DNA of 64,000 nt, taken from NCBI RefSeq assembly GCF_013127955.1, contig NZ_CP053435.1:1984001-2048000 (forward strand), written 5' to 3'. The stretch comes from Spirosoma taeanense (lineage in GTDB: Bacteria; Bacteroidota; Bacteroidia; Cytophagales; Spirosomataceae). Every line of letters starts with the position of its first letter. Position 1 is the stretch's first letter. Shown piece after piece: positions 1-64,000 of this stretch. The notes below the pieces were generated by a model, which had not been told where the DNA came from, made no database searches, and was given only the letters and a program-made list of their open reading frames with translations. The translations under genes and the position numbers were made by a program.

Positions 1-102
1 CGGATGAGCGGCTGCGCTGAGATGTCGGTTTAGGCCAATACCGAATAGCCCGATAAGGCTCGATTCGAGTGGTTCTGCAGCTTAAGGCCATCTGCCGGGC
101 AA

Positions 103-327
103 TCACAGGCTAATGCGGATAAACCGCTTCAAGCACGCCAAACAGATATAAGATTTAGTGGGTAGGTAGAAGAGGAACACTTTTACGGCGGTAGGGCGCG
201 GCCGACGGTCAATGCTGTGTGCCTGGCGACAGCTCGGACAGGCATTTCTGAACGTAACCCGATAGTAGCGGATAAAAGCTATTAATAGGATAACCAATAC
301 GCCCGCAAGTGTATAGTTTAAGTTCAT
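103..327 (-). CDS. Small membrane protein with two CxxC pairs
   Basis: A 74-residue protein of unknown function. Residues about 5-22 form one hydrophobic membrane segment near the N-terminus. The rest is basic and carries two CxxC pairs (Cys30/Cys33 and Cys62/Cys65), spaced as in a small zinc ribbon. The arrangement suggests a membrane-anchored metal-binding domain facing the cytoplasm, but I recognise no named family. No neighbour gives a functional clue. It could be a spurious frame, but the Cys spacing plus a plausible transmembrane segment argue for a real gene. Confidence 0.55.
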   Translation of the reverse strand: MNLNYTLAGVLVILLIAFIRYYRVTFRNACPSCRQAHSIDRRPRPTAVKVFLFYLPTKSYICLACLKRFIRISL

Positions 328-889
328 GATAGTATGATTTGAGTATATATTACCTCAAAAATACGGATGCTCTGCTGCTTCTACCCGGCGATAATTGACA
401 ATACTCTCTATATTTACTATTTGGTTTTTTTGTTAATTACTAATTAAACATATTATCAAAATTATAATAAATTTTCATTATTAATTGTTATCACATCCAC
501 GTATTCCTATAGTTTAAGAACGACAATAAGGTGGGAACAGACAGCTCGATTTTGAATGAAACCAGCGTACAGCGCTTATCTGAGCACTTTTCGCCTTTTT
601 CATGTGTCTCCAGGTTCAATCATTTGAACGGTATTCGGTGCAGCAAATGGTATTGAAACTTGTCGGACGTATTGGCGGCTTTCCCCGCCCTGCTGGGGCC
701 ACTCGGATAAATTACACTACCTTCACTGAAGGGCACCAGCCAGCCTTGCTGGGAACAGGTCAGGTTCTGCAAAGACGCTATAGGCCGGCCCGGCTACAGA
801 GAAGGGGTTAGCCGTTAATGGTAACTCAGGAGCACGCAATCTTATACACGACTGAATGAATTATGTAATAATAGCAACCAGGAGACTTG
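328..889. other. Non-coding, AT-rich stretch
   Basis: About 560 bases without a convincing gene. Positions roughly 400-490 are very AT-rich. A 69-codon frame at 602-811 on the plus strand has no recognisable features. I see no tRNA, hairpin terminator or riboswitch that I could support. Confidence 0.5.
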
Positions 890-897
890 TACCTTTG
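890..897 (+). promoter_or_regulatory. Bacteroidota -7 element (TACCTTTG)
   Basis: An exact match to TAnnTTTG, predicting a transcript start near 904, about 50 bases before the ATG at 955. No good TTTG -33 box is seen at the expected distance. It supports starting the Cys-rich peptide at 955 and not at the in-frame ATG at 856, which would lie upstream of the transcript start. Confidence 0.4.
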
Positions 898-954
898 TAT
901 CAACCTCTTAAAACTGTGTCGGTTGACTTTTTTAACATTAAACCATTCAAACGT

Positions 955-1074
955 ATGAACGCTGAACAGACTGTTAATCAATGCAACGAGTCCTGCACCT
1001 GTACTCCCGATTGCTGCGCCAGTGGCCAATGCACCTGCAACTGCTGCCAGGATACCTGCTGCGGCTCTAAATAA
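955..1074 (+). CDS. Cys-rich metallothionein-like peptide
   Basis: A 39-residue peptide with 11 cysteines (positions 10, 14, 16, 20, 21, 26, 28, 30, 31, 35, 36) in CxC, CC and CxCC groupings. It has no aromatic residue and only one Lys. This composition is that of a metallothionein or copper/zinc-sequestering peptide, so metal buffering in the cytoplasm is the likely role (inferred from composition). The reading frame is open further upstream to 856, but that segment lies before the probable promoter and lacks Cys. A hairpin follows 22 bases after the stop. It could instead be a very small redox or structural peptide. Confidence 0.6.
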   Translation: MNAEQTVNQCNESCTCTPDCCASGQCTCNCCQDTCCGSK

Positions 1075-1095
1075 GAAGATTGGTTAAAATAAAAG

Positions 1096-1119
1096 GCCAG
1101 GGCTTATGTAAGCCCTGGC
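1096..1119. terminator. Hairpin after Cys-rich peptide gene
   Basis: A perfect 11-bp stem (1096-1106 with 1109-1119) and a 2-base loop, 22 bases after the stop codon. There is no strong T tract, so termination on the plus strand is likely but not certain. Confidence 0.5.
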
Positions 1120-1165
1120 TGTATTGATGGGTAGCATTTCGTCCATCCTGTGGGGCAGTGAGACC

Positions 1166-1330
1166 CTATAAAGCGATACGCACGTTAATCGGTCCGCTGA
1201 GTCCAGACCGTGCAGTTTCCAGTGGCTGATTGGCTTTTTGCATAGCCGTCGTTTCGGAGTATTTCTGGGTTAGCTTCACGATTAACCGCCCATAGTGCGT
1301 CAACAGGCTACAATGCTCACGTAAAGCCAT
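1166..1330 (-). CDS. Possible 54-residue hypothetical protein
   Basis: An ATG frame of 54 residues in the gap between two better genes. The composition is plausible for a small soluble protein (residues such as HYGRLIVKLTQKYSETT). I recognise no family and see no promoter. It is listed because the codon choice resembles neighbouring genes and nothing else explains the stretch. Confidence 0.35.
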   Translation of the reverse strand: MALREHCSLLTHYGRLIVKLTQKYSETTAMQKANQPLETARSGLSGPINVRIAL

Positions 1331-1351
1331 TCATTAACGCGCGTAGGTTAA

Positions 1352-2035
1352 TTACTTAAGCAGGGCACGTAGAGCCGCTTCGTCGCGAAAACCAATCTGA
1401 CGATCCACCAGCTTGCCGTTTCTGAAGAGTAAGAGTGTCGGCAATTCATCCACCTGATAAGCGGCTATCAGCGATTTTTCCGTATCGGCATTCAGTTTAA
1501 CGATGGTCGCCTGTCCAGCCATCTCTTCAGCAAGTCTGTCGATAACGGGGGCCATTTTTTTGCAGGGCGCGCACCAGGGCGCATACACATCGACCAGCAC
1601 CAGGGGCTGCGCCTGAACCAGGCTGTCAAAACGGTCGGTTGTCCATTGAGCCTTGGCCGCCGACCGGCTTACCCCCTCTATAGGCATCATCCGGGAAGAC
1701 CATTTCAGATAGCCCCCCTTCAGTTCGTGTATATCCGTGTAACCCAGCTGCCGTAACTTCTCAACGGCTCCTTTGCTACGTCCTCCCGACAGACAGTAAA
1801 CGAATACCGGCTTGTTTTTATCGAGGGTACCCAGGGCCTGGCTAAAGTCGTCTCGTTGTGAGTTGATATTGACAGCACCCGGCAAATGACCTTCGGCGAA
1901 CTCGGCGGGTGTCCTGACGTCAATTACCTGTGCCTGCTGGCTTTGTTTCAGCATAGTAGCAAACGTATCGACCGAAACCGTTTGAGCGAGCAGCCGATGG
2001 CCGAGCAGGAGCAGAAACAGAATGTATTTCATCAT
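1352..2035 (-). CDS. Exported rhodanese-thioredoxin fusion protein
   Basis: A 227-residue protein. Residues 1-18 are a Sec signal peptide ending in LLAQ, so it probably works in the periplasm. Residues about 20-115 are a rhodanese domain with the loop cysteine Cys81 (CLSGGRS), the site that carries a persulfide in active rhodaneses. Residues about 128-227 are a thioredoxin domain with the active site WCAPC (Cys155/Cys158). A sulfurtransferase joined to a dithiol reductase suggests persulfide formation followed by reduction, or thiol-disulfide repair. The substrate cannot be told from sequence. It has no operon partner; the gene upstream is separated by about 95 bases. Confidence 0.85.
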   Translation of the reverse strand: MMKYILFLLLLGHRLLAQTVSVDTFATMLKQSQQAQVIDVRTPAEFAEGHLPGAVNINSQRDDFSQALGTLDKNKPVFVYCLSGGRSKGAVEKLRQLGYTDIHELKGGYLKWSSRMMPIEGVSRSAAKAQWTTDRFDSLVQAQPLVLVDVYAPWCAPCKKMAPVIDRLAEEMAGQATIVKLNADTEKSLIAAYQVDELPTLLLFRNGKLVDRQIGFRDEAALRALLK

Positions 2036-2130
2036 CAGTTAGAATATCCTGTCACAAGTTACGGGGAAGAAGGCCATATCCCAAGTAAACCCCACATTCA
2101 CCGAAGCCTTTAATAAGAGCTTAGAACAGA

Positions 2131-2385
2131 TCATTGAACTAACTGATCAAGCCCGACCTGATCCAGATAAGGGGTCAGACGATGAGAATGGGTAAACGTA
2201 CAGATACAGGTTAGCTTTCCCGTTTCTTTGTCAAAACACATTTCGGCAAAATAATGGCTAAAGCTATAAAGCTGCCGGACCCGGCATAAATCGACCCGCC
2301 GGGCTAAGGGGATGCCCCATAACCGCAGGGCCCCCTGTTTAATGAAAAGAGGCTTTCGGTCGTAGGAATCTCGATCAATAATCAT
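2131..2385 (-). CDS. Hypothetical protein, 84 residues
   Basis: A small soluble protein of unknown function, rich in Arg, Leu and Tyr, with no signal peptide, membrane segment or recognised motif. The segment ending in CTFTHSHRLTPYLDQ looks like folded-protein sequence, and codon use resembles its neighbours. It lies on the minus strand like the genes on either side, but gaps of 40-95 bases leave co-transcription open. Confidence 0.45.
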   Translation of the reverse strand: MIIDRDSYDRKPLFIKQGALRLWGIPLARRVDLCRVRQLYSFSHYFAEMCFDKETGKLTCICTFTHSHRLTPYLDQVGLDQLVQ

Positions 2386-2426
2386 TAAAATAAAGTTGAG
2401 TAAGTAAATCGTTAGCCTACAAACAG

Positions 2427-2582
2427 TTAACCCAGGATAATGAGCAACCCGGACTCGTTTAACTGAGCAAATGGTCTGTAGGCAGACTCGGTGAAGAGCC
2501 GCTTTTCACGCCAGAACAAAGCCGCCATCCATTCAGAAAAGAAGAGGATGGCCTGATCCCCTGTGTCACGGGAGATCAGCAC
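2427..2582 (-). CDS. Candidate 51-residue ORF downstream of response regulator
   Basis: A frame that begins immediately after, and in register with, the stop codon of the response regulator and stays open for 66 codons. The first usable start is a GTG at 2582, giving 51 residues (aromatic-rich, for example FFSEWMAALFWREKR). It may be a separate small gene translated after the regulator, or the former C-terminal tail of a longer regulator cut off by a nonsense mutation. No family recognised. Confidence 0.3.
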   Translation of the reverse strand: MLISRDTGDQAILFFSEWMAALFWREKRLFTESAYRPFAQLNESGLLIILG

Positions 2583-2627
2583 CCGCGGTTTACCGCCCGC
2601 CGTTTTGTTGCTATGGCTGTCAAAGCG

Positions 2628-3089
2628 TTAAACGACGTTGGGCAGCGTGGTAATATCCCACCAGTATTGACGGAGCATACCAAAACAGTCCAGCCACTGG
2701 TTGTTAGTTGCTGGCTTCGTAATAAAGGAGTTGACACCACAACGATAGGATTTTCTGATGTCGTCCGGATCGTGGGACCAACTCAGCATCACAACCGGTA
2801 TTTCCCGATACCGATAATGGGATTTAATGATCTGCGCAAAATTGAAACCCACCTGGCAGGTTGGAAGATATAAATCCAGCAGGATCAATCGGGGCAGTTC
2901 CTGCTCATTTTCCGAACAGCTTTCCAAGTAAAGAATAGCCTGGGTAGAGTCTGACATCCAGACTGGCTCGACTTCCGGAAATTTCTGGAGCAGCACCCAC
3001 CGGATCAGGAACCACTGATCGGCGTTATCTTCCAGGACCAGAATGGTGGGCTTGGCTGAACGGGCTTGTATAAGTCGGTCTACGGCCAT
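2628..3089 (-). CDS. Single-domain response regulator
   Basis: A receiver-only response regulator of 153 residues from the ATG at 3089; a longer frame to 3167 adds a hydrophobic, unlikely N-terminus. Acidic pocket E20/D21, phospho-acceptor D72 (LLDLYLP) and the conserved Lys near the C-terminus (FITKPA) are present. It resembles the Rcp1-like receivers paired with phytochrome-type or CHASE3 kinases in this phylum, similar to the receiver at 20131-20601. No output domain, so it probably signals by protein contact or phospho-relay. No kinase gene is adjacent. Confidence 0.85.
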   Translation of the reverse strand: MAVDRLIQARSAKPTILVLEDNADQWFLIRWVLLQKFPEVEPVWMSDSTQAILYLESCSENEQELPRLILLDLYLPTCQVGFNFAQIIKSHYRYREIPVVMLSWSHDPDDIRKSYRCGVNSFITKPATNNQWLDCFGMLRQYWWDITTLPNVV

Positions 3090-3450
3090 CGTTACTCTGT
3101 TTACATATGAATATTTACCTATTAAAGGAATAATTATGAAAAAACTAATTATTGGGCGGGCGAACAACGTAAAATATAGTTTGCCAGTCTCTTCTGAAAG
3201 CGGTGCGTATAACTAACTTTTTGAGCTTTCCCAGTATAGGGCTTTTTTATGCTTCAGCCCGCTTCGTGTCAGAAGCCTGATTCATTATCAGTCTGTTACG
3301 ATATATTTTCTAATAAGTAAACAAACTAACTGTTACCAAACACAACACCACCGATAGTGGTTATACGTTGCGAAATCAACAGAACCGTACAGAGACGGTT
3401 GTTGCCAACTGCTTCTTTACGGCTTATTCTCAACAAAACTAATTACAACT
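3090..3450. other. Intergenic region between divergent genes
   Basis: About 360 bases between the response regulator (minus) and the next plus-strand gene. It is AT-rich near 3290-3330 and must hold both promoters, but I find no clean TAnnTTTG match and no RNA gene. Confidence 0.4.
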
Positions 3451-3768
3451 ATGCCACGAGGAGACAAATCGGCGTATACCGATAAGCAAAAACGGCAGGC
3501 CGAACACATTGAGGAAGGTTACGAAGACCGGGGTGTACCCAAAGAGGAAGCTGAAAGCCGCGCCTGGGCGACCGTTAACAAAATGTCAGGGGGCGGTAAA
3601 AAAAGCGGTTCAGGGCGCGGTCAGGCAGAAAATAAGGAGCCAGCCCAAAAAGGTGGTAAAAAAGGGGGCACAGCTTCGGCGTCGCGCTCAGCCGAAGAAC
3701 GTTCTGCTTCGGCCAAGAAAGCGGCAGCAACCCGCAAGCGGAACGCCGAGAAAAGCCACGCTTCCTAA
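3451..3768 (+). CDS. Basic KGG-type protein with Lys/Gly/Ala-rich tail
   Basis: A 105-residue protein. Residues 1-48 form a conserved charged module (DKSAYTDKQKRQAEHIEEGY followed by a short helix with AWATVNK). Residues 49-105 are low-complexity Lys/Gly/Ser/Ala sequence like a bacterial histone-H1-type tail. Proteins of this layout are widespread in soil and plant bacteria and are sometimes named plasmid stabilization protein without evidence. The tail suggests nucleic-acid binding or desiccation/stress protection. It is monocistronic with a hairpin downstream. Confidence 0.75.
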   Translation: MPRGDKSAYTDKQKRQAEHIEEGYEDRGVPKEEAESRAWATVNKMSGGGKKSGSGRGQAENKEPAQKGGKKGGTASASRSAEERSASAKKAAATRKRNAEKSHAS

Positions 3769-3810
3769 GCCATCTCGCTGTGCGAAAGCCAGGAAATCCA
3801 GCTATACGGT

Positions 3811-3843
3811 TAACGCCTGTCTCTACGTAAGCGGCAGGCGTTA
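3811..3843 (+). terminator. Terminator after KGG-type gene
   Basis: A 9-bp stem (3811-3819 with 3835-3843) followed by TTGTTTT, about 45 bases after the stop codon and just before the convergent kinase gene. Confidence 0.55.
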
Positions 3844-3866
3844 TTGTTTTAAGCTGCGGGTTGCGG

Positions 3867-4919
3867 TCAGTGCTTACTTATAGCAACGGCAACCGGAGTA
3901 GGGGCAATCAGTGGCATACCCACCAGAAATTTTTCTTCGTCATGCTGAATCACGACGCTCGAACGGTCGAGCAACTGGTATTTCATCATGATATTCTGCA
4001 GGCCAATCTGGTTGGAAGGAACCGCAATTTTCTTTTTCTGCAGGTTGTTTTCAACGTACAGATTCCCGCCCCGGGTGTACAGCCGAATGGTCAGCGGCCG
4101 ATTGACCGAAATGATGTTGTGCTTGATGGCGTTCTCGAACAGAATCTGGAGGGTTAGGGGCGGAATCAGATACGTCAGGTACCGTTCTTCGATCGTTGTT
4201 TCCAGGAAGATGCCGTCGCCATACCGGGTTTTGAGCAGGTGAAAATATGCTTTGATAAAATTCATTTCATCCGACAACGGGCAGAGGTCCCGGTTGTTCT
4301 GCTGGAGCAGGTAGCGGTACACCGACGACAGCTCGTCCAGAAACCGTTCGGCCTGCTCGGCGTCGGTGGTAATGAGCGACGACAGCGAGTTCAGGTTGTT
4401 GAATAGAAAATGAGGGTTAATCTGGGTTTTGAGAGAATCGAGCTGGCTTTGCAGGTTCACTTTTTTCAGTTCCTGAGCCTCGGTATAGGACACCTTCCAG
4501 CGCTGGTAGAGATAGATTCCCTCAAAAACGGCCGCTACCTGAACCGTACCCACCACCGAGACGAGCGTATTGAAAAAGTACGGCCTGAACTGAAGCGATG
4601 CGCGGGAATGCCAGAGGCCGATGATCTGGTAGAAGAACGTCTGCGAGATACGAATCAGGCTGGCGAACAGAATAAACCAGATGAGTTGGTAAAGCACCCG
4701 CTGCAGAGTCTGCGTCAGTTCAGGGTAGCGCTGGCGGGAAAAAATAATCCCCCATCGGTTGCTTTCCCAGACCAGCACGGTACCCAGAATGAAGAAAAAC
4801 GGAATGCGCCAGTCGTTCGGAAACGGAACGTTGGTGTAGCCATACATCATCCACTGCCCGACAAACGCCAGTACCGGAACGCCCAGAATACGCATCCATT
4901 TGTCATTCAGTCGCTGCAT
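3867..4919 (-). CDS. LytS/YehU-type sensor histidine kinase
   Basis: A 350-residue membrane kinase. Four hydrophobic segments in about the first 140 residues form the membrane part, followed by a coiled linker and a His_kinase domain with the phospho-acceptor H170 in INPHFLFNNLNSL. A HATPase region follows, with an intact N box (FENAIKHN) and GLQN motif. It is the second gene of a two-gene unit; the LytTR regulator's stop lies 1 base before its start, so the two are translationally linked partners. The stimulus is unknown. It is a paralogue of the kinases at 31134 and 32249. Confidence 0.93.
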   Translation of the reverse strand: MQRLNDKWMRILGVPVLAFVGQWMMYGYTNVPFPNDWRIPFFFILGTVLVWESNRWGIIFSRQRYPELTQTLQRVLYQLIWFILFASLIRISQTFFYQIIGLWHSRASLQFRPYFFNTLVSVVGTVQVAAVFEGIYLYQRWKVSYTEAQELKKVNLQSQLDSLKTQINPHFLFNNLNSLSSLITTDAEQAERFLDELSSVYRYLLQQNNRDLCPLSDEMNFIKAYFHLLKTRYGDGIFLETTIEERYLTYLIPPLTLQILFENAIKHNIISVNRPLTIRLYTRGGNLYVENNLQKKKIAVPSNQIGLQNIMMKYQLLDRSSVVIQHDEEKFLVGMPLIAPTPVAVAISKH

Positions 4920-4920
4920 T

Positions 4921-5685
4921 TTATTGACCGATCCATTCGGTGAAGCTGTTTATCCGGTCTAGGCTGACTAAAACCGCCTGTTCGGTTCGCGGTCTGAGGT
5001 CAATTGCAAGGAGGCCATCCGCCGAGGGTTGAGTATGCAAAATGGCCCGTGCCTCGACAAGAAACTGGCTGTTGACACGAAAAAAACGATTGGGTTCCAG
5101 CAGGCCCTCCAGGGCATCAAGCGTATAATCCACGACATAATGAGTATGGTTCCGGCTGTACAGATGAGTTATCCCTTCGTTTTGATAAAAATAAGCAATA
5201 TCGGCGGTGTTGATGGAAATTAGTTGCTGGCCGGCTTTGGCCAGAAGCTGGTTACGCGGTTCCTGAGTGCGGTTCTGCCTACGGAGGTCATTGACCAGAT
5301 CGCCAATATCATGCGACGTAACGTTACGTGAAGCCAGCGCATTAAATTTGCTGAGCGCCTGTTCGAGCTCTTCTTTTTTGATGGGTTTGAGCAGATAATC
5401 GAGGCTGTTTACCCGGAAGGACTCAACGGAGTGTTCGTCGAATGAAGTCGTAAAAATAACCGGGCATTCGACCTGCACCAGGTTGAAGATTTCAAAACTC
5501 TGGCCGTCTGAAAGCTCAATATCCATCAGGATCAGGTCGGGCCGGGGGTTGGCGTTCAGCCATTCGACGGTTGATTCAATCCCGTCCGTCACGCCAACGA
5601 CGGTAGGAGCCTGCTGGCTGAGGGATAACAGCTTGATTAGTTTCTGCACGGCCAGCAGCTCGTCCTCGACGATTAAAATAGTCAT
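4921..5685 (-). CDS. LytTR-family response regulator
   Basis: A 254-residue regulator: receiver domain (about 1-120) with phospho-acceptor D55 (LMDIELSDG) and conserved KPIKK, a linker, and a C-terminal LytTR DNA-binding domain (about 150-254). It is the first gene of the pair with the LytS-type kinase downstream. Close relative of the regulator at 33342-34127, sharing nearly all of the receiver core (DGQSFEIF, VIFTTS, YLLKPI). It probably binds direct repeats in target promoters. Repeated ACCGGTCA sequences lie just upstream of its own start. Confidence 0.93.
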   Translation of the reverse strand: MTILIVEDELLAVQKLIKLLSLSQQAPTVVGVTDGIESTVEWLNANPRPDLILMDIELSDGQSFEIFNLVQVECPVIFTTSFDEHSVESFRVNSLDYLLKPIKKEELEQALSKFNALASRNVTSHDIGDLVNDLRRQNRTQEPRNQLLAKAGQQLISINTADIAYFYQNEGITHLYSRNHTHYVVDYTLDALEGLLEPNRFFRVNSQFLVEARAILHTQPSADGLLAIDLRPRTEQAVLVSLDRINSFTEWIGQ

Positions 5686-5713
5686 AATACGTTGATATTA
5701 CGGGTCTTAATTT

Positions 5714-5748
5714 ACCGGTCAAATCAGTCCGAAAAAAATGACCGGTCA
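5714..5748. promoter_or_regulatory. Two ACCGGTCA repeats upstream of LytTR regulator
   Basis: ACCGGTCA occurs twice (5714-5721 and 5741-5748), with starts 27 bases apart, in the leader of the minus-strand regulator gene. Each contains the palindrome ACCGGT. Position and repetition suggest an operator, perhaps autoregulatory, but the spacing differs from classic LytTR sites. Confidence 0.3.
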
Positions 5749-5860
5749 GAATAGCCGCTGAATTGTTAATATGGCCGGATGAATTGTTGGTTACCAGCTC
5801 CCTTGGCCAAACTGTTTAGTCGCTTAAGGGCCAGTTTGCCCGCTATTTTGTTATCTGTCT

Positions 5861-6487
5861 ATGACCCGTAATCAACTCGACGACCTCATCGCGCAGGGCG
5901 AAAGCAATCGGCTGGAGTTCAAACGTTCGATCTCGTCCGCCCACCGTATCGCCCGAACGCTGGCCGCTTTTGCCAACACCTCGGGCGGAACCCTGCTCAT
6001 CGGGGTCGCCGATGATGGCCGGATAGTGGGTGTGCCGTCGGAGATACGCGAAATGCGCAAGATTGAAGACGCGACCGACCGGCTCATCGACCCTGCGCTG
6101 ACGATCAGCTACGAAACAATTGCGCCCGATGGTCGCAAGGTGCTGATTATTACCGTTGCCGAAAGCGAGGAAAAGCCGCACTACGCCGTAGATGAAGCCA
6201 GCAAACGCACTATCTACGTCCGGGCAAAAGACAAGTCGGTGCCAACCAATAAGCTCATCATTACCCAGGAGCTGGCCGATGCACAGTTGCTGAAAACGCC
6301 CATGGCGCGGGCGTTGATTCAGTACCTGCGTAAGAACGACCATATTACGGCCGACCGCTTTGCCCGGCTGATCAACGTATCGGACTACCGGGCCACCAAG
6401 CTGTTACGTCAGTTTGCCGAGCAGGGACTCCTGCTGCTGATTGACAAACCCCGGCCCACGCGCTACGCGCTGAAACTTACGGAATGA
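5861..6487 (+). CDS. AlbA_2/Schlafen-type DNA-binding protein
   Basis: A 208-residue protein with an N-terminal AlbA_2 (Schlafen-like, divergent AAA_4) domain: the signature LEFKRS near residue 20, then FANTSGGTLLIGVADDG at about 38-54. The last 60 residues look like a winged-helix (ALIQYLRKNDHITADRFARL, then TKLLRQFAEQGLL). The family covers putative transcriptional regulators and some phage-defence or RNA-processing proteins. A regulatory role is the simplest reading here. Followed 46 bases later by hemF on the same strand, possibly one transcript. Confidence 0.85.
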   Translation: MTRNQLDDLIAQGESNRLEFKRSISSAHRIARTLAAFANTSGGTLLIGVADDGRIVGVPSEIREMRKIEDATDRLIDPALTISYETIAPDGRKVLIITVAESEEKPHYAVDEASKRTIYVRAKDKSVPTNKLIITQELADAQLLKTPMARALIQYLRKNDHITADRFARLINVSDYRATKLLRQFAEQGLLLLIDKPRPTRYALKLTE

Positions 6488-6533
6488 GGATTCTGCGGTA
6501 AGGCAGCCTAGAATTTACGAACTTTGCCACCCT

Positions 6534-7454
6534 ATGACCTTGGAACAACGTATCAGTAAAGAAACGATAACGGATTTTTTTGTCGATTTACAGGCCCGTA
6601 TCTGCCGGGCACTGGCCGAAGCCGATGGTGTTGGGCAGTTTCGAGAGGACGCCTGGGAACGGCCGGGTGGGGGCGGAGGTCGTTCGCGCACGCTGGCCGA
6701 CGGGGCAGTTATTGAGAAAGGGGGCGTGGGTTTCTCCGCAGTACACGGCGAAGCCACCGAAGCGACGCTGCGCGCACTGGACCTGACCAATCAGGAGGAA
6801 ACGCCGAGTTTCTATGCCACCGGTGTTTCGATTGTGCTGCACCCGCGCAACCCGATGGTGCCCATCATCCACATGAACGTGCGGTATTTCGAACTGAGTA
6901 CCGGCCATAGCTGGTTCGGCGGAGGTATTGACCTGACCCCTCATTACGTCGTGGCGGAGGATGCCCGCTGGTTTCATCAGCAGCTGAAAGCCGTCTGCGA
7001 CCGTCATAATGCAGACTATCACCCCCGGTTTAAAACCTGGGCCGACGATTATTTCTTTATTCCGCACCGGCAGGAAACGCGCGGCATCGGTGGCATTTTC
7101 TTTGATTATCTGAAACCCGCCGACGCGGTCCACAAGGCTGATCTGTTCGCGTTTGTGCAGGATGTGGGTAATGCATTCGCGCCGATCTATACGCACTTCA
7201 TGCATCAGAACCGCGATCTGCCCTTCGGTGAACGCGAAAAGCAGTGGCAGTTACTGCGCCGGGGGCGTTACGTCGAGTTTAATCTGGTCTGGGATCGGGG
7301 TACGAAGTTCGGGCTGGAAACCAATGGCCGCACCGAATCCATTCTGATGAGTATGCCCCCGCAGGCCAACTGGACCTACGATTTCCGGCCCGAACCGGGC
7401 AGCCGTGAGGAGCAAACCCTGAATCTGCTGAAAAAAGGAATAGACTGGGTATAA
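6534..7454 (+). CDS. hemF: Coproporphyrinogen III oxidase, oxygen-dependent
   Basis: Catalyses oxygen-dependent decarboxylation of coproporphyrinogen III to protoporphyrinogen IX in haem synthesis, in the cytoplasm as a homodimer. The 306-residue length is normal, and the family blocks are intact: GGGGRSRTLADG with a downstream GVGFSAVHGE, HPRNPMVPIIHMNVRYFE around residue 103-120, GGGIDLTPHYV, and RRGRYVEFNLVWDRGTKFGL near the C-terminus. It implies aerobic haem synthesis. Other haem genes are not nearby. The stop is 34 bases from the convergent menC gene. Confidence 0.97.
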   Translation: MTLEQRISKETITDFFVDLQARICRALAEADGVGQFREDAWERPGGGGGRSRTLADGAVIEKGGVGFSAVHGEATEATLRALDLTNQEETPSFYATGVSIVLHPRNPMVPIIHMNVRYFELSTGHSWFGGGIDLTPHYVVAEDARWFHQQLKAVCDRHNADYHPRFKTWADDYFFIPHRQETRGIGGIFFDYLKPADAVHKADLFAFVQDVGNAFAPIYTHFMHQNRDLPFGEREKQWQLLRRGRYVEFNLVWDRGTKFGLETNGRTESILMSMPPQANWTYDFRPEPGSREEQTLNLLKKGIDWV

Positions 7455-7487
7455 GTCATTCACCGCAGGGTGCGGCCGAAAACAGGA

Positions 7488-8594
7488 TTATCGCGACTGC
7501 ATACTGCTCACCGTCAGGGGGCTGACATCCCAGGGCTGATCGGGATTGTAGTGCAGTTGTCCCTGTTCGATGCTGAGCGGACTCTCGAAATTGTTGTGGT
7601 ATAGCTGGCCCGTACCCAGTCCCTGCGGCAGCAGGTTGCGGAACTGGGCCGTGTACTGCGCAATGGCGTTCAGACCGATGTTCGACTCCAGCGCCGAGGT
7701 TATCCACCAGCCGATGTTGAGCCGTCCGGCCAGTTCAATCCATTCGTCGCAGTGGCGCAGCCCACCCAGCAGGGTAGGCTTGAGAATAATGAACTGCGGC
7801 TGGATCTTCTTCAGTAGCCGAAACTTATGCACATATTCCATCTGACCGATGAGTTCTTCGTCAAGGGCGATAGGCAGGGGTGAATGGCGGCAAAGCTCCG
7901 CCATCAGGTCGGGCTGACCGGCGCGGATAGGCTGTTCAATTGAGTGCAGGCCGTAAGTCGCCAGCCGCTCCAGTTTAGCCATGGCTTCTTCGGGCTGGAA
8001 CGCGCCATTGGCATCAACGCGCAGGGTGATCTGCTCCGGCGTAAACCGCTCGCGGATCATGGCCAACAGATCGCATTCCTGCTCGAAATCGATCGCGCCA
8101 ATTTTGAGTTTGAGCGTGGTGTAGCCGGCCTGAAGTTTATCCTCAATCTGCTGACGCATGAAGGTCGGGCTGCCCATCCAGATCAAGCCATTGATAGGGA
8201 GCGAACGACGGCCGTCTGTAAAATCTGATGCAAGGATGATCTGTTTGCCACCGGCCAGAAAATCGAGCATGGCCGTTTCGAAGCCAAACAGGATACTCGG
8301 GAACTGCTGACTGATGAGCTGGTTGAGCACAATCGGAACGTTCCAGCTAAACAATTGAAGATCCAACTCGTTGAAATCCCGGCAATTCTGCGCCAGCTGT
8401 GCTTCAAAGTCGGGCCGGTCATCATAGCTCAGGCCCCGTAGCGGACCGCATTCGCCATAGCCAATGATAGACGGGTCTTCGTCATCATAAAGCCGGATCA
8501 GATAAGATGTTTTGTCCGTGAGGGTGCCACGCGACGTACCCGCTTCGAAGCGAAAGTGCAACGTATATTTCAGGTAGTCGGCTTTAAGACTCAT
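7488..8594 (-). CDS. menC: o-Succinylbenzoate synthase (enolase superfamily)
   Basis: Menaquinone-pathway enzyme that dehydrates SHCHC to o-succinylbenzoate. The 368-residue protein has the enolase-superfamily barrel residues: K162/K164 (LKLKIG), D194 (RVDANGAF), E220 (SIEQP), D245 (ALDEEL) and K272 (ILKPTLLGG), which is the KxK-D-E-D-K arrangement of the MenC/dipeptide-epimerase group. Dipeptide epimerase is the alternative, but the N-terminal region (YGECGPLRGLS) fits Bacteroidota MenC. It is transcribed alone from a good promoter at 8623-8655. Confidence 0.9.
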   Translation of the reverse strand: MSLKADYLKYTLHFRFEAGTSRGTLTDKTSYLIRLYDDEDPSIIGYGECGPLRGLSYDDRPDFEAQLAQNCRDFNELDLQLFSWNVPIVLNQLISQQFPSILFGFETAMLDFLAGGKQIILASDFTDGRRSLPINGLIWMGSPTFMRQQIEDKLQAGYTTLKLKIGAIDFEQECDLLAMIRERFTPEQITLRVDANGAFQPEEAMAKLERLATYGLHSIEQPIRAGQPDLMAELCRHSPLPIALDEELIGQMEYVHKFRLLKKIQPQFIILKPTLLGGLRHCDEWIELAGRLNIGWWITSALESNIGLNAIAQYTAQFRNLLPQGLGTGQLYHNNFESPLSIEQGQLHYNPDQPWDVSPLTVSSMQSR

Positions 8595-8622
8595 TGTACC
8601 GATTAGTATTGGCGGGCGTTCA

Positions 8623-8655
8623 CAAACCTAAAAGTACTACTTTTGGCTGCTCAAA
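8623..8655 (-). promoter_or_regulatory. menC promoter (TTTG-N21-TAGGTTTG)
   Basis: On the minus strand a TTTG (8652-8655) is followed after 21 bases by TAGGTTTG (8623-8630), a match to the Bacteroidota primary-sigma consensus. The predicted start near 8616 gives a leader of about 22 bases before menC. It overlaps the -7 element of the divergent lpxK promoter. Confidence 0.65.
8638..8645 (+). promoter_or_regulatory. lpxK -7 element (TACTTTTG)
   Basis: A TAnnTTTG match on the plus strand, with predicted transcript start near 8652, 28 bases before the GTG start of lpxK. The -33 region is weak (TTGG at 8609-8612). It overlaps the menC promoter, so the two divergent genes may compete for polymerase. 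Confidence 0.45.
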
Positions 8656-8679
8656 AAAGGCAATGTTACGAAATTATTA

Positions 8680-9735
8680 GTGAAGCAACTGGTGCTATTC
8701 TTGATACTCCTTCCATTCAGTAGAATTTATGGGTTGATAACCGGAATCCGTAATTTACTGTATAACAGGGGGTTGTTTGAAAGTTTTAAGCCTGATATAC
8801 TGACTGTAAGCGTTGGTAACATAACGGTGGGCGGAACCGGCAAAACACCCATGATCGAATATTTGATTAAACGGCACAGAGCGGATAAGTCGGTCAGGCC
8901 GTTTGACCTGGCAACGCTAAGCCGGGGATACGGTCGGCGGACCACGGGATTCCGGATTACCCAGGATCAGGATACGGCCGAAACCGTTGGCGACGAACCC
9001 CTGCAGCTCTACCGGAAATTTGGTCGGCGGGTGCGGGTGGTTGTGGGCGAACGACGGGCCGACGCCATTCAGCATTTGCAGCGGCACTACCCGGAAGTTC
9101 GGCGGGTTCTGCTCGATGATGCGTTTCAGCACCGGGCGGTCCAGCCGCACCTGAACCTGCTGCTGACGGATTATAACCGACCTTTCTACGCTGATCATCC
9201 TTTTCCGGCTGGTCGGCTGCGTGAGAATCGCCACGGAGCCCGACGGGCCGACGCGGTGATTGTAACCAAGTGCCCCGGCGATCTTACCGTTCAGGAACAG
9301 GACCGCATCCAGGTGTTAATTCGGCCCTACATCCGTCCCGAAACGCCAATTTTCTTTGCGGGCTTACGATATGGTCGGCCCGTACCGTTCGGCTCGGTTA
9401 CGTCCGCCGAGGAACTGCGGGATGTTGTACTGGTGTCGGGTCTGGCCAACGCCGACCTGCTGGAGCAGTACGTTCAACAAGTGTTCGTTCTGTGGGAGCA
9501 CTTCCGGTTCGCCGATCATTACGCTTACACCCGCGCGGATCTTGACCGGCTCCTGAGCCGACTGGCCCCCGGTGTTGGCCTGTTAACGACCGAAAAAGAT
9601 CGCGTAAAGCTCGACGCCCTACTAACGCCCGACGAGCGGAATCGGCTGCCCCTGTATTCGCTGCCGATCGAGGTTGAGTTCCTGCCCGGTTATGAAGCTA
9701 AATTCGACGAACTGCTACAGACAACGGGATATTGA
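8680..9735 (+). CDS. lpxK: Tetraacyldisaccharide 4'-kinase
   Basis: Phosphorylates the 4' position of the lipid A disaccharide at the inner membrane, completing lipid IVA. The 351-residue protein begins with a membrane-associating helix (1-20) and has the LpxK P-loop VGNITVGGTGKTP (about 45-57), the LSRGYGR motif, the conserved DDAFQHR block, and LTTEKDRVKL near the C-terminus. The start is GTG at 8680; the nearer ATG at 8663 is out of frame and closes after five codons. Its presence implies hexa- or penta-acylated lipid A made by the Raetz pathway. Confidence 0.95.
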   Translation: MKQLVLFLILLPFSRIYGLITGIRNLLYNRGLFESFKPDILTVSVGNITVGGTGKTPMIEYLIKRHRADKSVRPFDLATLSRGYGRRTTGFRITQDQDTAETVGDEPLQLYRKFGRRVRVVVGERRADAIQHLQRHYPEVRRVLLDDAFQHRAVQPHLNLLLTDYNRPFYADHPFPAGRLRENRHGARRADAVIVTKCPGDLTVQEQDRIQVLIRPYIRPETPIFFAGLRYGRPVPFGSVTSAEELRDVVLVSGLANADLLEQYVQQVFVLWEHFRFADHYAYTRADLDRLLSRLAPGVGLLTTEKDRVKLDALLTPDERNRLPLYSLPIEVEFLPGYEAKFDELLQTTGY

Positions 9736-9834
9736 TTCGGGCTCAAATCGACTACACCACAAACTACCCTTAAAAAACGTTAACCCAGTATCGTTCGCTG
9801 GAGGTATCCGGCGTTTTGGCTTACTTTTGACTTA

Positions 9835-11856
9835 ATGAATCGGCGTATAGTTTTTCTGTTTCTTCTTTTGGGCCTGACGCTTACTACCTGGGCGCAGCAG
9901 TTTCCGGGCGGTAGCCAGCTCCCCGGCGGGTTCCCTGGCTTCGGCGGGCAGCAGGGGCGTCCGTCCAGCACCACCGGCATCAGCGGTAGTGGCATCGACG
10001 ACTCAACCAAGGTCATCTATGGACCGAAGTCAACGCGATACGTGCTGGAGGAAGATATTTTTAACAACCGCCGGAAGCTCTACACCGTCGACACGACGAT
10101 GGACGACACCCATCTATTTCTTTACGTCCAGCGGAGTCAGAATCAGTATCAGGACCTGGGCAACCTCGGAACGCCCATGCGGCCAGTCTTTGTGCAGGAG
10201 CCGCAGCAGTTAGGGGCGCAGACCGGCTATTACGTCTTCGCACCCTACGCCTACCAGACGATGGGCGTCAAGTATTTCGATACCAAGTCGCCCTTTACGG
10301 ATATGTATCTGGCCTTGGGCGGACACAATCAGAACATTCTGCGGTTCAATTTCGCGCAGAACATTACGCCCCGATGGAACGTCGGATTCAATGTGCAGCG
10401 GTTTACCTCGCAGAAGCAGTTCGGAACCAGTGGCGTCAATGACCCGACCAAACTGCTGGCTCAGAACTGGGGGTTTGTGGGGCATACGAACTACCGGTCC
10501 AAAAACGAAAAGTACACCCTGCTGGCGCACTTCATTAACATGAACCACAGCATCGACGAGCAGGGGGGGGTATTGACCGGCGAGAATCTCGACGGAACGC
10601 CGAACATTTATGCCTATACCGGTGAGGCCCGACTGAACGGGGGCAGCACAAGGGGCCCTAACCCGAACGGCCGCGAGCTGCGCAACGACTGGCATGTGTA
10701 TCATCAGTACGTGCTTGATCAGGGCTTTCAGGTGTTTCACCGACTCGATTACCGACGCCAGAAAAACTACTACCAGGACGATACGCTGCGACTTAATCAG
10801 CAAACCCGGTCAGCTATTGAAGGCGTTCGGGAGGAGATTCCTGGGTTTTACCCGGCCATTCTGGGCGATACATCGCGCATTGAACAGGATGCCCGCTTTC
10901 GGCTGGTCGAGAATATGTTTGGATTAAAGGGCGTTTACCGTCGGCGGGGCTCAGCGTTTAACTACCGGGCTTACCTCCGCAGCCGGATTTATGGGCAGTA
11001 CACCCGCTATAATACCTCCCGGACGCTCTACAATGAATACGAAACGCGCCGGGCCGAAACGTTTCTAGGGGGCTGGCTGGGGTACTATTTTCCCGATAGT
11101 CTGTCGCAGATGACGGCCGAAGCCGAGTATCAGGTAGGGGGCGGTTTCCGGTTGCAGGGACAGTTTGACAGCAAATGGCTGACGGCGGGTTATTCGGCTA
11201 TGCTCGTCCAGCCGACGCTGCTGCAGGAACGTTTCCAGAGCCACATCTTCTTCTGGCGGAACGACTTTAAACTGCGTGGATACAACCACGCCTTCGGGCA
11301 GTTTAACCTGCGGTATCGCAAGCTGCAGCTGAAGCCGGGGCTCGATTATTTTCTGCTCAGCAACTATACGTATTTCGACACGGCGGCTATTGCGCGGCAG
11401 GCATCCGGCTCGTTCAGTGTGTTGCGAACCGGTCTGGGATACCAGATCGGCTTCGGCAAATTCCTGACATCAGGGCAACTCTATTACACCGTTCAGTCCC
11501 GCACGGATATTCTCCGGACGCCACCGTTTTTTATGAATGCCCGCCTGCAGTATGAGTTTTTGTACGCCAAAGTACTGTATATCCAGGTGGGCGTTGACCT
11601 GCACTACAAGTCCTCTTACTTTGCCGACGCCTATATGCCGGTTACGCAACAGTTTTACCTGCAAAACAAGCAGCGCGTCGAAGGGTACGTCCTGGCCGAT
11701 CTGTACGCGAACTTACGGGTTAACCGGACACGGCTGTTCGTAAAGCTTACCCATGCCAACCAGGGTGTGTTGCAGCCCGGTTATTTCGTTGCGCCGGAGT
11801 TTCTGCAAATGCGCCGGGGGTTTGCGTTTGGAGTAGACTGGTATCTGTTCGACTAA
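9835..11856 (+). CDS. Porin_10-type putative outer-membrane porin
   Basis: A 673-residue outer-membrane protein. Residues 1-20 are a Sec signal peptide ending in TWAQ, followed by a Gly/Pro/Gln-rich linker (about 21-50). The rest has alternating hydrophobic/aromatic strands typical of a large beta barrel, ending in an aromatic-rich C-terminus (VDWYLFD). It matches the Bacteroidota family called putative porin (Porin_10). Transport substrate unknown. A TAnnTTTG element (9822-9829) sits so close to the ATG that the mRNA may be almost leaderless. Ends in a hairpin shared with the convergent AraC gene. Confidence 0.85.
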   Translation: MNRRIVFLFLLLGLTLTTWAQQFPGGSQLPGGFPGFGGQQGRPSSTTGISGSGIDDSTKVIYGPKSTRYVLEEDIFNNRRKLYTVDTTMDDTHLFLYVQRSQNQYQDLGNLGTPMRPVFVQEPQQLGAQTGYYVFAPYAYQTMGVKYFDTKSPFTDMYLALGGHNQNILRFNFAQNITPRWNVGFNVQRFTSQKQFGTSGVNDPTKLLAQNWGFVGHTNYRSKNEKYTLLAHFINMNHSIDEQGGVLTGENLDGTPNIYAYTGEARLNGGSTRGPNPNGRELRNDWHVYHQYVLDQGFQVFHRLDYRRQKNYYQDDTLRLNQQTRSAIEGVREEIPGFYPAILGDTSRIEQDARFRLVENMFGLKGVYRRRGSAFNYRAYLRSRIYGQYTRYNTSRTLYNEYETRRAETFLGGWLGYYFPDSLSQMTAEAEYQVGGGFRLQGQFDSKWLTAGYSAMLVQPTLLQERFQSHIFFWRNDFKLRGYNHAFGQFNLRYRKLQLKPGLDYFLLSNYTYFDTAAIARQASGSFSVLRTGLGYQIGFGKFLTSGQLYYTVQSRTDILRTPPFFMNARLQYEFLYAKVLYIQVGVDLHYKSSYFADAYMPVTQQFYLQNKQRVEGYVLADLYANLRVNRTRLFVKLTHANQGVLQPGYFVAPEFLQMRRGFAFGVDWYLFD

Positions 11857-11872
11857 CTATTAGAAACCCTTG

Positions 11873-11917
11873 GGCTGAAACGTAACGAAGCCAGCTTGGT
11901 TACATTACGTTTCAGCC
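11873..11917. terminator. Hairpin between porin and AraC genes
   Basis: A 13-bp perfect inverted repeat (11873-11885 with 11905-11917) with a 19-base loop, between convergent genes. The stop codon of the AraC gene lies inside the right arm. Confidence 0.5.
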
Positions 11918-12753
11918 TTACCAAACGTCCGTTCTGGTGCATTACTTTCTCGTTGACAGAATTTGCTCGGGGTGAGTTTGGTAAACTCTTTGTAATCACG
12001 CACTAAGTGCTGGTAATCGTAGTAACCCAATTCAAGCGCAATGCTCAGCCAGTCTTTAGTGGGCTGGGCATTTTTTAGCTTTACGGTCTGGTCGAAGCGG
12101 GCGATGCGGGCATACAATTTAGGACTGATGCCCATGCGCTGCACAAAGAGATTGTAAAACTGTCGGGTGCTCAGGCATGCCTGATCGGCCAGCCAATCCA
12201 GCACGAATGGCGATGGGCTCTGCAAAAGAAACTGACTTACCCGATCAATCGGCTGTTGGCAATGACGGGAATAAGCCGTGCTTCGTCGCCTTATCTGATA
12301 ATGAAGAAAAGCTTCCACGATGCTGATCATTTCCAGATGATTATCCGTGCTACTTAACCGTTCATTAACCAGGTTGATTTCTGGCGCAAATACCGCTTCG
12401 GCATCTACGAATGTATTCGCCAGTTCGTGCGCAGGAATGCCTGTTAGTCGAAATAAGGCACCCGGCTGAAAAACAATTTGGAATAACACGAAATCGTGAA
12501 GAGGCTGCCGATTCGTAATCCCTGTAGCCTGTCCAATTAGCAGGGAACGCGGTTTCCAGATTTCCTTGCTTCCATTAATGTGTTCAACTACTATGGGGTT
12601 GCGCGGATGAAAGGTCAGGTAATTTTCGGCACGGGGCCAGTAGGGCTTAACAGGAACTTCTACCGTATCCGGAAACGAAAAGCCGACGATCTGATAAAGC
12701 CTGACATATTCCCAAAGGGCTGGGCTAGGTGGCCTGTAGTCGAAGATGTTCAT
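11905..12753 (-). CDS. AraC-family transcriptional regulator
   Basis: A 282-residue regulator. The N-terminal 150 residues resemble the DUF6597/AraC-N type ligand-binding part. Two helix-turn-helix units follow, at about 185-215 (LDWLADQACLSTRQFYNLF) and 230-265 (DWLSIALELGYYDYQHLVRD followed by TPSKF), the standard AraC layout. It lies 54 bases downstream of the cupin gene on the same strand and is probably co-transcribed, so it may control that gene or respond to its substrate. A decayed paralogue lies at 14090-14368. Confidence 0.9.
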   Translation of the reverse strand: MNIFDYRPPSPALWEYVRLYQIVGFSFPDTVEVPVKPYWPRAENYLTFHPRNPIVVEHINGSKEIWKPRSLLIGQATGITNRQPLHDFVLFQIVFQPGALFRLTGIPAHELANTFVDAEAVFAPEINLVNERLSSTDNHLEMISIVEAFLHYQIRRRSTAYSRHCQQPIDRVSQFLLQSPSPFVLDWLADQACLSTRQFYNLFVQRMGISPKLYARIARFDQTVKLKNAQPTKDWLSIALELGYYDYQHLVRDYKEFTKLTPSKFCQRESNAPERTFGKAET

Positions 12754-12807
12754 GGTCGCAGCAGTGATTCATGACAAAATACGTCGTTTGGAGAAACGCA
12801 GAATCGT

Positions 12808-13344
12808 TTACTTCGTTATCGGCGGACCTATGGTCTCCGCACCGTGCTTCCGCGATAGTTGTTGTTCTTCGGCAAAGGTTGGTGGTCGTTTAAAGGCGTT
12901 CATTTCCTTGAAGAACTCCTCCAGCGTGCCCGCCGGCTGCAACAGGTATAGCATTTTTCCTTTATCTGAAAGTTGCAGCCAGGTGTGGGGAATATTTCGG
13001 GGCAGGAAAATGGTGTCATTCGCTTTCAGCGTCTGTCTTTCCTCGCCCACCTGAAACAAAAATTCTCCTTCCACTACGTAGAAAACCTCGTCCTGATGAG
13101 GGTGCATATGCAGCGAAGGGCCGATTTTGGCAAATCCTTCATACTCAAAAACGGAGAACTGCCCACCGGTGTCTTTTGCGGAAATTTTAACCAGGTTTGG
13201 ATTGACACCCGCAAACAGGATAGGCTCGTTGAATCGGTCTTTGCCCGCTTCAACCGTAAAGTTTTTTCCAGTTGCTGATGCCGGGCTGACGGGTGAGGCC
13301 GATGTATTCAGGGCGTTTTCTTCTGGAAGATTTTGACGTTGCAT
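12808..13344 (-). CDS. Cupin-domain protein
   Basis: A 178-residue protein with a single cupin_2 barrel (about 70-145). It has the metal-binding motif 1 HMHPHQDEVFYVVEG and a second motif around PRNIPHTW, giving likely His/Glu ligands. A short N-terminal extension precedes it. Such proteins include small dioxygenases, isomerases and binding proteins; the reaction cannot be assigned. The first gene of a likely two-gene unit with the AraC regulator. The neighbouring remnants (NTF2-like, hydrolase) are families that often occur with such cupins. Confidence 0.85.
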   Translation of the reverse strand: MQRQNLPEENALNTSASPVSPASATGKNFTVEAGKDRFNEPILFAGVNPNLVKISAKDTGGQFSVFEYEGFAKIGPSLHMHPHQDEVFYVVEGEFLFQVGEERQTLKANDTIFLPRNIPHTWLQLSDKGKMLYLLQPAGTLEEFFKEMNAFKRPPTFAEEQQLSRKHGAETIGPPITK

Positions 13345-13537
13345 AATCAGGATTAGTTAAGGTGATACGCAAAAGTCTATTGGTTTTCAGTAAGGTTGGT
13401 GGTAAAAAATGGCAGTATTTAACTTGAGTTACGGTGCGTCATTAAGAATTACTGCTGCTTAGCCTAGAGACATCAGCCGCTATGGTAGCAGACTGATGGT
13501 GTGCGCTTTTGAGGTTGTTGTCTCGTTTCCTTCGTAG

Positions 13538-13672
13538 TAAGCAAGAATTACACACCCGTCGAATAAACTCCTGTTGAATTGGCCCTATATGGGGAATATG
13601 ACCAACGGCGGGTACAATCCATAAATTGGCTTGTGGAATGTTTTGATACATTTCCCCGAAGAATGAATCTTT
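13538..13672 (-). pseudogene. C-terminal remnant of an alpha/beta hydrolase
   Basis: About 45 codons read as the end of an alpha/beta-hydrolase: an acid-loop segment (DSFFGEMYQNIP), then ANLWIVPAVGH with the catalytic-type His, then a final helix (QQEFIRRV). Everything upstream, including the nucleophile elbow, is missing. It abuts an NTF2-like remnant in another frame without intervening sequence, implying a deletion junction. Confidence 0.65.
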
Positions 13673-13674
13673 AA

Positions 13675-14090
13675 TGCATCAAGGGCAACGTGTTTCCAGT
13701 TTCTGTTTCGTTTCATCCATATCTGGGTGTACCGGCGGTTAACCGTTTGTTCGGCCATGGGCGCATTCCTGACGGGTTTAATGACTTCCCTGCCCGTAGT
13801 GAGCACGGCTCCTTGAATACCATGACCTCTTCTAGCGTAACTTCCAATAAGAAGTAATCAATGAGCCCCGTTCGTACTGCCCATTTTGCTTCGGCTAGCT
13901 TTACGATGTTATTGGTGGGGCTATTTACCGCGAAGTCTTCGGCCCAAATCTTGTAAAGTGCTACCGTGTCGTGCTGGACAATAGTCGCAGCTTGCGCTTT
14001 CTCCAGTTGCCGGATTTCCTTTTCAATAGCGGAGGATGTCTAGGCGTTAACCACCGACGCTGTATACAAGCAGCATAGGAATAAGTAAGG
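13675..14090 (-). pseudogene. Broken NTF2-like (DUF4440/SnoaL) gene
   Basis: Read 3'-ward from about 14087: a signal-peptide-like stretch (YLFLCCLYTASVVNA), a TAG at 14040-14042 where a Gln codon is expected, then SSAIEKEIRQLEKAQ and a typical NTF2-like N-terminal half to about 13812. The frame then shifts, and TTGREVIKPVRNAPMAEQTV through IWMKRNRNWKHVA continues to about 13675. So the gene has lost its start and carries one nonsense codon and one frameshift. In intact relatives this is a small exported ketosteroid-isomerase-like protein. Confidence 0.75.
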
Positions 14091-14368
14091 AGGAGCTTAC
14101 TAATCTGATCAATGCCATGGGCTTCCGATTTCAATTCCTTAAACTTTTCTGTTAAAAATGTCTCTACAATGTGGATCATTTCTCTATAATTATCCGTGCT
14201 GTTCAACCAGGAATTAATCAGCCGGATTTCTTTTGAAAAGACCGATTCCGCATCGATGCCGTTGTTGGTTAGTTCATAGGCTGGAATATGCGTAAGGTGG
14301 TATAACGCTCGGGTCGAAAGTTTGAGGAAATGAATGATAGGTTTCAGCTGCAATTGGGTTCCAACCAT
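14090..14368 (-). pseudogene. N-terminal fragment of an AraC regulator
   Basis: Residues such as HIPAYELTNNGIDAESVF, INSWLNSTDNYREMIHIVETFL and DQISKLLL align with the middle of the intact AraC protein at 11905-12753 (HELANTFVDAEAVF, LSSTDNHLEMISIVEAFL, DRVSQFLL). The helix-turn-helix half is gone, replaced at about 14090 by the NTF2-like remnant. A paralogue that decayed after tandem duplication is the simplest history. Confidence 0.75.
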
Positions 14369-14444
14369 GAGATTTGAATCAATTAAATTTTAGCTGAAAC
14401 TTCGGACTGTGCATTTTCAGGATAAGGTTAAATTATCCGCGAAC

Positions 14445-14472
14445 GGCTCGCTTCCCTTCTGGGAAGCGAGCC
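14445..14472. repeat. Perfect 12-bp hairpin
   Basis: GGCTCGCTTCCC, a 4-base loop, and its exact complement. It is not followed by a T tract and lies between the AraC fragment and the lepA terminator. It may be a terminator remnant or a small intergenic inverted repeat. Confidence 0.4.
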
Positions 14473-14507
14473 AATATGACGTAATGAGTTAATTAGCGTT
14501 GTGGTTT

Positions 14508-14553
14508 AAAAACAGCGAAGCCAGCCTCATTACGGGCTGGCTTCGCTGTTTTT
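14508..14553. terminator. Strong bidirectional terminator after lepA
   Basis: A 19-bp perfect stem (14508-14526 with 14535-14553), flanked by A and T runs on both sides that extend pairing. It ends 14 bases beyond the lepA stop and yields a U tract on the minus strand. Confidence 0.85.
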
Positions 14554-14567
14554 AAAATGGAAGTGGC

Positions 14568-16355
14568 TTAGTTAATCTTCAGAACGGCCATGAATGCTTC
14601 CTGCGGAATTTCGACGTTGCCGACCTGGCGCATGCGTTTCTTTCCTTTCTTCTGCTTTTCGAGCAGTTTACGTTTCCGGGAAATATCACCCCCGTAACAT
14701 TTCGCCAGAACGTCCTTACGTAACGCTTTTACGGTTTCGCGGGCAATGATCTTCTGACCGATGGCGGCCTGAATCGCGATCTCGAACTGTTGACGTGGCA
14801 GCAGTTCGCGGAGTTTTTCGCAGAGTTTCTTGCCCCACTCATAAGCCTTATCGCGGTGAACGATGGCCGAGAGCGCATCCACGCGGTCGCCGTTGAGCAT
14901 GATATCGAGCTTGACCATGGTCGACTCCCGGTTGCCGATAAACTCATAGTCAAGCGAAGCGTAACCGCGCGAAATAGTTTTGAGCTTATCGAAGAAATCG
15001 AAGACGACCTCGGCGAGCGGCATCTCAAACTGAAGCTCAACCCGATCCTGGGTCAGATACACCTGATTTTTCAGCAGGCTTCGCTTATCCATGCAAAGGC
15101 CAATGATGGCCCCGACGTACTCAGACTTCGTAATTATCTGCGCCCTGATGAACGGCTCTTCAATCCAGTTGATCGTGCTGGGATCGGGCATATCGGCCGG
15201 GGCTGATACCGTCAGCGTTTCATCTTTGGTGGTGAACACTTCAAACCGTACCGAAGGAACCGTCGTGATCACGGTCATGTCGAATTCGCGTTCGAGCCGT
15301 TCCTGCACAATTTCCATGTGCAGCATGCCCAGGAAGCCGCAACGGAAGCCAAAGCCCAGAGCCGCCGACGTTTCGGGTTCCCAGACCAGAGCCGCGTCGT
15401 TGAGCTGAAGTTTTTCCATGGCCTCACGCAGATCTTCAAACTCGCTCGTTTCGACGGGATAGATACCGGCAAAGACCATGGGTTTCACCTCCGAAAAGCC
15501 CTGGATAGCCTGGGTCGCCGGCCGATCCATCGACGTAATGGTGTCGCCAACCTTAACTTCTTTGGCAACTTTGATTCCCGAGATCAGGTAACCTACGTCG
15601 CCACACTCGATCACATCTTTGGGTACCTGTACCAGCCCGAGCGTGCCGACCTCATCGGCAATATATTCCCGGCCGGTGTTCATGAACTTAACCCGGTCGC
15701 CTTTGCGAATCCGGCCGTTCTGCACCCGGAAGATAACCTCAATGCCCCGGTAGGAATTGAAATGGGAGTCGAAGATAAGGGCCTGCAGCGCACCATCCGG
15801 ATCGCCTTTGGGTGCGGGAATCCGCTCGACGATAGCCGCCAGGATTTCGGGAACACCGATGCCTTCCTTACCGCTGGCCGGAATGATCTCGTCGCGTTCG
15901 CAGCCGAGCAGGTCAACCATCTCGTCCTTTACCTCTTCGGGCATGGAGCCCGGCAAATCGATTTTGTTCAGGACCGGGATGATCACCAGGTCGCTGTTCA
16001 TGGCCAGATACAGGTTCGAGATTGTCTGAGCCTCAATGCCCTGTGAGGCATCCACAAGCAGCAGTGCCCCTTCGCAGGCGGCAATCGAGCGCGACACCTC
16101 GTAGGAGAAGTCGACGTGACCCGGCGTATCGATCAGATTCAGCGTGTACGTTTCCCCATTATGGGTGTAATTCATCTGAATGGCGTGGCTCTTGATGGTA
16201 ATGCCACGCTCCCGTTCAAGGTCCATATCGTCCAGCAACTGCGCCTGCATGTCGCGGGCACCAACCGTCTTGGTATACTCAAGCAGGCGGTCGGCCAGCG
16301 TACTTTTGCCGTGGTCAATGTGGGCGATAATGCAAAAATTGCGGATATGTTTCAC
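14568..16355 (-). CDS. lepA: Elongation factor 4 (LepA)
   Basis: Ribosome-associated GTPase involved in back-translocation/30S maturation. From the GTG at 16355 it is 595 residues, the normal size, starting [19 protein letters not shown], whose G1 P-loop is at about residues 10-18. DTPGHVDF (G3) and NKIDLP (G4) follow, and the C-terminal LepA-specific domain ends with conserved basic [15 protein letters not shown]. The frame is open to 16448, but that extension would begin inside the upstream RNA terminator and lacks family similarity. A -7 element at 16391-16398 fits the GTG start. Confidence 0.96.
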
Positions 16356-16390
16356 GTTGGAATAACGGAGGAGTCTTTCGTAATAAACCA

Positions 16391-16398
16391 CAAAAATA
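16391..16398 (-). promoter_or_regulatory. lepA -7 element (TATTTTTG)
   Basis: TAnnTTTG on the minus strand, with predicted transcript start near 16384, 29 bases before the GTG. The -33 box is not recognisable. It lies after the terminator of the upstream RNA, so lepA appears to have its own promoter. Confidence 0.45.
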
Positions 16399-16440
16399 GA
16401 CAAAAAAGTCCGCGTTTGGGTCAGGTCGGCGCTGCGCCTA

Positions 16441-16472
16441 AAAAACAAACGCCGACCTCAGCGAGATCGGCG
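16441..16472 (-). terminator. Terminator of the tRNA-like RNA unit
   Basis: On the minus strand a 9-bp stem (one G-U) with a 5-base loop (16472-16464 / 16458-16450) is followed by TTTGTTTTT. It lies about 70 bases after the 3' end of the tRNA-like RNA and before the lepA promoter. Its 5' arm repeats a 12-mer found in the RNA leader (16723-16734). Confidence 0.8.
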
Positions 16473-16541
16473 TGTTCAATTACACTTCATCAACAAACTA
16501 AAATCATTCGGCCTGTTGCCGGATCGCCGGAGCGATCAATG

Positions 16542-16700
16542 CTGTAGGAGGGGGACTCGAACCGCCCACGGTGCAGTTAGCCACAGTACAACTTCTGGTG
16601 GTCAACCCCAGTCGCTCCGAAGAGCGGCATTATGCTGCGTTTATCCTTTATCACCACCCCCGAGACAGGAGGGCACGTCTGCCAATTTCGACATCCTACA
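16542..16700 (-). ncRNA. tRNA-like RNA with 90-nt variable region
   Basis: Read on the minus strand this folds as a tRNA. A 7-bp acceptor stem (16700-16694 with 16549-16543) is followed by U8, then a D arm with A14, G18-G19 and A21 that looks like tRNA-Leu (AATTGGCAGAC). The anticodon stem CCCTC/GGGGG (one U-G) has a 7-base loop, U33 and anticodon GUC (16666-16664). The T arm has loop TTCGAGT and a stem with one C-C mismatch, and the discriminator is G. Between anticodon and T arms lie 90 bases (16656-16567), not 4-20; they contain a UUCG-capped 5-bp hairpin (16613-16626) and a possible closing stem UGGU/ACCA. No CCA is encoded. It has its own promoter and terminator. It could be a divergent class II tRNA, a decayed tRNA with an insertion, or a tRNA-mimic regulatory RNA; I cannot say which. 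Confidence 0.6.
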
Positions 16701-16705
16701 GTGTG

Positions 16706-16730
16706 AAAAAAAGGTGCCAAGAAGATCGGC
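16706..16730 (-). other. Leader hairpin followed by seven U
   Basis: In the leader of the tRNA-like RNA, GCCGA-5-base loop-TTGGC (16730-16716) is followed by ACC and then seven T (16712-16706) on the minus strand. It looks like a weak intrinsic terminator placed just before the RNA's 5' end, hence a possible attenuator or a processing signal. Confidence 0.35.
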
Positions 16731-16760
16731 GTGTGACCCCGCTCGATCAACTTGACAATG

Positions 16761-16793
16761 CAAAGATAAAGCAGCTTTCTGTTTCGTTGCAAA
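16761..16793 (-). promoter_or_regulatory. Promoter of the tRNA-like RNA (TTTG-N21-TATCTTTG)
   Basis: On the minus strand TTTG (16793-16790), a 21-base spacer and a perfect TATCTTTG (16768-16761). The predicted start near 16754 gives a leader of about 53 bases before the acceptor stem. This is the best Bacteroidota-type promoter match I found in the window. Confidence 0.7.
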
Positions 16794-16840
16794 TTTTACA
16801 TAAAAATTTCTTAAAATTTATAATAGATTTAAAAAGTGGC

Positions 16841-16848
16841 TACTTTTG
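16841..16848 (+). promoter_or_regulatory. -7 element of the Lrp/AsnC gene (TACTTTTG)
   Basis: TAnnTTTG with a degenerate TTTA 20 bases upstream. The predicted transcript start near 16855 favours the ATG at 16876 over the earlier in-frame start at 16846. Confidence 0.5.
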
Positions 16849-16875
16849 TTAGCATTCATCAAAAAGTCCCCGAAG

Positions 16876-17361
16876 ATGACCGAGAAAAATTTAGAAATTG
16901 ATAATACAGACCTGAAAATTCTGAGCCTGCTCATGCAGGATGCGAATATGGCGTACACGGAAATTGGTAAGCGCATCTTCGTATCGGGGGGGACAGTGCA
17001 CGTCCGAATGAACAAAATGAAGCAGATGGGGATTGTACGCGGATCACAACTGGTCATTGATCACACCAAGCTGGGCTGGGATATCAGCGCGTTTCTGGGA
17101 ATTTATCTCGACAAAAGCTCGCTCTACGCCGAAGTGTCCGTGCAGCTGGAAAAAATCCCCGAAGTGGTCAATGTTCATTACACAACGGGTATCTACAGCA
17201 TCTTTGCCAAGATAGTCTGCCGCGATACGCAGCATTTACGGGAGGTTCTGCACGACAAGATTCAGAAAGTGAGCGGTATTCAGCGAACCGAAACCTTTAT
17301 TTCGCTTGAAGAAAGCGTTAACCGGCCGATTCCATTCAGCGACCTGAAGGAGTTATCCTGA
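16876..17361 (+). CDS. Lrp/AsnC-family transcriptional regulator
   Basis: A 161-residue regulator. An N-terminal winged HTH (about 5-60: LKILSLLMQDANMAYTEIGK, then GGTVHVRMNKMKQMGIV) precedes an AsnC/RAM ligand-binding domain (about 70-150, including VVNVHYTTGIYSIFAKI). Typically an octameric or dimeric regulator sensing an amino acid. The ligand is unknown and no amino-acid gene is adjacent. Its last 9 bases overlap the truncated 3' end of the convergent broken gene at 17353-17935, so the regulator's insertion or spread may have removed that gene's end. Confidence 0.92.
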   Translation: MTEKNLEIDNTDLKILSLLMQDANMAYTEIGKRIFVSGGTVHVRMNKMKQMGIVRGSQLVIDHTKLGWDISAFLGIYLDKSSLYAEVSVQLEKIPEVVNVHYTTGIYSIFAKIVCRDTQHLREVLHDKIQKVSGIQRTETFISLEESVNRPIPFSDLKELS

Positions 17362-17935
17362 CTTTTGCGGATCAGCGGTGGTCGACGGGTGCTTCATCAG
17401 TACACTGCGGCTTTTACCGGTTTTCAGATCCAGCACGACCAGACACGCCCGGCCGGGGTCGGGCAGATAAGCTACCTGCCGACCAGGGTCTACCTGTACA
17501 TCGTTCAGGCTGGCCTGGCTGAGCGGCACATCCTCAACGACGTACGTATGCGTAATCTGGTTTGTAGTTAGGTCAACTCGGAGCAACTTAACCCCAGCGG
17601 GTATGGATTTGCCGAAGTTGGGATTGGCCGGGTCAAACACCCAAAGCGCATCGTCCTGATAAATGAACAGCGCCTGTACGCTCACAAAATGCTGCTGTAG
17701 GTTAACCGTATCCCACTGGTTCCAGCTGGCATCGGAAACGGGATGCGCTGCCCGTCTTTCCGTTCAACCAGGCCGTATTCATACGTATCGGTCCAGCGGG
17801 AAAGAAAACAAACAGCCGCTGCCTGACCGAGATAGTCATGCCGACGGGCTGATAGGTGCCAACGGAAACAATTCCTTCCAAACGGGGTGTGTCGGATTGG
17901 GCCAGACTCATCATCGAGGTCAGCAGCACGAACAA
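17353..17935 (-). pseudogene. Frameshifted MRJP/yellow-family protein gene
   Basis: A start with signal peptide (MFVLLTSMMSLAQSD) and LEGIVSVGTYQPVGMTIS lies in one frame. The next conserved block (YEYGLVERKDGQRIPFP) is in a second, and DASWNQWDTVNLQQHFVSVQALFIYQDD through DPGRACLVVLDLKTGKS is in a third. Two frameshifts therefore fall within about 100 bases, and the protein stops near residue 190 where intact relatives have about 350. The family are exported beta-propellers (major royal jelly protein/SMP-30-like). The gene is very probably inactive; sequencing error could explain the shifts but not the missing 3' half. Confidence 0.75.
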
Positions 17936-18077
17936 GAAAGCGGTTCTTATACGCGTTCTCTAAACTGGTTCCCTTGCGAAACCAACGCCTGATCAGTTTG
18001 TTTACTCGCTTTTTTAGGGGTAAGGCGGACGAAAAGCGTCGTTGCTGTGTTAATCCAATCGACACAAATCACAATTC

Positions 18078-18617
18078 ATGCAACCAAAGATTCACGCAAC
18101 GACCGTAGTGGGTATCCGCCACAACGGTCATGTTTCACTCGGAGCCGATGGACAGGCTACCATGGGCAATACCGTAGCCAAAAGTAATGTGCGCAAAATC
18201 CGGGTTCTAATGGGCGGTAAAGTGCTGGCGGGTTTTGCCGGCTCTACGGCCGATGCCTTTACCCTCATTGAACGATTTGAAGAAAAACTGAATGCCTACG
18301 GCGGCAACCTCAAACGGGCGGCTATTGAACTGGCCAAGGACTGGCGTACGGACCGGTACCTACGAAAACTTGAAGCCATGCTGATTGTCGCGTCGAAAGA
18401 GGACCTGCTGATCGTATCCGGTACGGGCGATGTACTTGAACCGGATCACGACATTGCCGCTATCGGTTCGGGGAGTATGTTCGCGCAGTCGGCGGCCGTC
18501 GCCCTCAAGAAGCATGCGCCCAGCCTGTCGGCCGAGGAAATGGTCCGTGAAAGTCTGCATATTGCGGCCGACGTCTGCATCTATACGAATCATAATCTGG
18601 TGGTTGAGACGTTGTAA
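18078..18617 (+). CDS. hslV: ATP-dependent protease subunit HslV
   Basis: Proteolytic subunit of the HslUV (ClpQY) protease, a double hexameric ring in the cytoplasm. The 179-residue protein has a 7-residue propeptide before the catalytic Thr ([10 protein letters not shown]), the conserved [10 protein letters not shown] block, the active-site Lys region (NVRKIRVL) and [14 protein letters not shown]. Length and motifs are normal. hslU is not adjacent in this window; it must be elsewhere. Confidence 0.97.
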
Positions 18618-18666
18618 CCCAGACGTTCCTGACCGGACTTAGCCCGGTCATATTGTGAGTTGTTTG

Positions 18667-18674
18667 TATATTTG
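18667..18674 (+). promoter_or_regulatory. -7 element of the CHASE3 kinase gene (TATATTTG)
   Basis: TAnnTTTG about 50 bases after the hslV stop, with predicted start near 18681, 18 bases before the ATG at 18699. It indicates that the kinase is not simply read through from hslV and that the earlier in-frame start at 18660 is not used. Confidence 0.45.
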
Positions 18675-18698
18675 CAACCAGTCATATATACCACCGTA

Positions 18699-20183
18699 AT
18701 GGCCCTTTTGCAACACTCTTCCAACGTCCCGATGAACCGGCGCATCGCGCTGGGGTTTGTGCTGGCAGTTGTGCTGATTGCGCTGGGGTTTGCAATGTCG
18801 TTCTACAGCTATGATCAATATAGCAGGGATAGTCAGCGTGTGCAGCATACGCATCAGGTAATCGGCCAGTTAGATGACCTTCTATCGGCGCTGAAAGATG
18901 TCGAATCCGGCACGCGTGGGTATCTGATTACGGGCGAAAATTTCTTTCTGGAATCGTATTACACTGCGCTGCCGCTGGTACCGAAGGAACTTACCCAGCT
19001 TCGGCAATTAACGGCTGATAATCCGGCGCAGCAGCAACGTGTCGATACACTGGCTCGTTTAGTTGAGGCTAAAATAAAGATTTGTCAGCGGCAGGTAAAG
19101 GAAGCCAACGGCTTGACGTCGGCCACGCGCAATGCGTACCTGCACGTGGGCAAAGTGCGGATGGACCTTATCCGGGTTGAGGTAGCCCGCATGATTGATA
19201 CCGAAGAAGGGTTGCTGAAGCAGCGCAGCGAACAGGCCGACCGCTCGTTTCGTAATGCGTTGATTGTTATCTTCTCGCTATCACTGCTAACGTTTGTGGT
19301 GCTGGCCATTTCGTATCGTCTGCTGGAGAACGAACTCGCCCGACGGCAGCAAACCGAAGACCAGCTGCGGGCCTACGAAGCCCGGCTAAAAGAACAGATC
19401 CGGCAACTGGAAGCGTCCAACGAAGAGCTGGAGCGGTTTGCCTTTGTGGCCAGTCATGATCTGCAGGAACCGCTGCGTAAAATTCAGTCGTTCGCTAATC
19501 TGATCATGGGGCGCTACGCCAACCTGTTCGACGGGGATAGTGCGATGTTTATGCATAAAATCAGTCACTCGGCTGAGCGAATGTCGAAGCTGATCAAAGA
19601 TCTGCTGAATTTTTCCCGCATTTCCAACCATCGGGAGGACTTCAAGCCGGTTCGATTGAATAACATCATTCAGCACATCCTCGAAGACCAGGAACTGCGG
19701 ATTAAAGGATTGAATGTTCAGCTTGAAGTGGGTCCGCTGCCGGTGGTTCAGGCGGTAGCCAGCCAGATGGATCATCTGTTTGCCAACCTGATTTCCAACG
19801 CACTTAAATTCTCGCGGCCAGATGTCCAGCCAAAGCTGCGCATTCACGCCCGGCCAATTTTCGGTAGCGATTATCCGGAACTGATTTCGGATCGTCGCTA
19901 TTTTGAGATTACCATTGAAGACAATGGTATTGGTTTTGACGTAAAGTATTTAGATCATATTTTTAAGGTTTTTCAACGATTGCACGGCAAGACTGCGTTT
20001 GAAGGAACTGGTATTGGCCTGGCTATCTGTAAGCGGGTTGTAGTCTATCATCACGGCTATATCACTGCCCGCAGTCAGCCGGATCAGGGTACCACATTTG
20101 TTGTTATACTTCCCGAAAGCCAGTCGTCAAATGACTATGACCAATCAAACTCATCCAAAGCCTATTCATATTCTGCTGGTTGA
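18699..20183 (+). CDS. CHASE3-domain sensor histidine kinase
   Basis: A 494-residue membrane kinase: TM1 (about 15-36), a periplasmic CHASE3 helical sensor domain (about 40-180, with DVESGTRGYLITGE), TM2 (about 187-207), a coiled coil, then HisKA with phospho-acceptor His in FVASHDLQEPLRK. The HATPase has N box NLISNALKFS, DNGIGF and GTGIGLAICK. The downstream receiver gene overlaps by 53 bases and is its obvious partner. The C-terminal tail beyond the HATPase is Ser/Asn-rich, an effect of the overlap. Stimulus unknown. Confidence 0.94.
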   Translation: MALLQHSSNVPMNRRIALGFVLAVVLIALGFAMSFYSYDQYSRDSQRVQHTHQVIGQLDDLLSALKDVESGTRGYLITGENFFLESYYTALPLVPKELTQLRQLTADNPAQQQRVDTLARLVEAKIKICQRQVKEANGLTSATRNAYLHVGKVRMDLIRVEVARMIDTEEGLLKQRSEQADRSFRNALIVIFSLSLLTFVVLAISYRLLENELARRQQTEDQLRAYEARLKEQIRQLEASNEELERFAFVASHDLQEPLRKIQSFANLIMGRYANLFDGDSAMFMHKISHSAERMSKLIKDLLNFSRISNHREDFKPVRLNNIIQHILEDQELRIKGLNVQLEVGPLPVVQAVASQMDHLFANLISNALKFSRPDVQPKLRIHARPIFGSDYPELISDRRYFEITIEDNGIGFDVKYLDHIFKVFQRLHGKTAFEGTGIGLAICKRVVVYHHGYITARSQPDQGTTFVVILPESQSSNDYDQSNSSKAYSYSAG

Positions 20184-20601
20184 CGATGATGAGGACGACC
20201 GCTACCTCACGCGTGAAGCTTTTCACCAGCATTATCCATCCAGCCGCATTTCGTTTGCCGAGGATGGAGAGGATTTGCTGGACTTTTTGAATTATCAGGG
20301 CCGCTACATTGGTGCTGAGCACACCCTGCCCGAACTGATTCTGCTGGACCTGAATATGCCCCGTAAAGATGGCCGGGAAGCGCTGCGCGAAATTAAAGCC
20401 AGCGATCAGTTTCGTCATATTCCGATTGTGGTTCTGACTACCTCGGATGCTAAAGACGATATCGAAACCTCTTATTACAACGGAGCTAACAGCTTCATTA
20501 CCAAGCCGCCAACTTTTCAGCGGCTTAGTGAAGTAACGAAAGCGATTGGCCAGTACTGGTTCAATGTCGTGACGATCTGCGACCACGACGGTGAAGAGTA
20601 A
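20131..20601 (+). CDS. Single-domain response regulator, CHASE3 kinase partner
   Basis: A receiver-only protein of 156 residues starting at 20131 (ATG ACT ATG; the second ATG at 20137 is equally possible). Acidic cluster DDDEDD, phospho-acceptor Asp in LLDLNMPRKDG, Thr in VVLTTSD and Lys in FITKPP are all present. It overlaps the kinase by 53 bases. No output domain, so it probably acts through protein contact. Similar in type to the receiver at 2628-3089. Ends before a strong terminator. Confidence 0.92.
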   Translation: MTMTNQTHPKPIHILLVDDDEDDRYLTREAFHQHYPSSRISFAEDGEDLLDFLNYQGRYIGAEHTLPELILLDLNMPRKDGREALREIKASDQFRHIPIVVLTTSDAKDDIETSYYNGANSFITKPPTFQRLSEVTKAIGQYWFNVVTICDHDGEE

Positions 20602-20609
20602 AGCTTTGT

Positions 20610-20657
20610 AAAGGTGGGCCGACCGGGCTATACAAACAGCCCGGTCGGCCCACCTTT
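20610..20657. terminator. Bidirectional 20-bp terminator hairpin
   Basis: A perfect inverted repeat (20610-20629 with 20638-20657) with an 8-base loop between the convergent receiver and PBP4 genes; A and T runs flank it on both sides. Confidence 0.85.
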
Positions 20658-20659
20658 GT

Positions 20660-22204
20660 TTACCTGCCCTTAAGGCTCACCAGATTGACAAATAACTTTT
20701 CCAGGGCTGCTGTAACCGCCCGATTCTGACCGGGCGTGAATTTGTTCACCAGTACGCAGAAGCTCAACCGTTCGCCATCGGCAGCGGTAAAGTAACCGGC
20801 ATAAGCCCGGACCCCCTCGATAGAGCCGCTTTTGGCCCGAATTTTGCCCGCTGCCGCTGTTCCGCGCGCCAGACTCCTTACCGTGCCGGTCTGGCCAACC
20901 ACGGGAATTGTCTCGTAGAACTGCGGAAACGCTTTCTCCCTACCCATTGCGCTCAGAATGCCTGTCATATTATCGGCCGTGAGCGCACCTACCGTCGACA
21001 GACCGCTACCGTCGCGGATTCGGAAGCCATCCAGATTGACGCCCTTATTTTTCCAGAACGTAATCAGAGCCTCCAGACTAGCTTCGGTCGAGCGGACACG
21101 TTTATCCAGGCTTAAGGCCGTTGTGCGCAGCAGGGCTTCGGCGTAAAGGTTAATGCTCTGAAAGTTTGTCTGCTGGACCAGCTCCGTCAGGACTGGCGAT
21201 TTATGCTGGCTGAGAATGGTTCGGCTGCCCCCCGTGGGAAATGTAATCGGCTGGCCGCCCCCCACCGACAGCGGCTGCTCACTAACCGGGATGTTGTTCT
21301 GTTGTAGCTGTTCGCGGAGGGCGTGGGCCGCAAAGTAGGCCGGGTCGGGCAGCGAGCCTTTTACGCTGAATTCGTTGGCGGGTTCGCCCATGGGTACTTT
21401 GCCCGTAAGCCACTGCTGGTTTTGAAACGGGGCACCGTAGATGTTTACCTGGTCGCCGGTGTTGCGCGCATCGGTGGTCACCGAATTGCGGAACGTCAGG
21501 TAGGGCAGGGACGGGTCCGTTCGGGCCACGCTGGCGGCAGCGCCGATGCTCCGGCCGACGTTGAAGAACACCCGGTACAGATTCTCGTTGATATTCAGAG
21601 CGCTCAGACTGGCCCCATAATAGTTGCCGAGGTCGCCGAAGGGCCAGGTGCCGGGCGTTGTGAGGTCCGGATACAGGCTGGCATCGCCTACGACGGCGCC
21701 CTGTATCCGGCGGATACCGGCCGCCCGAACGGCATCTGACCAGCTTTTCAGCAAGGCTGATAGATCATAGTAGTTCGTAAATCGCCAGCTGCCCAGCGAA
21801 GGGTCACCCGTACCGCGAACGTAGAGGTTGCCGATCAGAATGCTGTCCTGAACGCGCCCGTCATACTCCAGAAAGGTCGTGTACGTATAGTTTCCGCCGA
21901 GGACGGCCAGTGCCGTTGCCGTTGTAATCAATTTTAGCGTTGAAGCCGAGGGAAGACTTTGCCGGGCGTTATAGCCAATAAGTTCTTCTCCATCGCTTAC
22001 CCGCCGAACTGACAACGCAACAGTACCAAACCGAACGGCGGGCGACGATTGAAACGCTTCGACCTGATTTAGTAGCCGTTGCGTTGCCAGCGAGTCGGTG
22101 GCGGGATTACGCTGCGCGGCTGCAGTTGTCGGGCGGCAAACAATAGGAAAACAAACTAGCAGAAAACGGAGTAAAAGAAGGGGCGATTGGGACAGAAAGC
22201 GCAT
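20660..22204 (-). CDS. dacB: D-alanyl-D-alanine carboxypeptidase/endopeptidase (PBP4)
   Basis: Periplasmic peptidase S13 that trims or cleaves peptidoglycan cross-links. From the ATG at 22204 it has a signal peptide (about 1-30) and 514 residues, the usual size. SxxK nucleophile S88 (STLK), a downstream SLSALNINEN resembling the SxN block and KSGSIEG as the KTG-equivalent are present; a large insert domain lies between SxxK and SxN as in PBP4. The frame is open to 22345, but a -7 element at 22247-22254 puts the transcript start after those codons. Confidence 0.93.
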   Translation of the reverse strand: MRFLSQSPLLLLRFLLVCFPIVCRPTTAAAQRNPATDSLATQRLLNQVEAFQSSPAVRFGTVALSVRRVSDGEELIGYNARQSLPSASTLKLITTATALAVLGGNYTYTTFLEYDGRVQDSILIGNLYVRGTGDPSLGSWRFTNYYDLSALLKSWSDAVRAAGIRRIQGAVVGDASLYPDLTTPGTWPFGDLGNYYGASLSALNINENLYRVFFNVGRSIGAAASVARTDPSLPYLTFRNSVTTDARNTGDQVNIYGAPFQNQQWLTGKVPMGEPANEFSVKGSLPDPAYFAAHALREQLQQNNIPVSEQPLSVGGGQPITFPTGGSRTILSQHKSPVLTELVQQTNFQSINLYAEALLRTTALSLDKRVRSTEASLEALITFWKNKGVNLDGFRIRDGSGLSTVGALTADNMTGILSAMGREKAFPQFYETIPVVGQTGTVRSLARGTAAAGKIRAKSGSIEGVRAYAGYFTAADGERLSFCVLVNKFTPGQNRAVTAALEKLFVNLVSLKGR

Positions 22205-22246
22205 TTGGGAACGGTTAGGCGATTCGGACTGCATTTCGTACTTTTG

Positions 22247-22254
22247 CAAACTTA
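22247..22254 (-). promoter_or_regulatory. dacB -7 element (TAAGTTTG)
   Basis: TAnnTTTG on the minus strand, with predicted start near 22240, 36 bases before the chosen ATG. A TTTG lies 27 bases further upstream, longer than the usual spacing. Confidence 0.4.
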
Positions 22255-22332
22255 CGTCAACCACCTGACTTGTTAATAGGCCAAACCTGAACGAGACATC
22301 GAACAAACGACATTGTATAGTAAGCTGTACGC

Positions 22333-23763
22333 ATGAAAATATCATTTCTGGGGGCGGCCCGGCAGGTTACCGGCAGTATGTATCTGCTGGAACTGGAAGA
22401 CGATTATCGCATCCTGATTGACTGTGGGTCGGATTTGGAGCGGTCCGGTGCCAATGGTCAAACTGCCCCAACTACTCCGCAACCGGGCTTTTTCCCGTTT
22501 GAGGCTTCAAGTATCAATTTAGTGCTGCTAACCCACGCTCACGTTGACCATTCGGGCAACCTGCCAAATCTGTATCGCGAAGGGTATGAAGGCCAGATTC
22601 TTTGTACGGAGCCTACCTTTGCGCTGACGAATGTGCTCCTGCGGGATGCGGCCTCGTTGAATCAAAAGCGCATCAATGAGCTGAATGCCAGTAAGAAACA
22701 GCGGGTTAGGGATCGGCAGGCCCAGATGCAGAAAGACCTGTACCTGGATAAGCAGGTTCGGGAAGCGATGGAGAACGTTGTGCCCATTGCCTTCAATAGA
22801 AAGTTTAAGATAGCTGATGGGGTGGACGTAACCTTTATTCCGGCGGGGCATCTGCTGGGCGCGGCCCACATCCTGATCAACGTGGTGGAGAACGGCGAAC
22901 AGAAAAGCATCTGTTTCTCGGGTGACATTGGCCGTAAAAACTACCCGCTGCTGGTTGATCCGGCACCCGTACCGCCGGTCGATTATCTGATTTGCGAAAG
23001 TACCTACGGGAACCGACTACACGAGAATATGCAGTCGCCCGAGGATGCGCTGGCCGACGTCATTCAGCGGACGTGTATCGACATTCCGGGGCGGTTGATT
23101 ATTCCTTCCTTCAGCGTTGGCCGGACGCAGGCTCTGCTCTATACACTCAACCGGCTCTATACCGAACGCGGTTTCCCGCCCATCCGGGTATTCTCCGACA
23201 GCCCAATGGCGTTTGAAAGCTCCAAGATTTACCTCCAGCATGTGAAGATGCTGAGCGGTGAAGCCAAGGAGTTCTATCGGGAGAACGAAACCTTGTTCGA
23301 CTTTCAGAACTTCCAGTTTCTGGAATCGTCGAAGGCCAGTAAAGCCGTGTCGAACTATGACGAGCCGTGCATCATCATCTCATCGTCAGGCATGGTGCAG
23401 GGGGGGCGGGTCGAGTATCACGTTGCCGAAAACATCAGCAATCCCTATTCAACCATTCTGATCATTGGTTACTGCGCCGAGGGAACGCTCGGCTGGCGGC
23501 TCCTCAATGGGCAGTCGACGCTGAGCATCAAGGGAAAAGACCATCAGGTGCTGGCCAATATTGAGAAGATCGACGTATTCAGCGGACACGGCGACCGGAA
23601 CGATCTGATGAACTTTATCGGCATGCAGTCGCCTGAAAGGCTCAAAAGAGTTTTTCTGGTTCACGGCGAATACGAGAGTATGGAGTCCTTCCGAGACACG
23701 CTGGCCGAAGCCGGTTATCCGCAGGTAGTTATTCCGAAAAAAGGCGAGACTTTTGACTTATAA
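22333..23763 (+). CDS. Metallo-beta-lactamase/beta-CASP RNA-processing hydrolase
   Basis: A 476-residue protein of the YSH1/CPSF73-like family. The metal site HAHVDH (H68, H70, D72, H73) sits near the N-terminus, with GAAH (H about 178), a beta-CASP insert (about 200-380) with FSVGRTQAL, then SSSGMVQGGRV and a C-terminal Zn-dependent RNA-specificity segment ending SGHGD and VHGE. Family members are exo- or endoribonucleases with two zinc ions, so RNA maturation or decay in the cytoplasm is likely. Divergent from dacB with a 128-base gap. Confidence 0.93.
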   Translation: MKISFLGAARQVTGSMYLLELEDDYRILIDCGSDLERSGANGQTAPTTPQPGFFPFEASSINLVLLTHAHVDHSGNLPNLYREGYEGQILCTEPTFALTNVLLRDAASLNQKRINELNASKKQRVRDRQAQMQKDLYLDKQVREAMENVVPIAFNRKFKIADGVDVTFIPAGHLLGAAHILINVVENGEQKSICFSGDIGRKNYPLLVDPAPVPPVDYLICESTYGNRLHENMQSPEDALADVIQRTCIDIPGRLIIPSFSVGRTQALLYTLNRLYTERGFPPIRVFSDSPMAFESSKIYLQHVKMLSGEAKEFYRENETLFDFQNFQFLESSKASKAVSNYDEPCIIISSSGMVQGGRVEYHVAENISNPYSTILIIGYCAEGTLGWRLLNGQSTLSIKGKDHQVLANIEKIDVFSGHGDRNDLMNFIGMQSPERLKRVFLVHGEYESMESFRDTLAEAGYPQVVIPKKGETFDL

Positions 23764-23856
23764 ATTGATGAAGGGCGAACGATAAAGCTGGCTCCGCAAT
23801 GAGCCCTTTTCATCGCTCAGCGTTCATAATCATACCGGCGACCCGGTCATCCCTGA

Positions 23857-24810
23857 ATGAGAACATATCTTGATTTTGAAAAACCCATTGCCGACCTCGA
23901 AGCGCGGCTGGAAGAGACCAAACGCCTGGCTCAGACCAGTAATGTAGACGTTAGTGATGCCGTAACGATTCTCGAGCAGAGCATTGACCGGCTGCGTCGG
24001 GAGATCTTCCAGAACCTGACCCGCTGGCAGCGGGTTCAGCTGTCGCGTCACCCCGACCGGCCTTATACGCTCGACTATATTTCGCTGATGTGCGATCAGT
24101 TCGTGGAACTGCACGGCGACCGTACCGTTCGCGATGATCCGGCGATGGTGGGAGGTTTCTGCGAAATCGACGGGCAGACGGTTATGATTATCGGGCAGCA
24201 GAAAGGCCGCAATACCAAGCAACGGCAGCAGCGTAACTTCGGCATGCCTAACCCCGAAGGCTACCGCAAGGCGCTGCGGCTGATGAAACTGGCTGAAAAA
24301 TTTAACAAGCCCATCATTACGCTCATCGACACACCGGGGGCGTTCCCTGGTCTGGAGGCCGAAGAGCGCGGACAGGGGGAGGCCATTGCCCGCAACCTGA
24401 AAGAAATGTTCATGCTGACGGTGCCGGTCATCTGTATCGTAATCGGCGAAGGTGCATCGGGCGGGGCGCTGGGTATTGCCATCGGCGACCGCGTGCTGAT
24501 GCTCGAAAACACCTGGTATTCGGTTATTTCGCCTGAAAACTGCTCAACTATTCTCTGGCGGAGCTGGAATTTCAAGGAGCAAGCTGCTGAAGCCATGAAA
24601 CTGACGGCCAAGGATATGACGACCTTTAAACTGGTGGACGGCATTGTGGAAGAGCCGCTGGGGGGCGCTCATAACGACCATCAGGAAATGGCTCATCATC
24701 TCAAAACGGTTATCCTCGACGCGCTGAATGAACTCAACGCCATTGATCCGCAGGCACGCATTGAGCAGCGAATCGAAAAGTTCTGTTCGATGGGGGTTGT
24801 GGTAGAGTAA
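23857..24810 (+). CDS. accA: Acetyl-CoA carboxylase carboxyltransferase alpha subunit
   Basis: Transfers carboxyl from carboxybiotin to acetyl-CoA, forming malonyl-CoA with AccD as an alpha2beta2 complex. The 317-residue protein starts with the family N-terminus ([15 protein letters not shown]), followed by crotonase-type core motifs [30 protein letters not shown] and [33 protein letters not shown] forms the oxyanion region. Length is normal. A HAD phosphatase gene follows after 11 bases, probably in the same transcript. Confidence 0.97.
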
Positions 24811-24821
24811 CTGGCTGGACC

Positions 24822-25451
24822 ATGATAAAGAATCTGATTTTTGATCTCGGTGACGTAATTATTCCGATTGACCTGACGGCGCCCATCCGCAACTTCGCCA
24901 TGCTGGCCAATCTGCCGGAAGAAGAAGTGCAGGCCATCTGGAAACAGCACCAGTTCATCAATCATTACGAAACCGGGCTGATTGACGACGTGGCCTTTCG
25001 GGGACACGTTCGGCAACTACTCCGGAATGACAACTGGGCTGATGAGGTTATTGATACGGCCTGGAATACGGTACTGCTCGACCTGCCCGTGGAACGTATT
25101 GAGCGACTGGGGGAGCTGAAGTCCAATTACCGGCTGTTTCTGCTGAGCAATACCAGTCCGATTCACATTCGACGGGTAAATCAGGTGCTCATGGGGCTGA
25201 ACCTGCCGACGCTGGAATCGCTTTTTGACCGGGTATTTTATTCCTATGAGGTTCGACTGGCAAAGCCGTCGCCGGAGATTTACCAGCACGTGCTGAGCAG
25301 TGAGGGACTGGTTGCTGAAGAAACGGCTTTCTTCGACGACAATGCCGCGAACATCCGGGCCGCGTCCGAGTTAGGTATTCAGGCGGTACACGTTCAGCCA
25401 CCCAAAACCATTCTTGATTATTTAGACCAGACGCTTCAGGCCGGGCCGTAG
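24822..25451 (+). CDS. HAD-family hydrolase
   Basis: A 209-residue haloacid dehalogenase-like protein of the YihX (alpha-D-glucose-1-phosphate phosphatase-like) group. Motif I FDLGDVI with nucleophile D7, a four-helix cap (about 15-85), motif II FLLSNTSP, a conserved Lys in LAKPSPEIY and motif IV FFDDNAANIRAA. It probably dephosphorylates a small sugar phosphate, though the substrate is not determined by sequence. It follows accA closely, and a site-2 protease gene follows in the same direction. Confidence 0.9.
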   Translation: MIKNLIFDLGDVIIPIDLTAPIRNFAMLANLPEEEVQAIWKQHQFINHYETGLIDDVAFRGHVRQLLRNDNWADEVIDTAWNTVLLDLPVERIERLGELKSNYRLFLLSNTSPIHIRRVNQVLMGLNLPTLESLFDRVFYSYEVRLAKPSPEIYQHVLSSEGLVAEETAFFDDNAANIRAASELGIQAVHVQPPKTILDYLDQTLQAGP

Positions 25452-25505
25452 GCGCATAATCATCCGATTACGCATTTAGCCCCCGTCCTTCAGTGGCTTC
25501 ATACC

Positions 25506-26657
25506 ATGAGTCAACGTACGAAAACCTACCTCCTTCACGGAGGTCTTTTTTTGCTCACGCTCGTCACAACCACCATGGCCGGGGCCGAGTGGATGTTCGG
25601 GCGGCTGTTTATTCCGCTGCCAGGAATGACAACGCTCGGCTGGCCGGAGTTTGTGGCCGGGCTGCAATTTTCACTTCCGTTTCTGGCTATCCTGACGGTG
25701 CACGAGTTCGGGCATTATTTCACGGCGAAGGCCAACCGGGTGCGCGTAACGCTGCCTTACTACATTCCGCTCTGGCTTGGCATTGGCCAAAGCATCGGAA
25801 CGCTGGGGGCGTTTATTCGCATTCAGGATTACATTAACAGCCGCCGGAAGTATTTCGATATTGGCATTGCCGGGCCACTGGCCGGGTTTGTGCTGGCGCT
25901 GGTAGTGCTGTGGTATGGATTCACGCACCTGCCCGACCCGTCGTTTATCTTCACCATCCATCCGGATTATGCAAAGTATGGTCTGGATTACGGTAAGTAT
26001 GTGTACAATAACCTGCCGGAAGGCGCAGCCGTGGGGCTGGGCGACAATCTGCTGTTCAACTTCTTCAAAACATACGTAGCCGACCCGGCGCGAGTGCCGC
26101 ATCCCAACGAGATGGTGCATTACCCGTACCTGATGGCGGGTTATCTCGCGCTGTTTTTTACCTCACTCAACCTGATTCCTATTGGCCAGCTGGACGGCGG
26201 ACACATTCTGTATGCGCTCATCGGTCGGGAGCGATTCGGGTGGGTAGCACCCGCCCTGTTTATTGTTTTTGCGTTTTATTCCGGGCTGGGCTTATTCAAA
26301 CCCGCCATTTTTGCTGAGCTGTCCGACGATAAATTCTACACCGAGCTGGGCTGGTTCGCGCTGTACATCGGATTTCTGTATCTGGCGTTCATGCGCATCA
26401 GCGAGAACCGCATGACATCCCTGCTGATTACGTTAAGCATCGTGGTTACCCAACTGATTTTCTCCTGGCTGCGGCCGGACTGGGAAGGCTATTCTGGGTT
26501 TCTGGTTTTCGTGTTCGTGCTGGGGCGATTCCTGGGAATCTATCACCCCGAAACTGAACTGGAGGAACCACTGGATACCAAACGGCTGGTGCTGGGCTGG
26601 CTGGCCTTGCTGATTTTTGTGCTGTGCTTCAGTCCCAAACCGTTTCTGGTTTCATGA
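25506..26657 (+). CDS. Site-2 protease family membrane peptidase (M50)
   Basis: A 383-residue polytopic membrane protein with about seven to eight hydrophobic segments. The zinc site is HEFGH (H66, E67, H70) in one segment and NLIPIGQLDGGH (Asp about 233) in a later one, the S2P arrangement. No PDZ domain is visible, so it belongs to the small EGY/YwhC-like group. Likely role: intramembrane cleavage of a regulator or signal peptide remnants. Convergent with the aminopeptidase gene, with only 3 bases between the stops. Confidence 0.9.
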   Translation: MSQRTKTYLLHGGLFLLTLVTTTMAGAEWMFGRLFIPLPGMTTLGWPEFVAGLQFSLPFLAILTVHEFGHYFTAKANRVRVTLPYYIPLWLGIGQSIGTLGAFIRIQDYINSRRKYFDIGIAGPLAGFVLALVVLWYGFTHLPDPSFIFTIHPDYAKYGLDYGKYVYNNLPEGAAVGLGDNLLFNFFKTYVADPARVPHPNEMVHYPYLMAGYLALFFTSLNLIPIGQLDGGHILYALIGRERFGWVAPALFIVFAFYSGLGLFKPAIFAELSDDKFYTELGWFALYIGFLYLAFMRISENRMTSLLITLSIVVTQLIFSWLRPDWEGYSGFLVFVFVLGRFLGIYHPETELEEPLDTKRLVLGWLALLIFVLCFSPKPFLVS

Positions 26658-26660
26658 GCC

Positions 26661-29261
26661 TTACCGGGTTTCATAGAGCAATCGGCTGGCCCGGAATGGC
26701 CCATCGGCTGCCTGCAGCAGCTTAGCCCGCAGGCGCGGGTTATAGCCCGGCCGATTGGCCAGAAACTGCCGTACGAGCTGGGTTGTAGCGGGTGTCTGGT
26801 AGGCCGAAAGGGTTGACCGCAACCAGGATTCGGGAAAGAAAATATCGCCGGTGCGTTGAATTTCTTCGAGTAGCTCCAGGCTTTTGGGCAGATACTTCGC
26901 CGACGTTTCCGCTCGCAGCGGATGGTGCAGATACCCCAGGGCGGCCGTCACCCAGGCTTCATGGTCGCGGTTAGCTTCCATAGCCAGTGAAGCAAAAAAG
27001 GCGTCGCGCTCCGAGACGTTGGTTGATAGAGCAGGCATCATAATATCCAGACGCTTTTTCCGATCCGGATTTTTAATCCGTCCTAACTGGCGCTGCAAAA
27101 TATTGTCGGCAGGATAGTCGCGCACGGCCAGCGCAAGGGCCAGCGCGGTATAGTCATCTTCGGTAAGGGTTACGCCCTCGGGCGCTTTCTGCTCGCTCCA
27201 GATGGCATATAGCCGCTCCTGGGCTGGCGGACTGAACGCGATGTTCTGATACAGGCGAAACAGCAGCTTTTTACGGCCCGCAACGGTTACGTGTTCCATC
27301 GCCTGCCAGGCGTCCTGTTCAACGGCAGTGGCTAAAGCCGGCCGGTCTTCGGGTCTGGTGAAATTCCAGACGATGTCGGAGAGCTGACCGGTCAATAGGC
27401 GCAGGTTCAACTCCTCCGTTTCCCGGCTCAGCAGCGTACGGTAGTGTTCGGCCAGTTGCGCCGGTCGGATAACCGACCCCGCTAGCATGTTCTCGTATAG
27501 ATTGATATAAGCCGCGGCCCGCGTTACCGGATTGCTAAGCGTTCCTACTTTGGGTATCATGGCCAGATCTACGGGAAACAGACCGTAGCCCTGTCCCGAC
27601 GAGTTGAATACAACAAACGATGGGGCTGGCTTACCCACAGCTTCCGCCAGCGCAACCTGCGACTGATTCATCGGCACGGTCAGTTCCTCCGTATGATCCG
27701 GGTATATCAGCATCACTTCAAAGGACTGTGGCCAGATTCGGTTGGAGCCGTCTTCGCCTGTCTGCGAAACGACAAACTGACTAATTTTTCCGTTGGCCGT
27801 TTCGAGCTTATAGGTGAATTTGGGTCGTCCTGTTTCGCTTACCCAGACCTGGTTCCAGGCGTTTAGATCAACCGGCGTGCGGGCGTCCAGAATAGTAATC
27901 AGATCGGTCCAGGTCGCATTGCCAAAGGCGTATTTTTTCAGATACTCGCGCAGTCCGTCGCGGAGGGCGGGTTTTCCCATGAGTCGCTCCAACTGCCGCA
28001 TCATGATCGGGGCTTTGTGGTAGATAATACCCCCGTAAAGCGTTCCGGCTTCCTGCAAATTTCCCAGCGGCTGGCCAATGGGGTTGGTGCCCTCGGTCCG
28101 GTCGACGGCGTAGGCAGCCGGGAAATGGTCCGTGACGAACTGAAGATCGTAATTGGCGTCGGGTATAGAGGTTTCGGTAATCTTGTCGGCCATGAAATTG
28201 GCGAAAACTTCCTTCAGCCAGACATCGTTGAACCAGCGCATCGTAACCAGGTCGCCAAACCACATATGGGCCGTTTCGTGGGCGATCAGCGTGGCGCGGG
28301 AAAGCTTCTGATCGCGGGTGGCACCAGCATCCAGAAACAGACTCGACAGCCGGTAATCAATGGCGCCAACGTGCTCCATGCCGCCGTACTGAAAATCAGG
28401 AATGGCCGCGAAATCGAATTTCTGAAAGGGATAGGGAATCTGCGTGTAGTCTTCCAGAAATTGTAAAGCGTTGGCGTGTAGATGGAAAATCGTATCCAGA
28501 CTCAGCCGGATTTTGGTCGCGTCGGTTTCGCGGTGAAGCAGCGTCATGGACCGCTTCGCCACTGTTCGCTGAACCGGCGTGAATTTGCCCGCCACAAACG
28601 AGAAGAGATATGTAGGCATAACGCTGGATGGCAGAAACGTCAGGGCTTTCCGCTCGCCGGTTGCCGATGAGTCACGCAGAGGAGCGTTGGTCATGGCCTG
28701 CCAACCGGCCGGGACCGTCAGCGACAGTTGAAACGACGCCTTTAAATCGGGTTGATCGAAGCATGGAAAGACCGTGCGGGCGCGGTCGGGCACCAGCAAC
28801 GTATACAGGTAGTCATCGTTGCGGTTCAGCGATAGATTCCCAGCCGTGAACCGGATGCTAATTGAATTACGTCCGGGCTTCAGAAAAGCAGGAGAAATCA
28901 GGATATGTTCGCTTTCAAATGCAACCGGAATATCCAGACCGTTGACTGAAACATTCTGCAAATGAGTACGTTCTTCCTTAAAATCGAGCTGTAACGAAGC
29001 CCTGTTTTTTTGCCAGTCGAACGTAAGGGTTTCCGTGGCCGGAATGGGCTGGGTTTTCTGATCTGGAATATCGAAATGCAGCGCATAAGTCAATTGGCGG
29101 ATAGTCTGCGCCCGGACCTTGGCCAGCGTTTGTGACACGCCCGTTTCGACGGGCAATGAACCATTGGGAACCGATTGGCGACTGCAGGCCATAGCAAACA
29201 GGAAAAGAACAGAAATAAGCGTAACGCCGTAACGAGTAACTTGTAAGAAATTCCAGACCAT
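26661..29261 (-). CDS. M1-family zinc aminopeptidase, exported
   Basis: An 866-residue peptidase. A hydrophobic leader with possible lipobox cysteine Cys26 (FAMACS) suggests export and perhaps lipid anchoring. The N-terminal beta domain is followed by the catalytic domain with exopeptidase motif GGMEH (293-297), HETAH (H328, E329, H332) and E351 as third ligand, then an alpha-helical ERAP1-like C-terminal domain. It removes N-terminal residues from peptides, probably in the periplasm. A -7 element at 29299-29306 precedes it. Divergent from the gene at 29316. Confidence 0.95.
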   Translation of the reverse strand: MVWNFLQVTRYGVTLISVLFLFAMACSRQSVPNGSLPVETGVSQTLAKVRAQTIRQLTYALHFDIPDQKTQPIPATETLTFDWQKNRASLQLDFKEERTHLQNVSVNGLDIPVAFESEHILISPAFLKPGRNSISIRFTAGNLSLNRNDDYLYTLLVPDRARTVFPCFDQPDLKASFQLSLTVPAGWQAMTNAPLRDSSATGERKALTFLPSSVMPTYLFSFVAGKFTPVQRTVAKRSMTLLHRETDATKIRLSLDTIFHLHANALQFLEDYTQIPYPFQKFDFAAIPDFQYGGMEHVGAIDYRLSSLFLDAGATRDQKLSRATLIAHETAHMWFGDLVTMRWFNDVWLKEVFANFMADKITETSIPDANYDLQFVTDHFPAAYAVDRTEGTNPIGQPLGNLQEAGTLYGGIIYHKAPIMMRQLERLMGKPALRDGLREYLKKYAFGNATWTDLITILDARTPVDLNAWNQVWVSETGRPKFTYKLETANGKISQFVVSQTGEDGSNRIWPQSFEVMLIYPDHTEELTVPMNQSQVALAEAVGKPAPSFVVFNSSGQGYGLFPVDLAMIPKVGTLSNPVTRAAAYINLYENMLAGSVIRPAQLAEHYRTLLSRETEELNLRLLTGQLSDIVWNFTRPEDRPALATAVEQDAWQAMEHVTVAGRKKLLFRLYQNIAFSPPAQERLYAIWSEQKAPEGVTLTEDDYTALALALAVRDYPADNILQRQLGRIKNPDRKKRLDIMMPALSTNVSERDAFFASLAMEANRDHEAWVTAALGYLHHPLRAETSAKYLPKSLELLEEIQRTGDIFFPESWLRSTLSAYQTPATTQLVRQFLANRPGYNPRLRAKLLQAADGPFRASRLLYETR

Positions 29262-29298
29262 TCAGGTAGCGGTTTGGCAATAAGTTAGTAAGGTGAGT

Positions 29299-29306
29299 CA
29301 AAAATA
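29299..29306 (-). promoter_or_regulatory. Aminopeptidase -7 element (TATTTTTG)
   Basis: TAnnTTTG on the minus strand, with predicted start near 29292, 31 bases before the ATG at 29261. No clear -33 box. Confidence 0.4.
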
Positions 29307-29315
29307 ACGCGCTTC

Positions 29316-30584
29316 ATGAAACGGCATCTCCTTTTTCTTCTGGTTATTTGGGCCGTTGTCGGCCGGGTTACGTCGGGCTGGGCTAATTCCATCCTGATCC
29401 CGATGGACGATCAGCAGGCCAATCACCTTAAGGCCTATGGTATCGCTTATAAAGTGCTGAAAGATGATCAGGAAGTTGACTGGCTGCTGAACTATCGGGG
29501 TGGCAGCTTTCTGATCAAACAGACGTCGGCCTTTGAAACCGAGTGCCGGGTGCGGGGCGTTTCGTTCGAGGTCCTGAGCGATGCCAAAGCGGCTTCGTTA
29601 CGTCAGCAACTGGCCGACCCGGACCTGAACATGAACGTGGTGACGCTTCAGAAGGCCGCCAAAATTATTGTGTACTCGCCAATCAAGGTCAGCCCCTCGG
29701 AGTTTGAAAATACCGACGCCGTGCTGCTGGTCCTGACCTATGCCGAGATTCCTTATGAGGTGGTTTACGATGAGGAAATTCTGAAGGGCGAGCTGCCTAA
29801 ATACGACTGGCTGCACCTCCACCACGAAGATTTTACGGGGCAGTATGGCCGGAATCTGCATCGGCAGTCGCTGGCCGACATTAAAGCCCAGGAAGATATT
29901 GCCAAAAAATATGGCTTCGCCAAAGTATCGCAGATGAAGCTGGCGGTGGCCAAAGCGATCAAAGAGTTCTGCGCCGGGGGCGGGTACCTGTTCGCGATGT
30001 GTTCGGGCGCCGAAACCTTCGACATTGCCCTGGCGGCCGAAGGCGTGGACATCGTTGGCAGTAGCTACGACGGCGACGGCGTTGATCCTGATGCGCAGTC
30101 GAAACTGGACTTCAGCAAGTCGGTGGCGTTTGAAAATTTTACGCTCGAAGGCGATAATGGCTACCGGGGCTATTCAACTTTTTCAGACATTAACTCGACG
30201 GGCGGCCGGGGCTATGACCAGCCGGGGGGCTTCTTTGAGCTGTTCAACTTTTCGGCCAAGTGGGATGTCATTCCGGCCATGCTAACCCAGAATCACGAGT
30301 CGATCATTAAAGAGTTTATGGGTCAGACAACGGCCTTCCGCAAATCGGCCGTTAAACCGAGCGTACTGGTCATGGGCGAAGGCAAGACATCTCACCGATA
30401 TCTGTATGGTGAACTTGGCCGGGGGCAGTGGACGTTCTACGGCGGTCACGACCCCGAGTCCGTGCGGGGCGGGGGCTTTCGAAACCCCACCGACCTGAAT
30501 CTGCACCCGCACTCGCCCGGTTATCGATTAATTCTCAATAACGTCCTGTTTCCGTCGGCCCGGAAGAAAAAACGCAAGACGTAA
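29316..30584 (+). CDS. Exported 'asparagine synthetase B'-like protein
   Basis: A 422-residue protein with a signal peptide (about 1-24) and then the strongly conserved Bacteroidota block NSILIPMDDQQANHLKAYG. The middle has a flavodoxin/GATase-like region (VLLVLTYAEIPYEVVYDEE, HLHHEDFTGQYG, FAMCSGAETFDIALAAEGV), and the C-terminus ends GYRLILNNVLFPSARKKKRKT. Databases often label this family asparagine synthetase B, but the signal peptide and lack of a synthetase domain make that doubtful. I regard its function as unknown. Confidence 0.8.
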   Translation: MKRHLLFLLVIWAVVGRVTSGWANSILIPMDDQQANHLKAYGIAYKVLKDDQEVDWLLNYRGGSFLIKQTSAFETECRVRGVSFEVLSDAKAASLRQQLADPDLNMNVVTLQKAAKIIVYSPIKVSPSEFENTDAVLLVLTYAEIPYEVVYDEEILKGELPKYDWLHLHHEDFTGQYGRNLHRQSLADIKAQEDIAKKYGFAKVSQMKLAVAKAIKEFCAGGGYLFAMCSGAETFDIALAAEGVDIVGSSYDGDGVDPDAQSKLDFSKSVAFENFTLEGDNGYRGYSTFSDINSTGGRGYDQPGGFFELFNFSAKWDVIPAMLTQNHESIIKEFMGQTTAFRKSAVKPSVLVMGEGKTSHRYLYGELGRGQWTFYGGHDPESVRGGGFRNPTDLNLHPHSPGYRLILNNVLFPSARKKKRKT

Positions 30585-30599
30585 CCGCTCCGACGGCGG

Positions 30600-30854
30600 T
30601 TAGTCGCTGATGTCTACGTCGTGTTTTTTGGCGGCTTTTCGAATCCGGTTTTTAATAACCTCTACCTCGTCCTTATCGTACTTGGCTGCGTTGTCTTTGT
30701 GATTGATATACGACCAGGCGGCCCGTACGTGCTCAGGCGTATCAATCGGGTACTTTTTGTTGGTTGGGTCGGCAAATTCAACGTCGCCGTATTTGTGCTC
30801 GCCTTCCGCTGGGCGAACGTCGTCGCGCCGGTCAATTTTAGGGTCGTTTGCCAT
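30600..30854 (-). CDS. Small DUF6582-type protein
   Basis: An 84-residue acidic/basic mixed soluble protein from the ATG at 30854 (the frame extends to 30887). The block YPIDTPEHVRAAWSYINHKDNAAKY, cut here into HVRAAWSYINH and a Lys-rich C-terminal helix (IKNRIRKAAKKHDVDI), matches a domain also found in phage- and plasmid-associated proteins. Function unknown. It is convergent with the preceding gene, with 15 bases between stops, and stands alone on its strand. Confidence 0.75.
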   Translation of the reverse strand: MANDPKIDRRDDVRPAEGEHKYGDVEFADPTNKKYPIDTPEHVRAAWSYINHKDNAAKYDKDEVEVIKNRIRKAAKKHDVDISD

Positions 30855-31133
30855 GACTGTTTTCGGATTGTTCATCCAGGCAACCAATGAGTGAAACCAA
30901 TGTTTACCGGTTGCCTAAGCCGCTATAGCTATCCGGCGTATTATTAGAGAACGGCCCGGCGATTACACGCCTATTTGTTCATACGATTCATCCCCTGTTT
31001 TTCTCAGTTCATCCGCCTTTTGGTTCAGTTCGTACGGGGGTGGCACAGGTTTTGTCCGTCAATTTCCTAGTTTCGGGGCTTCACCTGTACGCGTCCGTGT
31101 GTGCCGGTGAAGCCCGTTTTCTGTAACCTGACC

Positions 31134-32252
31134 ATGCCCATCGATCTGTCACCCGAAACGAGCCAGTCTGCCCTCAGCGGTCGGCCGGTGCTGCTTCCTG
31201 CGCGGCAATGGTGGTATGTCTTTGGGGCCTTTGCCTGGACGGTGCCAATTGGAAATTACATTCTTCTGGGCGACCGGTACTGGACCGACTGGCGGTTGCT
31301 GATAACCGCTACGGTGTTTTTGTATACCTTCTATGCCTTTGCCATCTTTGCCTGCGGATGGGTAGCCAACCAGACCGAAAAGCGCTACTCAGAGGTTAGC
31401 CAGACGCTCTATCGAATGGGAGTTATGTTCGGAGGAGTGCTGGCCGTTACGCTCCTGACAATCTGCCTGACCTTACTGGCTTATGCATTCATTCCGCTGC
31501 TTTCCATCGCAATCACTCCCGAATTGTGGAGCAATCTGTTGCGGCTGGGTTTTATCTTCGACCTGCTGTTCTGCCTGGCGCACGGCTGTCTGTTTCTGCT
31601 GGGCAAATGGCGCGAAAAGCAGATGGAAAAAGAAGGTCTGCAGCGGCTCCAGATTGAAAATCAGCTCGATGCGCTCAAAACGCAGGTCAATCCGCACTTT
31701 CTGTTCAATAGCCTGAACTCGCTTTCTTCCCTGATTGGGGAGGACGCACAACGCGCCGAAAAGTTCGTTGATGCGCTGGCGCACGTCTATCGGTATATGC
31801 TGCGTAGAGATCCGGTTGATGACCCCGGCCGCGACCGTGATCTGGCGACACTCGAAGACGAGCTGCGGTTCGCCACTTCCTACGCGTATTTGCTCACTAC
31901 ACGCTACGGAACCGGCATTTCGTTCCGCTTCAACGTGGATATGGCATATCGGGACTGTTACTTGCCCCGGTTAACGCTCCAGACCTTGATTGATAACGCA
32001 ACCCGACACAATACTATCAGCCCGGACCGGCCCCTGTGTATTGAGATCAGTACGGCCAACACCGGGCGTTTGCTGGTGCGCAACAACCGGCAGATCCGGG
32101 TGCGCCGGGTTGATGGCGGGCAGGGAAGTCTGTCGGCGCTGATTGTCCGGTATCAGTTACTGGGTAAACGCATTCCGTCCATTGCTGAAAACGAATCGCA
32201 TTTTTCAGTCTGGTTACCGCTTATTCCGTCCAGACAGGCCATCACTGCATGA
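31134..32252 (+). CDS. LytS-type histidine kinase with degenerate ATP site
   Basis: A 372-residue membrane protein from the ATG at 31134. Four hydrophobic segments (about 25-155) precede a His_kinase domain with H188 in VNPHFLFNSLNSL. The HATPase part departs from its paralogues: the N box reads DNATRHN (ENAVKHN in the partner) and the GLxN motif is replaced by GSLSAL. So phospho-acceptor chemistry may persist while ATP binding is weakened. Its last 4 bases overlap the start of the next kinase (ATGA), placing it first in a kinase-kinase-regulator unit. It could be a modulator or trans-phosphorylated subunit of its neighbour. Confidence 0.88.
   Translation: MPIDLSPETSQSALSGRPVLLPARQWWYVFGAFAWTVPIGNYILLGDRYWTDWRLLITATVFLYTFYAFAIFACGWVANQTEKRYSEVSQTLYRMGVMFGGVLAVTLLTICLTLLAYAFIPLLSIAITPELWSNLLRLGFIFDLLFCLAHGCLFLLGKWREKQMEKEGLQRLQIENQLDALKTQVNPHFLFNSLNSLSSLIGEDAQRAEKFVDALAHVYRYMLRRDPVDDPGRDRDLATLEDELRFATSYAYLLTTRYGTGISFRFNVDMAYRDCYLPRLTLQTLIDNATRHNTISPDRPLCIEISTANTGRLLVRNNRQIRVRRVDGGQGSLSALIVRYQLLGKRIPSIAENESHFSVWLPLIPSRQAITA
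31695..31726 (+). repeat. 32-base identical segment, copy 1
   Basis: These 32 bases around the phospho-acceptor His codon are identical to 32792-32823 in the adjacent kinase gene. Third-codon positions would be expected to differ between old paralogues, so this indicates recent duplication or gene conversion. Confidence 0.7.
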
Positions 32253-33361
32253 AGACGATTATGGACATAGTGCTCCGGTGGCCGCCCTGGATCAGCCTAC
32301 GCAGTCGGCAGGTGTATTGGCTGTTGATGCCTTGCCTGAGCGTGGTTGTGACCTATTCCCTTTTCGGGCCCCTGCTGACTACGCATATTGGGCTATTTGG
32401 GCTGGCCCTGCTGCAGGCTGCAGTGGTGATTACCGCCATGTTTACAGTTTACGACCCGGTGCTTCGTCTGATTACCCGCCGGTATCCGAATCTGTCGCAG
32501 ACGCCCCAGCGGGTGCTGCTCAATGCCGCCTTCTTATTCCTATTTACGTCGCTGATCGAGCAGGTTGTGTTTTATGCTTACGTCCAGTCGGGGCTGCTGC
32601 CCGCAGCTTACGGGACTGGCCAACTGCTGAGCCTGTTTGTTTACGGGCGGGTCGGCAACATTGTTACTATTTTTCTTTACGAAAGCCTGTACACGATGCG
32701 CCGGTGGCAGGAAAACCTGGCGGAGTCTGAGCAGTTGAAAAAAGCCAATCTGCAAAGTCAGTTCGAAAGTCTGAAAAATCAGGTCAACCCTCACTTTCTG
32801 TTCAATAGCCTGAACTCGCTTTCGTCGCTGATTGCCGACGAACCCGACAAGGCAGAGCAGTTCGTGGATGAAATGGCCAAGGTGTACCGTTACCTGCTTC
32901 AGACTAATCAGTCGCAACTCACGACGCTGTCTGCCGAGCTGGAGTTCGTTGACTCGTATTATCACCTGCTGAAAACGCGCTACCAGGCCGGTATTGAACT
33001 ACAGGTCGACGTAGCGCCGGATTACTACCTGTACCGGCTGCCGCCCCTGACCCTGCAGATGCTGCTGGAAAATGCTGTTAAACACAACATAATCCAAGCG
33101 AACCGACCGCTTACGCTGGAAATCAAAACCCGGCCCGCCGAATCTGGTAGTTCGCCGGAAGGAGCCGCCGAACTGCTGGTTCGTAACAACCTTCAGCGCA
33201 AAAACACCCGAACCCTGTCTAATCAGGTGGGCTTGTCTAATATTGAGGCTAAATACCGACTGCTGGCTCAGAATGAGCCGATTGTGGGGGAGGCCGATGG
33301 TTATTTTAGTGTTATCTTACCCCTGTTAACCCCGCTTAATCATGAACGTGCTGATCGTTGA
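32249..33361 (+). CDS. LytS-type sensor histidine kinase
   Basis: A 370-residue membrane kinase, second in the cassette. Four membrane segments lie in about residues 20-145, then a coiled linker and a His_kinase domain with H182 in VNPHFLFNSLNSL. The N box ENAVKHN and the GLSNIEAKY motif are intact, so this is the competent ATP-binding member. It overlaps the upstream kinase by 4 bases and the downstream LytTR regulator by 20 bases, giving tight translational coupling. Close paralogue of the kinase at 3867-4919. Confidence 0.94.
   Translation: MKTIMDIVLRWPPWISLRSRQVYWLLMPCLSVVVTYSLFGPLLTTHIGLFGLALLQAAVVITAMFTVYDPVLRLITRRYPNLSQTPQRVLLNAAFLFLFTSLIEQVVFYAYVQSGLLPAAYGTGQLLSLFVYGRVGNIVTIFLYESLYTMRRWQENLAESEQLKKANLQSQFESLKNQVNPHFLFNSLNSLSSLIADEPDKAEQFVDEMAKVYRYLLQTNQSQLTTLSAELEFVDSYYHLLKTRYQAGIELQVDVAPDYYLYRLPPLTLQMLLENAVKHNIIQANRPLTLEIKTRPAESGSSPEGAAELLVRNNLQRKNTRTLSNQVGLSNIEAKYRLLAQNEPIVGEADGYFSVILPLLTPLNHERADR
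32792..32823 (+). repeat. 32-base identical segment, copy 2
   Basis: Identical to 31695-31726 in the preceding kinase gene. The corresponding stretch in the third paralogue (3867-4919) differs at many wobble positions. Confidence 0.7.
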
Positions 33362-34127
33362 GGACGAAGACCTGGCTGTCCGTAAACTGCAGAAATTAGT
33401 AGCCGAAGTAGATCCTACCCTCTCGATTGCGGGAGTAACGGCGAGCATTGAAGATACCGTAGACTGGCTGGAAAAGCATCAGACGACCAATGCGCCGGAC
33501 CTGATCTTCATGGATATTGAACTGGCCGACGGGCAGAGTTTTGAGATATTTGAGCGGGTGAACGTACAGAGCACGGTCATTTTTACGACTTCTTATGATG
33601 AATACGCCCTGCAGGCCTTTAAGGTTAATAGCATTGATTACCTGCTGAAACCCATTCAGAAAGAAGATCTGCAGCGGAGCCTGAAAAAGTTTCGCGATCT
33701 GCGCGGTAATGGCCCCGCGGCCGAAACCCCGGCGCTCAACCTCGATAAACTCTTGCGTGAACTGCAGTTAGGCCAGCAGCCGAAAGATTACCGCAAGCGA
33801 TTCCTGGTTCGGCAGGGGCAGCGGCTGCTTTCGGTCGAAACGAGCGAAATCTCTTATTTCTTTACCGATGAGCGATTCAGCTTTTTCCGAACGCATAACA
33901 ACCAGAAGTTTCTGGTGGATTACACCCTCGACGAACTGGCTGATTCGCTCGATCCCTCAAACTTCTATCGAATCAATCGGAGCGTCATCGTTACCCACCG
34001 GTCGGTTGATCAGATGCAGCCGTATTTTGGTAACCGCCTGGCCCTGACGCTTCGCCCGGGGTTCGATAAGGAAGCCATCGTTAGCCGGGAAAAAGTGACC
34101 GAGTTTAAAAAATGGATGGGGAAATAG
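33342..34127 (+). CDS. LytTR-family response regulator
   Basis: A 261-residue regulator: receiver (about 1-125) with phospho-acceptor Asp in FMDIELADG and KPIQK, and a C-terminal LytTR DNA-binding domain (about 150-261, with YFFTDERFSFFRT and FYRINRSVIV). It is the output of the two overlapping kinases. Its receiver is nearly collinear with the regulator at 4921-5685, so the two systems arose by duplication and could cross-talk. Stop lies 8 bases from the convergent gene. Confidence 0.94.
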   Translation: MNVLIVEDEDLAVRKLQKLVAEVDPTLSIAGVTASIEDTVDWLEKHQTTNAPDLIFMDIELADGQSFEIFERVNVQSTVIFTTSYDEYALQAFKVNSIDYLLKPIQKEDLQRSLKKFRDLRGNGPAAETPALNLDKLLRELQLGQQPKDYRKRFLVRQGQRLLSVETSEISYFFTDERFSFFRTHNNQKFLVDYTLDELADSLDPSNFYRINRSVIVTHRSVDQMQPYFGNRLALTLRPGFDKEAIVSREKVTEFKKWMGK

Positions 34128-34134
34128 CCCGGGC

Positions 34135-34959
34135 TTAGTTACCGGCTTTCGTGGTAAACTCCATAAAGCGGTACACTTCCTGCCGCACTACGTCGAATGT
34201 CTGGGCTATCTGGTTGCGGAACTGCTTATACGCCTGGGGTGTCATGATGGCGCCGGCAGCCTCCATCAGACCCGGATTTGCAATCGCGCTTAGGTTGCCG
34301 ACGTAGTACGCCACGCTGCGGTCGAAGCCTTTTTCGCTGCCGTTCGGAATAATCAGGGCCGAAAAGTCCCAGCCCGCCAGCGTATTGCGTTTGATGCGCT
34401 CTTCGCTCAGTCGCTTCATCTGGCTAACGAGGTTTTCCGTGTCGGTCACCGGGTCTTTACGCCGAATCCGGTCAACAACCATCAGCGGAGTCTGGCCGGG
34501 TGCGAAGCCCGGCGCATAGGCCGCATCGAGCGTTTCCCAAATTTCTATCTTGACTACGGGAGCCACGGTGCGATCACGCTTCTGGAGATCGGCCATTCTC
34601 GCCTTTGCACTGTCGCCATAAATTCGGGTCAGGGCCGCCGGCGATGCGCCTTTCAGGTTAACATCCCGCCCAACTATGCGGGTTACGTAGTCATACTCGG
34701 CCGGGTTGGGGTTCGAACTGAACTGCTTGACCATCATGTACCAGCCTTCAAGATTCCCTTCATCCACGGCGGCCTGATTCAGGGTCTTCCACTCCCGTTC
34801 AATGGGTAAAGCGTCCTGAATGGTGTAGCCGGGGGCTAGTTTATGGTAAATCAGAAACGTATAGGTTTTCTGGGCGGGTTTAGCCTGTGCCGACGATGAG
34901 TGTGGGCAGAAGACTAGGCTAAAGAGCGCCGTGAGGCTGTAAAGAAGCAGGCGGTTCAT
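34135..34959 (-). CDS. Exported protein of unknown function
   Basis: A 274-residue protein with a Sec signal peptide (about 1-24, ending SSSAQA). The mature part is mixed alpha/beta with no Cys. Segments such as EGNLEGWYMMVKQF and YDYVTRIVGRDV, with a repeat-like IYGDSAKARMADL, recall the exported, stress-linked proteins of Cytophagales annotated only as hypothetical. It is downstream of an exported aminopeptidase P gene on the same strand, 36 bases away, probably in one transcript. Confidence 0.75.
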   Translation of the reverse strand: MNRLLLYSLTALFSLVFCPHSSSAQAKPAQKTYTFLIYHKLAPGYTIQDALPIEREWKTLNQAAVDEGNLEGWYMMVKQFSSNPNPAEYDYVTRIVGRDVNLKGASPAALTRIYGDSAKARMADLQKRDRTVAPVVKIEIWETLDAAYAPGFAPGQTPLMVVDRIRRKDPVTDTENLVSQMKRLSEERIKRNTLAGWDFSALIIPNGSEKGFDRSVAYYVGNLSAIANPGLMEAAGAIMTPQAYKQFRNQIAQTFDVVRQEVYRFMEFTTKAGN

Positions 34960-34995
34960 GGACAGGGGGTTAAGGGGAGTGATTCGTCAGGAGAC

Positions 34996-36465
34996 TTAAC
35001 GGCTCACCGGCTTTTTAAACTGACTCGGCTCGCGCATGAGTTTTTCGACGTCTGCTACGGTACGCGGAGCTGTCAGCGACAGAACCCGGTGACCTGTGTC
35101 GGTAATAAGCACGTCGTCTTCAATTCGCACGCCGATGTTCCACCATTTTGGATCGCAGGGCGAATTCGCCGGAATGTATACGCCTGGTTCAACCGTCAGC
35201 ACCAGACCGGGGTTCAGATTGGTCAGCGCCGGGTTGTGGGAGGGAATCATCCGGTCGCCAACCCGCCAGTCGTGAACGTCGAGCCCGAGGCTGTGCGAGG
35301 TGCCGTGCATAAAATACCGGGCCGTTTCGGCAGAATCTCTGGCGATTCCCAGCCTGGCCAGGCCATCCTGAACCACCTGAAATGCAGCTTTATGAACGTT
35401 CCGAAACGGAGTTCCGGGCTTGCAGGCCGAAAAACCTGCTTCCTGAGCCGCCAGCACCAGCTCGTAAATAGCTTTCTGGGCGGGTGAAAACGTGCCGTTG
35501 ACGGGCATGGTGCGGGTAACGTCGGCGGTATAGCCGTGGTACTCGGCCCCGCAGTCGGCCAGGAACAGGTCGCCGTCCTGGAGTTTCCGGCGGTTGGTGA
35601 TGTAGTGCAGGATGCAGCTGTTCTCGCCCCCGCCCGCGATTGAGCCGTAGCCTACGTATTCGGAACCGTTGCTTTTAAACATATACTCCATCACCGATTG
35701 AGCGTGGTATTCCGTCAGGTTGGGAGCCAAGAATTTCATGACTTCGCGGTGCCCCTGGCAGGTAATGTCAATAGCTTTCTGGAGCAGCGCCATCTCTTCG
35801 GGTTGTTTGAACTGCCGCAGTTTAGCCATAACCAGCCGGAACGCAGGCGCAGAGACGGTGCAGTCCTGGGTTTTGGCATTAAACTGACCGATCAAATCAA
35901 AGAGGTCTGCTTTCTCTTTTGGGTCGGCGTAGTCAACCGCCCCTTTAGGCAAGACGCACAGAACACTGTCGAACCGGGCGAAGTCAAGCGGGAAGTTGTT
36001 GAAATCTTTTCCCAGACTAACGTTCCGCAGCCCAAGTTGATTCGTAACCCCTTCTGTTCCCAGTCGCCGGCCCGTCCAGGTCTCCTGGCGTGGGTTACGT
36101 TCCTGCGCGAAGAAAAACTCCGTGCCGCGCTGATTGCCGACCGTCACTTCGTCTTTGGTGATAATCAGCAGGGCGTTCGGTTCGCCGTAGCCCGTCAGGT
36201 AGTACAGGTTCGGGTCCTGCGCATACTGAAAATCGGTGTCGTTATTGCGGTTCCGTTCGGGGTTGGCAAACACCACGACTGCCGTGTTGGAGGGCATGGC
36301 GGCCCGTAAGGCGGCCCGTCGATCGGCATGAAAGGCAGGTGACAGCTTATCCGTATCGTATAAAGCCGGGTTTATCTGCGCACTTGCGGGTAACGCAAGC
36401 AGACCTGTCAGTAGAATGGAAAACAGAACGCACAGCCCTGCCATTAAGCCGGAAAAGATTCTCAT
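34996..36465 (-). CDS. Xaa-Pro aminopeptidase (aminopeptidase P, M24B)
   Basis: A 489-residue peptidase that removes N-terminal residues preceding proline. It has a signal peptide (about 1-30, ASAQ), unusual compared with cytoplasmic PepP, so it probably acts in the periplasm. An N-terminal AMP_N domain (about 45-190, NRNNDTDFQYAQDPNLYYLTGY region) precedes the pita-bread domain with metal ligands in LADCGAEYHGYTADVTR, HGTSHSLGLDVHD, TVEPGVY and VRIEDDV. All five M24 ligand motifs are present. It leads a likely two-gene unit with the hypothetical gene downstream. Confidence 0.95.
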   Translation of the reverse strand: MRIFSGLMAGLCVLFSILLTGLLALPASAQINPALYDTDKLSPAFHADRRAALRAAMPSNTAVVVFANPERNRNNDTDFQYAQDPNLYYLTGYGEPNALLIITKDEVTVGNQRGTEFFFAQERNPRQETWTGRRLGTEGVTNQLGLRNVSLGKDFNNFPLDFARFDSVLCVLPKGAVDYADPKEKADLFDLIGQFNAKTQDCTVSAPAFRLVMAKLRQFKQPEEMALLQKAIDITCQGHREVMKFLAPNLTEYHAQSVMEYMFKSNGSEYVGYGSIAGGGENSCILHYITNRRKLQDGDLFLADCGAEYHGYTADVTRTMPVNGTFSPAQKAIYELVLAAQEAGFSACKPGTPFRNVHKAAFQVVQDGLARLGIARDSAETARYFMHGTSHSLGLDVHDWRVGDRMIPSHNPALTNLNPGLVLTVEPGVYIPANSPCDPKWWNIGVRIEDDVLITDTGHRVLSLTAPRTVADVEKLMREPSQFKKPVSR

Positions 36466-36901
36466 GTAAAATTGTCGGTTTAAGACTCCTAAAATACGGT
36501 TATAATTACTTACTAATCAACAGCCGATTGGATCGGTAAACCGTAGACCACCCAGCCAGGAGCTATCTTCAAAAAATGAAAATTTACTTAGATTTCTTGG
36601 TGTGACCACTGTTTTAGCTTAATTATCAGATATATAAAGTATTGTGCCTATATAGTTACTTGAATAAACTGACGTTTAGTAGTTTACAAACTTTTGAAAT
36701 TTAAAATTGAACGTATATTTTTGGAGTATAGTCCTTACGTGTATTGTTGAATTAAGGGTATTAATCGTGGGTCTGAGTAAAACTACTTGTTAATCAGATG
36801 TTGCGGTTAGGCTATTAAATTCAGCAGAATATAGGTTCATGTGACTATACCCACCCGTTACTTAAAGCCTTAAAGCGCAACTTCCCCGTGAAGTAAGTGC
36901 A
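36466..36901. other. AT-rich intergenic region
   Basis: About 430 bases between divergent genes, notably AT-rich from 36590 to 36800. I see no open frame, tRNA or terminator. It probably holds the promoters of both flanking genes, but no clean TAnnTTTG match is in a suitable position. Confidence 0.4.
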
Positions 36902-36913
36902 TTGTTCAACTTG

Positions 36914-37309
36914 ATGACAGATTTACAGAATCACCTGATCTACGTCGTTGATAATAATGACAGGGACTGCGGTATGTTGAAAGAAATAATGGACGATTAC
37001 CGCATGTCCTGCCGACTACGTTTTTTTGGCAATGGTGCCGAACTGTTCATCCAACTGACTCACCGGCTGGATGGACGGCTACCCGACATGATCCTGATGG
37101 ATCTGGACATGCCAATTATGAATGGCTTCGACACGCTTCGCTTGCTGAAAGCAATCGAGGAGTACCGGCGGGTTCCGGTCGTTGTCCGAACCACTCTGAA
37201 TGAAGACGAGGTAATAAACCGCTGCTATGACCTGGGGTGTCAGGCTTACGTAGTCAAAACGGTTTATTCGAAGCATCTGGTCAACGTAATGCAGCTTTGC
37301 CTGAATTAA
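36914..37309 (+). CDS. Single-domain response regulator, divergent
   Basis: A 131-residue receiver from the ATG at 36914 (an in-frame TTG at 36902 adds four residues). Phospho-acceptor Asp in LMDLDMPIMNGFD and Lys in AYVVKTV are present, but the acidic pocket reads VDNND, not VDDD, and the switch Thr is in VVRTT. Signalling is likely but metal binding may be altered. It stands alone with no kinase nearby and is followed by a strong terminator. Confidence 0.85.
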   Translation: MTDLQNHLIYVVDNNDRDCGMLKEIMDDYRMSCRLRFFGNGAELFIQLTHRLDGRLPDMILMDLDMPIMNGFDTLRLLKAIEEYRRVPVVVRTTLNEDEVINRCYDLGCQAYVVKTVYSKHLVNVMQLCLN

Positions 37310-37455
37310 CCCTTCGAAGGGTATAGTTCGGATAAAGTCCACAAATATCAGAGGTTTACGGCCTCGTAGTACGTTCCTACTTAAGGTTCATGGCCAACCT
37401 CAGGGCATTATCATTACGAACTTGCACGGGGTGAATACTTCATCAGAAGCGCCGA

Positions 37456-37505
37456 TCTAAAAAACGCCGGAACATTACGTCAGTAACGTTCCGGCGTTTT
37501 TTAGA
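37456..37505. terminator. Bidirectional 18-bp terminator hairpin
   Basis: A perfect stem (37456-37473 with 37488-37505), GC-rich in the inner part and A/T-rich outside, so each strand ends in a U run. It closes the receiver gene and the long minus-strand uronate cluster. Confidence 0.85.
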
Positions 37506-37616
37506 CAATAGGAAACATGTCAGCCGTGACGCTTCCGGCTCATCCGGTCATTTGTTGCTCCGTGTACCTTTGGATAGGTACACGAGCCAACAGGAGAGCG
37601 AACGATGCGACAATTT

Positions 37617-38426
37617 TTAGAACCCGATGGAATTGCCGCCATCCACCGGCAGCGAAGCGCCGGTAATGTAGCGGGCGGCATCGGACGCCAGAAACACGGC
37701 CGCCCAGCCAATGTCTTCGGGCTTGCCAAACTTGCCCATGGGCGTTCGGCGCATGGCCCGGTCGCGCCGGTCGGGGTCATTGTTCATGGCCGTGCGGCTC
37801 ATTTCGGTTTCAATGAACCCCGGCGCGATGGCATTGACGCGCACGCCCTGCCCCGAAAACTCCGACGCCAACACTTTTACCATGCCCTCAACGGCCGATT
37901 TGGAGGCTGCATAGGCTACAACGCGGTCAATGCCGTAGTAGGCTGCCATTGACGAGATCATGATGATCGAGCCGCTGCGCCGTTCGATCATGCGCTGCGC
38001 ACAGGCGCGCGTCAAACTAAACACAGAGTTCAGGTTGGTATGGACGATCCGGTCGAAATCCTCGTCAGAAACTTCCAGCGCCGGTTTTTTCATGTTAATC
38101 CCGGCGTTGTTAATCAGGATGTCGATAGGTCCGTAATCAGCTTCGATTTCTTCAACCAGGCCGTCGAGCGACGCCCGCGCCGTCACGTCGTTGACCTTAT
38201 AATGAGCCTGCCGACCGAGTGATTCGACGGCTTGCTGAAGCGGCTGCTCGCGCCGACCCGTAATGATGACGGTGGCGCCGGACAGGACCATGCAGCGGGC
38301 AATGTCCAAGCCAATTCCGCTACCACCGCCCGTGATGAGGGCCAGTTTCCCGGCCAGTGAAAAAACAGAGGAATAAGCCGGAGCTTCGGCCGGTTGCCCC
38401 GCAGGGCTGGTATGTGTCTGTTCCAT
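37617..38426 (-). CDS. SDR-family oxidoreductase of uronate cluster
   Basis: A 269-residue classical short-chain dehydrogenase: cofactor loop TGGGSGIG (32-39), NNAGI (106-110), catalytic Ser about 158, Y172 and K176 (YAASK), and a C-terminal GYPS-like PVDGG. An N-terminal extension of about 20 residues is Pro/Ala-rich. As the last gene of a cluster with UxuA and glucuronidase, it could be the SDR-type fructuronate/mannonate oxidoreductase that replaces UxuB, or a keto-gluconate reductase. Arg in ITGRR after the second strand suggests NADP(H) use. The exact substrate is inferred only from context. Confidence 0.88.
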   Translation of the reverse strand: MEQTHTSPAGQPAEAPAYSSVFSLAGKLALITGGGSGIGLDIARCMVLSGATVIITGRREQPLQQAVESLGRQAHYKVNDVTARASLDGLVEEIEADYGPIDILINNAGINMKKPALEVSDEDFDRIVHTNLNSVFSLTRACAQRMIERRSGSIIMISSMAAYYGIDRVVAYAASKSAVEGMVKVLASEFSGQGVRVNAIAPGFIETEMSRTAMNNDPDRRDRAMRRTPMGKFGKPEDIGWAAVFLASDAARYITGASLPVDGGNSIGF

Positions 38427-38458
38427 TATACTTGGTTGAAGGTGGCAAAGTCTCAGAT

Positions 38459-39298
38459 TCAGCGAATGGGTGTGTCCCGCGAATCGGCGTAGGCTTTGCT
38501 GAAATCAATCTTGTTGACCTGCCCTACTACGTAGCGGATACCCTGAAAAATATGCTGCACGTAAGTTGGGTCTTCGTAATCTTTTTTGTGGTGGCCGAGG
38601 GTAGTGCACCACGTATGCCCCCCGTCGAAATTATAATACCAGACGGACGGATAAAGCTGCGTATAAGAGCCTGCGTTCTGCTTTATTTTGTCGGGTTCTT
38701 TGTTAAGATCGAGCGACGTAAGATCGTTCGCCATAATGACCGTTGGGCCGGGCGACATGTCTTTGGCGAAATAAAATTCATCCTCTTTCTCCCACACTTT
38801 CGGTAACCCCTGCACCGATGGGTGGCTGGAGTCGATTACGTCGATTCTAATTTTCTGGAATGGCGGATGCCAGGAAAACGTACCGCCAATCATGCGCTTA
38901 AACCAGGCCCAGTTCCGTTCAGTACCCATGACAGAGTGAATCCCGACGAACCCGCCCCCGGCTTCAATATAGCGCCGGAAGGCCAGCCGCTGCGCGTCGG
39001 TATCGAACACGTCGTTGTTGGTGCTGGGAAAAATCAGGGCTGAATACTGCTTCAGATTAGCTTCCGTAAAGACAGTCGGCTGATCCGAAACATCCACTTT
39101 AAAGCCGTGCTGCTGACCGAGTTTCTGAAGGCAGGCAACGGCGTTGGGAATGTTATCGTGGACGTAGCCTTTCCCGTTTTTGGTGTACACCAGCACGCTG
39201 ACCTTTTTCCAGTTGATGGGGTCTTTGGCCCAACTTAACTCCGTAGCCAGCAAAGCAAAAAACAAACTGGACAGCAGTACCGCCCTGAATTGGTTCAT
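38459..39298 (-). CDS. Exported ThuA-domain protein
   Basis: A 279-residue protein with a signal peptide (about 1-24) and a single ThuA (GATase-like flavodoxin fold) domain covering nearly the whole mature part: VSVLVYTKNGKGYVHDNIP, SALIFPSTNNDVF, GGGFVGIHSVMG and TWCTTLGHHKKDYED. ThuA proteins pair with Gfo/Idh dehydrogenases in oxidation of sugars to 3-keto forms in other bacteria. Here it sits directly downstream of three Gfo/Idh genes, supporting a shared pathway outside the cytoplasm. Enzymatic activity unproven for the family. Confidence 0.9.
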   Translation of the reverse strand: MNQFRAVLLSSLFFALLATELSWAKDPINWKKVSVLVYTKNGKGYVHDNIPNAVACLQKLGQQHGFKVDVSDQPTVFTEANLKQYSALIFPSTNNDVFDTDAQRLAFRRYIEAGGGFVGIHSVMGTERNWAWFKRMIGGTFSWHPPFQKIRIDVIDSSHPSVQGLPKVWEKEDEFYFAKDMSPGPTVIMANDLTSLDLNKEPDKIKQNAGSYTQLYPSVWYYNFDGGHTWCTTLGHHKKDYEDPTYVQHIFQGIRYVVGQVNKIDFSKAYADSRDTPIR

Positions 39299-39313
39299 AT
39301 GGAATCGGATCAG

Positions 39314-40486
39314 TTATTTCTTTAGGTGAATTGTCTCGGCCTGTTTCTGAGCTTTGAGCGCCAGTTCCGTCGCCAGAAAGCAGTGCTCCTGCGACATGGC
39401 CGTTTCGGTCCGGTTCAAAATGTCATCCACAAGCTGTTCGCCGTAGGGCAGCGGCTCTTTACTGCAATCCAGGTAGCGAGTCTCTTTATGATCGGTGATA
39501 AAGAGGTGGTTACCGCCCGGATGACCAGCCGGGTCAATATTCTTGCGGAGTTCGATGAAGCCATCCGTACCGAGGATCGTCAGCCGACCATCGCCCCACG
39601 ATTTAAGCCCGTCGGGCGTAAACCAGTCGACCCGGATGTAGCCGGTGCCGCCATCGCCCCGCAGCATGACGTCGCCAAAATCTTCGAACTTAGGATACTG
39701 CGGGTAATGAACATTGCCGACCTGCGAGGCTACAATTTCCGCTTTTTTCGAGCCGGTAAAAAACAGAAATTGATCGAACTGGTGCGAGCCGATATCGCAG
39801 ATAATTCCGCCAAAGCGTTTTTTGTCGAAAAACCAATCGGGCCTTGATTTCGGCGTCATGCGGTGTGGTCCCAGACCGATGGTCTGAATAACATTGCCAA
39901 TCGCGCCGGCTTTGACCAGCTCGCCAGCCTTAACGGTGGCCCGGTTTTCGAGCCGTTCGCTGTACATGATCGAATAAATCCGCTTGGTTTCTTTCTGAAC
40001 CCGACGCACATCGGCGAGCTGCTCAAGCGTCGTGATGCCGGGTTTGTCGGTCATGAAATCTTTCCCGCTCCGCATTACCTGAATACCCAGCGGAGCGCGC
40101 TCTTCCGGAATACCGGAGGTCAGCACGAGCTGGATAGATTTGTCATTCAGAATTTCCTGCTCATTGCGAGCCTGTTTGGCCTGTGGGTAGCGCTTGGCAA
40201 AAGCCGCAACCAGGTCGGCTTCCGGCGCGTAGAAGGAAACCAACTCGCCACCGCCCCGGATCACGGCTTCCACCTGGCTGTAAATATGCCCGTGGTTTAT
40301 TTTGATGACCGAAAACCGGATACGGGGTGCTGCAGACTTCCTCGGCAGAATGGCTGCCGACTGACACGTAACGACTTTGGGCGCGGCCAGCGTTTCGGTA
40401 GACAGACCGGGCATCATGAATAGGCCAGCGGCCGTCGTAATGGATTCCTTGATAAATGTGCGCCGATTATCCTGTGCGTCTTTCAT
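39314..40486 (-). CDS. Gfo/Idh/MocA-family oxidoreductase (Tat-type leader)
   Basis: A 390-residue putative NAD(P)-dependent sugar dehydrogenase. The N-terminus carries a twin-Arg leader (NRRTFIKES with a following hydrophobic stretch) typical of secreted, cofactor-loaded Gfo/Idh proteins in this phylum. The Rossmann part is degenerate (RFSVIKINHGHIYSQ), with TDKPGITTLEQ the usual EKP-type segment and DIGSHQFDQFLFF bearing the catalytic-type Asp/His. Third of three consecutive paralogous families in the operon, 15 bases from the ThuA gene. Confidence 0.88.
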   Translation of the reverse strand: MKDAQDNRRTFIKESITTAAGLFMMPGLSTETLAAPKVVTCQSAAILPRKSAAPRIRFSVIKINHGHIYSQVEAVIRGGGELVSFYAPEADLVAAFAKRYPQAKQARNEQEILNDKSIQLVLTSGIPEERAPLGIQVMRSGKDFMTDKPGITTLEQLADVRRVQKETKRIYSIMYSERLENRATVKAGELVKAGAIGNVIQTIGLGPHRMTPKSRPDWFFDKKRFGGIICDIGSHQFDQFLFFTGSKKAEIVASQVGNVHYPQYPKFEDFGDVMLRGDGGTGYIRVDWFTPDGLKSWGDGRLTILGTDGFIELRKNIDPAGHPGGNHLFITDHKETRYLDCSKEPLPYGEQLVDDILNRTETAMSQEHCFLATELALKAQKQAETIHLKK

Positions 40487-40522
40487 CCGGGTTGTTAGGT
40501 TTTGAGTGGGTCGGTTTTGAAT

Positions 40523-41926
40523 CTATTTACTGGCGAGCGTTGCTGATGGTTTTGATTTTTTGGCCAGTTCGAGCGCCTGCGTCGTGGTGTAATACTTGGC
40601 AATCATGTTGGGCACCTCCCAGGCCGGCATCTTGCCCGCTTTCAGGTACTGCAGGTATTTTTCGGTTACTCGTCCGAAGTGAGCTTCATGGCCTTCCTTG
40701 TACTTTTCGGGGATAACGATCTCCCAGCCCTTGGCCACTTTTTTCAGTTCAACGCCCGGAAACTCCTTCTGAATGGCAGGCAGCGTACTGTTCAGCGCCG
40801 ACTCCAGGCCGGTATTGCCCGACACGGCTTCGACGTAAAGCGTAGGTTTATACTGCTGTTCGGCTCCCTGGCGGATAATCAGATTGGCTTTGGTGCCGCG
40901 CATGATCGAGTAGTGCGTATCGCCCGCGCCCTCCGGGGCTTTGTAGGCCCACGTAACGGAAACTTTAGCGTGCACTCCGCGAAGCTGGTAGTTGATCTCG
41001 CCGTTGCTAAACACCCGCAGAACGCTGTCGTTCACAACGTCTTTTTTCAGGTAATCCGGAAAAGCTGCTTGCTTGGTGATGGCTTTGAACTGGCTCAGAT
41101 TCATGTCGGTTGTCCATCGCCGGGCCGAGGTTAGCTGAATATCTTTCTGGTAGTCAATTGTTTGTTCTGGAAAACATTCCCACTGCACCAGATCGACGAG
41201 GTGAGTCGTTACGTCTACAATCCCTTCACCCTGCTGCGCTACGTCCATGAACCAGGCCGGTCGGGTGAGTATGCTACCCGATACGTTCTTGTAGAAGTGA
41301 TGAACACTTTCTTTCGTGACGGCCGGGTTGTCGGGCGTTCCTTTTTCGAGCGTGCCGAACACGGCAGCCTGCTGCGAAAATGCCCGCTGCAGCATGGTCG
41401 TGATTTCGTACCGCTCGGTCATGATGTCATAAAGCAACACATTTTTCTTCTCCGCCGTCGCAAAAGCCTGTTTCAGTTTGTCGAAGTTCGACGCGCTGAT
41501 GACCATGGGCTTATCGGCCAGGACGTTGAATCCCGCGTCAATGGTCTTCCCGATATAATCCGTTTTCAGCCGGTTATTCCCCGCCATCACCACTACGTTC
41601 CCCGCTTTTTCGGCGAGCATCTTATCCAGAAAATCAGGTCCCCGGTACACCTCTTCTTTCCAGTGTGTCGGATCATCGGGGCGGGTGTTGTAGGTCTGAA
41701 TCTTGTCTAGATACAACTGAAGATCGGGACCGTCCGGTGCGTAAACGTGCACCATCGAATCGACGCCTTCGTACATGGTTTTCTGCACCAGAGCGGCATG
41801 AAAATGGCCGGGGTCCAGCGTAATCAGGCGAATGGCATCGGAATCTGTCCGGCTCTTTTCCGGCGACTGACAGGCAACAAGTGTAGTAGCCATAAGCAGC
41901 CAGCTAACGGCGGGGATTAACTTCAT
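40523..41926 (-). CDS. Gfo/Idh-family oxidoreductase, probable lipoprotein
   Basis: A 467-residue protein with a lipoprotein signal (LLMATTLVACQS, Cys about 19), so probably anchored in a membrane facing the periplasm. The N-terminal half is Rossmann-like but lacks a clear GxGxxG (RLITLDPGHFHAALVQ); ADKPMVISASNFDKL is the EKP-type block. The larger C-terminal domain is of the putative-oxidoreductase-C type. It is the longest of the three Gfo/Idh proteins in the cluster. Whether it binds NAD is uncertain. Co-transcribed with its neighbours (gaps of about 40 bases). Confidence 0.85.
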   Translation of the reverse strand: MKLIPAVSWLLMATTLVACQSPEKSRTDSDAIRLITLDPGHFHAALVQKTMYEGVDSMVHVYAPDGPDLQLYLDKIQTYNTRPDDPTHWKEEVYRGPDFLDKMLAEKAGNVVVMAGNNRLKTDYIGKTIDAGFNVLADKPMVISASNFDKLKQAFATAEKKNVLLYDIMTERYEITTMLQRAFSQQAAVFGTLEKGTPDNPAVTKESVHHFYKNVSGSILTRPAWFMDVAQQGEGIVDVTTHLVDLVQWECFPEQTIDYQKDIQLTSARRWTTDMNLSQFKAITKQAAFPDYLKKDVVNDSVLRVFSNGEINYQLRGVHAKVSVTWAYKAPEGAGDTHYSIMRGTKANLIIRQGAEQQYKPTLYVEAVSGNTGLESALNSTLPAIQKEFPGVELKKVAKGWEIVIPEKYKEGHEAHFGRVTEKYLQYLKAGKMPAWEVPNMIAKYYTTTQALELAKKSKPSATLASK

Positions 41927-41967
41927 TGAGAGATGGGGTTAACGCTACATTGATTTGCGGCCATGGT

Positions 41968-43389
41968 TTAATGGCCTTTTGCAGCCGCCATCATTTTGAT
42001 CGCATACGGTGCCCGTTGCGGCCGCGACAGCAGTTTATTGGCTTCGGGATCGTTTTTAAATTGCTCTTTCTGGGGGTCCCAGTACAGCTTGCGGTTCAGC
42101 TTCATGGCCGCGTGGTGGAGCAGGCAGGCCGAGCAGGAGCGGTGGCCGATCTCGGCGGGCGCGATGGGCTGCTTCCGGCTGACGACGCTCTCCAGCCAGT
42201 TGCCGTGGTGCTCTTTGCTGACGGTCAGATGCGTTTCGTTCGGGCCAATGACCGACGTAAGCAGTTTCGGGTTGCTGGCGTCCAGCTTTTTGGCCGCGTT
42301 CTGTTTGGCTACCGGGTCGCTGGCCGTAACCGACGAATCGCCCCGCGAAACGAAAATCCAGCCGTCGGTGCCTTCAAACCGTATGCCGTTGGGAATCTCG
42401 TTGCTGACGATCATGTGAACGCCGTTTTCATAGACGGCTTCGGTCCGGAAGATACCGTGAACATCCCACAGGCCGCTTTTCGGGAAATCGGCTTTACCCC
42501 AGATTTCTACCGGGCCCGTATGCTCGGTATTCATGGCCCAGTGGGCGCAGTCGATGTGGTGCGAACCCCAGCCGGTAATCATACCCGCGCCAAACTGTTC
42601 GCAGCGTAGCCAGCCCGGCCGGTCGTAACCACTCTGCGGATGCACTCGCTTTTCGGTATAATAGACCTCGGGCGTAGTGCCCAGCCACATATCGTAATTA
42701 AGGTTCTTCGGCACGGGCATCTGCGGTTCCTCGTCGCCACCGGGGTCGCCGGGCAGGCCGACATACACGGTTTTTAACTGACCGATCCGCCCGTTGCGTA
42801 CCAGTTCGGCGGCATACCGGAACTGCTCGGACGAGCGCTGCTGGCTGCCCACCTGCACAATCTGCTTCGACTGGTTCACCACATCGGCCATCATCCGGCC
42901 CTCGGAGATAGTCAGCGAAGCGGGCTTCTGCATATACACGTCTTTCTTCGCCCGGACCGCATCAATCACAATGGGCGCGTGCCAGTGGTCGGGCGTGCTG
43001 ACCAGTACCGCGTCGATGTCTTTATTATTCAGCAGTTCGCGGTAGTCAGTATAAACCCGCACACCATCGTAGTTGCTTTTGCCGGTTTTCTTGGCATACA
43101 CACTATTGACAAGCGTCTTGGCGTCATTGGCGCGGTTGCTGTCCAGATCGCAGACGGACATGATGAGCGCATTGTCATACTGCCAAACGCCCGGCATATC
43201 GTGACCACGGGAAATGCGTCCGGTGCCAATCGCGCCAACGTTAATCCGGTTACTCGGGGCGTTTTTGCCAAATACCGATGCGGGTACAATCGTCGGGAAG
43301 CCGCTGATAACGGCAGTGCTCAGAGCCCCCTGGGCGCTTGTCTTTAGAAATTTCCGTCTCGACAGCGAGGTTATATCGGGTTTGATCAT
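41968..43389 (-). CDS. Gfo/Idh/MocA-family oxidoreductase (Tat-exported)
   Basis: A 473-residue protein with a clear Tat leader (SRRKFLKTSAQGALSTAVI). The Rossmann fold follows with VGAIGTGRISRG, STPDHWHAPIVIDA and KPASLTISEGRMM. The C-terminal domain has WGSHHIDCAHWAM and two CxxH-like segments near the end (SCSACLLHHAAMKLNRKL), matching the common secreted Gfo/Idh family of Bacteroidota and Planctomycetes. Probably folds with NAD(P) before export. First of the three Gfo/Idh genes, downstream of the GH67 gene by about 90 bases. Confidence 0.9.
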   Translation of the reverse strand: MIKPDITSLSRRKFLKTSAQGALSTAVISGFPTIVPASVFGKNAPSNRINVGAIGTGRISRGHDMPGVWQYDNALIMSVCDLDSNRANDAKTLVNSVYAKKTGKSNYDGVRVYTDYRELLNNKDIDAVLVSTPDHWHAPIVIDAVRAKKDVYMQKPASLTISEGRMMADVVNQSKQIVQVGSQQRSSEQFRYAAELVRNGRIGQLKTVYVGLPGDPGGDEEPQMPVPKNLNYDMWLGTTPEVYYTEKRVHPQSGYDRPGWLRCEQFGAGMITGWGSHHIDCAHWAMNTEHTGPVEIWGKADFPKSGLWDVHGIFRTEAVYENGVHMIVSNEIPNGIRFEGTDGWIFVSRGDSSVTASDPVAKQNAAKKLDASNPKLLTSVIGPNETHLTVSKEHHGNWLESVVSRKQPIAPAEIGHRSCSACLLHHAAMKLNRKLYWDPQKEQFKNDPEANKLLSRPQRAPYAIKMMAAAKGH

Positions 43390-43479
43390 GGTTCTTGCGG
43401 TTTCGGAATAGTTTATTGTATAAAGCCCCTCCGGCCAAACACCTACCTATTTTTTAGCAGGCAATTGCCGCTGAACAGC

Positions 43480-45612
43480 CTAACGCAGCTGGTACGTATT
43501 AACCAGTCGTTTGATGTCGTCGAGGGTTCGTTCCGGCTTTTTGAAGGGAGCCGGGATGGGTTGCCGGGAAAATGTCTGGAAATACAGCACGCACGCATCG
43601 CGCCACCACAGCGCTTCTTTGTGCTGCGTAGCCAGCCGTCCAGCTACGTCGGCATAGATTTCCGGATCAACGACGGGTTTAACCTGCGTCCATTGCCGCT
43701 GCATCCAGGCCACCGAATCGACGCCGGTATAATACCGGGTGCAGAGTTCGTCCCAGAGCGAGCGGCCCGTCGACAGCTTTTTGGTCCACGGTACGTGGTG
43801 AAACCAGAGCAGGTAGGGCAGGGGGCAAGTTTCGGCGTTGCCCCACAATTTCTGCACGTCGGGGGCGTATAAACTCAGCGCATTGCTGCCGGTGGCTGTC
43901 CGGTCAAAGCCTACCCCAATGGAGTCGGCGCGGTGGTAATACGTATGATTCCAGTCGGGCCGGGATGCGTTGGCTTTCCAGGGTTCGGGACCGTAGTGAA
44001 TCCCGTAGCCCATAATGTGATGCAGACCGAGCGGGGTGGTGTAATCCACGTAAATCTCCCGCGAACGCAGCATCAGGTTCGTGATCTGGCTAACGGCCGC
44101 TGGCTCGTTGGTCAGGGTCATGTTTACCCACTCACGGGCAATCGCTTCCGACGATAACGTATGATCCCACGCCAGCCGCCCGAAGGCATACCAGTTAGCC
44201 TGTCCCATCGTATGCCCCGTCCAGTTTCGGTCGGAGCCGGTGTTGGCTACGCCCGCCATGGCCGTTATGGGGTAGCCATGTAGACTGCCGTCAATTACTT
44301 TGGCGACCGTTGAGCCTTTGCCTTTCGCGTAGGTGTCCGACTCCAGACATTCTTTGAAGAGGGGCGCTTCGTAAACCAGATGCGTTGCAAAGCCAAGGTA
44401 TTCCTGGGTGATCTGGAACTCCATGGCCAGTGGCGTTCTGGGCATGGCTCCGAACAGGGGCGAGAAGGGTTCCCGCGACTGGAAATCAATGGGGCCGTTC
44501 TTGACCTGCACGATTACTTTCCTATTAAACTGCCCGTCGAAGGGTTTGAACTCTTCGTAAGCCGCTTTGAACCGGTCGCCTTTGGGATCGGCTTTGTAAA
44601 CGAACGAACGCCACATAACCACGCCGTCATAAGGAGCCAGGGCTTCGGCCAGCATGTTGGCCCCATCGACATGCGTCCGGCCGTAATCCTGCGGACCGGG
44701 TTCGCCTTCGGAATTGGCTTTGACCAGAAAGCCGCCAAAGTCCGGAATGGCCGCATAGATTTCTTTCGTTTTATTGGCCCACCACTGCCGGACCTGCGGG
44801 TCGAGCGGGTCGGCCGTGTTCAGACCGCCGATGGTTTTGGGCGCCGGAAAATATACCGACAGATACACCCGGATACCGTAAGGGCGGAAGACGTTCGCCA
44901 GGGCCGCTACCTTTTCCAGATACTCCCCCGTCAGAAAGCGGGAGCTGGCATTGACGTTATTGACGACGGTGCCATTGATACCCAGCGACGCATTGGCGCG
45001 GGCGTAATCGCGGTAGCGCGGGTCAATGCGCTCGGGCAGTTCATACCATTTCCAGAGCGACGAGCCCGCATACCCCCGTTCGATGGTGCCGTTTACGTTG
45101 TCCCAGTGGTTCAGCAACCGATACCGTACTTTGGGGCTGCTGGTCAGCGCGATACCTTCTAGGGACTGGAGCGTCTGGACCTGACGCAGCAGGGCAAATG
45201 CCCCGTAGAGGACCCCCGCGCTGCTTTTGCCGGTAATGACCAGGTTGTTCTGACGCCGGGTAATCTGGTAGCCTTCGTCATTGAGCGACTGGCTCTCGGC
45301 TCCCGTTCCGGTGGTCAGGATAATGCCGCCGGTTTTATTCGGGACACTGGTGATAATTGGAACAGGTTTACCCAGAAGCCCCTGCAAACCGGCCTGTAAT
45401 TCCTGGGCGGCTGTTTTTAGAACCGGGTCAGATGAGGCCCGGCTGTTGTTCTGGATGGAAATAAACTGCGCCGAACGGGCGTAGGCTTCCCGTTTGCCTG
45501 CGTCCCTAAGCAGGTCATATTTCAGCCAGAGCCGGTAACCATCGTCGGCGCGACTGCTGTTCGCCAGAAGTAACAGGACCAGCAGGAAGCAGCCTATATG
45601 TTTACCCTTCAT
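43480..45612 (-). CDS. GH67 alpha-glucuronidase
   Basis: Releases (4-O-methyl)glucuronic acid from the non-reducing end of xylooligosaccharides. The 710-residue protein has a signal peptide (about 1-22), an N-terminal alpha/beta domain, the catalytic barrel with [18 protein letters not shown] and [16 protein letters not shown] carrying the conserved acidic and basic residues, and a helical C-terminal domain (LWFHHVPW). The signal peptide suggests periplasmic action. Its start overlaps the uxuA stop by 11 bases, so the two are translationally coupled. Confidence 0.95.
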
Positions 45613-46855
45613 GGTTTTCTTCGGCTAGATCCTGCGAAACGATTTCTTCCCGCTCCGCCAGTGATCGGGTGATGCCAAGTTCCAGCCCCCGGATTTCGGC
45701 CAGACCGCGCATACGACCAATGGCCGAGTAGCCGGGATAGGTTCTCTTATGCAAATCGTCGAGCATCTGGTGGCCGTGGTCGGGGCGCATTGGGATAGAC
45801 GGTTCGCCCACGCCCAGCCTGGCGCGTCGCTGCTGTTCCTGCACAATGGCTTTCACAACGGCATACATATCGACGTCGCCCGCCAGGTGGTCGGCCTCGT
45901 GGAAATTACGGGGGTTCTCTTCCCGCTTCGTGGTGCGCAGGTGAATGAAATGAATCCGCTCACCAAAACGCTGGATCATGCCCGGCAGGTCATTGTCGGC
46001 GCGGACGCCGAGCGAGCCGGTGCAGAACGTAATCCCGTTGGCCGTTACGTCGCTGGCTTCCATGAGTTGCGAAAGGTCGGCTTCAGTGCTGACTACACGC
46101 GGAAGTCCAAGCAGCGGAAACGGCGGGTCGTCGGGGTGAATGCACAGGTTGACGCCTGCTTCCTGGGCGACCGGGGCCACTTCCCGGATGAAATGATACA
46201 GGTTCTCGCGCAGGGCCGCATCGCCGATCTGAGCGTACTCGTCCAGCAGACCCTGGAAGGTTTCAAGCGTGAATCTTTCTTCCGAACCCGGCAGACCGAG
46301 CAGCACGATCGAGGATAATTCCAGAATACGCTCGGGCGACATCTGCGTAAACGCTTCGCGGGCCGCTTCGACAACCTCTGGTTCATAGTCAGCTTCGCAG
46401 CCGAGACGTTTCAGAATGCACAGGTCAAACACGGCAAAATCCTGCCAGACGAACCGCAGCGCCCGTGAGCCATCGGGCATCTGATACGTCAGGTTGGTTC
46501 GCGACCAGTCGAGCACCGGCATGAAGTTGTAGCAAACCGTTTTAATACCGCAGGCCGCCAGATTCCGGATCGATTGCTTGTAATTCTCGATATAGGTGGC
46601 CCGGCTCGGCCGCCCTTTCTTAATATCCTCGTGAACGGGCAGGCTTTCGACCACCGCCCAGTGCAGGGGCGTGTACTGGCCGTTGTCGGCTTCGATCAGC
46701 TGCTTTCGTTTCTCAATTTCGTCCACGGACCATACGGCCCCAACCGGTAGCTGGTGCAATGCCGTAACGATGCCTTCGCATCCGGCCTGCCGGATATCCA
46801 TCAATGACACCGGATCGTTCGGCCCGAACCAGCGCATGGTTTGTAACATTCCCAT
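45602..46855 (-). CDS. uxuA: Mannonate dehydratase
   Basis: Dehydrates D-mannonate to 2-keto-3-deoxygluconate in the cytoplasmic hexuronate pathway. The 417-residue protein is slightly longer than E. coli UxuA. Family blocks include [19 protein letters not shown] at the N-terminus, [39 protein letters not shown] and [11 protein letters not shown] with metal-binding Cys/His/Asp residues. It lies between the esterase and glucuronidase genes. The gene for glucuronate isomerase (uxaC) is absent here and must be supplied elsewhere or bypassed. Confidence 0.96.
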
Positions 46856-46868
46856 TTTGTTTTACAGG

Positions 46869-48305
46869 TTATTTTTTTGCGGTGGGGCGGTTAAACTGCC
46901 GTTGGGCAAACTCCAGAAAAACAGGCCAGTCGAGCGAGTCAACGTGGCCGCCTTCGTGGTTGCGGAATGCCAGCTCGCCGTCGATCAGGGCGACATCCGG
47001 CGCGGGCATCTCGCTGGTTCCGACGCCTTTTGCCCCAAGGAGCTGATAAACTGGACTCGCGCCCACGCAGGCCAGAAACTCCCCTTTCGGATCGGCCCAC
47101 TGGTCTTTGGTGCCGCCGGTAATGAACAATGGTCGCGGGGCGATGAGGGCCATCAGTTCGTGCGCATCGACCGGCATGGCAGCCCAGTTGCCGCCGTACT
47201 TGATAAAATTCGGCGCCATCCAGTGGTATTCGCCCGCGCCCGCTACGTTGTCAATCGTCTCGCCAAAATTTCGTTTTTCCAGCGATGCACCCATCGAGCC
47301 TGAACAGCTGGCGAAGACAATCGCCCAGCGTGAGTCCAGGGCGCCAGCCAGCAGGGCCGTTTTTCCCCAGCGGGAATGCCCCTGAATCCCGATCTGTTTC
47401 GGATTGATGCCTTTGTCTTTTTCAAAGTAATCGAGTGCCCGGCTCAGGCCCCAGCTCCAGGCTGCCAGAACGCCCCACTCGTCGGGCTGGCGATCTTTCC
47501 CGCCGTTCATGAGCCCGATAATGCCCTCGTGCAGACCCGCACCACTGTCCAGTTGGATAGCGCCTGTGTTGACGGTCGCCACTGCCCAGCCCGCATCAAT
47601 CAATTTCTCGATGTTAGCCAATGGCTGTGGAAACGAACCCCAGACAATCACCATCAACGGCAGAGCACCCGCAGCATTGACCGGTCGGTAATACGTAACC
47701 GGAATACTCGGCGTTGCAGTCGGGTAGCGACTGTTGTCAATGCTGCCCAGGATGGTTTTCCGGGTGGCTTTGCCGTTCAGCACCGTACTGTCGGTGCTGG
47801 CAGGCGCAAAGCGTACGGAAGGCGTATTGGCCGGTGTTTTGCCGAAAATTTCGGTCTGGTACTCATTCAGGATCTCCGGGCGACGCTGCTTCCACCACTC
47901 GTTGGCAGTCGTTACAGGCTTACCGTTTTTTAGTTTGAGCGGGTCTGGCAGCGAATAATGGCTGGACGTGGTCTCATCGTAGTTTGTCCAGTTGCCCCAT
48001 CCCGAGCGTACGTGCGTGTTGCCGGCTTGGTCGAACCAGTTCGTTGTGCCTTCTTTCGGTTTGAGGAAGGCGGGCCGTTTTGGATCGTCGGCGGGTGGTG
48101 GCAGGGAGGGTAGGACCAGATTGAGCCTATTCATCATCTTCTGCCAGTCGGCCTGGCTGGCTTCGCGCATCCGGTTCATGTACGCCGTTCGCTCTTCCGG
48201 CGTCATTTTCTGAAAATTGGGAGCCTGCGCGCTGGCCGTCTGCATGGACAGTCTAAAAGCCAGACTGACCGCAGCGAATGTCGTAGTAAGCTTTACAGAA
48301 TTCAT
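46869..48305 (-). CDS. CE15-type glucuronoyl esterase (alpha/beta hydrolase)
   Basis: A 478-residue exported hydrolase (signal peptide about 1-27). After an unusual N-terminal Met/Arg-rich region (30-65) comes the alpha/beta-hydrolase core with nucleophile S311 in GHSRWGKTA, matching the CE15 pattern GxSRxGK, and a catalytic-type His in HEGGHVDS near the C-terminus. CE15 enzymes cleave the ester between lignin and the glucuronic acid branch of xylan. Placed with GH67 and UxuA this fits well. An acetylxylan-esterase annotation is the alternative. Confidence 0.85.
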   Translation of the reverse strand: MNSVKLTTTFAAVSLAFRLSMQTASAQAPNFQKMTPEERTAYMNRMREASQADWQKMMNRLNLVLPSLPPPADDPKRPAFLKPKEGTTNWFDQAGNTHVRSGWGNWTNYDETTSSHYSLPDPLKLKNGKPVTTANEWWKQRRPEILNEYQTEIFGKTPANTPSVRFAPASTDSTVLNGKATRKTILGSIDNSRYPTATPSIPVTYYRPVNAAGALPLMVIVWGSFPQPLANIEKLIDAGWAVATVNTGAIQLDSGAGLHEGIIGLMNGGKDRQPDEWGVLAAWSWGLSRALDYFEKDKGINPKQIGIQGHSRWGKTALLAGALDSRWAIVFASCSGSMGASLEKRNFGETIDNVAGAGEYHWMAPNFIKYGGNWAAMPVDAHELMALIAPRPLFITGGTKDQWADPKGEFLACVGASPVYQLLGAKGVGTSEMPAPDVALIDGELAFRNHEGGHVDSLDWPVFLEFAQRQFNRPTAKK

Positions 48306-48311
48306 GAATGA

Positions 48312-49637
48312 TTAATGTTTGCCAGCCCGGCGAAAAACGAAAATATACAGCAGTGTCCAGGCGACCAGGTAGGCTAGTCCGGCGATATAAAAAATGATAT
48401 AATAGCCTTCCGACAACTGATCCAAGGCTTTATAATGATCCAGAATCCGGCCCACGAGCAGCGGAAAAATCGCACCGCCCAGTGTGCCGGCCATCGTGCC
48501 GAAGCCAACCACGCGGCTGAGGACCTGCTTGGGGAACTGATCGGCGGCAACGGTGAAAATATTGGCCGACCAGGCCTGGTGAGCCGCCACTGCCAGCGAT
48601 AAAATGCCGATTACGGGCCACATGCTCCCCATCTGGCTGATGATCATCACCGGCGTTACGCAAATGGCAAACAGCGCCATTGCCCACTGCCGCGCCCGCG
48701 TCGGATTCCAGCCTTTCTGAATGAGCCGGGACGACAGCCAACCGCCCCCTACGCTGCCGATGGTAGCGGCCAGGTAGATAATGATCAGAGGAGCGCCCAG
48801 TTTTTTCAGGTCCAGGTGGTAGATACTCGCCAGGTAGGAGGGCAGCCAGAACAGAAAAAACCACCAGATGGGGTCGGTCAGGAGTTTGCCGCCCATGAAG
48901 CCCCAGATCGCCTTGTTGGCAAAAATCGGGTAACGGATGGGCGTTTCGTCGTTAACGATCTCGGTTGATGCCGCATCGGCCGTAATATACGCAAGTTCAG
49001 AAGGGCTAACGCGTTTATGCCGGGCGGGAACTTCATAGTAGAACCACCAGAAAACAATCCAGATGAACCCCAGCGCGCCGGTCACGATAAACGCCATCTG
49101 CCAGCCGGCCACCAGCGCCAGCCAGGGAACGACGGCCGGAGCCGCTACCGCACCGATGTTGGCGCCGGAGTTGAAAATGCCCACCGCCAGGGCCCGTTCT
49201 TTCTGGGGAAACCACTCCGCTACGGTCTTTATTGAAGCCGGGAAGTTACCCGCTTCGCCAATGCCCAGCAACGCCCGGGCTACCATAAACCCAGCCGTAC
49301 CGCCTGCCATGGCGTGGCCCATAGCCGCCAGACTCCAGACCAGAATAGCGCCGATATACCCCAGTTTGGTGCCGATCTTGTCAATGATGTAGCCCGCCAG
49401 CAGGGTGCTTGAACCATAGAAAAAAGTAAAGACCGTAACGATATTGGCGTAGTCGGATTCAGTCCAGCTAAACTCTTTTTCCAGGATTGGCTTCAGCAGA
49501 CTGATCACCTGCCGATCCAGGTAGTTGATCGTCGTGGCAAAAAAGAGCAGGCCCACAATGATCCACCGGTAATTGCTCCGGTTGGTTGAAAGAGGATCGG
49601 TCAGGGTGCTGCCGGCAGGTGTTGGGTTCTGAATCAA
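48312..49637 (-). CDS. MFS transporter, hexuronate/ACS family
   Basis: A 441-residue, 12-segment inner-membrane carrier of the anion:cation symporter (ExuT-like) family. The first segment with NYLDRQVISLL and the loop IDKIGTKLGY match ExuT/GudP-type transporters, and a further motif AEWFPQKERALAVGIFNSGANIG is present in segment 4-5. It probably imports glucuronate, an aldouronate or an oxidised product released outside. Seven bases separate it from the esterase gene. Confidence 0.93.
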   Translation of the reverse strand: MIQNPTPAGSTLTDPLSTNRSNYRWIIVGLLFFATTINYLDRQVISLLKPILEKEFSWTESDYANIVTVFTFFYGSSTLLAGYIIDKIGTKLGYIGAILVWSLAAMGHAMAGGTAGFMVARALLGIGEAGNFPASIKTVAEWFPQKERALAVGIFNSGANIGAVAAPAVVPWLALVAGWQMAFIVTGALGFIWIVFWWFYYEVPARHKRVSPSELAYITADAASTEIVNDETPIRYPIFANKAIWGFMGGKLLTDPIWWFFLFWLPSYLASIYHLDLKKLGAPLIIIYLAATIGSVGGGWLSSRLIQKGWNPTRARQWAMALFAICVTPVMIISQMGSMWPVIGILSLAVAAHQAWSANIFTVAADQFPKQVLSRVVGFGTMAGTLGGAIFPLLVGRILDHYKALDQLSEGYYIIFYIAGLAYLVAWTLLYIFVFRRAGKH

Positions 49638-49704
49638 AATCGGGTTGGGATAAGAGTAAGCGGGTTTACAGAGAATTCAGGTCAGGACATTGGCCTGCTG
49701 GTCG

Positions 49705-50988
49705 TTACACAAAGAACGGCACGTCTTTCGGGGCGTATTTGCGCATACCTTCTTCATTGATTTCGACGCCGATCCCCGGCTTCTCGGAGAGAGGAATAAA
49801 ACCATCCTTCACCATCGGGCCGTCGAACGTAACGATCTCCTTGAACATCGGCTCCTCGTGGAAATAAATCTGCCACTCCAGAATTAGGAAGTTAGGCACC
49901 GACGCGCAGACATGGCTCGATGCCATTGCCCCCAGATATGACGCGACCATGTGGGGGGCAAAGGGCACGTAGTACAGGTTCGCCAGGTTCGCAATGCGCT
50001 GGGCCTCGCCCAAGCCGCCAGCTTTCTGCAAATCGGGCATGATGATGTCTACCGCTCCAATTTCGAGCAGCCGCCGGAAGCCGTACGCCAGGTAATGGTT
50101 TTCGCCCGCGCAGATAGGCGTGTTCGAGGCTTCCCGGATCTGCTTATACGCTTCCGGGTTTTCGGCCGGGATCGGCTCTTCCAGAAACAGCAGGTTCAGG
50201 GGCTCCATCATCTTGGCTACCCGCCGGCCCGTCGTAACGTCGTAGCGGCCGTGCATATCCACGCAGATGTCGATTTTCGGGCCAACGGCCTTCCGAACGC
50301 CCGCAATCTGGTTGTACATCCGCTCCAGTTCACCGGGGCTAGCCGTCCAGTTATAGGCGTCGTATTTGTTGGGATCGTTCCGCTCGTCGATGTCGTATTT
50401 CACGGCCGTAAAGCCCATATCGACCGCCCGTTTGGCGCTTTTCCCGAACGATTCGGGCGTGGTGTCCTTTTCGCGGTACGCCCCCGTATCGCAATACACG
50501 CGGATGCGGTCCCGGAATTTACCGCCCAGCAACTGATAGACCGGCATACCGAGCGCCTTACCCACCAGGTCCCAGAGCGCTGTTTCGACGGCCGACAGTA
50601 CCGAAATATACATGCCAGCCTGTGCGCCTTCGAAGAAACCCGCCTTCCGGACGTCCTCGAACAGGCGGTTGACGTTAAGGGGGCTTTTACCTTTGATCCG
50701 CTCGCCCATCATCTTGACCAGGTGGTAGGTGCCGGGTGTTGCATCGACCGCTTCGCCACAGCCCCAGATACCCTGGTTGGTATGAACCTTCACAAACAGG
50801 CTGTGGCCGTTGCGGATATAGCCGCACTTGATGTCGGTAATTTTCAGGTCGGATGGGCTTGACGACAGCGGGGCTCGGTCAACGGCGGTTTCGAGCCCTT
50901 CGCCAAAGCTGGTTAGGGAAGATGCCGCAAACGCGCTGGCCAGGGCGCTCTTGGTCAGGAAGGAACGACGGGAAGAAGTGTGACTCAT
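49705..50988 (-). CDS. Tat-exported enolase-superfamily sugar-acid dehydratase
   Basis: A 427-residue mandelate-racemase/muconate-lactonizing family protein. A Tat leader (SRRSFLTKSALASAFAASS) precedes the capping domain, and the barrel follows: FTAVKYDID, Asp in CVDMHGRYD, Glu in LFLEEPIPAEN and AGENHYL, and His in FAPHMVAS. This D-E-E-His set resembles galactonate/mannonate/gluconate dehydratases. Export of such an enzyme is unusual, as relatives are cytoplasmic. It probably dehydrates an aldonic or uronic-derived acid in the periplasm, with the RraA-like protein next in the pathway. Confidence 0.88.
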   Translation of the reverse strand: MSHTSSRRSFLTKSALASAFAASSLTSFGEGLETAVDRAPLSSSPSDLKITDIKCGYIRNGHSLFVKVHTNQGIWGCGEAVDATPGTYHLVKMMGERIKGKSPLNVNRLFEDVRKAGFFEGAQAGMYISVLSAVETALWDLVGKALGMPVYQLLGGKFRDRIRVYCDTGAYREKDTTPESFGKSAKRAVDMGFTAVKYDIDERNDPNKYDAYNWTASPGELERMYNQIAGVRKAVGPKIDICVDMHGRYDVTTGRRVAKMMEPLNLLFLEEPIPAENPEAYKQIREASNTPICAGENHYLAYGFRRLLEIGAVDIIMPDLQKAGGLGEAQRIANLANLYYVPFAPHMVASYLGAMASSHVCASVPNFLILEWQIYFHEEPMFKEIVTFDGPMVKDGFIPLSEKPGIGVEINEEGMRKYAPKDVPFFV

Positions 50989-51013
50989 TGGATTGGAGAG
51001 TTTAGGCGTTGTA

Positions 51014-51958
51014 TTACCAGGTGCGGGTTTTCAGATAATCCTGAATCTGTTCTTTCGGTACGGGCAGTTCGTTGACGTGCGCATTCAGCCACTGCGAGAA
51101 ATCTTTTTCGATCTCTGCCGACCAGCGGGAGTCAATCTGGCCGGGCGTGTATTTTTGTTCGCGCAGGCGCAGGTGGCCAAACATATCCCGCAACCGGATA
51201 ATCTCCGACGTTTTCACTACTTTCTCGGCCAGATGCGGAGGGATAAAGCAAACGCCCCCGTCGCGGCCCAGCACTACGTCGCCGGGCATAACCATGACTT
51301 TTCCGATACGCGTTGGCCGATTAATACCAACCAGGGTTGTGTTCAGATTGCCTTCCGGATTATGGTGGGAAGGATGGTAGCTGCGGAAATAGGACGTAAA
51401 GCCACCGATTTCTTTCAGACCGGCAATGTCGCGAACGGCACCTTCGTAGACAATACCATTGCCGGTTTTGGCATAAATGGAATTGCCCAGGTTATCGCCG
51501 ATGGTGGGGCCGTCTTCGTGCATGCCAAACTGATCAACAACGTACACATCGCCTTTCACGAGCATATCAATCGGCCAGGCGTTCTGCGATTTAACCCGGC
51601 CATCTTTGGTATGGCCCTTCTCATCCGTTACACGGTGAACGTCGGGGCGGCCGGGCATGAATGTAGCCGTCAGTGCGCGGCCCACCAGCACACTGTCGGG
51701 GTTGATGGTCTGCCAGTCGCCGGTGAACTGATATTTGTAATTTTCCCCTTTCAGCACTGACCAGGCTTCTTCCTGGGTAACCAGCTTCATCCGTTTCAGA
51801 ATTGCGTCCGGCACTTTGGGGCGTCCATCAGGAAAGCGTTCGCCTTTCCATTCGGGGGTTAAAAAGATGAGTTCATCGCGGGAAATCTGCTGGCCGACTG
51901 ATGCTCTTATCGGACCAAGCAGACTGAGCGCAACACTAGCTACGAATACCAGCTTCAT
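51014..51958 (-). CDS. Exported RraA/HMG-aldolase-like protein
   Basis: A 314-residue protein with a signal peptide (about 1-23) and an RraA-like fold (about 75-240). VYVVDQFGMHEDGPTIGDNLG and GIVYEGAVRDIAGLKEIG carry the GDNL/G-x-RD signatures of the class II 4-hydroxy-4-methyl-2-oxoglutarate aldolase/oxaloacetate decarboxylase group. An aldolase-type function fits a pathway that makes keto-deoxy acids. It is the first gene of the eleven-gene minus-strand cluster; no clean TAnnTTTG was found upstream. Confidence 0.85.
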   Translation of the reverse strand: MKLVFVASVALSLLGPIRASVGQQISRDELIFLTPEWKGERFPDGRPKVPDAILKRMKLVTQEEAWSVLKGENYKYQFTGDWQTINPDSVLVGRALTATFMPGRPDVHRVTDEKGHTKDGRVKSQNAWPIDMLVKGDVYVVDQFGMHEDGPTIGDNLGNSIYAKTGNGIVYEGAVRDIAGLKEIGGFTSYFRSYHPSHHNPEGNLNTTLVGINRPTRIGKVMVMPGDVVLGRDGGVCFIPPHLAEKVVKTSEIIRLRDMFGHLRLREQKYTPGQIDSRWSAEIEKDFSQWLNAHVNELPVPKEQIQDYLKTRTW

Positions 51959-52154
51959 TGGAAATCAGAATTAGGTTCAGGTCTAGGAATCAATCCCGAT
52001 AAGCATAGACAGGTAGCACTTCTACCCGTCAGCAGCCAGAGCAAGGGGAATTTCTATGTATGCCGACGGTTGAGCGTATAGGCAACTGACGCGAATTGGC
52101 CAACAAAACAGAGATGAATTGTCTTATAAGCAGGAACTCTTTTTACAACAAAAT

Positions 52155-53147
52155 ATGGAATACAGAAAACTGGGTGAGTCGGATTTGAGCGTTTCGGTCA
52201 TCACTTTCGGTGCCTGGGCGGCCGGTGGCTGGATGTGGGGCGGTACTGAACGCAAAGAAGCGGTTGATGCTATCAGAGCCGCCTACGATCTGGGCGTAAC
52301 CTCAATTGACACGGCACCCATCTACGGGCAGGGAACCAGCGAGGAAATTGTTGGGGAGGCCATCAAAGGAATTTCCCGCGACAAAGTGCAGATACTGACT
52401 AAATACGGAATGCGCTGGGACCTGGCTAAAGGCGATTTTGGCTTCAAAAGTCAGGATAACCAGGGCAATCCGATCGACGTCTATAAGTACTCGGGCAAAG
52501 AAAGCCTCATCAAAGAATGTGAGGATAGCTTAAAACGGCTGGGCACCGACTATATCGACCTATACCAGATGCACTGGCCCGACAAAACCACCCCCATCGA
52601 AGAAAGCATGGAGGCTGTTCTGCGGCTAATCGAGCAGGGGAAGGTCCGGCAGGCGGGTGTCAGCAACTACAACGTTTCGCAGATGCAGCAGGCCGAGAGC
52701 GTGCTTAAGCTGTCGGCCAATCAGGTGCCGTTTAGTATGCTTAACCGGGGGATCGAAGACGAGCTTGTGCCGTACTGCCTTGAACATAATAAGGCCATTC
52801 TGGCCTATAGCCCTATGGAACGGGGTCTGCTGACGGGTAAGATTAAGCCCGGTCATCAGTTTGCCGAGGGCGACCACCGGGCCAATTATCGCTTCTTCAA
52901 AGAAAAGAACATCGAAGAAACCGATCGGTTTCTGCAAGCTATCAAACCCCTGGCCGACAGCAAAAACGCCAGTCTGAGCCAGCTGGTCATTCGGTGGACC
53001 ATCGAGCGGCCGGGGATTACGGTGGCGCTCGTTGGGGCACGTAACGCAGAACAGGCGGTCCAGAATGCCAAAGCAGTTGATATTCAGTTATCAGCCGATG
53101 AGCTGAAGTTTATCAATCAGCAACTGGGCGAACTGGAGCTAGTGTAA
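52155..53147 (+). CDS. Aldo/keto reductase
   Basis: A 330-residue NADPH-dependent oxidoreductase of the AKR superfamily, YajO/GSP69 type. From the ATG at 52155 (MEYRKLGESDLSV); the open frame reaches 52119 without an ATG. Catalytic D52 and Y57 (IDTAPIYGQG), Lys in ILTKYG, His in YQMHWPDK and the NADPH-binding C-terminal block TVALVGARNAEQ are present. Possibly reduces a sugar or sugar aldehyde. It diverges from the uronate cluster and might share its regulation. Followed by a terminator. Confidence 0.94.
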   Translation: MEYRKLGESDLSVSVITFGAWAAGGWMWGGTERKEAVDAIRAAYDLGVTSIDTAPIYGQGTSEEIVGEAIKGISRDKVQILTKYGMRWDLAKGDFGFKSQDNQGNPIDVYKYSGKESLIKECEDSLKRLGTDYIDLYQMHWPDKTTPIEESMEAVLRLIEQGKVRQAGVSNYNVSQMQQAESVLKLSANQVPFSMLNRGIEDELVPYCLEHNKAILAYSPMERGLLTGKIKPGHQFAEGDHRANYRFFKEKNIEETDRFLQAIKPLADSKNASLSQLVIRWTIERPGITVALVGARNAEQAVQNAKAVDIQLSADELKFINQQLGELELV

Positions 53148-53167
53148 ACCCAATTTGTTTATCAACA

Positions 53168-53195
53168 CGAAGCCGGTACGTCTGTATCGGCTTCG
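53168..53195 (+). terminator. Terminator after aldo/keto reductase
   Basis: A 12-bp stem with one G-U pair and a 4-base loop (53168-53179 with 53184-53195), followed by CTGTTTTC. Confidence 0.65.
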
Positions 53196-53243
53196 CTGTT
53201 TTCAGACCCTTACGAGATTGTTAAGCCTGCTACAGTAGGTAAA

Positions 53244-53735
53244 TCTAACGGTTATTTCCTGGTTAATAAGGCGGCCTTGCCGGTGTTGCAGAAAACCAAG
53301 GGGAACGTAGTGAAGGCGGGTTCAGAGGCTGGTCATATGGGCGAACCGCAGGCGGCTCCATATGGTGGTACGAAAGGCTTAGCCATTGAACAGGCGCATT
53401 TTGGGGTGCGGAGCAATATTGTTGCGCCGGGACCGGTGGATACAGCCTGGACGCATGCCAGCACCGGACCGATGAGTCCCGAAATGGAAAAGTCGACGAC
53501 GGCGGGTACGCTGATGGGTCGCCGGGGTACGCCCGAAGAGATTGCCAATGTGTATTTGTTCGTAGCGTCCGACGAAGCGTCGTACGTAACGGGCGCTATC
53601 TATTACGTGGACGGTGGAACAACTATCGCCAGGGGACCCATGGGCGAAAAAGCCGCAGACAGTATGAAGAAAGAACCGCAGGGTGAGCTGGACCTACAGC
53701 ACTCGATGGATGGGAATACGTCTGTGAACGGGTAA
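53244..53735 (+). pseudogene. N-terminally truncated SDR remnant
   Basis: Reads in one frame as the C-terminal two thirds of a short-chain dehydrogenase: NGYFLVNKAALPVL, then GEPQAAPYGGTKG with the YxxxK pair, VAPGPVDTAWTH, and VASDEASYVTGAIYYVDGG. The cofactor-binding half is absent. The helix after YxxxK is shortened (LAIEQAHFGVRSN), so an internal deletion of about eight residues is likely, and the catalytic Ser block is altered (VKAGSEAG). No ATG fits the start of similarity. Probably non-functional. Confidence 0.65.
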
Positions 53736-53754
53736 GCCCGTAAACGAGCTAAAT

Positions 53755-53792
53755 AAGGTGCCGGTTGCTACAGCGATAGCGGCTGGCACCTT
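53755..53792 (+). terminator. Hairpin after SDR remnant
   Basis: A 16-bp stem with G-U pairs (53755-53770 with 53777-53792) followed by ATTTTG, 20 bases after the frame's stop. It would have ended the ancestral SDR transcript. Confidence 0.6.
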
Positions 53793-53840
53793 ATTTTGTG
53801 CCGGAGATCACCCCTTCGTGAATTAATAACAAACCATGCG

Positions 53841-54818
53841 ATGCGATTCTGGATTACTCTCGTTTTAGTAGCCTTCTTTCTGAATACTCATGCGCAGACC
53901 ATGACCGTTAAGGGCCGATTTTTATACACGGCTGCCGACGAAAAAGTGGTGCTGCGAGGAATTAACGAAATGTTTATCTGGTCGAAAGACCACACCGGTG
54001 CAAGCATCCTGCCCGAAATTGCCAAAACCGGCGCCAACGCCTGCCGCCTGGTCTGGACTACGCAGGGCGAACCCCGCCAGCTGGATCGGTTGATTGGCAA
54101 CTGCATCCGTCACAAAATGATCCCGATTGTGGAACTGCACGATGCTACCGGCGACTGGAGCAAACTGCAACGCTGCCTGGATTACTGGCAGCGGGACGAC
54201 GTAAAGGCCGTGATGGCGAGGCACAAAAAATGGGTTCTGCTCAATATTGCCAACGAAGTAGGGCATGTAACCCGACCGGATACCTTTCGGCTGGCGTATA
54301 CAAACGCCGTTTCGCAGCTTCGCCAGGCTGGCTATGAAGTGCCTCTATTGATCGATGCGTCAACCTGGGGGCAGGACGAAACCAGTATTCTGCAAACCTG
54401 GTCGGCCATCCGGAATGCCGATTCCCTGAAAAACTGCATGTTCTCTGTACATACGTACTGGCGGCAGAACGCCCAGACCCGGCTGGACAACCTGATCCGT
54501 CGGGTCATCGCGGATGAGATTCCCCTGCTGTTTGGCGAAGCGCCCCAGCCGAAAGTTGGGCAGACCTGTTCAACCGATTTTCCGTATGTAAGTCTGATGC
54601 AGCAAAGCCAGCAGAACGGCATCGGCTGGCTGGTCTGGTCGTGGGGCGCGGTCAACAATGGCGACTGCGGCCGACCCAACAGCGCGTTTGATATTACAAC
54701 CGACGGCCGCTACGGCAACTGGGAGCATCCCTGGAACCGCGACGTAGTAATTGATAATCCATATAGCATCCAGAAAACAGCTGTCCGGCCAGCCTCCATT
54801 CTGAAGCAGTCCGACTGA
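53841..54818 (+). CDS. GH5-like cellulase/mannanase-family hydrolase
   Basis: A 325-residue exported glycoside hydrolase from the ATG at 53841 (signal peptide about 1-19, THAQ); an upstream in-frame start lies before it without a leader-like sequence. The TIM barrel shows LRGINEMFIW at the start, acid/base E139 in NIANEVG, HTYW and nucleophile E233 in FGEAPQP, a GH5 arrangement. SWGAVNNGDCG follows. Likely endo-acting on beta-mannan or beta-glucan, exact specificity unknown. Near the uronate cluster but separated by other genes. Confidence 0.88.
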   Translation: MRFWITLVLVAFFLNTHAQTMTVKGRFLYTAADEKVVLRGINEMFIWSKDHTGASILPEIAKTGANACRLVWTTQGEPRQLDRLIGNCIRHKMIPIVELHDATGDWSKLQRCLDYWQRDDVKAVMARHKKWVLLNIANEVGHVTRPDTFRLAYTNAVSQLRQAGYEVPLLIDASTWGQDETSILQTWSAIRNADSLKNCMFSVHTYWRQNAQTRLDNLIRRVIADEIPLLFGEAPQPKVGQTCSTDFPYVSLMQQSQQNGIGWLVWSWGAVNNGDCGRPNSAFDITTDGRYGNWEHPWNRDVVIDNPYSIQKTAVRPASILKQSD

Positions 54819-54906
54819 TACGCGAAGCGCCGTCCAGACACAAATCAAACACTTTACGGTCGGAAACGGTAGTTAATACTCAACCGTTCATTAACCGAAA
54901 AACACT

Positions 54907-55764
54907 ATGCGTTGGATAGGAGGCCGTGAAAGCGGCAATGTCGAAGACCGCCGGGGAAGCGGTGGGGGAGGTTTGCTCGTCGGCGGTGGAATTGGCACCG
55001 TTGTGGTAGCCTTAATTGTCATGCTGCTGGGGGGCGACCCGTCAGAAATTCTGAATCAGCGGTCATCCAGTCAGTCGGCGGCTCAGGCGCCTACGGGCCC
55101 GCAGTCCGACGACGCAGCGGCCAGTTTTACCCGTAAGGTGCTGGCCAGCACGGAAGATGTCTGGACAAAGCTGTTTGCCGAACAGGGGTCTCAGTACCGC
55201 AAGCCGACGCTGGTCATGTTCCGGGGCGTTACGCAGTCGGGCTGCGGCACGGCGCAGGATGCAATGGGCCCGTTTTACTGCCCGCTGGACCAGAAAGTAT
55301 ACATTGACCTGTCGTTTTACGATGAACTCGCCCAGCGGTTTCAGGCACCGGGCGACTTTGCGATGGCTTATGTTGTGGCGCACGAAATTGGCCACCATGT
55401 GCAGAAGCAATTAGGCATCATGGACCAAACCGATGCACTTCGCCAGCGACTGAGCCGCACGGAATACAACCGGGTTTCCGTCCGGCTGGAATTGCAGGCC
55501 GATTTCTTTGCCGGCGTATGGGCGCATCACGCACAGGGGCAGAGTATTACGCTGGATGCGAATGATGTTGAATCAGCCCTTACGGCCGCCAATGCCATTG
55601 GCGACGACCGGATTCAGCAGCAGACTCAGGGCCGCGTGGTACCCGATGCCTTTACGCACGGTTCGTCGGCTCAGCGCGTGTACTGGTTCAAGAAAGGGCT
55701 TAAAACCGGCGACCTCAGCCAGGGCGATACATTTAACAGCCGCGAAGACGCGGATCTGCAGTGA
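54907..55764 (+). CDS. KPN_02809-family neutral zinc metallopeptidase
   Basis: A 285-residue protein of the YpfJ family. The N-terminus MRWIGGRESGNVEDRR and Gly-rich stretch lead into one membrane segment (about 28-43), then a Ser/Gln-rich linker and a zincin domain with HEIGHH (H159, E160, H163) and a conserved Glu in LELQADFFAGVWAHH as third ligand. Probably an inner-membrane-anchored periplasmic peptidase; substrate unknown. Monocistronic, with a strong hairpin 17 bases after the stop. Confidence 0.93.
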   Translation: MRWIGGRESGNVEDRRGSGGGGLLVGGGIGTVVVALIVMLLGGDPSEILNQRSSSQSAAQAPTGPQSDDAAASFTRKVLASTEDVWTKLFAEQGSQYRKPTLVMFRGVTQSGCGTAQDAMGPFYCPLDQKVYIDLSFYDELAQRFQAPGDFAMAYVVAHEIGHHVQKQLGIMDQTDALRQRLSRTEYNRVSVRLELQADFFAGVWAHHAQGQSITLDANDVESALTAANAIGDDRIQQQTQGRVVPDAFTHGSSAQRVYWFKKGLKTGDLSQGDTFNSREDADLQ

Positions 55765-55781
55765 TGCGATACATCTTTTAG

Positions 55782-55817
55782 ACAACGGCCCGATGACGCT
55801 CGTCATCGGGCCGTTGT
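55782..55817 (+). terminator. Terminator after zinc metallopeptidase
   Basis: A perfect 16-bp stem (55782-55797 with 55802-55817) and 4-base loop, followed by GTTTTC. Confidence 0.8.
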
Positions 55818-55920
55818 GTTTTCTACGCTCAGTAATCTCCCGTTCGGGACTAATAATATAACGATTCTGCTCCGTTCTGGTAGTCGGTAAGAATAAGGGA
55901 TTGTGATTCATTTTTCGCTC

Positions 55921-56937
55921 ATGTTTGTCATCCATCAACCGGCAGTAGCCATTTGTTTTTGCCTGCTCACGATGCTGTTCTGGGGTTCCTGGACAAACGC
56001 GCAAAAATTCGTTACCAAAACGGCTCCGCTTTACGTTTTCTACCGCGACTATGTGTACGGCATTCTGGCTGCTTCGTTGTTGCTGGCCTTTACGTTAGGC
56101 AGTTTTGGGTCGCAGGGACGTTCGGTGCCGGAAGATATTCAGCAGGCCGAGGGGCGATCTATTTTGCTGGCGCTGGCGGGTGGGATCGCCTTCAACGTTG
56201 GCAATCGGCTGCTCACGGTTGGGATCAGCATGGCCGGTATTGCGATTGCCATGCCCGTAGGAACCGGACTGTCGCTGGCTATTGGTCTTGTGGTGAACTA
56301 CCTGGCCGAACCCAAAGGGAGCGTGGCTCTTCTGTCTCTTGGCGGAGGGGCAATCATTGCGGCCATGATTTTCAGCGCGCTGGCTTATAAGACCAAACAG
56401 GAAGGGGCCGACGATGCTGACTCCTCTTCGAATGGTAACCGGGGCATCTGGATTGCCTTGGCCGGGGGCTTAGCCGCTGGGTTTTTCTTTCGGCTTGTTT
56501 CGGAAGCGATAGCTACCGATCTGATCCGGCCCGAAGCCGGACTTCTGACGACTTATACCGGGTTTGCCCTGTTCGCTATCGGTCTGAACCTGTGCAACCC
56601 GCTGGTGGAGTGGCTCGTGCGAAAATTCGTTCTGCCCGACGAGGACGGTCAGCCAGATTACCGGCATGTGGGCCGGCGCGAACATCTGGCGGGTCTGGGG
56701 GGCGGCCTTATCTGGGGGCTAGGTATGAGCACGCTTTTACTGGGTGCCAAGCAGGCCGGTGATGCCGTTTCCTATGGGCTGAGTCAGGGAGCAACCATTG
56801 TTTCAGTGCTCTGGGGGCTGTTTGCCTGGCATGAGTTTAAAGACGCTCCTGCCAAAGCAAATCGCTACCTCTGGCTAATGGGTGGGTCTTACGTTGCCGG
56901 TCTGGTCCTAATTGTGCTGGCCCGTTCAGGGGGGTAA
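55921..56937 (+). CDS. GRP/RhaT-type sugar transporter (DMT superfamily)
   Basis: A 338-residue inner-membrane protein with about ten hydrophobic segments, from the ATG at 55921 (the frame continues to a GTG at 55903). The first segment (LTMLFWGSWTNAQK) and later GGIAFNVGNRLLTVGISMAGIAIAMPVGTG, here split as GNRLLTVGI and AIAMPVGTG, resemble the glucose/ribose porter and rhamnose-proton symporter families. Likely a proton-coupled monosaccharide importer; the sugar is not determined. Ends before a 21-bp hairpin. Confidence 0.85.
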   Translation: MFVIHQPAVAICFCLLTMLFWGSWTNAQKFVTKTAPLYVFYRDYVYGILAASLLLAFTLGSFGSQGRSVPEDIQQAEGRSILLALAGGIAFNVGNRLLTVGISMAGIAIAMPVGTGLSLAIGLVVNYLAEPKGSVALLSLGGGAIIAAMIFSALAYKTKQEGADDADSSSNGNRGIWIALAGGLAAGFFFRLVSEAIATDLIRPEAGLLTTYTGFALFAIGLNLCNPLVEWLVRKFVLPDEDGQPDYRHVGRREHLAGLGGGLIWGLGMSTLLLGAKQAGDAVSYGLSQGATIVSVLWGLFAWHEFKDAPAKANRYLWLMGGSYVAGLVLIVLARSGG

Positions 56938-56970
56938 GGGAGCCGTGGTATCCCGGCCTTTGTCTTATAC

Positions 56971-57016
56971 CGAATCGCCCCCGTTGCTTTGAAACCAAAG
57001 CAACGGGGGCGATTCG
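56971..57016. terminator. 21-bp hairpin between convergent genes
   Basis: A perfect stem (56971-56991 with 56996-57016) with loop AAAC, between the sugar transporter and the convergent small gene. There is no long T tract, but the stem is very stable. Confidence 0.7.
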
Positions 57017-57050
57017 TCTAATAGAAATTGCCTGCTGTCAGGCCGGGCGC

Positions 57051-57428
57051 TTACTGAATTGAGATGGCCCGAGTGACCTTGGCAATCGGCGCTTTGGTGG
57101 CTACGTTGATCTGGCGAACCTCTTCCGTGGTGCCGTCGGTGATGACCAGTTGGTACTGGCCGTCCGGCAGGCCTTTAATGTCGAACCGGGCGCGGTACTG
57201 GCTTTCTTTCTTCGCAATGGATTCCTGAGCGATCAGATGCCCGCGCTGGTCGAGCAGCCGCACCTGAACTACATGACTTTTTTCTTTGTCAATGGCTACC
57301 CGCAGATCGTTGGTGGTTGAGATGTACACCGACGACTGGAACGATGCTGAACCCGTGGGGTTAGTGGCAGGAGCCGCAAAGGCGCTGGCGGAAAGGGCAA
57401 TCAGTAAGGAAGCAACTAAGGTTTTCAT
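57051..57428 (-). CDS. Small exported beta-rich protein
   Basis: A 125-residue protein with a Sec signal peptide (about 1-19, SAFA). The mature part is a single predicted beta-sandwich: HVVQVRLLDQRGHLIAQ, ARFDIKGLPDGQYQLVITDG, EVRQINVATKA. This pattern is like the C-terminal sorting/secretion-type immunoglobulin-like domains of Bacteroidota (DUF3244/Por-like), here standing alone. Function unknown; it could bind a partner at the outer membrane. Confidence 0.8.
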   Translation of the reverse strand: MKTLVASLLIALSASAFAAPATNPTGSASFQSSVYISTTNDLRVAIDKEKSHVVQVRLLDQRGHLIAQESIAKKESQYRARFDIKGLPDGQYQLVITDGTTEEVRQINVATKAPIAKVTRAISIQ

Positions 57429-57660
57429 GGTATTTGATGTTTATCGGGAAGGCCCGTGGTTAAATGGATTTAAAAATGTTGGCCGGCTTTTCCGCCGGTT
57501 AATGGATCAAAGCTACAATCCGTCAGAGGGGGAGCGCTATGGATAGTCGCTGAAGCCGCCAACAAGGCTGAAGAACGGTTGATTTCATTGGATGAATTGA
57601 AAGTTTAACCAAACGGCCTTCAATTGGAGTGTAGCCTAATTTCAACTGGTGGATCGAGTT

Positions 57661-57926
57661 TCAAGGCCAGTTTTCGCATTCATTCAGGATAACCGGCTGC
57701 ACAGAATCGCCGGGGGCACGGGCTGTAAACGGGTTCCCGGCGATGAGTTTTAGCTTGTGTACCCGCAGAAGGACCATATCTACTCCATTGCGGGCCGCAT
57801 CCACCTGAGCGATTCGAGCAGAGACAGGGTTTTGCCGGTAATGGTCTGTAGAAGGGGTTGGGCAGCTAACAAAAAGAGGAACGCAATGCCCAGGGCTATC
57901 AGGGCTACAAACACCAACTCGACCAG
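57661..57926 (-). pseudogene. ABC-transporter permease (FtsX/MacB) remnant
   Basis: One frame (57926 to the TAG at 57780) reads as an FtsX membrane segment: LVELVFVALIALGIAFLFLL, then QPLLQTITGKTLSLLESL. An overlapping second frame (from about 57810 to 57661) reads as MacB-type periplasmic sequence: VDMVLLRVHKLKLIAGNPF, then SVQPVILNE. Together they are pieces of a roughly 800-residue permease brought together by deletion and frameshift. No start or stop of the original gene remains. Confidence 0.6.
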
Positions 57927-58001
57927 GTATTACCAATCAGTTGCCTTATTTTGGTATCGGGTTCCTCAGGCCGGGTTTATGAAGAATCCGATACCATGTT
58001 G

Positions 58002-59744
58002 TTACTCCGGTACTACGTCATAATCGGTGACTAATCCTTCGGGCGTCAGGTGCACAATAACGTAGCGCTGCGTCATATCGGTAAGGAGTTTATACGCCAG
58101 CACCTGTCCGACCGGACTTTCGTGCCGCTCAATGCCGCGACCGCTTACGTCCTCAACGCCCACGAACGTCATGGATTTGAATCCGGCCAGTTCGCCGGAG
58201 CCTCTGCTGAAATCCCGTCGCGCCCCGGCTGTAACACCCGCCGTTTCCTCCAGCGCTTTACCCCCCTCCGACATCGCCTTCAGGGCGGTTTCGATCTGGC
58301 GGGTACGCGGTGGATTCGGGTCTGGTTTTGGCTTAATCGTGTGAAAAAGCGGGCCGATACGCGGTATCTTCCGTTCATCTTTGCCACTCTTCCAGACCAG
58401 TTCGGTTACTTCGCCCTGCGCGTTTGGGCTGAACGTAACAAACGCGTCCCGATCCATGGAGGCAAAGCGAGTGGTTGATTCAGGTACGAATTCTTCATCG
58501 ATAAATCCATCGGCCAGCGTGTACAGACGATCATTTTCTGCTTTGAAGGTTATGATCCGGTTGTTGGCAAATTCATAGCGCCCTTCCAGAGCGGCAAGCC
58601 GATTGGGGTGAACCTGGGCGGCTGTCCGGGCAGCGGGCATTTTGGACGTGTAACCCGCCCAATGATATTTTCTGGCTACCGCGTCCAGAATACGTCCCAG
58701 CATCTGGGAGTTATCGTTGGCATTGATCATGATAACGACGCCCTGCCCCGTTTCAACCCCCGCCGTCATCAGGGCGTCGAAGCCTTCATCCCGGCCATTG
58801 TGTCCAAACCGCATCGCCGGTCCTTTGCCTTCTAAAAAGACGCCAAGACCGTCGTTGTCCTTTTGATCGGTGAGCATCTGCTGCGTCATTTCCCGTGACA
58901 GCACGGCCCCCGGTTTACCCGCAAAGGCGTTCTGAATACTGATGGCAAATCGCGCCAGATCGGAAGGCGTGGTCCATAGGCCAGCGGCCGCCATTTCGGG
59001 GTAAATATGCCAGCGCCCTTTGACCAGACTTCGATAGCCTGAGTGCCCCGTAGCGGTTGCCTGTGCTTTGTCGGCCGGAAGCGGCTGCTCATAGGTGCTC
59101 GCTGTCATCTTCAGCGGTCCCAGCACCGTTTCCTGCATGTACTGCGGAAAGGATTTGCCCGTTACGTCCAGCATGAGCTGCTGCATAACGGTATAACCAC
59201 CCCCGGAGTAGCGCCAGCGGCTGCCCGGCACAAAATCGACCCGAACCGGAGCCGTATTGGCAGGCGGGGCACCGTCGAGAATCTGCACAACCGTTGGGAT
59301 TGGAGAACCTGCCTCATAGCCGGGAAACCCGTGAACCGTGAGCCCGGTGGTATGGCTGAGTAACCCCCGTAGCGTTACTTTTTTATCCCTGGTGAAGTCA
59401 TTCTCGGGCACTTTCCAGGTTCGCAGCTTTGCGTTCACATCTTCGTCGAGCGACAGCTTGCCTTCTTCAACCAGACGGAGGGCACCAACGGCCGCAACCG
59501 ACTTGCTGATTGAGCCAGCCTGGAATAAGGTAGAGGTAGTCAGGGGTGTCTTGCCACTCTTATCGGTGAATCCATAGCTTTGGGCTTTAACGATTTTACC
59601 GTCCTGAATAATGGCCAGCGAGAGGCCCGGAATCTGCCGTTTCCGGAGTTGCTGCCGAATGTAGTCGTCCAGATCATCCGCATGGAGGGGCTGAAGCAGA
59701 AGCAGTAGCGCAACAAGGGGAAGAGGTCGGCATCGTTGGCGCAT
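58002..59744 (-). CDS. Exported serine hydrolase, class C beta-lactamase fold
   Basis: A 580-residue protein with a signal peptide (about 1-22) and a beta-lactamase/D-aminopeptidase-like domain (about 24-380). Nucleophile S78 (SISK81), Tyr in WRYSGGGY as the YxN-equivalent and a HNG block (FGHNGRDEGF) in place of KTG are visible. The C-terminal 190 residues form a beta-rich DUF3471-like domain. Likely an esterase or peptidase acting on D-amino-acid peptides or small esters, not a resistance enzyme. Confidence 0.9.
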   Translation of the reverse strand: MRQRCRPLPLVALLLLLQPLHADDLDDYIRQQLRKRQIPGLSLAIIQDGKIVKAQSYGFTDKSGKTPLTTSTLFQAGSISKSVAAVGALRLVEEGKLSLDEDVNAKLRTWKVPENDFTRDKKVTLRGLLSHTTGLTVHGFPGYEAGSPIPTVVQILDGAPPANTAPVRVDFVPGSRWRYSGGGYTVMQQLMLDVTGKSFPQYMQETVLGPLKMTASTYEQPLPADKAQATATGHSGYRSLVKGRWHIYPEMAAAGLWTTPSDLARFAISIQNAFAGKPGAVLSREMTQQMLTDQKDNDGLGVFLEGKGPAMRFGHNGRDEGFDALMTAGVETGQGVVIMINANDNSQMLGRILDAVARKYHWAGYTSKMPAARTAAQVHPNRLAALEGRYEFANNRIITFKAENDRLYTLADGFIDEEFVPESTTRFASMDRDAFVTFSPNAQGEVTELVWKSGKDERKIPRIGPLFHTIKPKPDPNPPRTRQIETALKAMSEGGKALEETAGVTAGARRDFSRGSGELAGFKSMTFVGVEDVSGRGIERHESPVGQVLAYKLLTDMTQRYVIVHLTPEGLVTDYDVVPE

Positions 59745-59797
59745 GGGTTGTATCGGCTTCGTTTAGGGACAGAAATGGATTCGGATGGTTAATTACG

Positions 59798-62206
59798 TCA
59801 GTTGTTGCCTTCGCCAGCCTTCTTGTCGTCGTTACTGATCTGTTTTTTCTGGCGTTGGGGTTTGTTCATTTTTCCAAATTCATACTTCAGATTCAGCCGC
59901 CAGCCCCGACGGTACATGGACACATACTGCGTCTGCACAAAATTGGGTCCGACGTAATCGTTTCGCCAGCTGATGGTTTCGTTGAACGGAATATCGTAAC
60001 CAAAGCCAATCGTGCCTTTTTTCTTCATTACTTCTTTTTGCAGCACCATGTTGTAGTAGCCGAAGCCACCATACTTGCCCTGCAAGTTTACCCGCGCCGA
60101 GTTATAAAAGCCGAACAGTTGCGCTTTGAACCCTTTTCCGAAGTCAATTGTCGAGTTCAGATTGATCCGGTACATCCAGTCTTCGTTGCGGGTTTTTAGC
60201 TCTGCGCTTTCCAGGATGTTGTAAAATAGGTTAAGCGAGCCGTTTACTGACCATTGCTTGATGATTTTCGTATTGGCGCTCAGATTGACGCCATAGGCCG
60301 AATTCTGCGCTACGTTCTGAAATATCTGCATTAAAACGCCTTCGCTGTTAACGGTGCTGATGCTCTCGATGGCGTTGTTGGTCTGTCGCAGAAAGAACGA
60401 AGCATTAATGTTTGTTTGCTTGATGGCAATGCTGTAGTTGGCTTCGACAGAGTGGGTTAGTTCGGGCTTCAGGTAAGGATTCCCGCCGTATACGTTTTTC
60501 GAATCAGACTGGTTAACGTAAGGATTCAAATAATAAAACTGGGGTCGCTGAATCCGCTGCGAATAGCTCAGCCGAACCTGCCGGTCTTTTTTCAGGCTGC
60601 GCGACAGGCTTACGCTCGGAATCAGGTTGCCGTAGGTATTCGAGAACGGAGAGGTGCCGTTCAGGAAGTTAGCCTGAATAAACGTATGCTCATAGCGCGC
60701 GCCCAGGTTTACGCCCCAGTTTTTCTTTGGCGAACGGCTATAGACCGCATAGACCGAGGCAACCTGCTGCCCATAGTCAAAGACATTCGCCAGCGATGGA
60801 ACGTCCGTAAAGTTGGTTGAGCCGTCAACGGCATTGGCTATACGATAGTCGCTAAGAATTTGCCGGAAGATCAGTTTGGAGCCCAGTTCGAGTTTACTGA
60901 TGCTGTCCAGCGGATTGGAAAAATCCAGTTGAAGGGTACCTTCTTTATTGTTGCTGATATTGTAGCTCTTCTCGCGGTAATAAACCGAACTAGCCCGATT
61001 CAGGAGATTCGACCAGTAATCGCTGTCTTCGCCCTCAAAGGAATAGAGCATCAGGAACGTGAGTTCTTTTTTCGGCTTCTTGAACAGCCGGGTATAATCT
61101 AAATTGATCGTAGCCCCGGCCCAGTCGTAGGTGCGGCTCATGTCCCGGCGAAAGTATTGATTGACAGTGCCCTGGCTGCTTTCTTCAAAGTTGATGTCGA
61201 AGCGGTTGGTATTGGCTCCGTCGTAGTAGTTTAAGCCAGCGCCCAGCCGGTTAAGCGAATCAATATCCCAGTCCACATTCAGGGTACCGTAAAAATTTTT
61301 CCCGCTGCCCAGTATCCACTGGGTCTGGTTCTGATCCGTAACAACGCCTTCGCTGGTAAACGAGCGCAGCAGCTGCATGTACCGTTTATTGCGCCAGTTG
61401 CTGTACCCGCCGTTCGCCGAAATCGTAATACTCTTCATGCGGTGGTTGATACTGGCGTTCGGCCAGTTATTCCACTGACCAAAATTCGGGCTGATGGAGC
61501 CGCTGGTACCCTGCAGCGAATTTTTCTTGGTGATGATATTGATAATCCCGGCCGTGCCCTCGGCGTCGTATTTGGCCGACGGCGACGTAATGACTTCAAC
61601 CTGCTTGATGATGTCGGCCGGAATCTGTTTCAGGGCGTCGGAAATGCTGCGGGCGACAATGCTGGATGGTTTGTTGTTAATCAATACCTTGATGTTGGAA
61701 CTGCCGCGAAGCTGTACGTTCCCCTCAATGTCGACGGCTATGGATGGAATTTTCTTTAGCACATCCGTAGCATCTCCGCCTTTGATGCTGATATCTTTTT
61801 CGGCATTGTAGACCATCCGGTCGGACTTTTCCTCGAAGAGCGCTTTTTGCTCCGTTACGGTTACCTCGGCTAATTTCTGAACCGCCTGACTGAGTTTGAT
61901 AACGCCTATCTCTGTATCCTGCCCGGCCAGAACCGTAACCTTCTCCACCGTTTTTGGGGTATAACCCACAAACGAAATCTGGACGGCGTACTCACCCGGG
62001 TTGACCTTTGAAAAGGTGAATTGTCCTTTGGCATCGGCGGTAATACCTTCAATAACTTTGCCTTCTTTCAGCAGAGCTACCGTAGCAAATTCAACGGGTT
62101 TATTCGCGGTTGAATCGAGTAGTAAACCGGCGATTTTGGCTTGCTGAGCCAATACGATTCCTAGACTCGACGCGAACGCGAGCAGGGCAAGTAGAAACGA
62201 TTTCAT
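59798..62206 (-). CDS. TonB-dependent receptor-type outer membrane protein
   Basis: An 802-residue outer-membrane protein. Signal peptide about 1-20; a CarboxypepD_reg-like Ig domain (about 22-105: LLDSTANKPVEFATVALL, then VNPGEYAVQISFVGY); a plug domain (about 120-235: VLKKIPSIAVDIEGNVQLRGSSNIKV cut here as VLKKIPSI and LRGSSNIKVLI); and an OMP_b-brl_3 barrel to the end. It belongs to the outer membrane beta-barrel family common in Bacteroidota, with no SusD partner. Ligand unknown. A Lys/Gln-rich tail follows the last strand. Confidence 0.92.
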   Translation of the reverse strand: MKSFLLALLAFASSLGIVLAQQAKIAGLLLDSTANKPVEFATVALLKEGKVIEGITADAKGQFTFSKVNPGEYAVQISFVGYTPKTVEKVTVLAGQDTEIGVIKLSQAVQKLAEVTVTEQKALFEEKSDRMVYNAEKDISIKGGDATDVLKKIPSIAVDIEGNVQLRGSSNIKVLINNKPSSIVARSISDALKQIPADIIKQVEVITSPSAKYDAEGTAGIINIITKKNSLQGTSGSISPNFGQWNNWPNASINHRMKSITISANGGYSNWRNKRYMQLLRSFTSEGVVTDQNQTQWILGSGKNFYGTLNVDWDIDSLNRLGAGLNYYDGANTNRFDINFEESSQGTVNQYFRRDMSRTYDWAGATINLDYTRLFKKPKKELTFLMLYSFEGEDSDYWSNLLNRASSVYYREKSYNISNNKEGTLQLDFSNPLDSISKLELGSKLIFRQILSDYRIANAVDGSTNFTDVPSLANVFDYGQQVASVYAVYSRSPKKNWGVNLGARYEHTFIQANFLNGTSPFSNTYGNLIPSVSLSRSLKKDRQVRLSYSQRIQRPQFYYLNPYVNQSDSKNVYGGNPYLKPELTHSVEANYSIAIKQTNINASFFLRQTNNAIESISTVNSEGVLMQIFQNVAQNSAYGVNLSANTKIIKQWSVNGSLNLFYNILESAELKTRNEDWMYRINLNSTIDFGKGFKAQLFGFYNSARVNLQGKYGGFGYYNMVLQKEVMKKKGTIGFGYDIPFNETISWRNDYVGPNFVQTQYVSMYRRGWRLNLKYEFGKMNKPQRQKKQISNDDKKAGEGNN

Positions 62207-62375
62207 TGAATTTGCTGGTTAGTGCAGGGTTTGTATTGGGTTAGCGATTTGGGAGGTGTATCGTGCAGCAAAGACGCAGGCTGTTAAGAAACGTTGCATA
62301 GAGATTCTGCCGCCGACGCAATTTGAATAGCTGGCCCGTTACGGCCAGTAGCTAATAAATCAAACCGGATTCCGA

Positions 62376-63089
62376 TCAGCGGTCGAACAGAGCTTTCTCG
62401 ACGGCTTCTTTATAATTACGGCCAACCGGAATTGGGTTGCCATTAATCATCAGTCGGTTTCGGTCAATGCGGCTGATGCGGGCAATCGCGGCAATGAAAG
62501 ATTTGTGAACGCGGATGAACCGGCTTGCCGGGAAAATTTCGTGCATGGCTTTGATGGAGCCTTTAATAACGATTCGGCCGGTAGCCGTGTGAATGATCGC
62601 GTAATCTTTTAGCCCCTGGATGTGGGTTACGTCGTCAAAATTCAGTTTAATCCGCTGTACACCACTTTTCACAAAAATTGATTCGGGCAGCGGCTGGCTC
62701 GGTTCGTTCTCAATTCGGGTGTTCTGGTCTTTCAGGCTTAAAAAGTCCTGAATTTTTTCGATGGCCTGCAGAAACCGGGGATAGGCAATAGGTTTCAGTA
62801 AAAAGTCGATCACGCCCAGTTCAAAACCTTCAAAGGCGTAGTTTCGGTAAGCCGTTGTAAAAACCGTGACGGGTGGATTGGTCAGGGTCTTCAGGAAGTC
62901 GAGGCCGTTCATGCCCGGCATTTCAATATCCAGAAAGAGTATATCGGCTTCGTGGTTTTCCAGATACAAAAGTGCATCGCGGGCGTTAGCGAACTGCCGC
63001 ACCGACGAAATGCCGTCCAGCCGGTTCAGGTAACCGTTCAGCACTTCCCGCGCCAGCGGTTCATCGTCGAGTACAACGCAGCGGAGCAT
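62376..63089 (-). CDS. LytTR-family response regulator
   Basis: A 237-residue regulator from the ATG at 63089 (frame open to 63125). Receiver domain with phospho-acceptor D54 (FLDIEMPGMNGLDF), Thr in VFTTAY and KPIAY, then a LytTR DNA-binding domain (about 135-237, with FIRVHKSFIAAI). Its start codon overlaps the stop of the upstream beta-propeller gene (TAATG), so the two are translationally coupled. The cognate LytS-type kinase is probably upstream, outside the window. Less similar to the two other LytTR regulators here than those are to each other. Confidence 0.93.
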   Translation of the reverse strand: MLRCVVLDDEPLAREVLNGYLNRLDGISSVRQFANARDALLYLENHEADILFLDIEMPGMNGLDFLKTLTNPPVTVFTTAYRNYAFEGFELGVIDFLLKPIAYPRFLQAIEKIQDFLSLKDQNTRIENEPSQPLPESIFVKSGVQRIKLNFDDVTHIQGLKDYAIIHTATGRIVIKGSIKAMHEIFPASRFIRVHKSFIAAIARISRIDRNRLMINGNPIPVGRNYKEAVEKALFDR

Positions 63090-64000
63090 TAGTCGTTCGT
63101 TTGAGATTTTCGCTCCAGTACCCATACATCGTTACTATAAATGAACTTCGTTTGGTCCCCATCAAACCCGCCATATTTTCCGCCCGTCATATAGATTTTT
63201 CCCTGATGCACACAGGCAGCTATTCCTCCTCGGGGTGACCAGGGCGCTTTTTGCTCCCACCAGGTACGCCCATCCGAACTAACCAGCACCTGACTACTGA
63301 ACTGCCCGTTTCGGTTGCAGCCCAGGAGCCAAATCTGCCCGTCTAAAACTACGGCCGTGTAGCCGAAAATTTCCACCCCGTTTATAATCGCGCCTGTTTC
63401 CTGCTTCCAGTGTAGGCCATCCTCCGAAGACCACACGTCGTTATTCAATAGATATAATTTGTTTCCAAGCATGACGACCTGGCTCCTGGATCGTTTGCCG
63501 AAGGAAAGGTTATCCTTTACTTTGGTCCACACAATACCATCGGGTGAATTCCAGATGTCGGCGAATTGCGTCTTGCTGTCTTCGCCCCCTACGAACCAGA
63601 GTTTGTTTTGGAAAACAAATGGACGATAGAAAAAACGCCGGGGAAGCGTACTCGGATTGGCCAGGATCTCCCAGCCTTTCAAGTCATGAGTTCGATAAAT
63701 AGTCGACTGCAAGCTGTATTGTTCGATGTTTCCCGTAAAGCGACCAAGCCCCAGGATGGAGTTATTAAACGATACATAATTCAGAAACGCCAGATTATCA
63801 ATTACGTTGGGCAAAGACGATTTGATCCAGGATCGCCCATTCGCTGAAAACCAGACACCATCGAAATGGAAAGCCCATAGCGTGTCGTGGTGGCTGAACA
63901 ACTGGAAGTTGTAACTTTCCTTCCAGGGACCTTTGTCCAATACTTTGATCCATTTGTATTCAGCAGCGGTATGCTGCACGGACAGGTTGGGGTGTGTAGC
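63089..64000 (-). CDS. Kelch/beta-propeller-like protein, 5' end outside window
   Basis: A frame open to the window edge, 303 codons visible. It contains repeated propeller-type blades with the pattern DGxxW: FDGVWFSANGRSWIK, NSPDGIVWTKV, SSEDGLHWKQE, SSDGRTWWEQK, each after a strand such as KLYLLNNDVW or KIYMTGG. No signal peptide is visible because the N-terminus is missing. An in-frame GTG at 63979 is unlikely to be the true start. Its stop overlaps the LytTR regulator's ATG by one base. It may be the sensory part of a propeller-containing kinase system or an independent exported protein. Confidence 0.8.
   Translation of the reverse strand, partial: ATHPNLSVQHTAAEYKWIKVLDKGPWKESYNFQLFSHHDTLWAFHFDGVWFSANGRSWIKSSLPNVIDNLAFLNYVSFNNSILGLGRFTGNIEQYSLQSTIYRTHDLKGWEILANPSTLPRRFFYRPFVFQNKLWFVGGEDSKTQFADIWNSPDGIVWTKVKDNLSFGKRSRSQVVMLGNKLYLLNNDVWSSEDGLHWKQETGAIINGVEIFGYTAVVLDGQIWLLGCNRNGQFSSQVLVSSDGRTWWEQKAPWSPRGGIAACVHQGKIYMTGGKYGGFDGDQTKFIYSNDVWVLERKSQTND

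Follow-up and report, generated by a model that had tools for sequence, protein, structure and literature searches.

The window, i.e. the whole stretch of 64,000 nucleotides of Spirosoma taeanense DNA that was analysed, contains a gene for a tRNA-like RNA on the minus strand (16541..16700, read from 16700 to 16541), which lies upstream of lepA (NCBIfam TIGR01393) and divergent from a gene for an AsnC-type regulator. The first-pass annotation had recognised the same RNA at 16542..16700; the covariance match (146.8 bits) is one base longer, takes in C74 at 16541 and gives a length of 160 nt up to this base. Elements of the tRNA fold that were named there are present in the sequence. The acceptor stem comprises 7 bp formed by UGUAGGA (16694..16700) and UCCUACA (16543..16549), begins with U1-A72, G2-C71 and U3-A70 and is followed by G73 (16542) and C74. 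U8, A14 and G18G19 are in place, and the D arm (16675..16691) resembles that of tRNA-Leu, with CAG at positions 20/20a/20b in our numbering and without U20a. The anticodon arm (16657..16673; CCCUC-CUGUCUC-GGGGG) consists of a 5-bp stem and the 7-nt loop CUGUCUC, in which the anticodon GUC is followed by U37 and C38. The variable arm of 86 nt (16570..16655) is composed of a covarying 4-bp stem (GGUG/CACC), an internal loop (GGAUAAA/CUAAC) and a long tip. In the T arm (16550..16567; T loop UUCGAGU) the stem can be drawn either as GGCGG/CCCCC with one mismatch or as GGG[C]GG/CCCCC with a bulged C, and relatives have a bulge of 0, 1 or 2 nt. Depending on this drawing, 89-90 nt separate the anticodon stem from the T stem, in agreement with the 90 bases reported before.

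ARAGORN found no tRNA in the whole window, and an Rfam scan of positions 14000-19000 with E-values up to 5 gave three matches, all below the gathering threshold and none on the tRNA-like RNA. The tRNA genes of the genome sit elsewhere (36 matches to the tRNA family, the tRNA-like RNA not among them), a normal tRNA-Asp (L233) is present in the same genome, and blastn returned one match of the tRNA-like RNA. Folding of the single sequence was not better than that of shuffles (z −0.32) and was uninformative. A group I intron, which had already been dismissed earlier, tmRNA, tRNA-Sec and T-box were set aside by argument, since they do not agree with the fold, the length, the terminator of its own and the loop of this RNA.

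Transcription signals and the neighbouring regulator

As described in the first-pass annotation, the RNA is bracketed by a promoter and a terminator. The sequence TTTG-N21-TATCTTTG (16761..16793, minus strand) corresponds to what we take to be the consensus of Bacteroidota-type promoters, and 55 of the 111 distinct intergenic regions between AsnC and the RNA contain its strict form. On the other side lies an intrinsic terminator (16441..16473, minus strand), whose hairpin (16473-16449) is followed by a T tract. We assume that the RNA is transcribed from this promoter of its own, opposite the regulator, and it would then mature like a tRNA. The leader that separates the promoter from the RNA contains a terminator-like hairpin with a T run (16730-16716, minus strand); it overlaps a second possible hairpin and may constitute an attenuator. 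Between the RNA and the terminator lies the 23-nt stretch TTTAGTTTGTTGATGAAGTGTAA (16502-16480, minus strand), which is found exactly in 49 of 209 RNA-holding loci, anywhere in the locus (e.g. L033, L036 and L119).

The divergent gene (16846..17361, plus strand) encodes a protein of the Lrp/AsnC family with 171 amino acids counted from the first TTG. Its best NCBIfam model is AsnC (NF008384) with 163 bits, which does not reach the cut-off of 227, and the next model scores 71 bits. An open reading frame at 17353-17685 (minus strand, 110 amino acids) matches the major royal jelly protein family (PF03022).

Clustering of the proteins flanking 180 RNA loci, in which one genome may be represented by several loci, revealed the same regulator family upstream in 120 loci; in 116 it was the nearest gene and divergent. 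The next cluster was present in 25 of the 180 loci; judged by eye, this cluster and those following it resemble housekeeping genes, among them SufB and a fatty-acid CoA ligase. No downstream cluster exceeded 15 of the 180 loci, and the position upstream of lepA, at which homologues had been expected, is not general. Among 45 genomes with the RNA (RNA+; see below), the best AsnC match lies within 400 bp of it in 35 and not beside it in 10. AsnC was also detected in 29 of 33 genomes without the RNA (RNA−); only G075, G099, G103 and G171 contain no match at E ≤ 1e-30, and these four also lack the RNA, AsnA and AsnB according to the strict models. In another RNA− genome (G110), AsnC is divergent to AsnB at a distance of 118 bp, this AsnB scoring 491 bits at a cut-off of 499.

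In E. coli, AsnC is encoded divergently to asnA and activates it, and asparagine reduces the activation (PMC8707732, PMC4482635). The arrangement found here would resemble the AsnC-asnA pair (PMC8707732) in that AsnC is divergent to a putative means of asparagine synthesis, and differs from it in that the partner is an RNA and not an enzyme. By analogy to asnA, AsnC may adjust the supply to the asparagine level. No conserved AsnC operator was identified in the 111 intergenic regions; AT-rich words, for example AAATATT, are common and occur in 75 of them, a raw count that does not consider composition.

A conserved, covarying class II tRNA-like family

Blastn detected the tRNA-like RNA in 47 of 59 related genomes. 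In a structural alignment of 18 members, for which the structure was set by hand on one row, 98.7% of the cells are paired, both partners vary in 12 of 26 pairs, and the covariation score was reached by none of 500 shuffles. The respective values for 129 distinct rows fitted to a covariance model were 98.5%, 16 of 26 pairs and none of 500 shuffles. The covariance search that had been suggested as a check thus did yield homologues with compensatory stem changes. The RNA represents a conserved, covarying class II tRNA-like family, with a four-arm cloverleaf evident from covariation and the standard tertiary anchors evident from member counts. ARAGORN and Rfam both overlook this family here, and searches of open-access papers listed no earlier description of it.

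The covariance model was then run against 395 genomes from the phylum. Among the matches listed, 40 genomes exceeded 85 bits with a clear separation; matches of 83-88 nt at approximately 55-66 bits were taken as ordinary class II tRNA genes. A match of 77 nt and 71 bits in G047 (L091:2338-2414, minus strand) has a short variable region and the loop CTATCTC, and this relative may have lost the variable arm. Scanning named genomes with a pattern gave at least 120 stretches. According to their record titles, these belong to Cytophagales, Chitinophagaceae, Saprospiraceae, Sphingobacteriaceae and similar groups, with a small number from Flavobacteriales and two from Ignavibacteria MAGs. Tandem copies are frequent.

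The D arm and the GU that separates the variable arm from the T stem presumably are as in the class II tRNA-Leu of E. coli. This likeness and the failure of ARAGORN would fit a decayed tRNA-Leu with a random insertion, in line with the decayed tRNA gene that the first-pass annotation had mentioned as an alternative. Yet tRNA-Leu has A73, whereas all 215 members counted below have G73, and the RNA further differs from tRNA-Leu by its Asp-type anticodon arm and by a variable-arm stem that encloses as many as 120 nt. Since decay is contradicted by the wide conservation and by compensatory changes across orders, this explanation can practically be dismissed. The RNA is better described as a tRNA variant, as had also been considered. 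It is comparable to tRNA-Sec and allo-tRNAs, which are class II tRNAs of unusual form and specialised function, but it differs from them by a 7-bp acceptor stem combined with a 5-bp T stem, by the anticodon GUC instead of UCA and by a much longer arm.

Identity elements and decoding features

Sequence features were counted in 215 distinct full members, after 6 of 221 had been dropped as partial or odd. G2-C71, U3-A70, U8 G9, G12-C23, U35, C36, C38, G73 and C74 each occur in 215 of 215 members. U1-A72 is present in 214 members and G1-C72 in none, and positions 20-20b read CAG, i.e. without U20a, in 214. Position 34 is G in 208 members and position 33 is U in 201, while G10 was counted in only 52. 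Position 37 is U in 179, C in 25 and G in 11 members, and never A.

The bacterial identity set for aspartate comprises G73, G10, G34, U35, C36 and C38; for amidation, U1-A72 is described as the determinant and G1-C72 and U20a as antideterminants (PMC9976931). The RNA hence has the appearance of a tRNA-Asp that has become accessible to GatCAB, because the Asp set apart from G10 is kept, U1-A72 is present and the antideterminants are absent. It is similar to tRNA-Asp in its anticodon loop CUGUC-C (the genome's own tRNA-Asp has CUGUCAC and differs only at position 37), in G73 and in G2-C71, and unlike it in the replaced A37, in U1-A72 instead of G1-C72, in the long variable arm and in the Leu-like D arm. 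Two features argue against charging by AspRS, namely the scarcity of G10 (52/215) and the replacement of G1-C72, which is helpful to this enzyme.

The interior of the variable-arm stem ranges from 4 to 120 nt across the 215 members. An internal loop like GGAUAAA/CUAAC lies inside the stem, is closed by covarying pairs and may resemble the UAA/GAN motif. The tip is diverse: it is a GAAA loop in L038, whereas at the other extreme it forms long hairpins. In 83 of 215 members it contains a GGGUUGACCAC-like element that is kept across orders (16608-16598, minus strand, in the window).

The combination of U33 and a purine at position 37, as in a decoding elongator, is not typical of the family; only 11 of 215 members have a purine at this position, in all cases G. 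In principle the RNA could be a regular tRNA-Asp isoacceptor that takes part in decoding and has an unusual arm. Its anticodon is GUC, and ARAGORN, applied to the loci of 35 relatives, called the short-arm 77-nt member of G047 (L091), and no other, as tRNA-Asp(atc). The consistent lack of A37, the absence of U33 in 14 of 215 members and the normal tRNA-Asp in the same genome make such an isoacceptor highly improbable.

Gene content and a possible role in asparagine synthesis

We compared 78 genomes (45 RNA+ and 33 RNA−), which were chosen by hand as a subset of the RNA+ and RNA− genomes searched. The RNA+ status was based on covariance matches in 44 genomes and on blastn alone in G001. The best E-value was 9e-12 in the 33 RNA− genomes and 2e-23 or better in RNA+ genomes; diverged members may have been missed in RNA− genomes because the covariance search was filtered. 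GatB served as the only marker of GatCAB, and Fisher values on the following counts ignore phylogeny.

GatB was found in all 45 RNA+ genomes compared to 1 of 33 RNA− genomes. AsnRS is present in 78 of 78 genomes and GlnRS exceeded the cut-off in 65, and GatCAB is therefore dispensable in these 65 for Gln-tRNA or Asn-tRNA; among them, GatB occurs in 33 of 33 RNA+ and 0 of 32 RNA− genomes. The strict AsnB model (NF006949) matched 0 of 45 RNA+ versus 26 of 33 RNA− genomes, and AsnA was over the cut-off in 3 of 45 versus 8 of 33, the RNA+ genome G045 scoring just below. The broad AsnB model TIGR01536 was over its cut-off in 69 of 78 genomes, including 39 of 45 RNA+ genomes, in which the matches are mostly reading frames of about 590-690 codons; these AsnB-like proteins could make asparagine. 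The RNA+ genomes below this cut-off are G000, G001, G206, G246, G324 and G375. In the genome of S. taeanense itself (G000), GatB, GlnRS and AsnRS but neither AsnA nor AsnB (strict and broad model) were over the cut-off, which is the gene content of tRNA-dependent asparagine synthesis, with GatB standing for GatCAB. Five RNA− genomes contain neither AsnA nor AsnB over the cut-off (G075, G099, G103, G171 and G110). As G075, G103 and G171 lack every route tested with the strict models, the absence of AsnB alone does not imply the RNA.

In a tree of 60 AspRS fragments, RNA presence changes seven times. GatB goes with the RNA in 3.9 of 4 supported independent pairs and opposite in none (sign test, p = 0.125), significance being out of reach because there are only four independent pairs. 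For AsnB, 1.6 of the 4 pairs behaved as predicted and 2.4 were without difference.

Together, these data suggest that the RNA is a class II tRNA that takes no part in decoding and is dedicated to the tRNA-dependent synthesis of asparagine, a reading to which we assign a probability of roughly two in three. The RNA probably does not read codons and serves as a carrier on which asparagine is made. AspRS would load aspartate onto it via G34, U35, C36 and C38 together with G73. GatCAB would then convert the RNA-bound aspartate into asparagine, because the RNA has U1-A72 and is without the G1-C72 and U20a of tRNA-Asp. Asparagine would be set free, for which it may be speculated that a binder of the variable arm helps, and could then be used by AsnRS. 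Exclusion from decoding would be needed because asparagine on a tRNA with the anticodon GUC would enter proteins at Asp codons; the replaced A37, the dispensable U33, the large arm and the sometimes bulged T stem may keep it off these codons. The release is the weakest link of this carrier model, as a bulk supply of asparagine would need fast deacylation. The 11 members with G37, the AsnA over the cut-off in three RNA+ genomes and the TIGR01536 matches in 39 of 45 also speak against it.

In the tRNA-dependent asparagine synthesis of Deinococcus, Thermus and Bdellovibrio, AspRS and GatCAB make asparagine on an RNA with U1-A72, AsnRS and GlnRS also being present (PMC4206432). The RNA charged there is the ordinary tRNA-Asn that serves in decoding, and the charging enzyme is an AspRS that is non-discriminating or a second one. 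The system proposed here is similar to this route in having an RNA with U1-A72 in an organism with AsnRS and GlnRS, on which asparagine would be made, and differs from it in that the RNA is of Asp type, class II and apparently non-decoding. The conventional route could nonetheless operate here, with a non-discriminating AspRS charging tRNA-Asn, GatCAB amidating it and the RNA merely accompanying the system. PMC4206432 supports this route for other phyla, names Bacteroidetes among the clades with GatCAB, AsnRS and GlnRS but without asparagine synthetase, and explains this co-occurrence by a non-discriminating AspRS, with GatCAB possibly vestigial in some other bacteria. The genome's own tRNA-Asn also has U1-A72. 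Against this stands that an archaeal-type second, non-discriminating AspRS was over the cut-off in 0 of 78 genomes. Moreover, the AspRS anticodon domain, fetched for 60 of the 78 genomes, has K, F, L or M in all 60 at a site that is His in the solved enzymes 4wj3 and 4rmf, which are named tRNA(Asp/Asn) ligases; this His we take to be the mark of such specificity. The conventional route also leaves the Asp-type RNA unexplained, and we regard it as quite improbable.

A tRNA-mimic regulatory RNA had been the other suggestion of the first-pass annotation. In this case the RNA would mimic tRNA-Asp and sense Asp or Asn charging or titrate AspRS or GatCAB, without being a bulk carrier, in line with its own promoter and terminator, the AsnC neighbour, the non-decoding loop and the tip element conserved in 83 of 215 members. 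A mimic fits the gene content less well, as it leaves unexplained the lack of strict AsnB in all RNA+ genomes and of GatB in 32 of 33 RNA− genomes, as well as the conserved acceptor end with G73 and C74; it therefore appears rather unlikely. Aminoacyl-tRNAs are known to serve outside translation, and Asn- or Asp-RNA might be a donor for a transferase other than the ribosome, acting on wall, lipid or peptide. The non-decoding features would suit such a donor, but there is no other general neighbour, the largest cluster after AsnC being that in 25 of 180 loci, and the AsnB exclusion would not be explained, so that we consider this unlikely.

If the carrier model holds, it would explain why many Bacteroidota retain GatCAB despite AsnRS and GlnRS, and it would bear on the annotation of asparagine synthesis in these bacteria. 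It would also describe a new job for a tRNA, which was retired from decoding and retained as a metabolic cofactor. On balance, we lean towards the more far-reaching view that this is the first known case of a tRNA gene that exists solely to provide a cofactor of biosynthesis. The RNA would be charged with aspartate, amidated by GatCAB, have left the genetic code, have replaced asparagine synthetase across several Bacteroidota orders, be excluded from the ribosome by its anticodon loop and very large variable arm, and depend on an Asn-releasing factor.

A few members depart from the common anticodon. G34 is replaced by A34, U34 or C34 in 7 of 215 members (L038, L040, L073, L075, L076, L091 and L208), with C34 in two (in G222, where AsnA is present as well, and in G442) and U34 in one (G375). 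Such members would be charged poorly by AspRS. All seven, like the members found in genomes with AsnA, are perhaps decaying or redirected copies.
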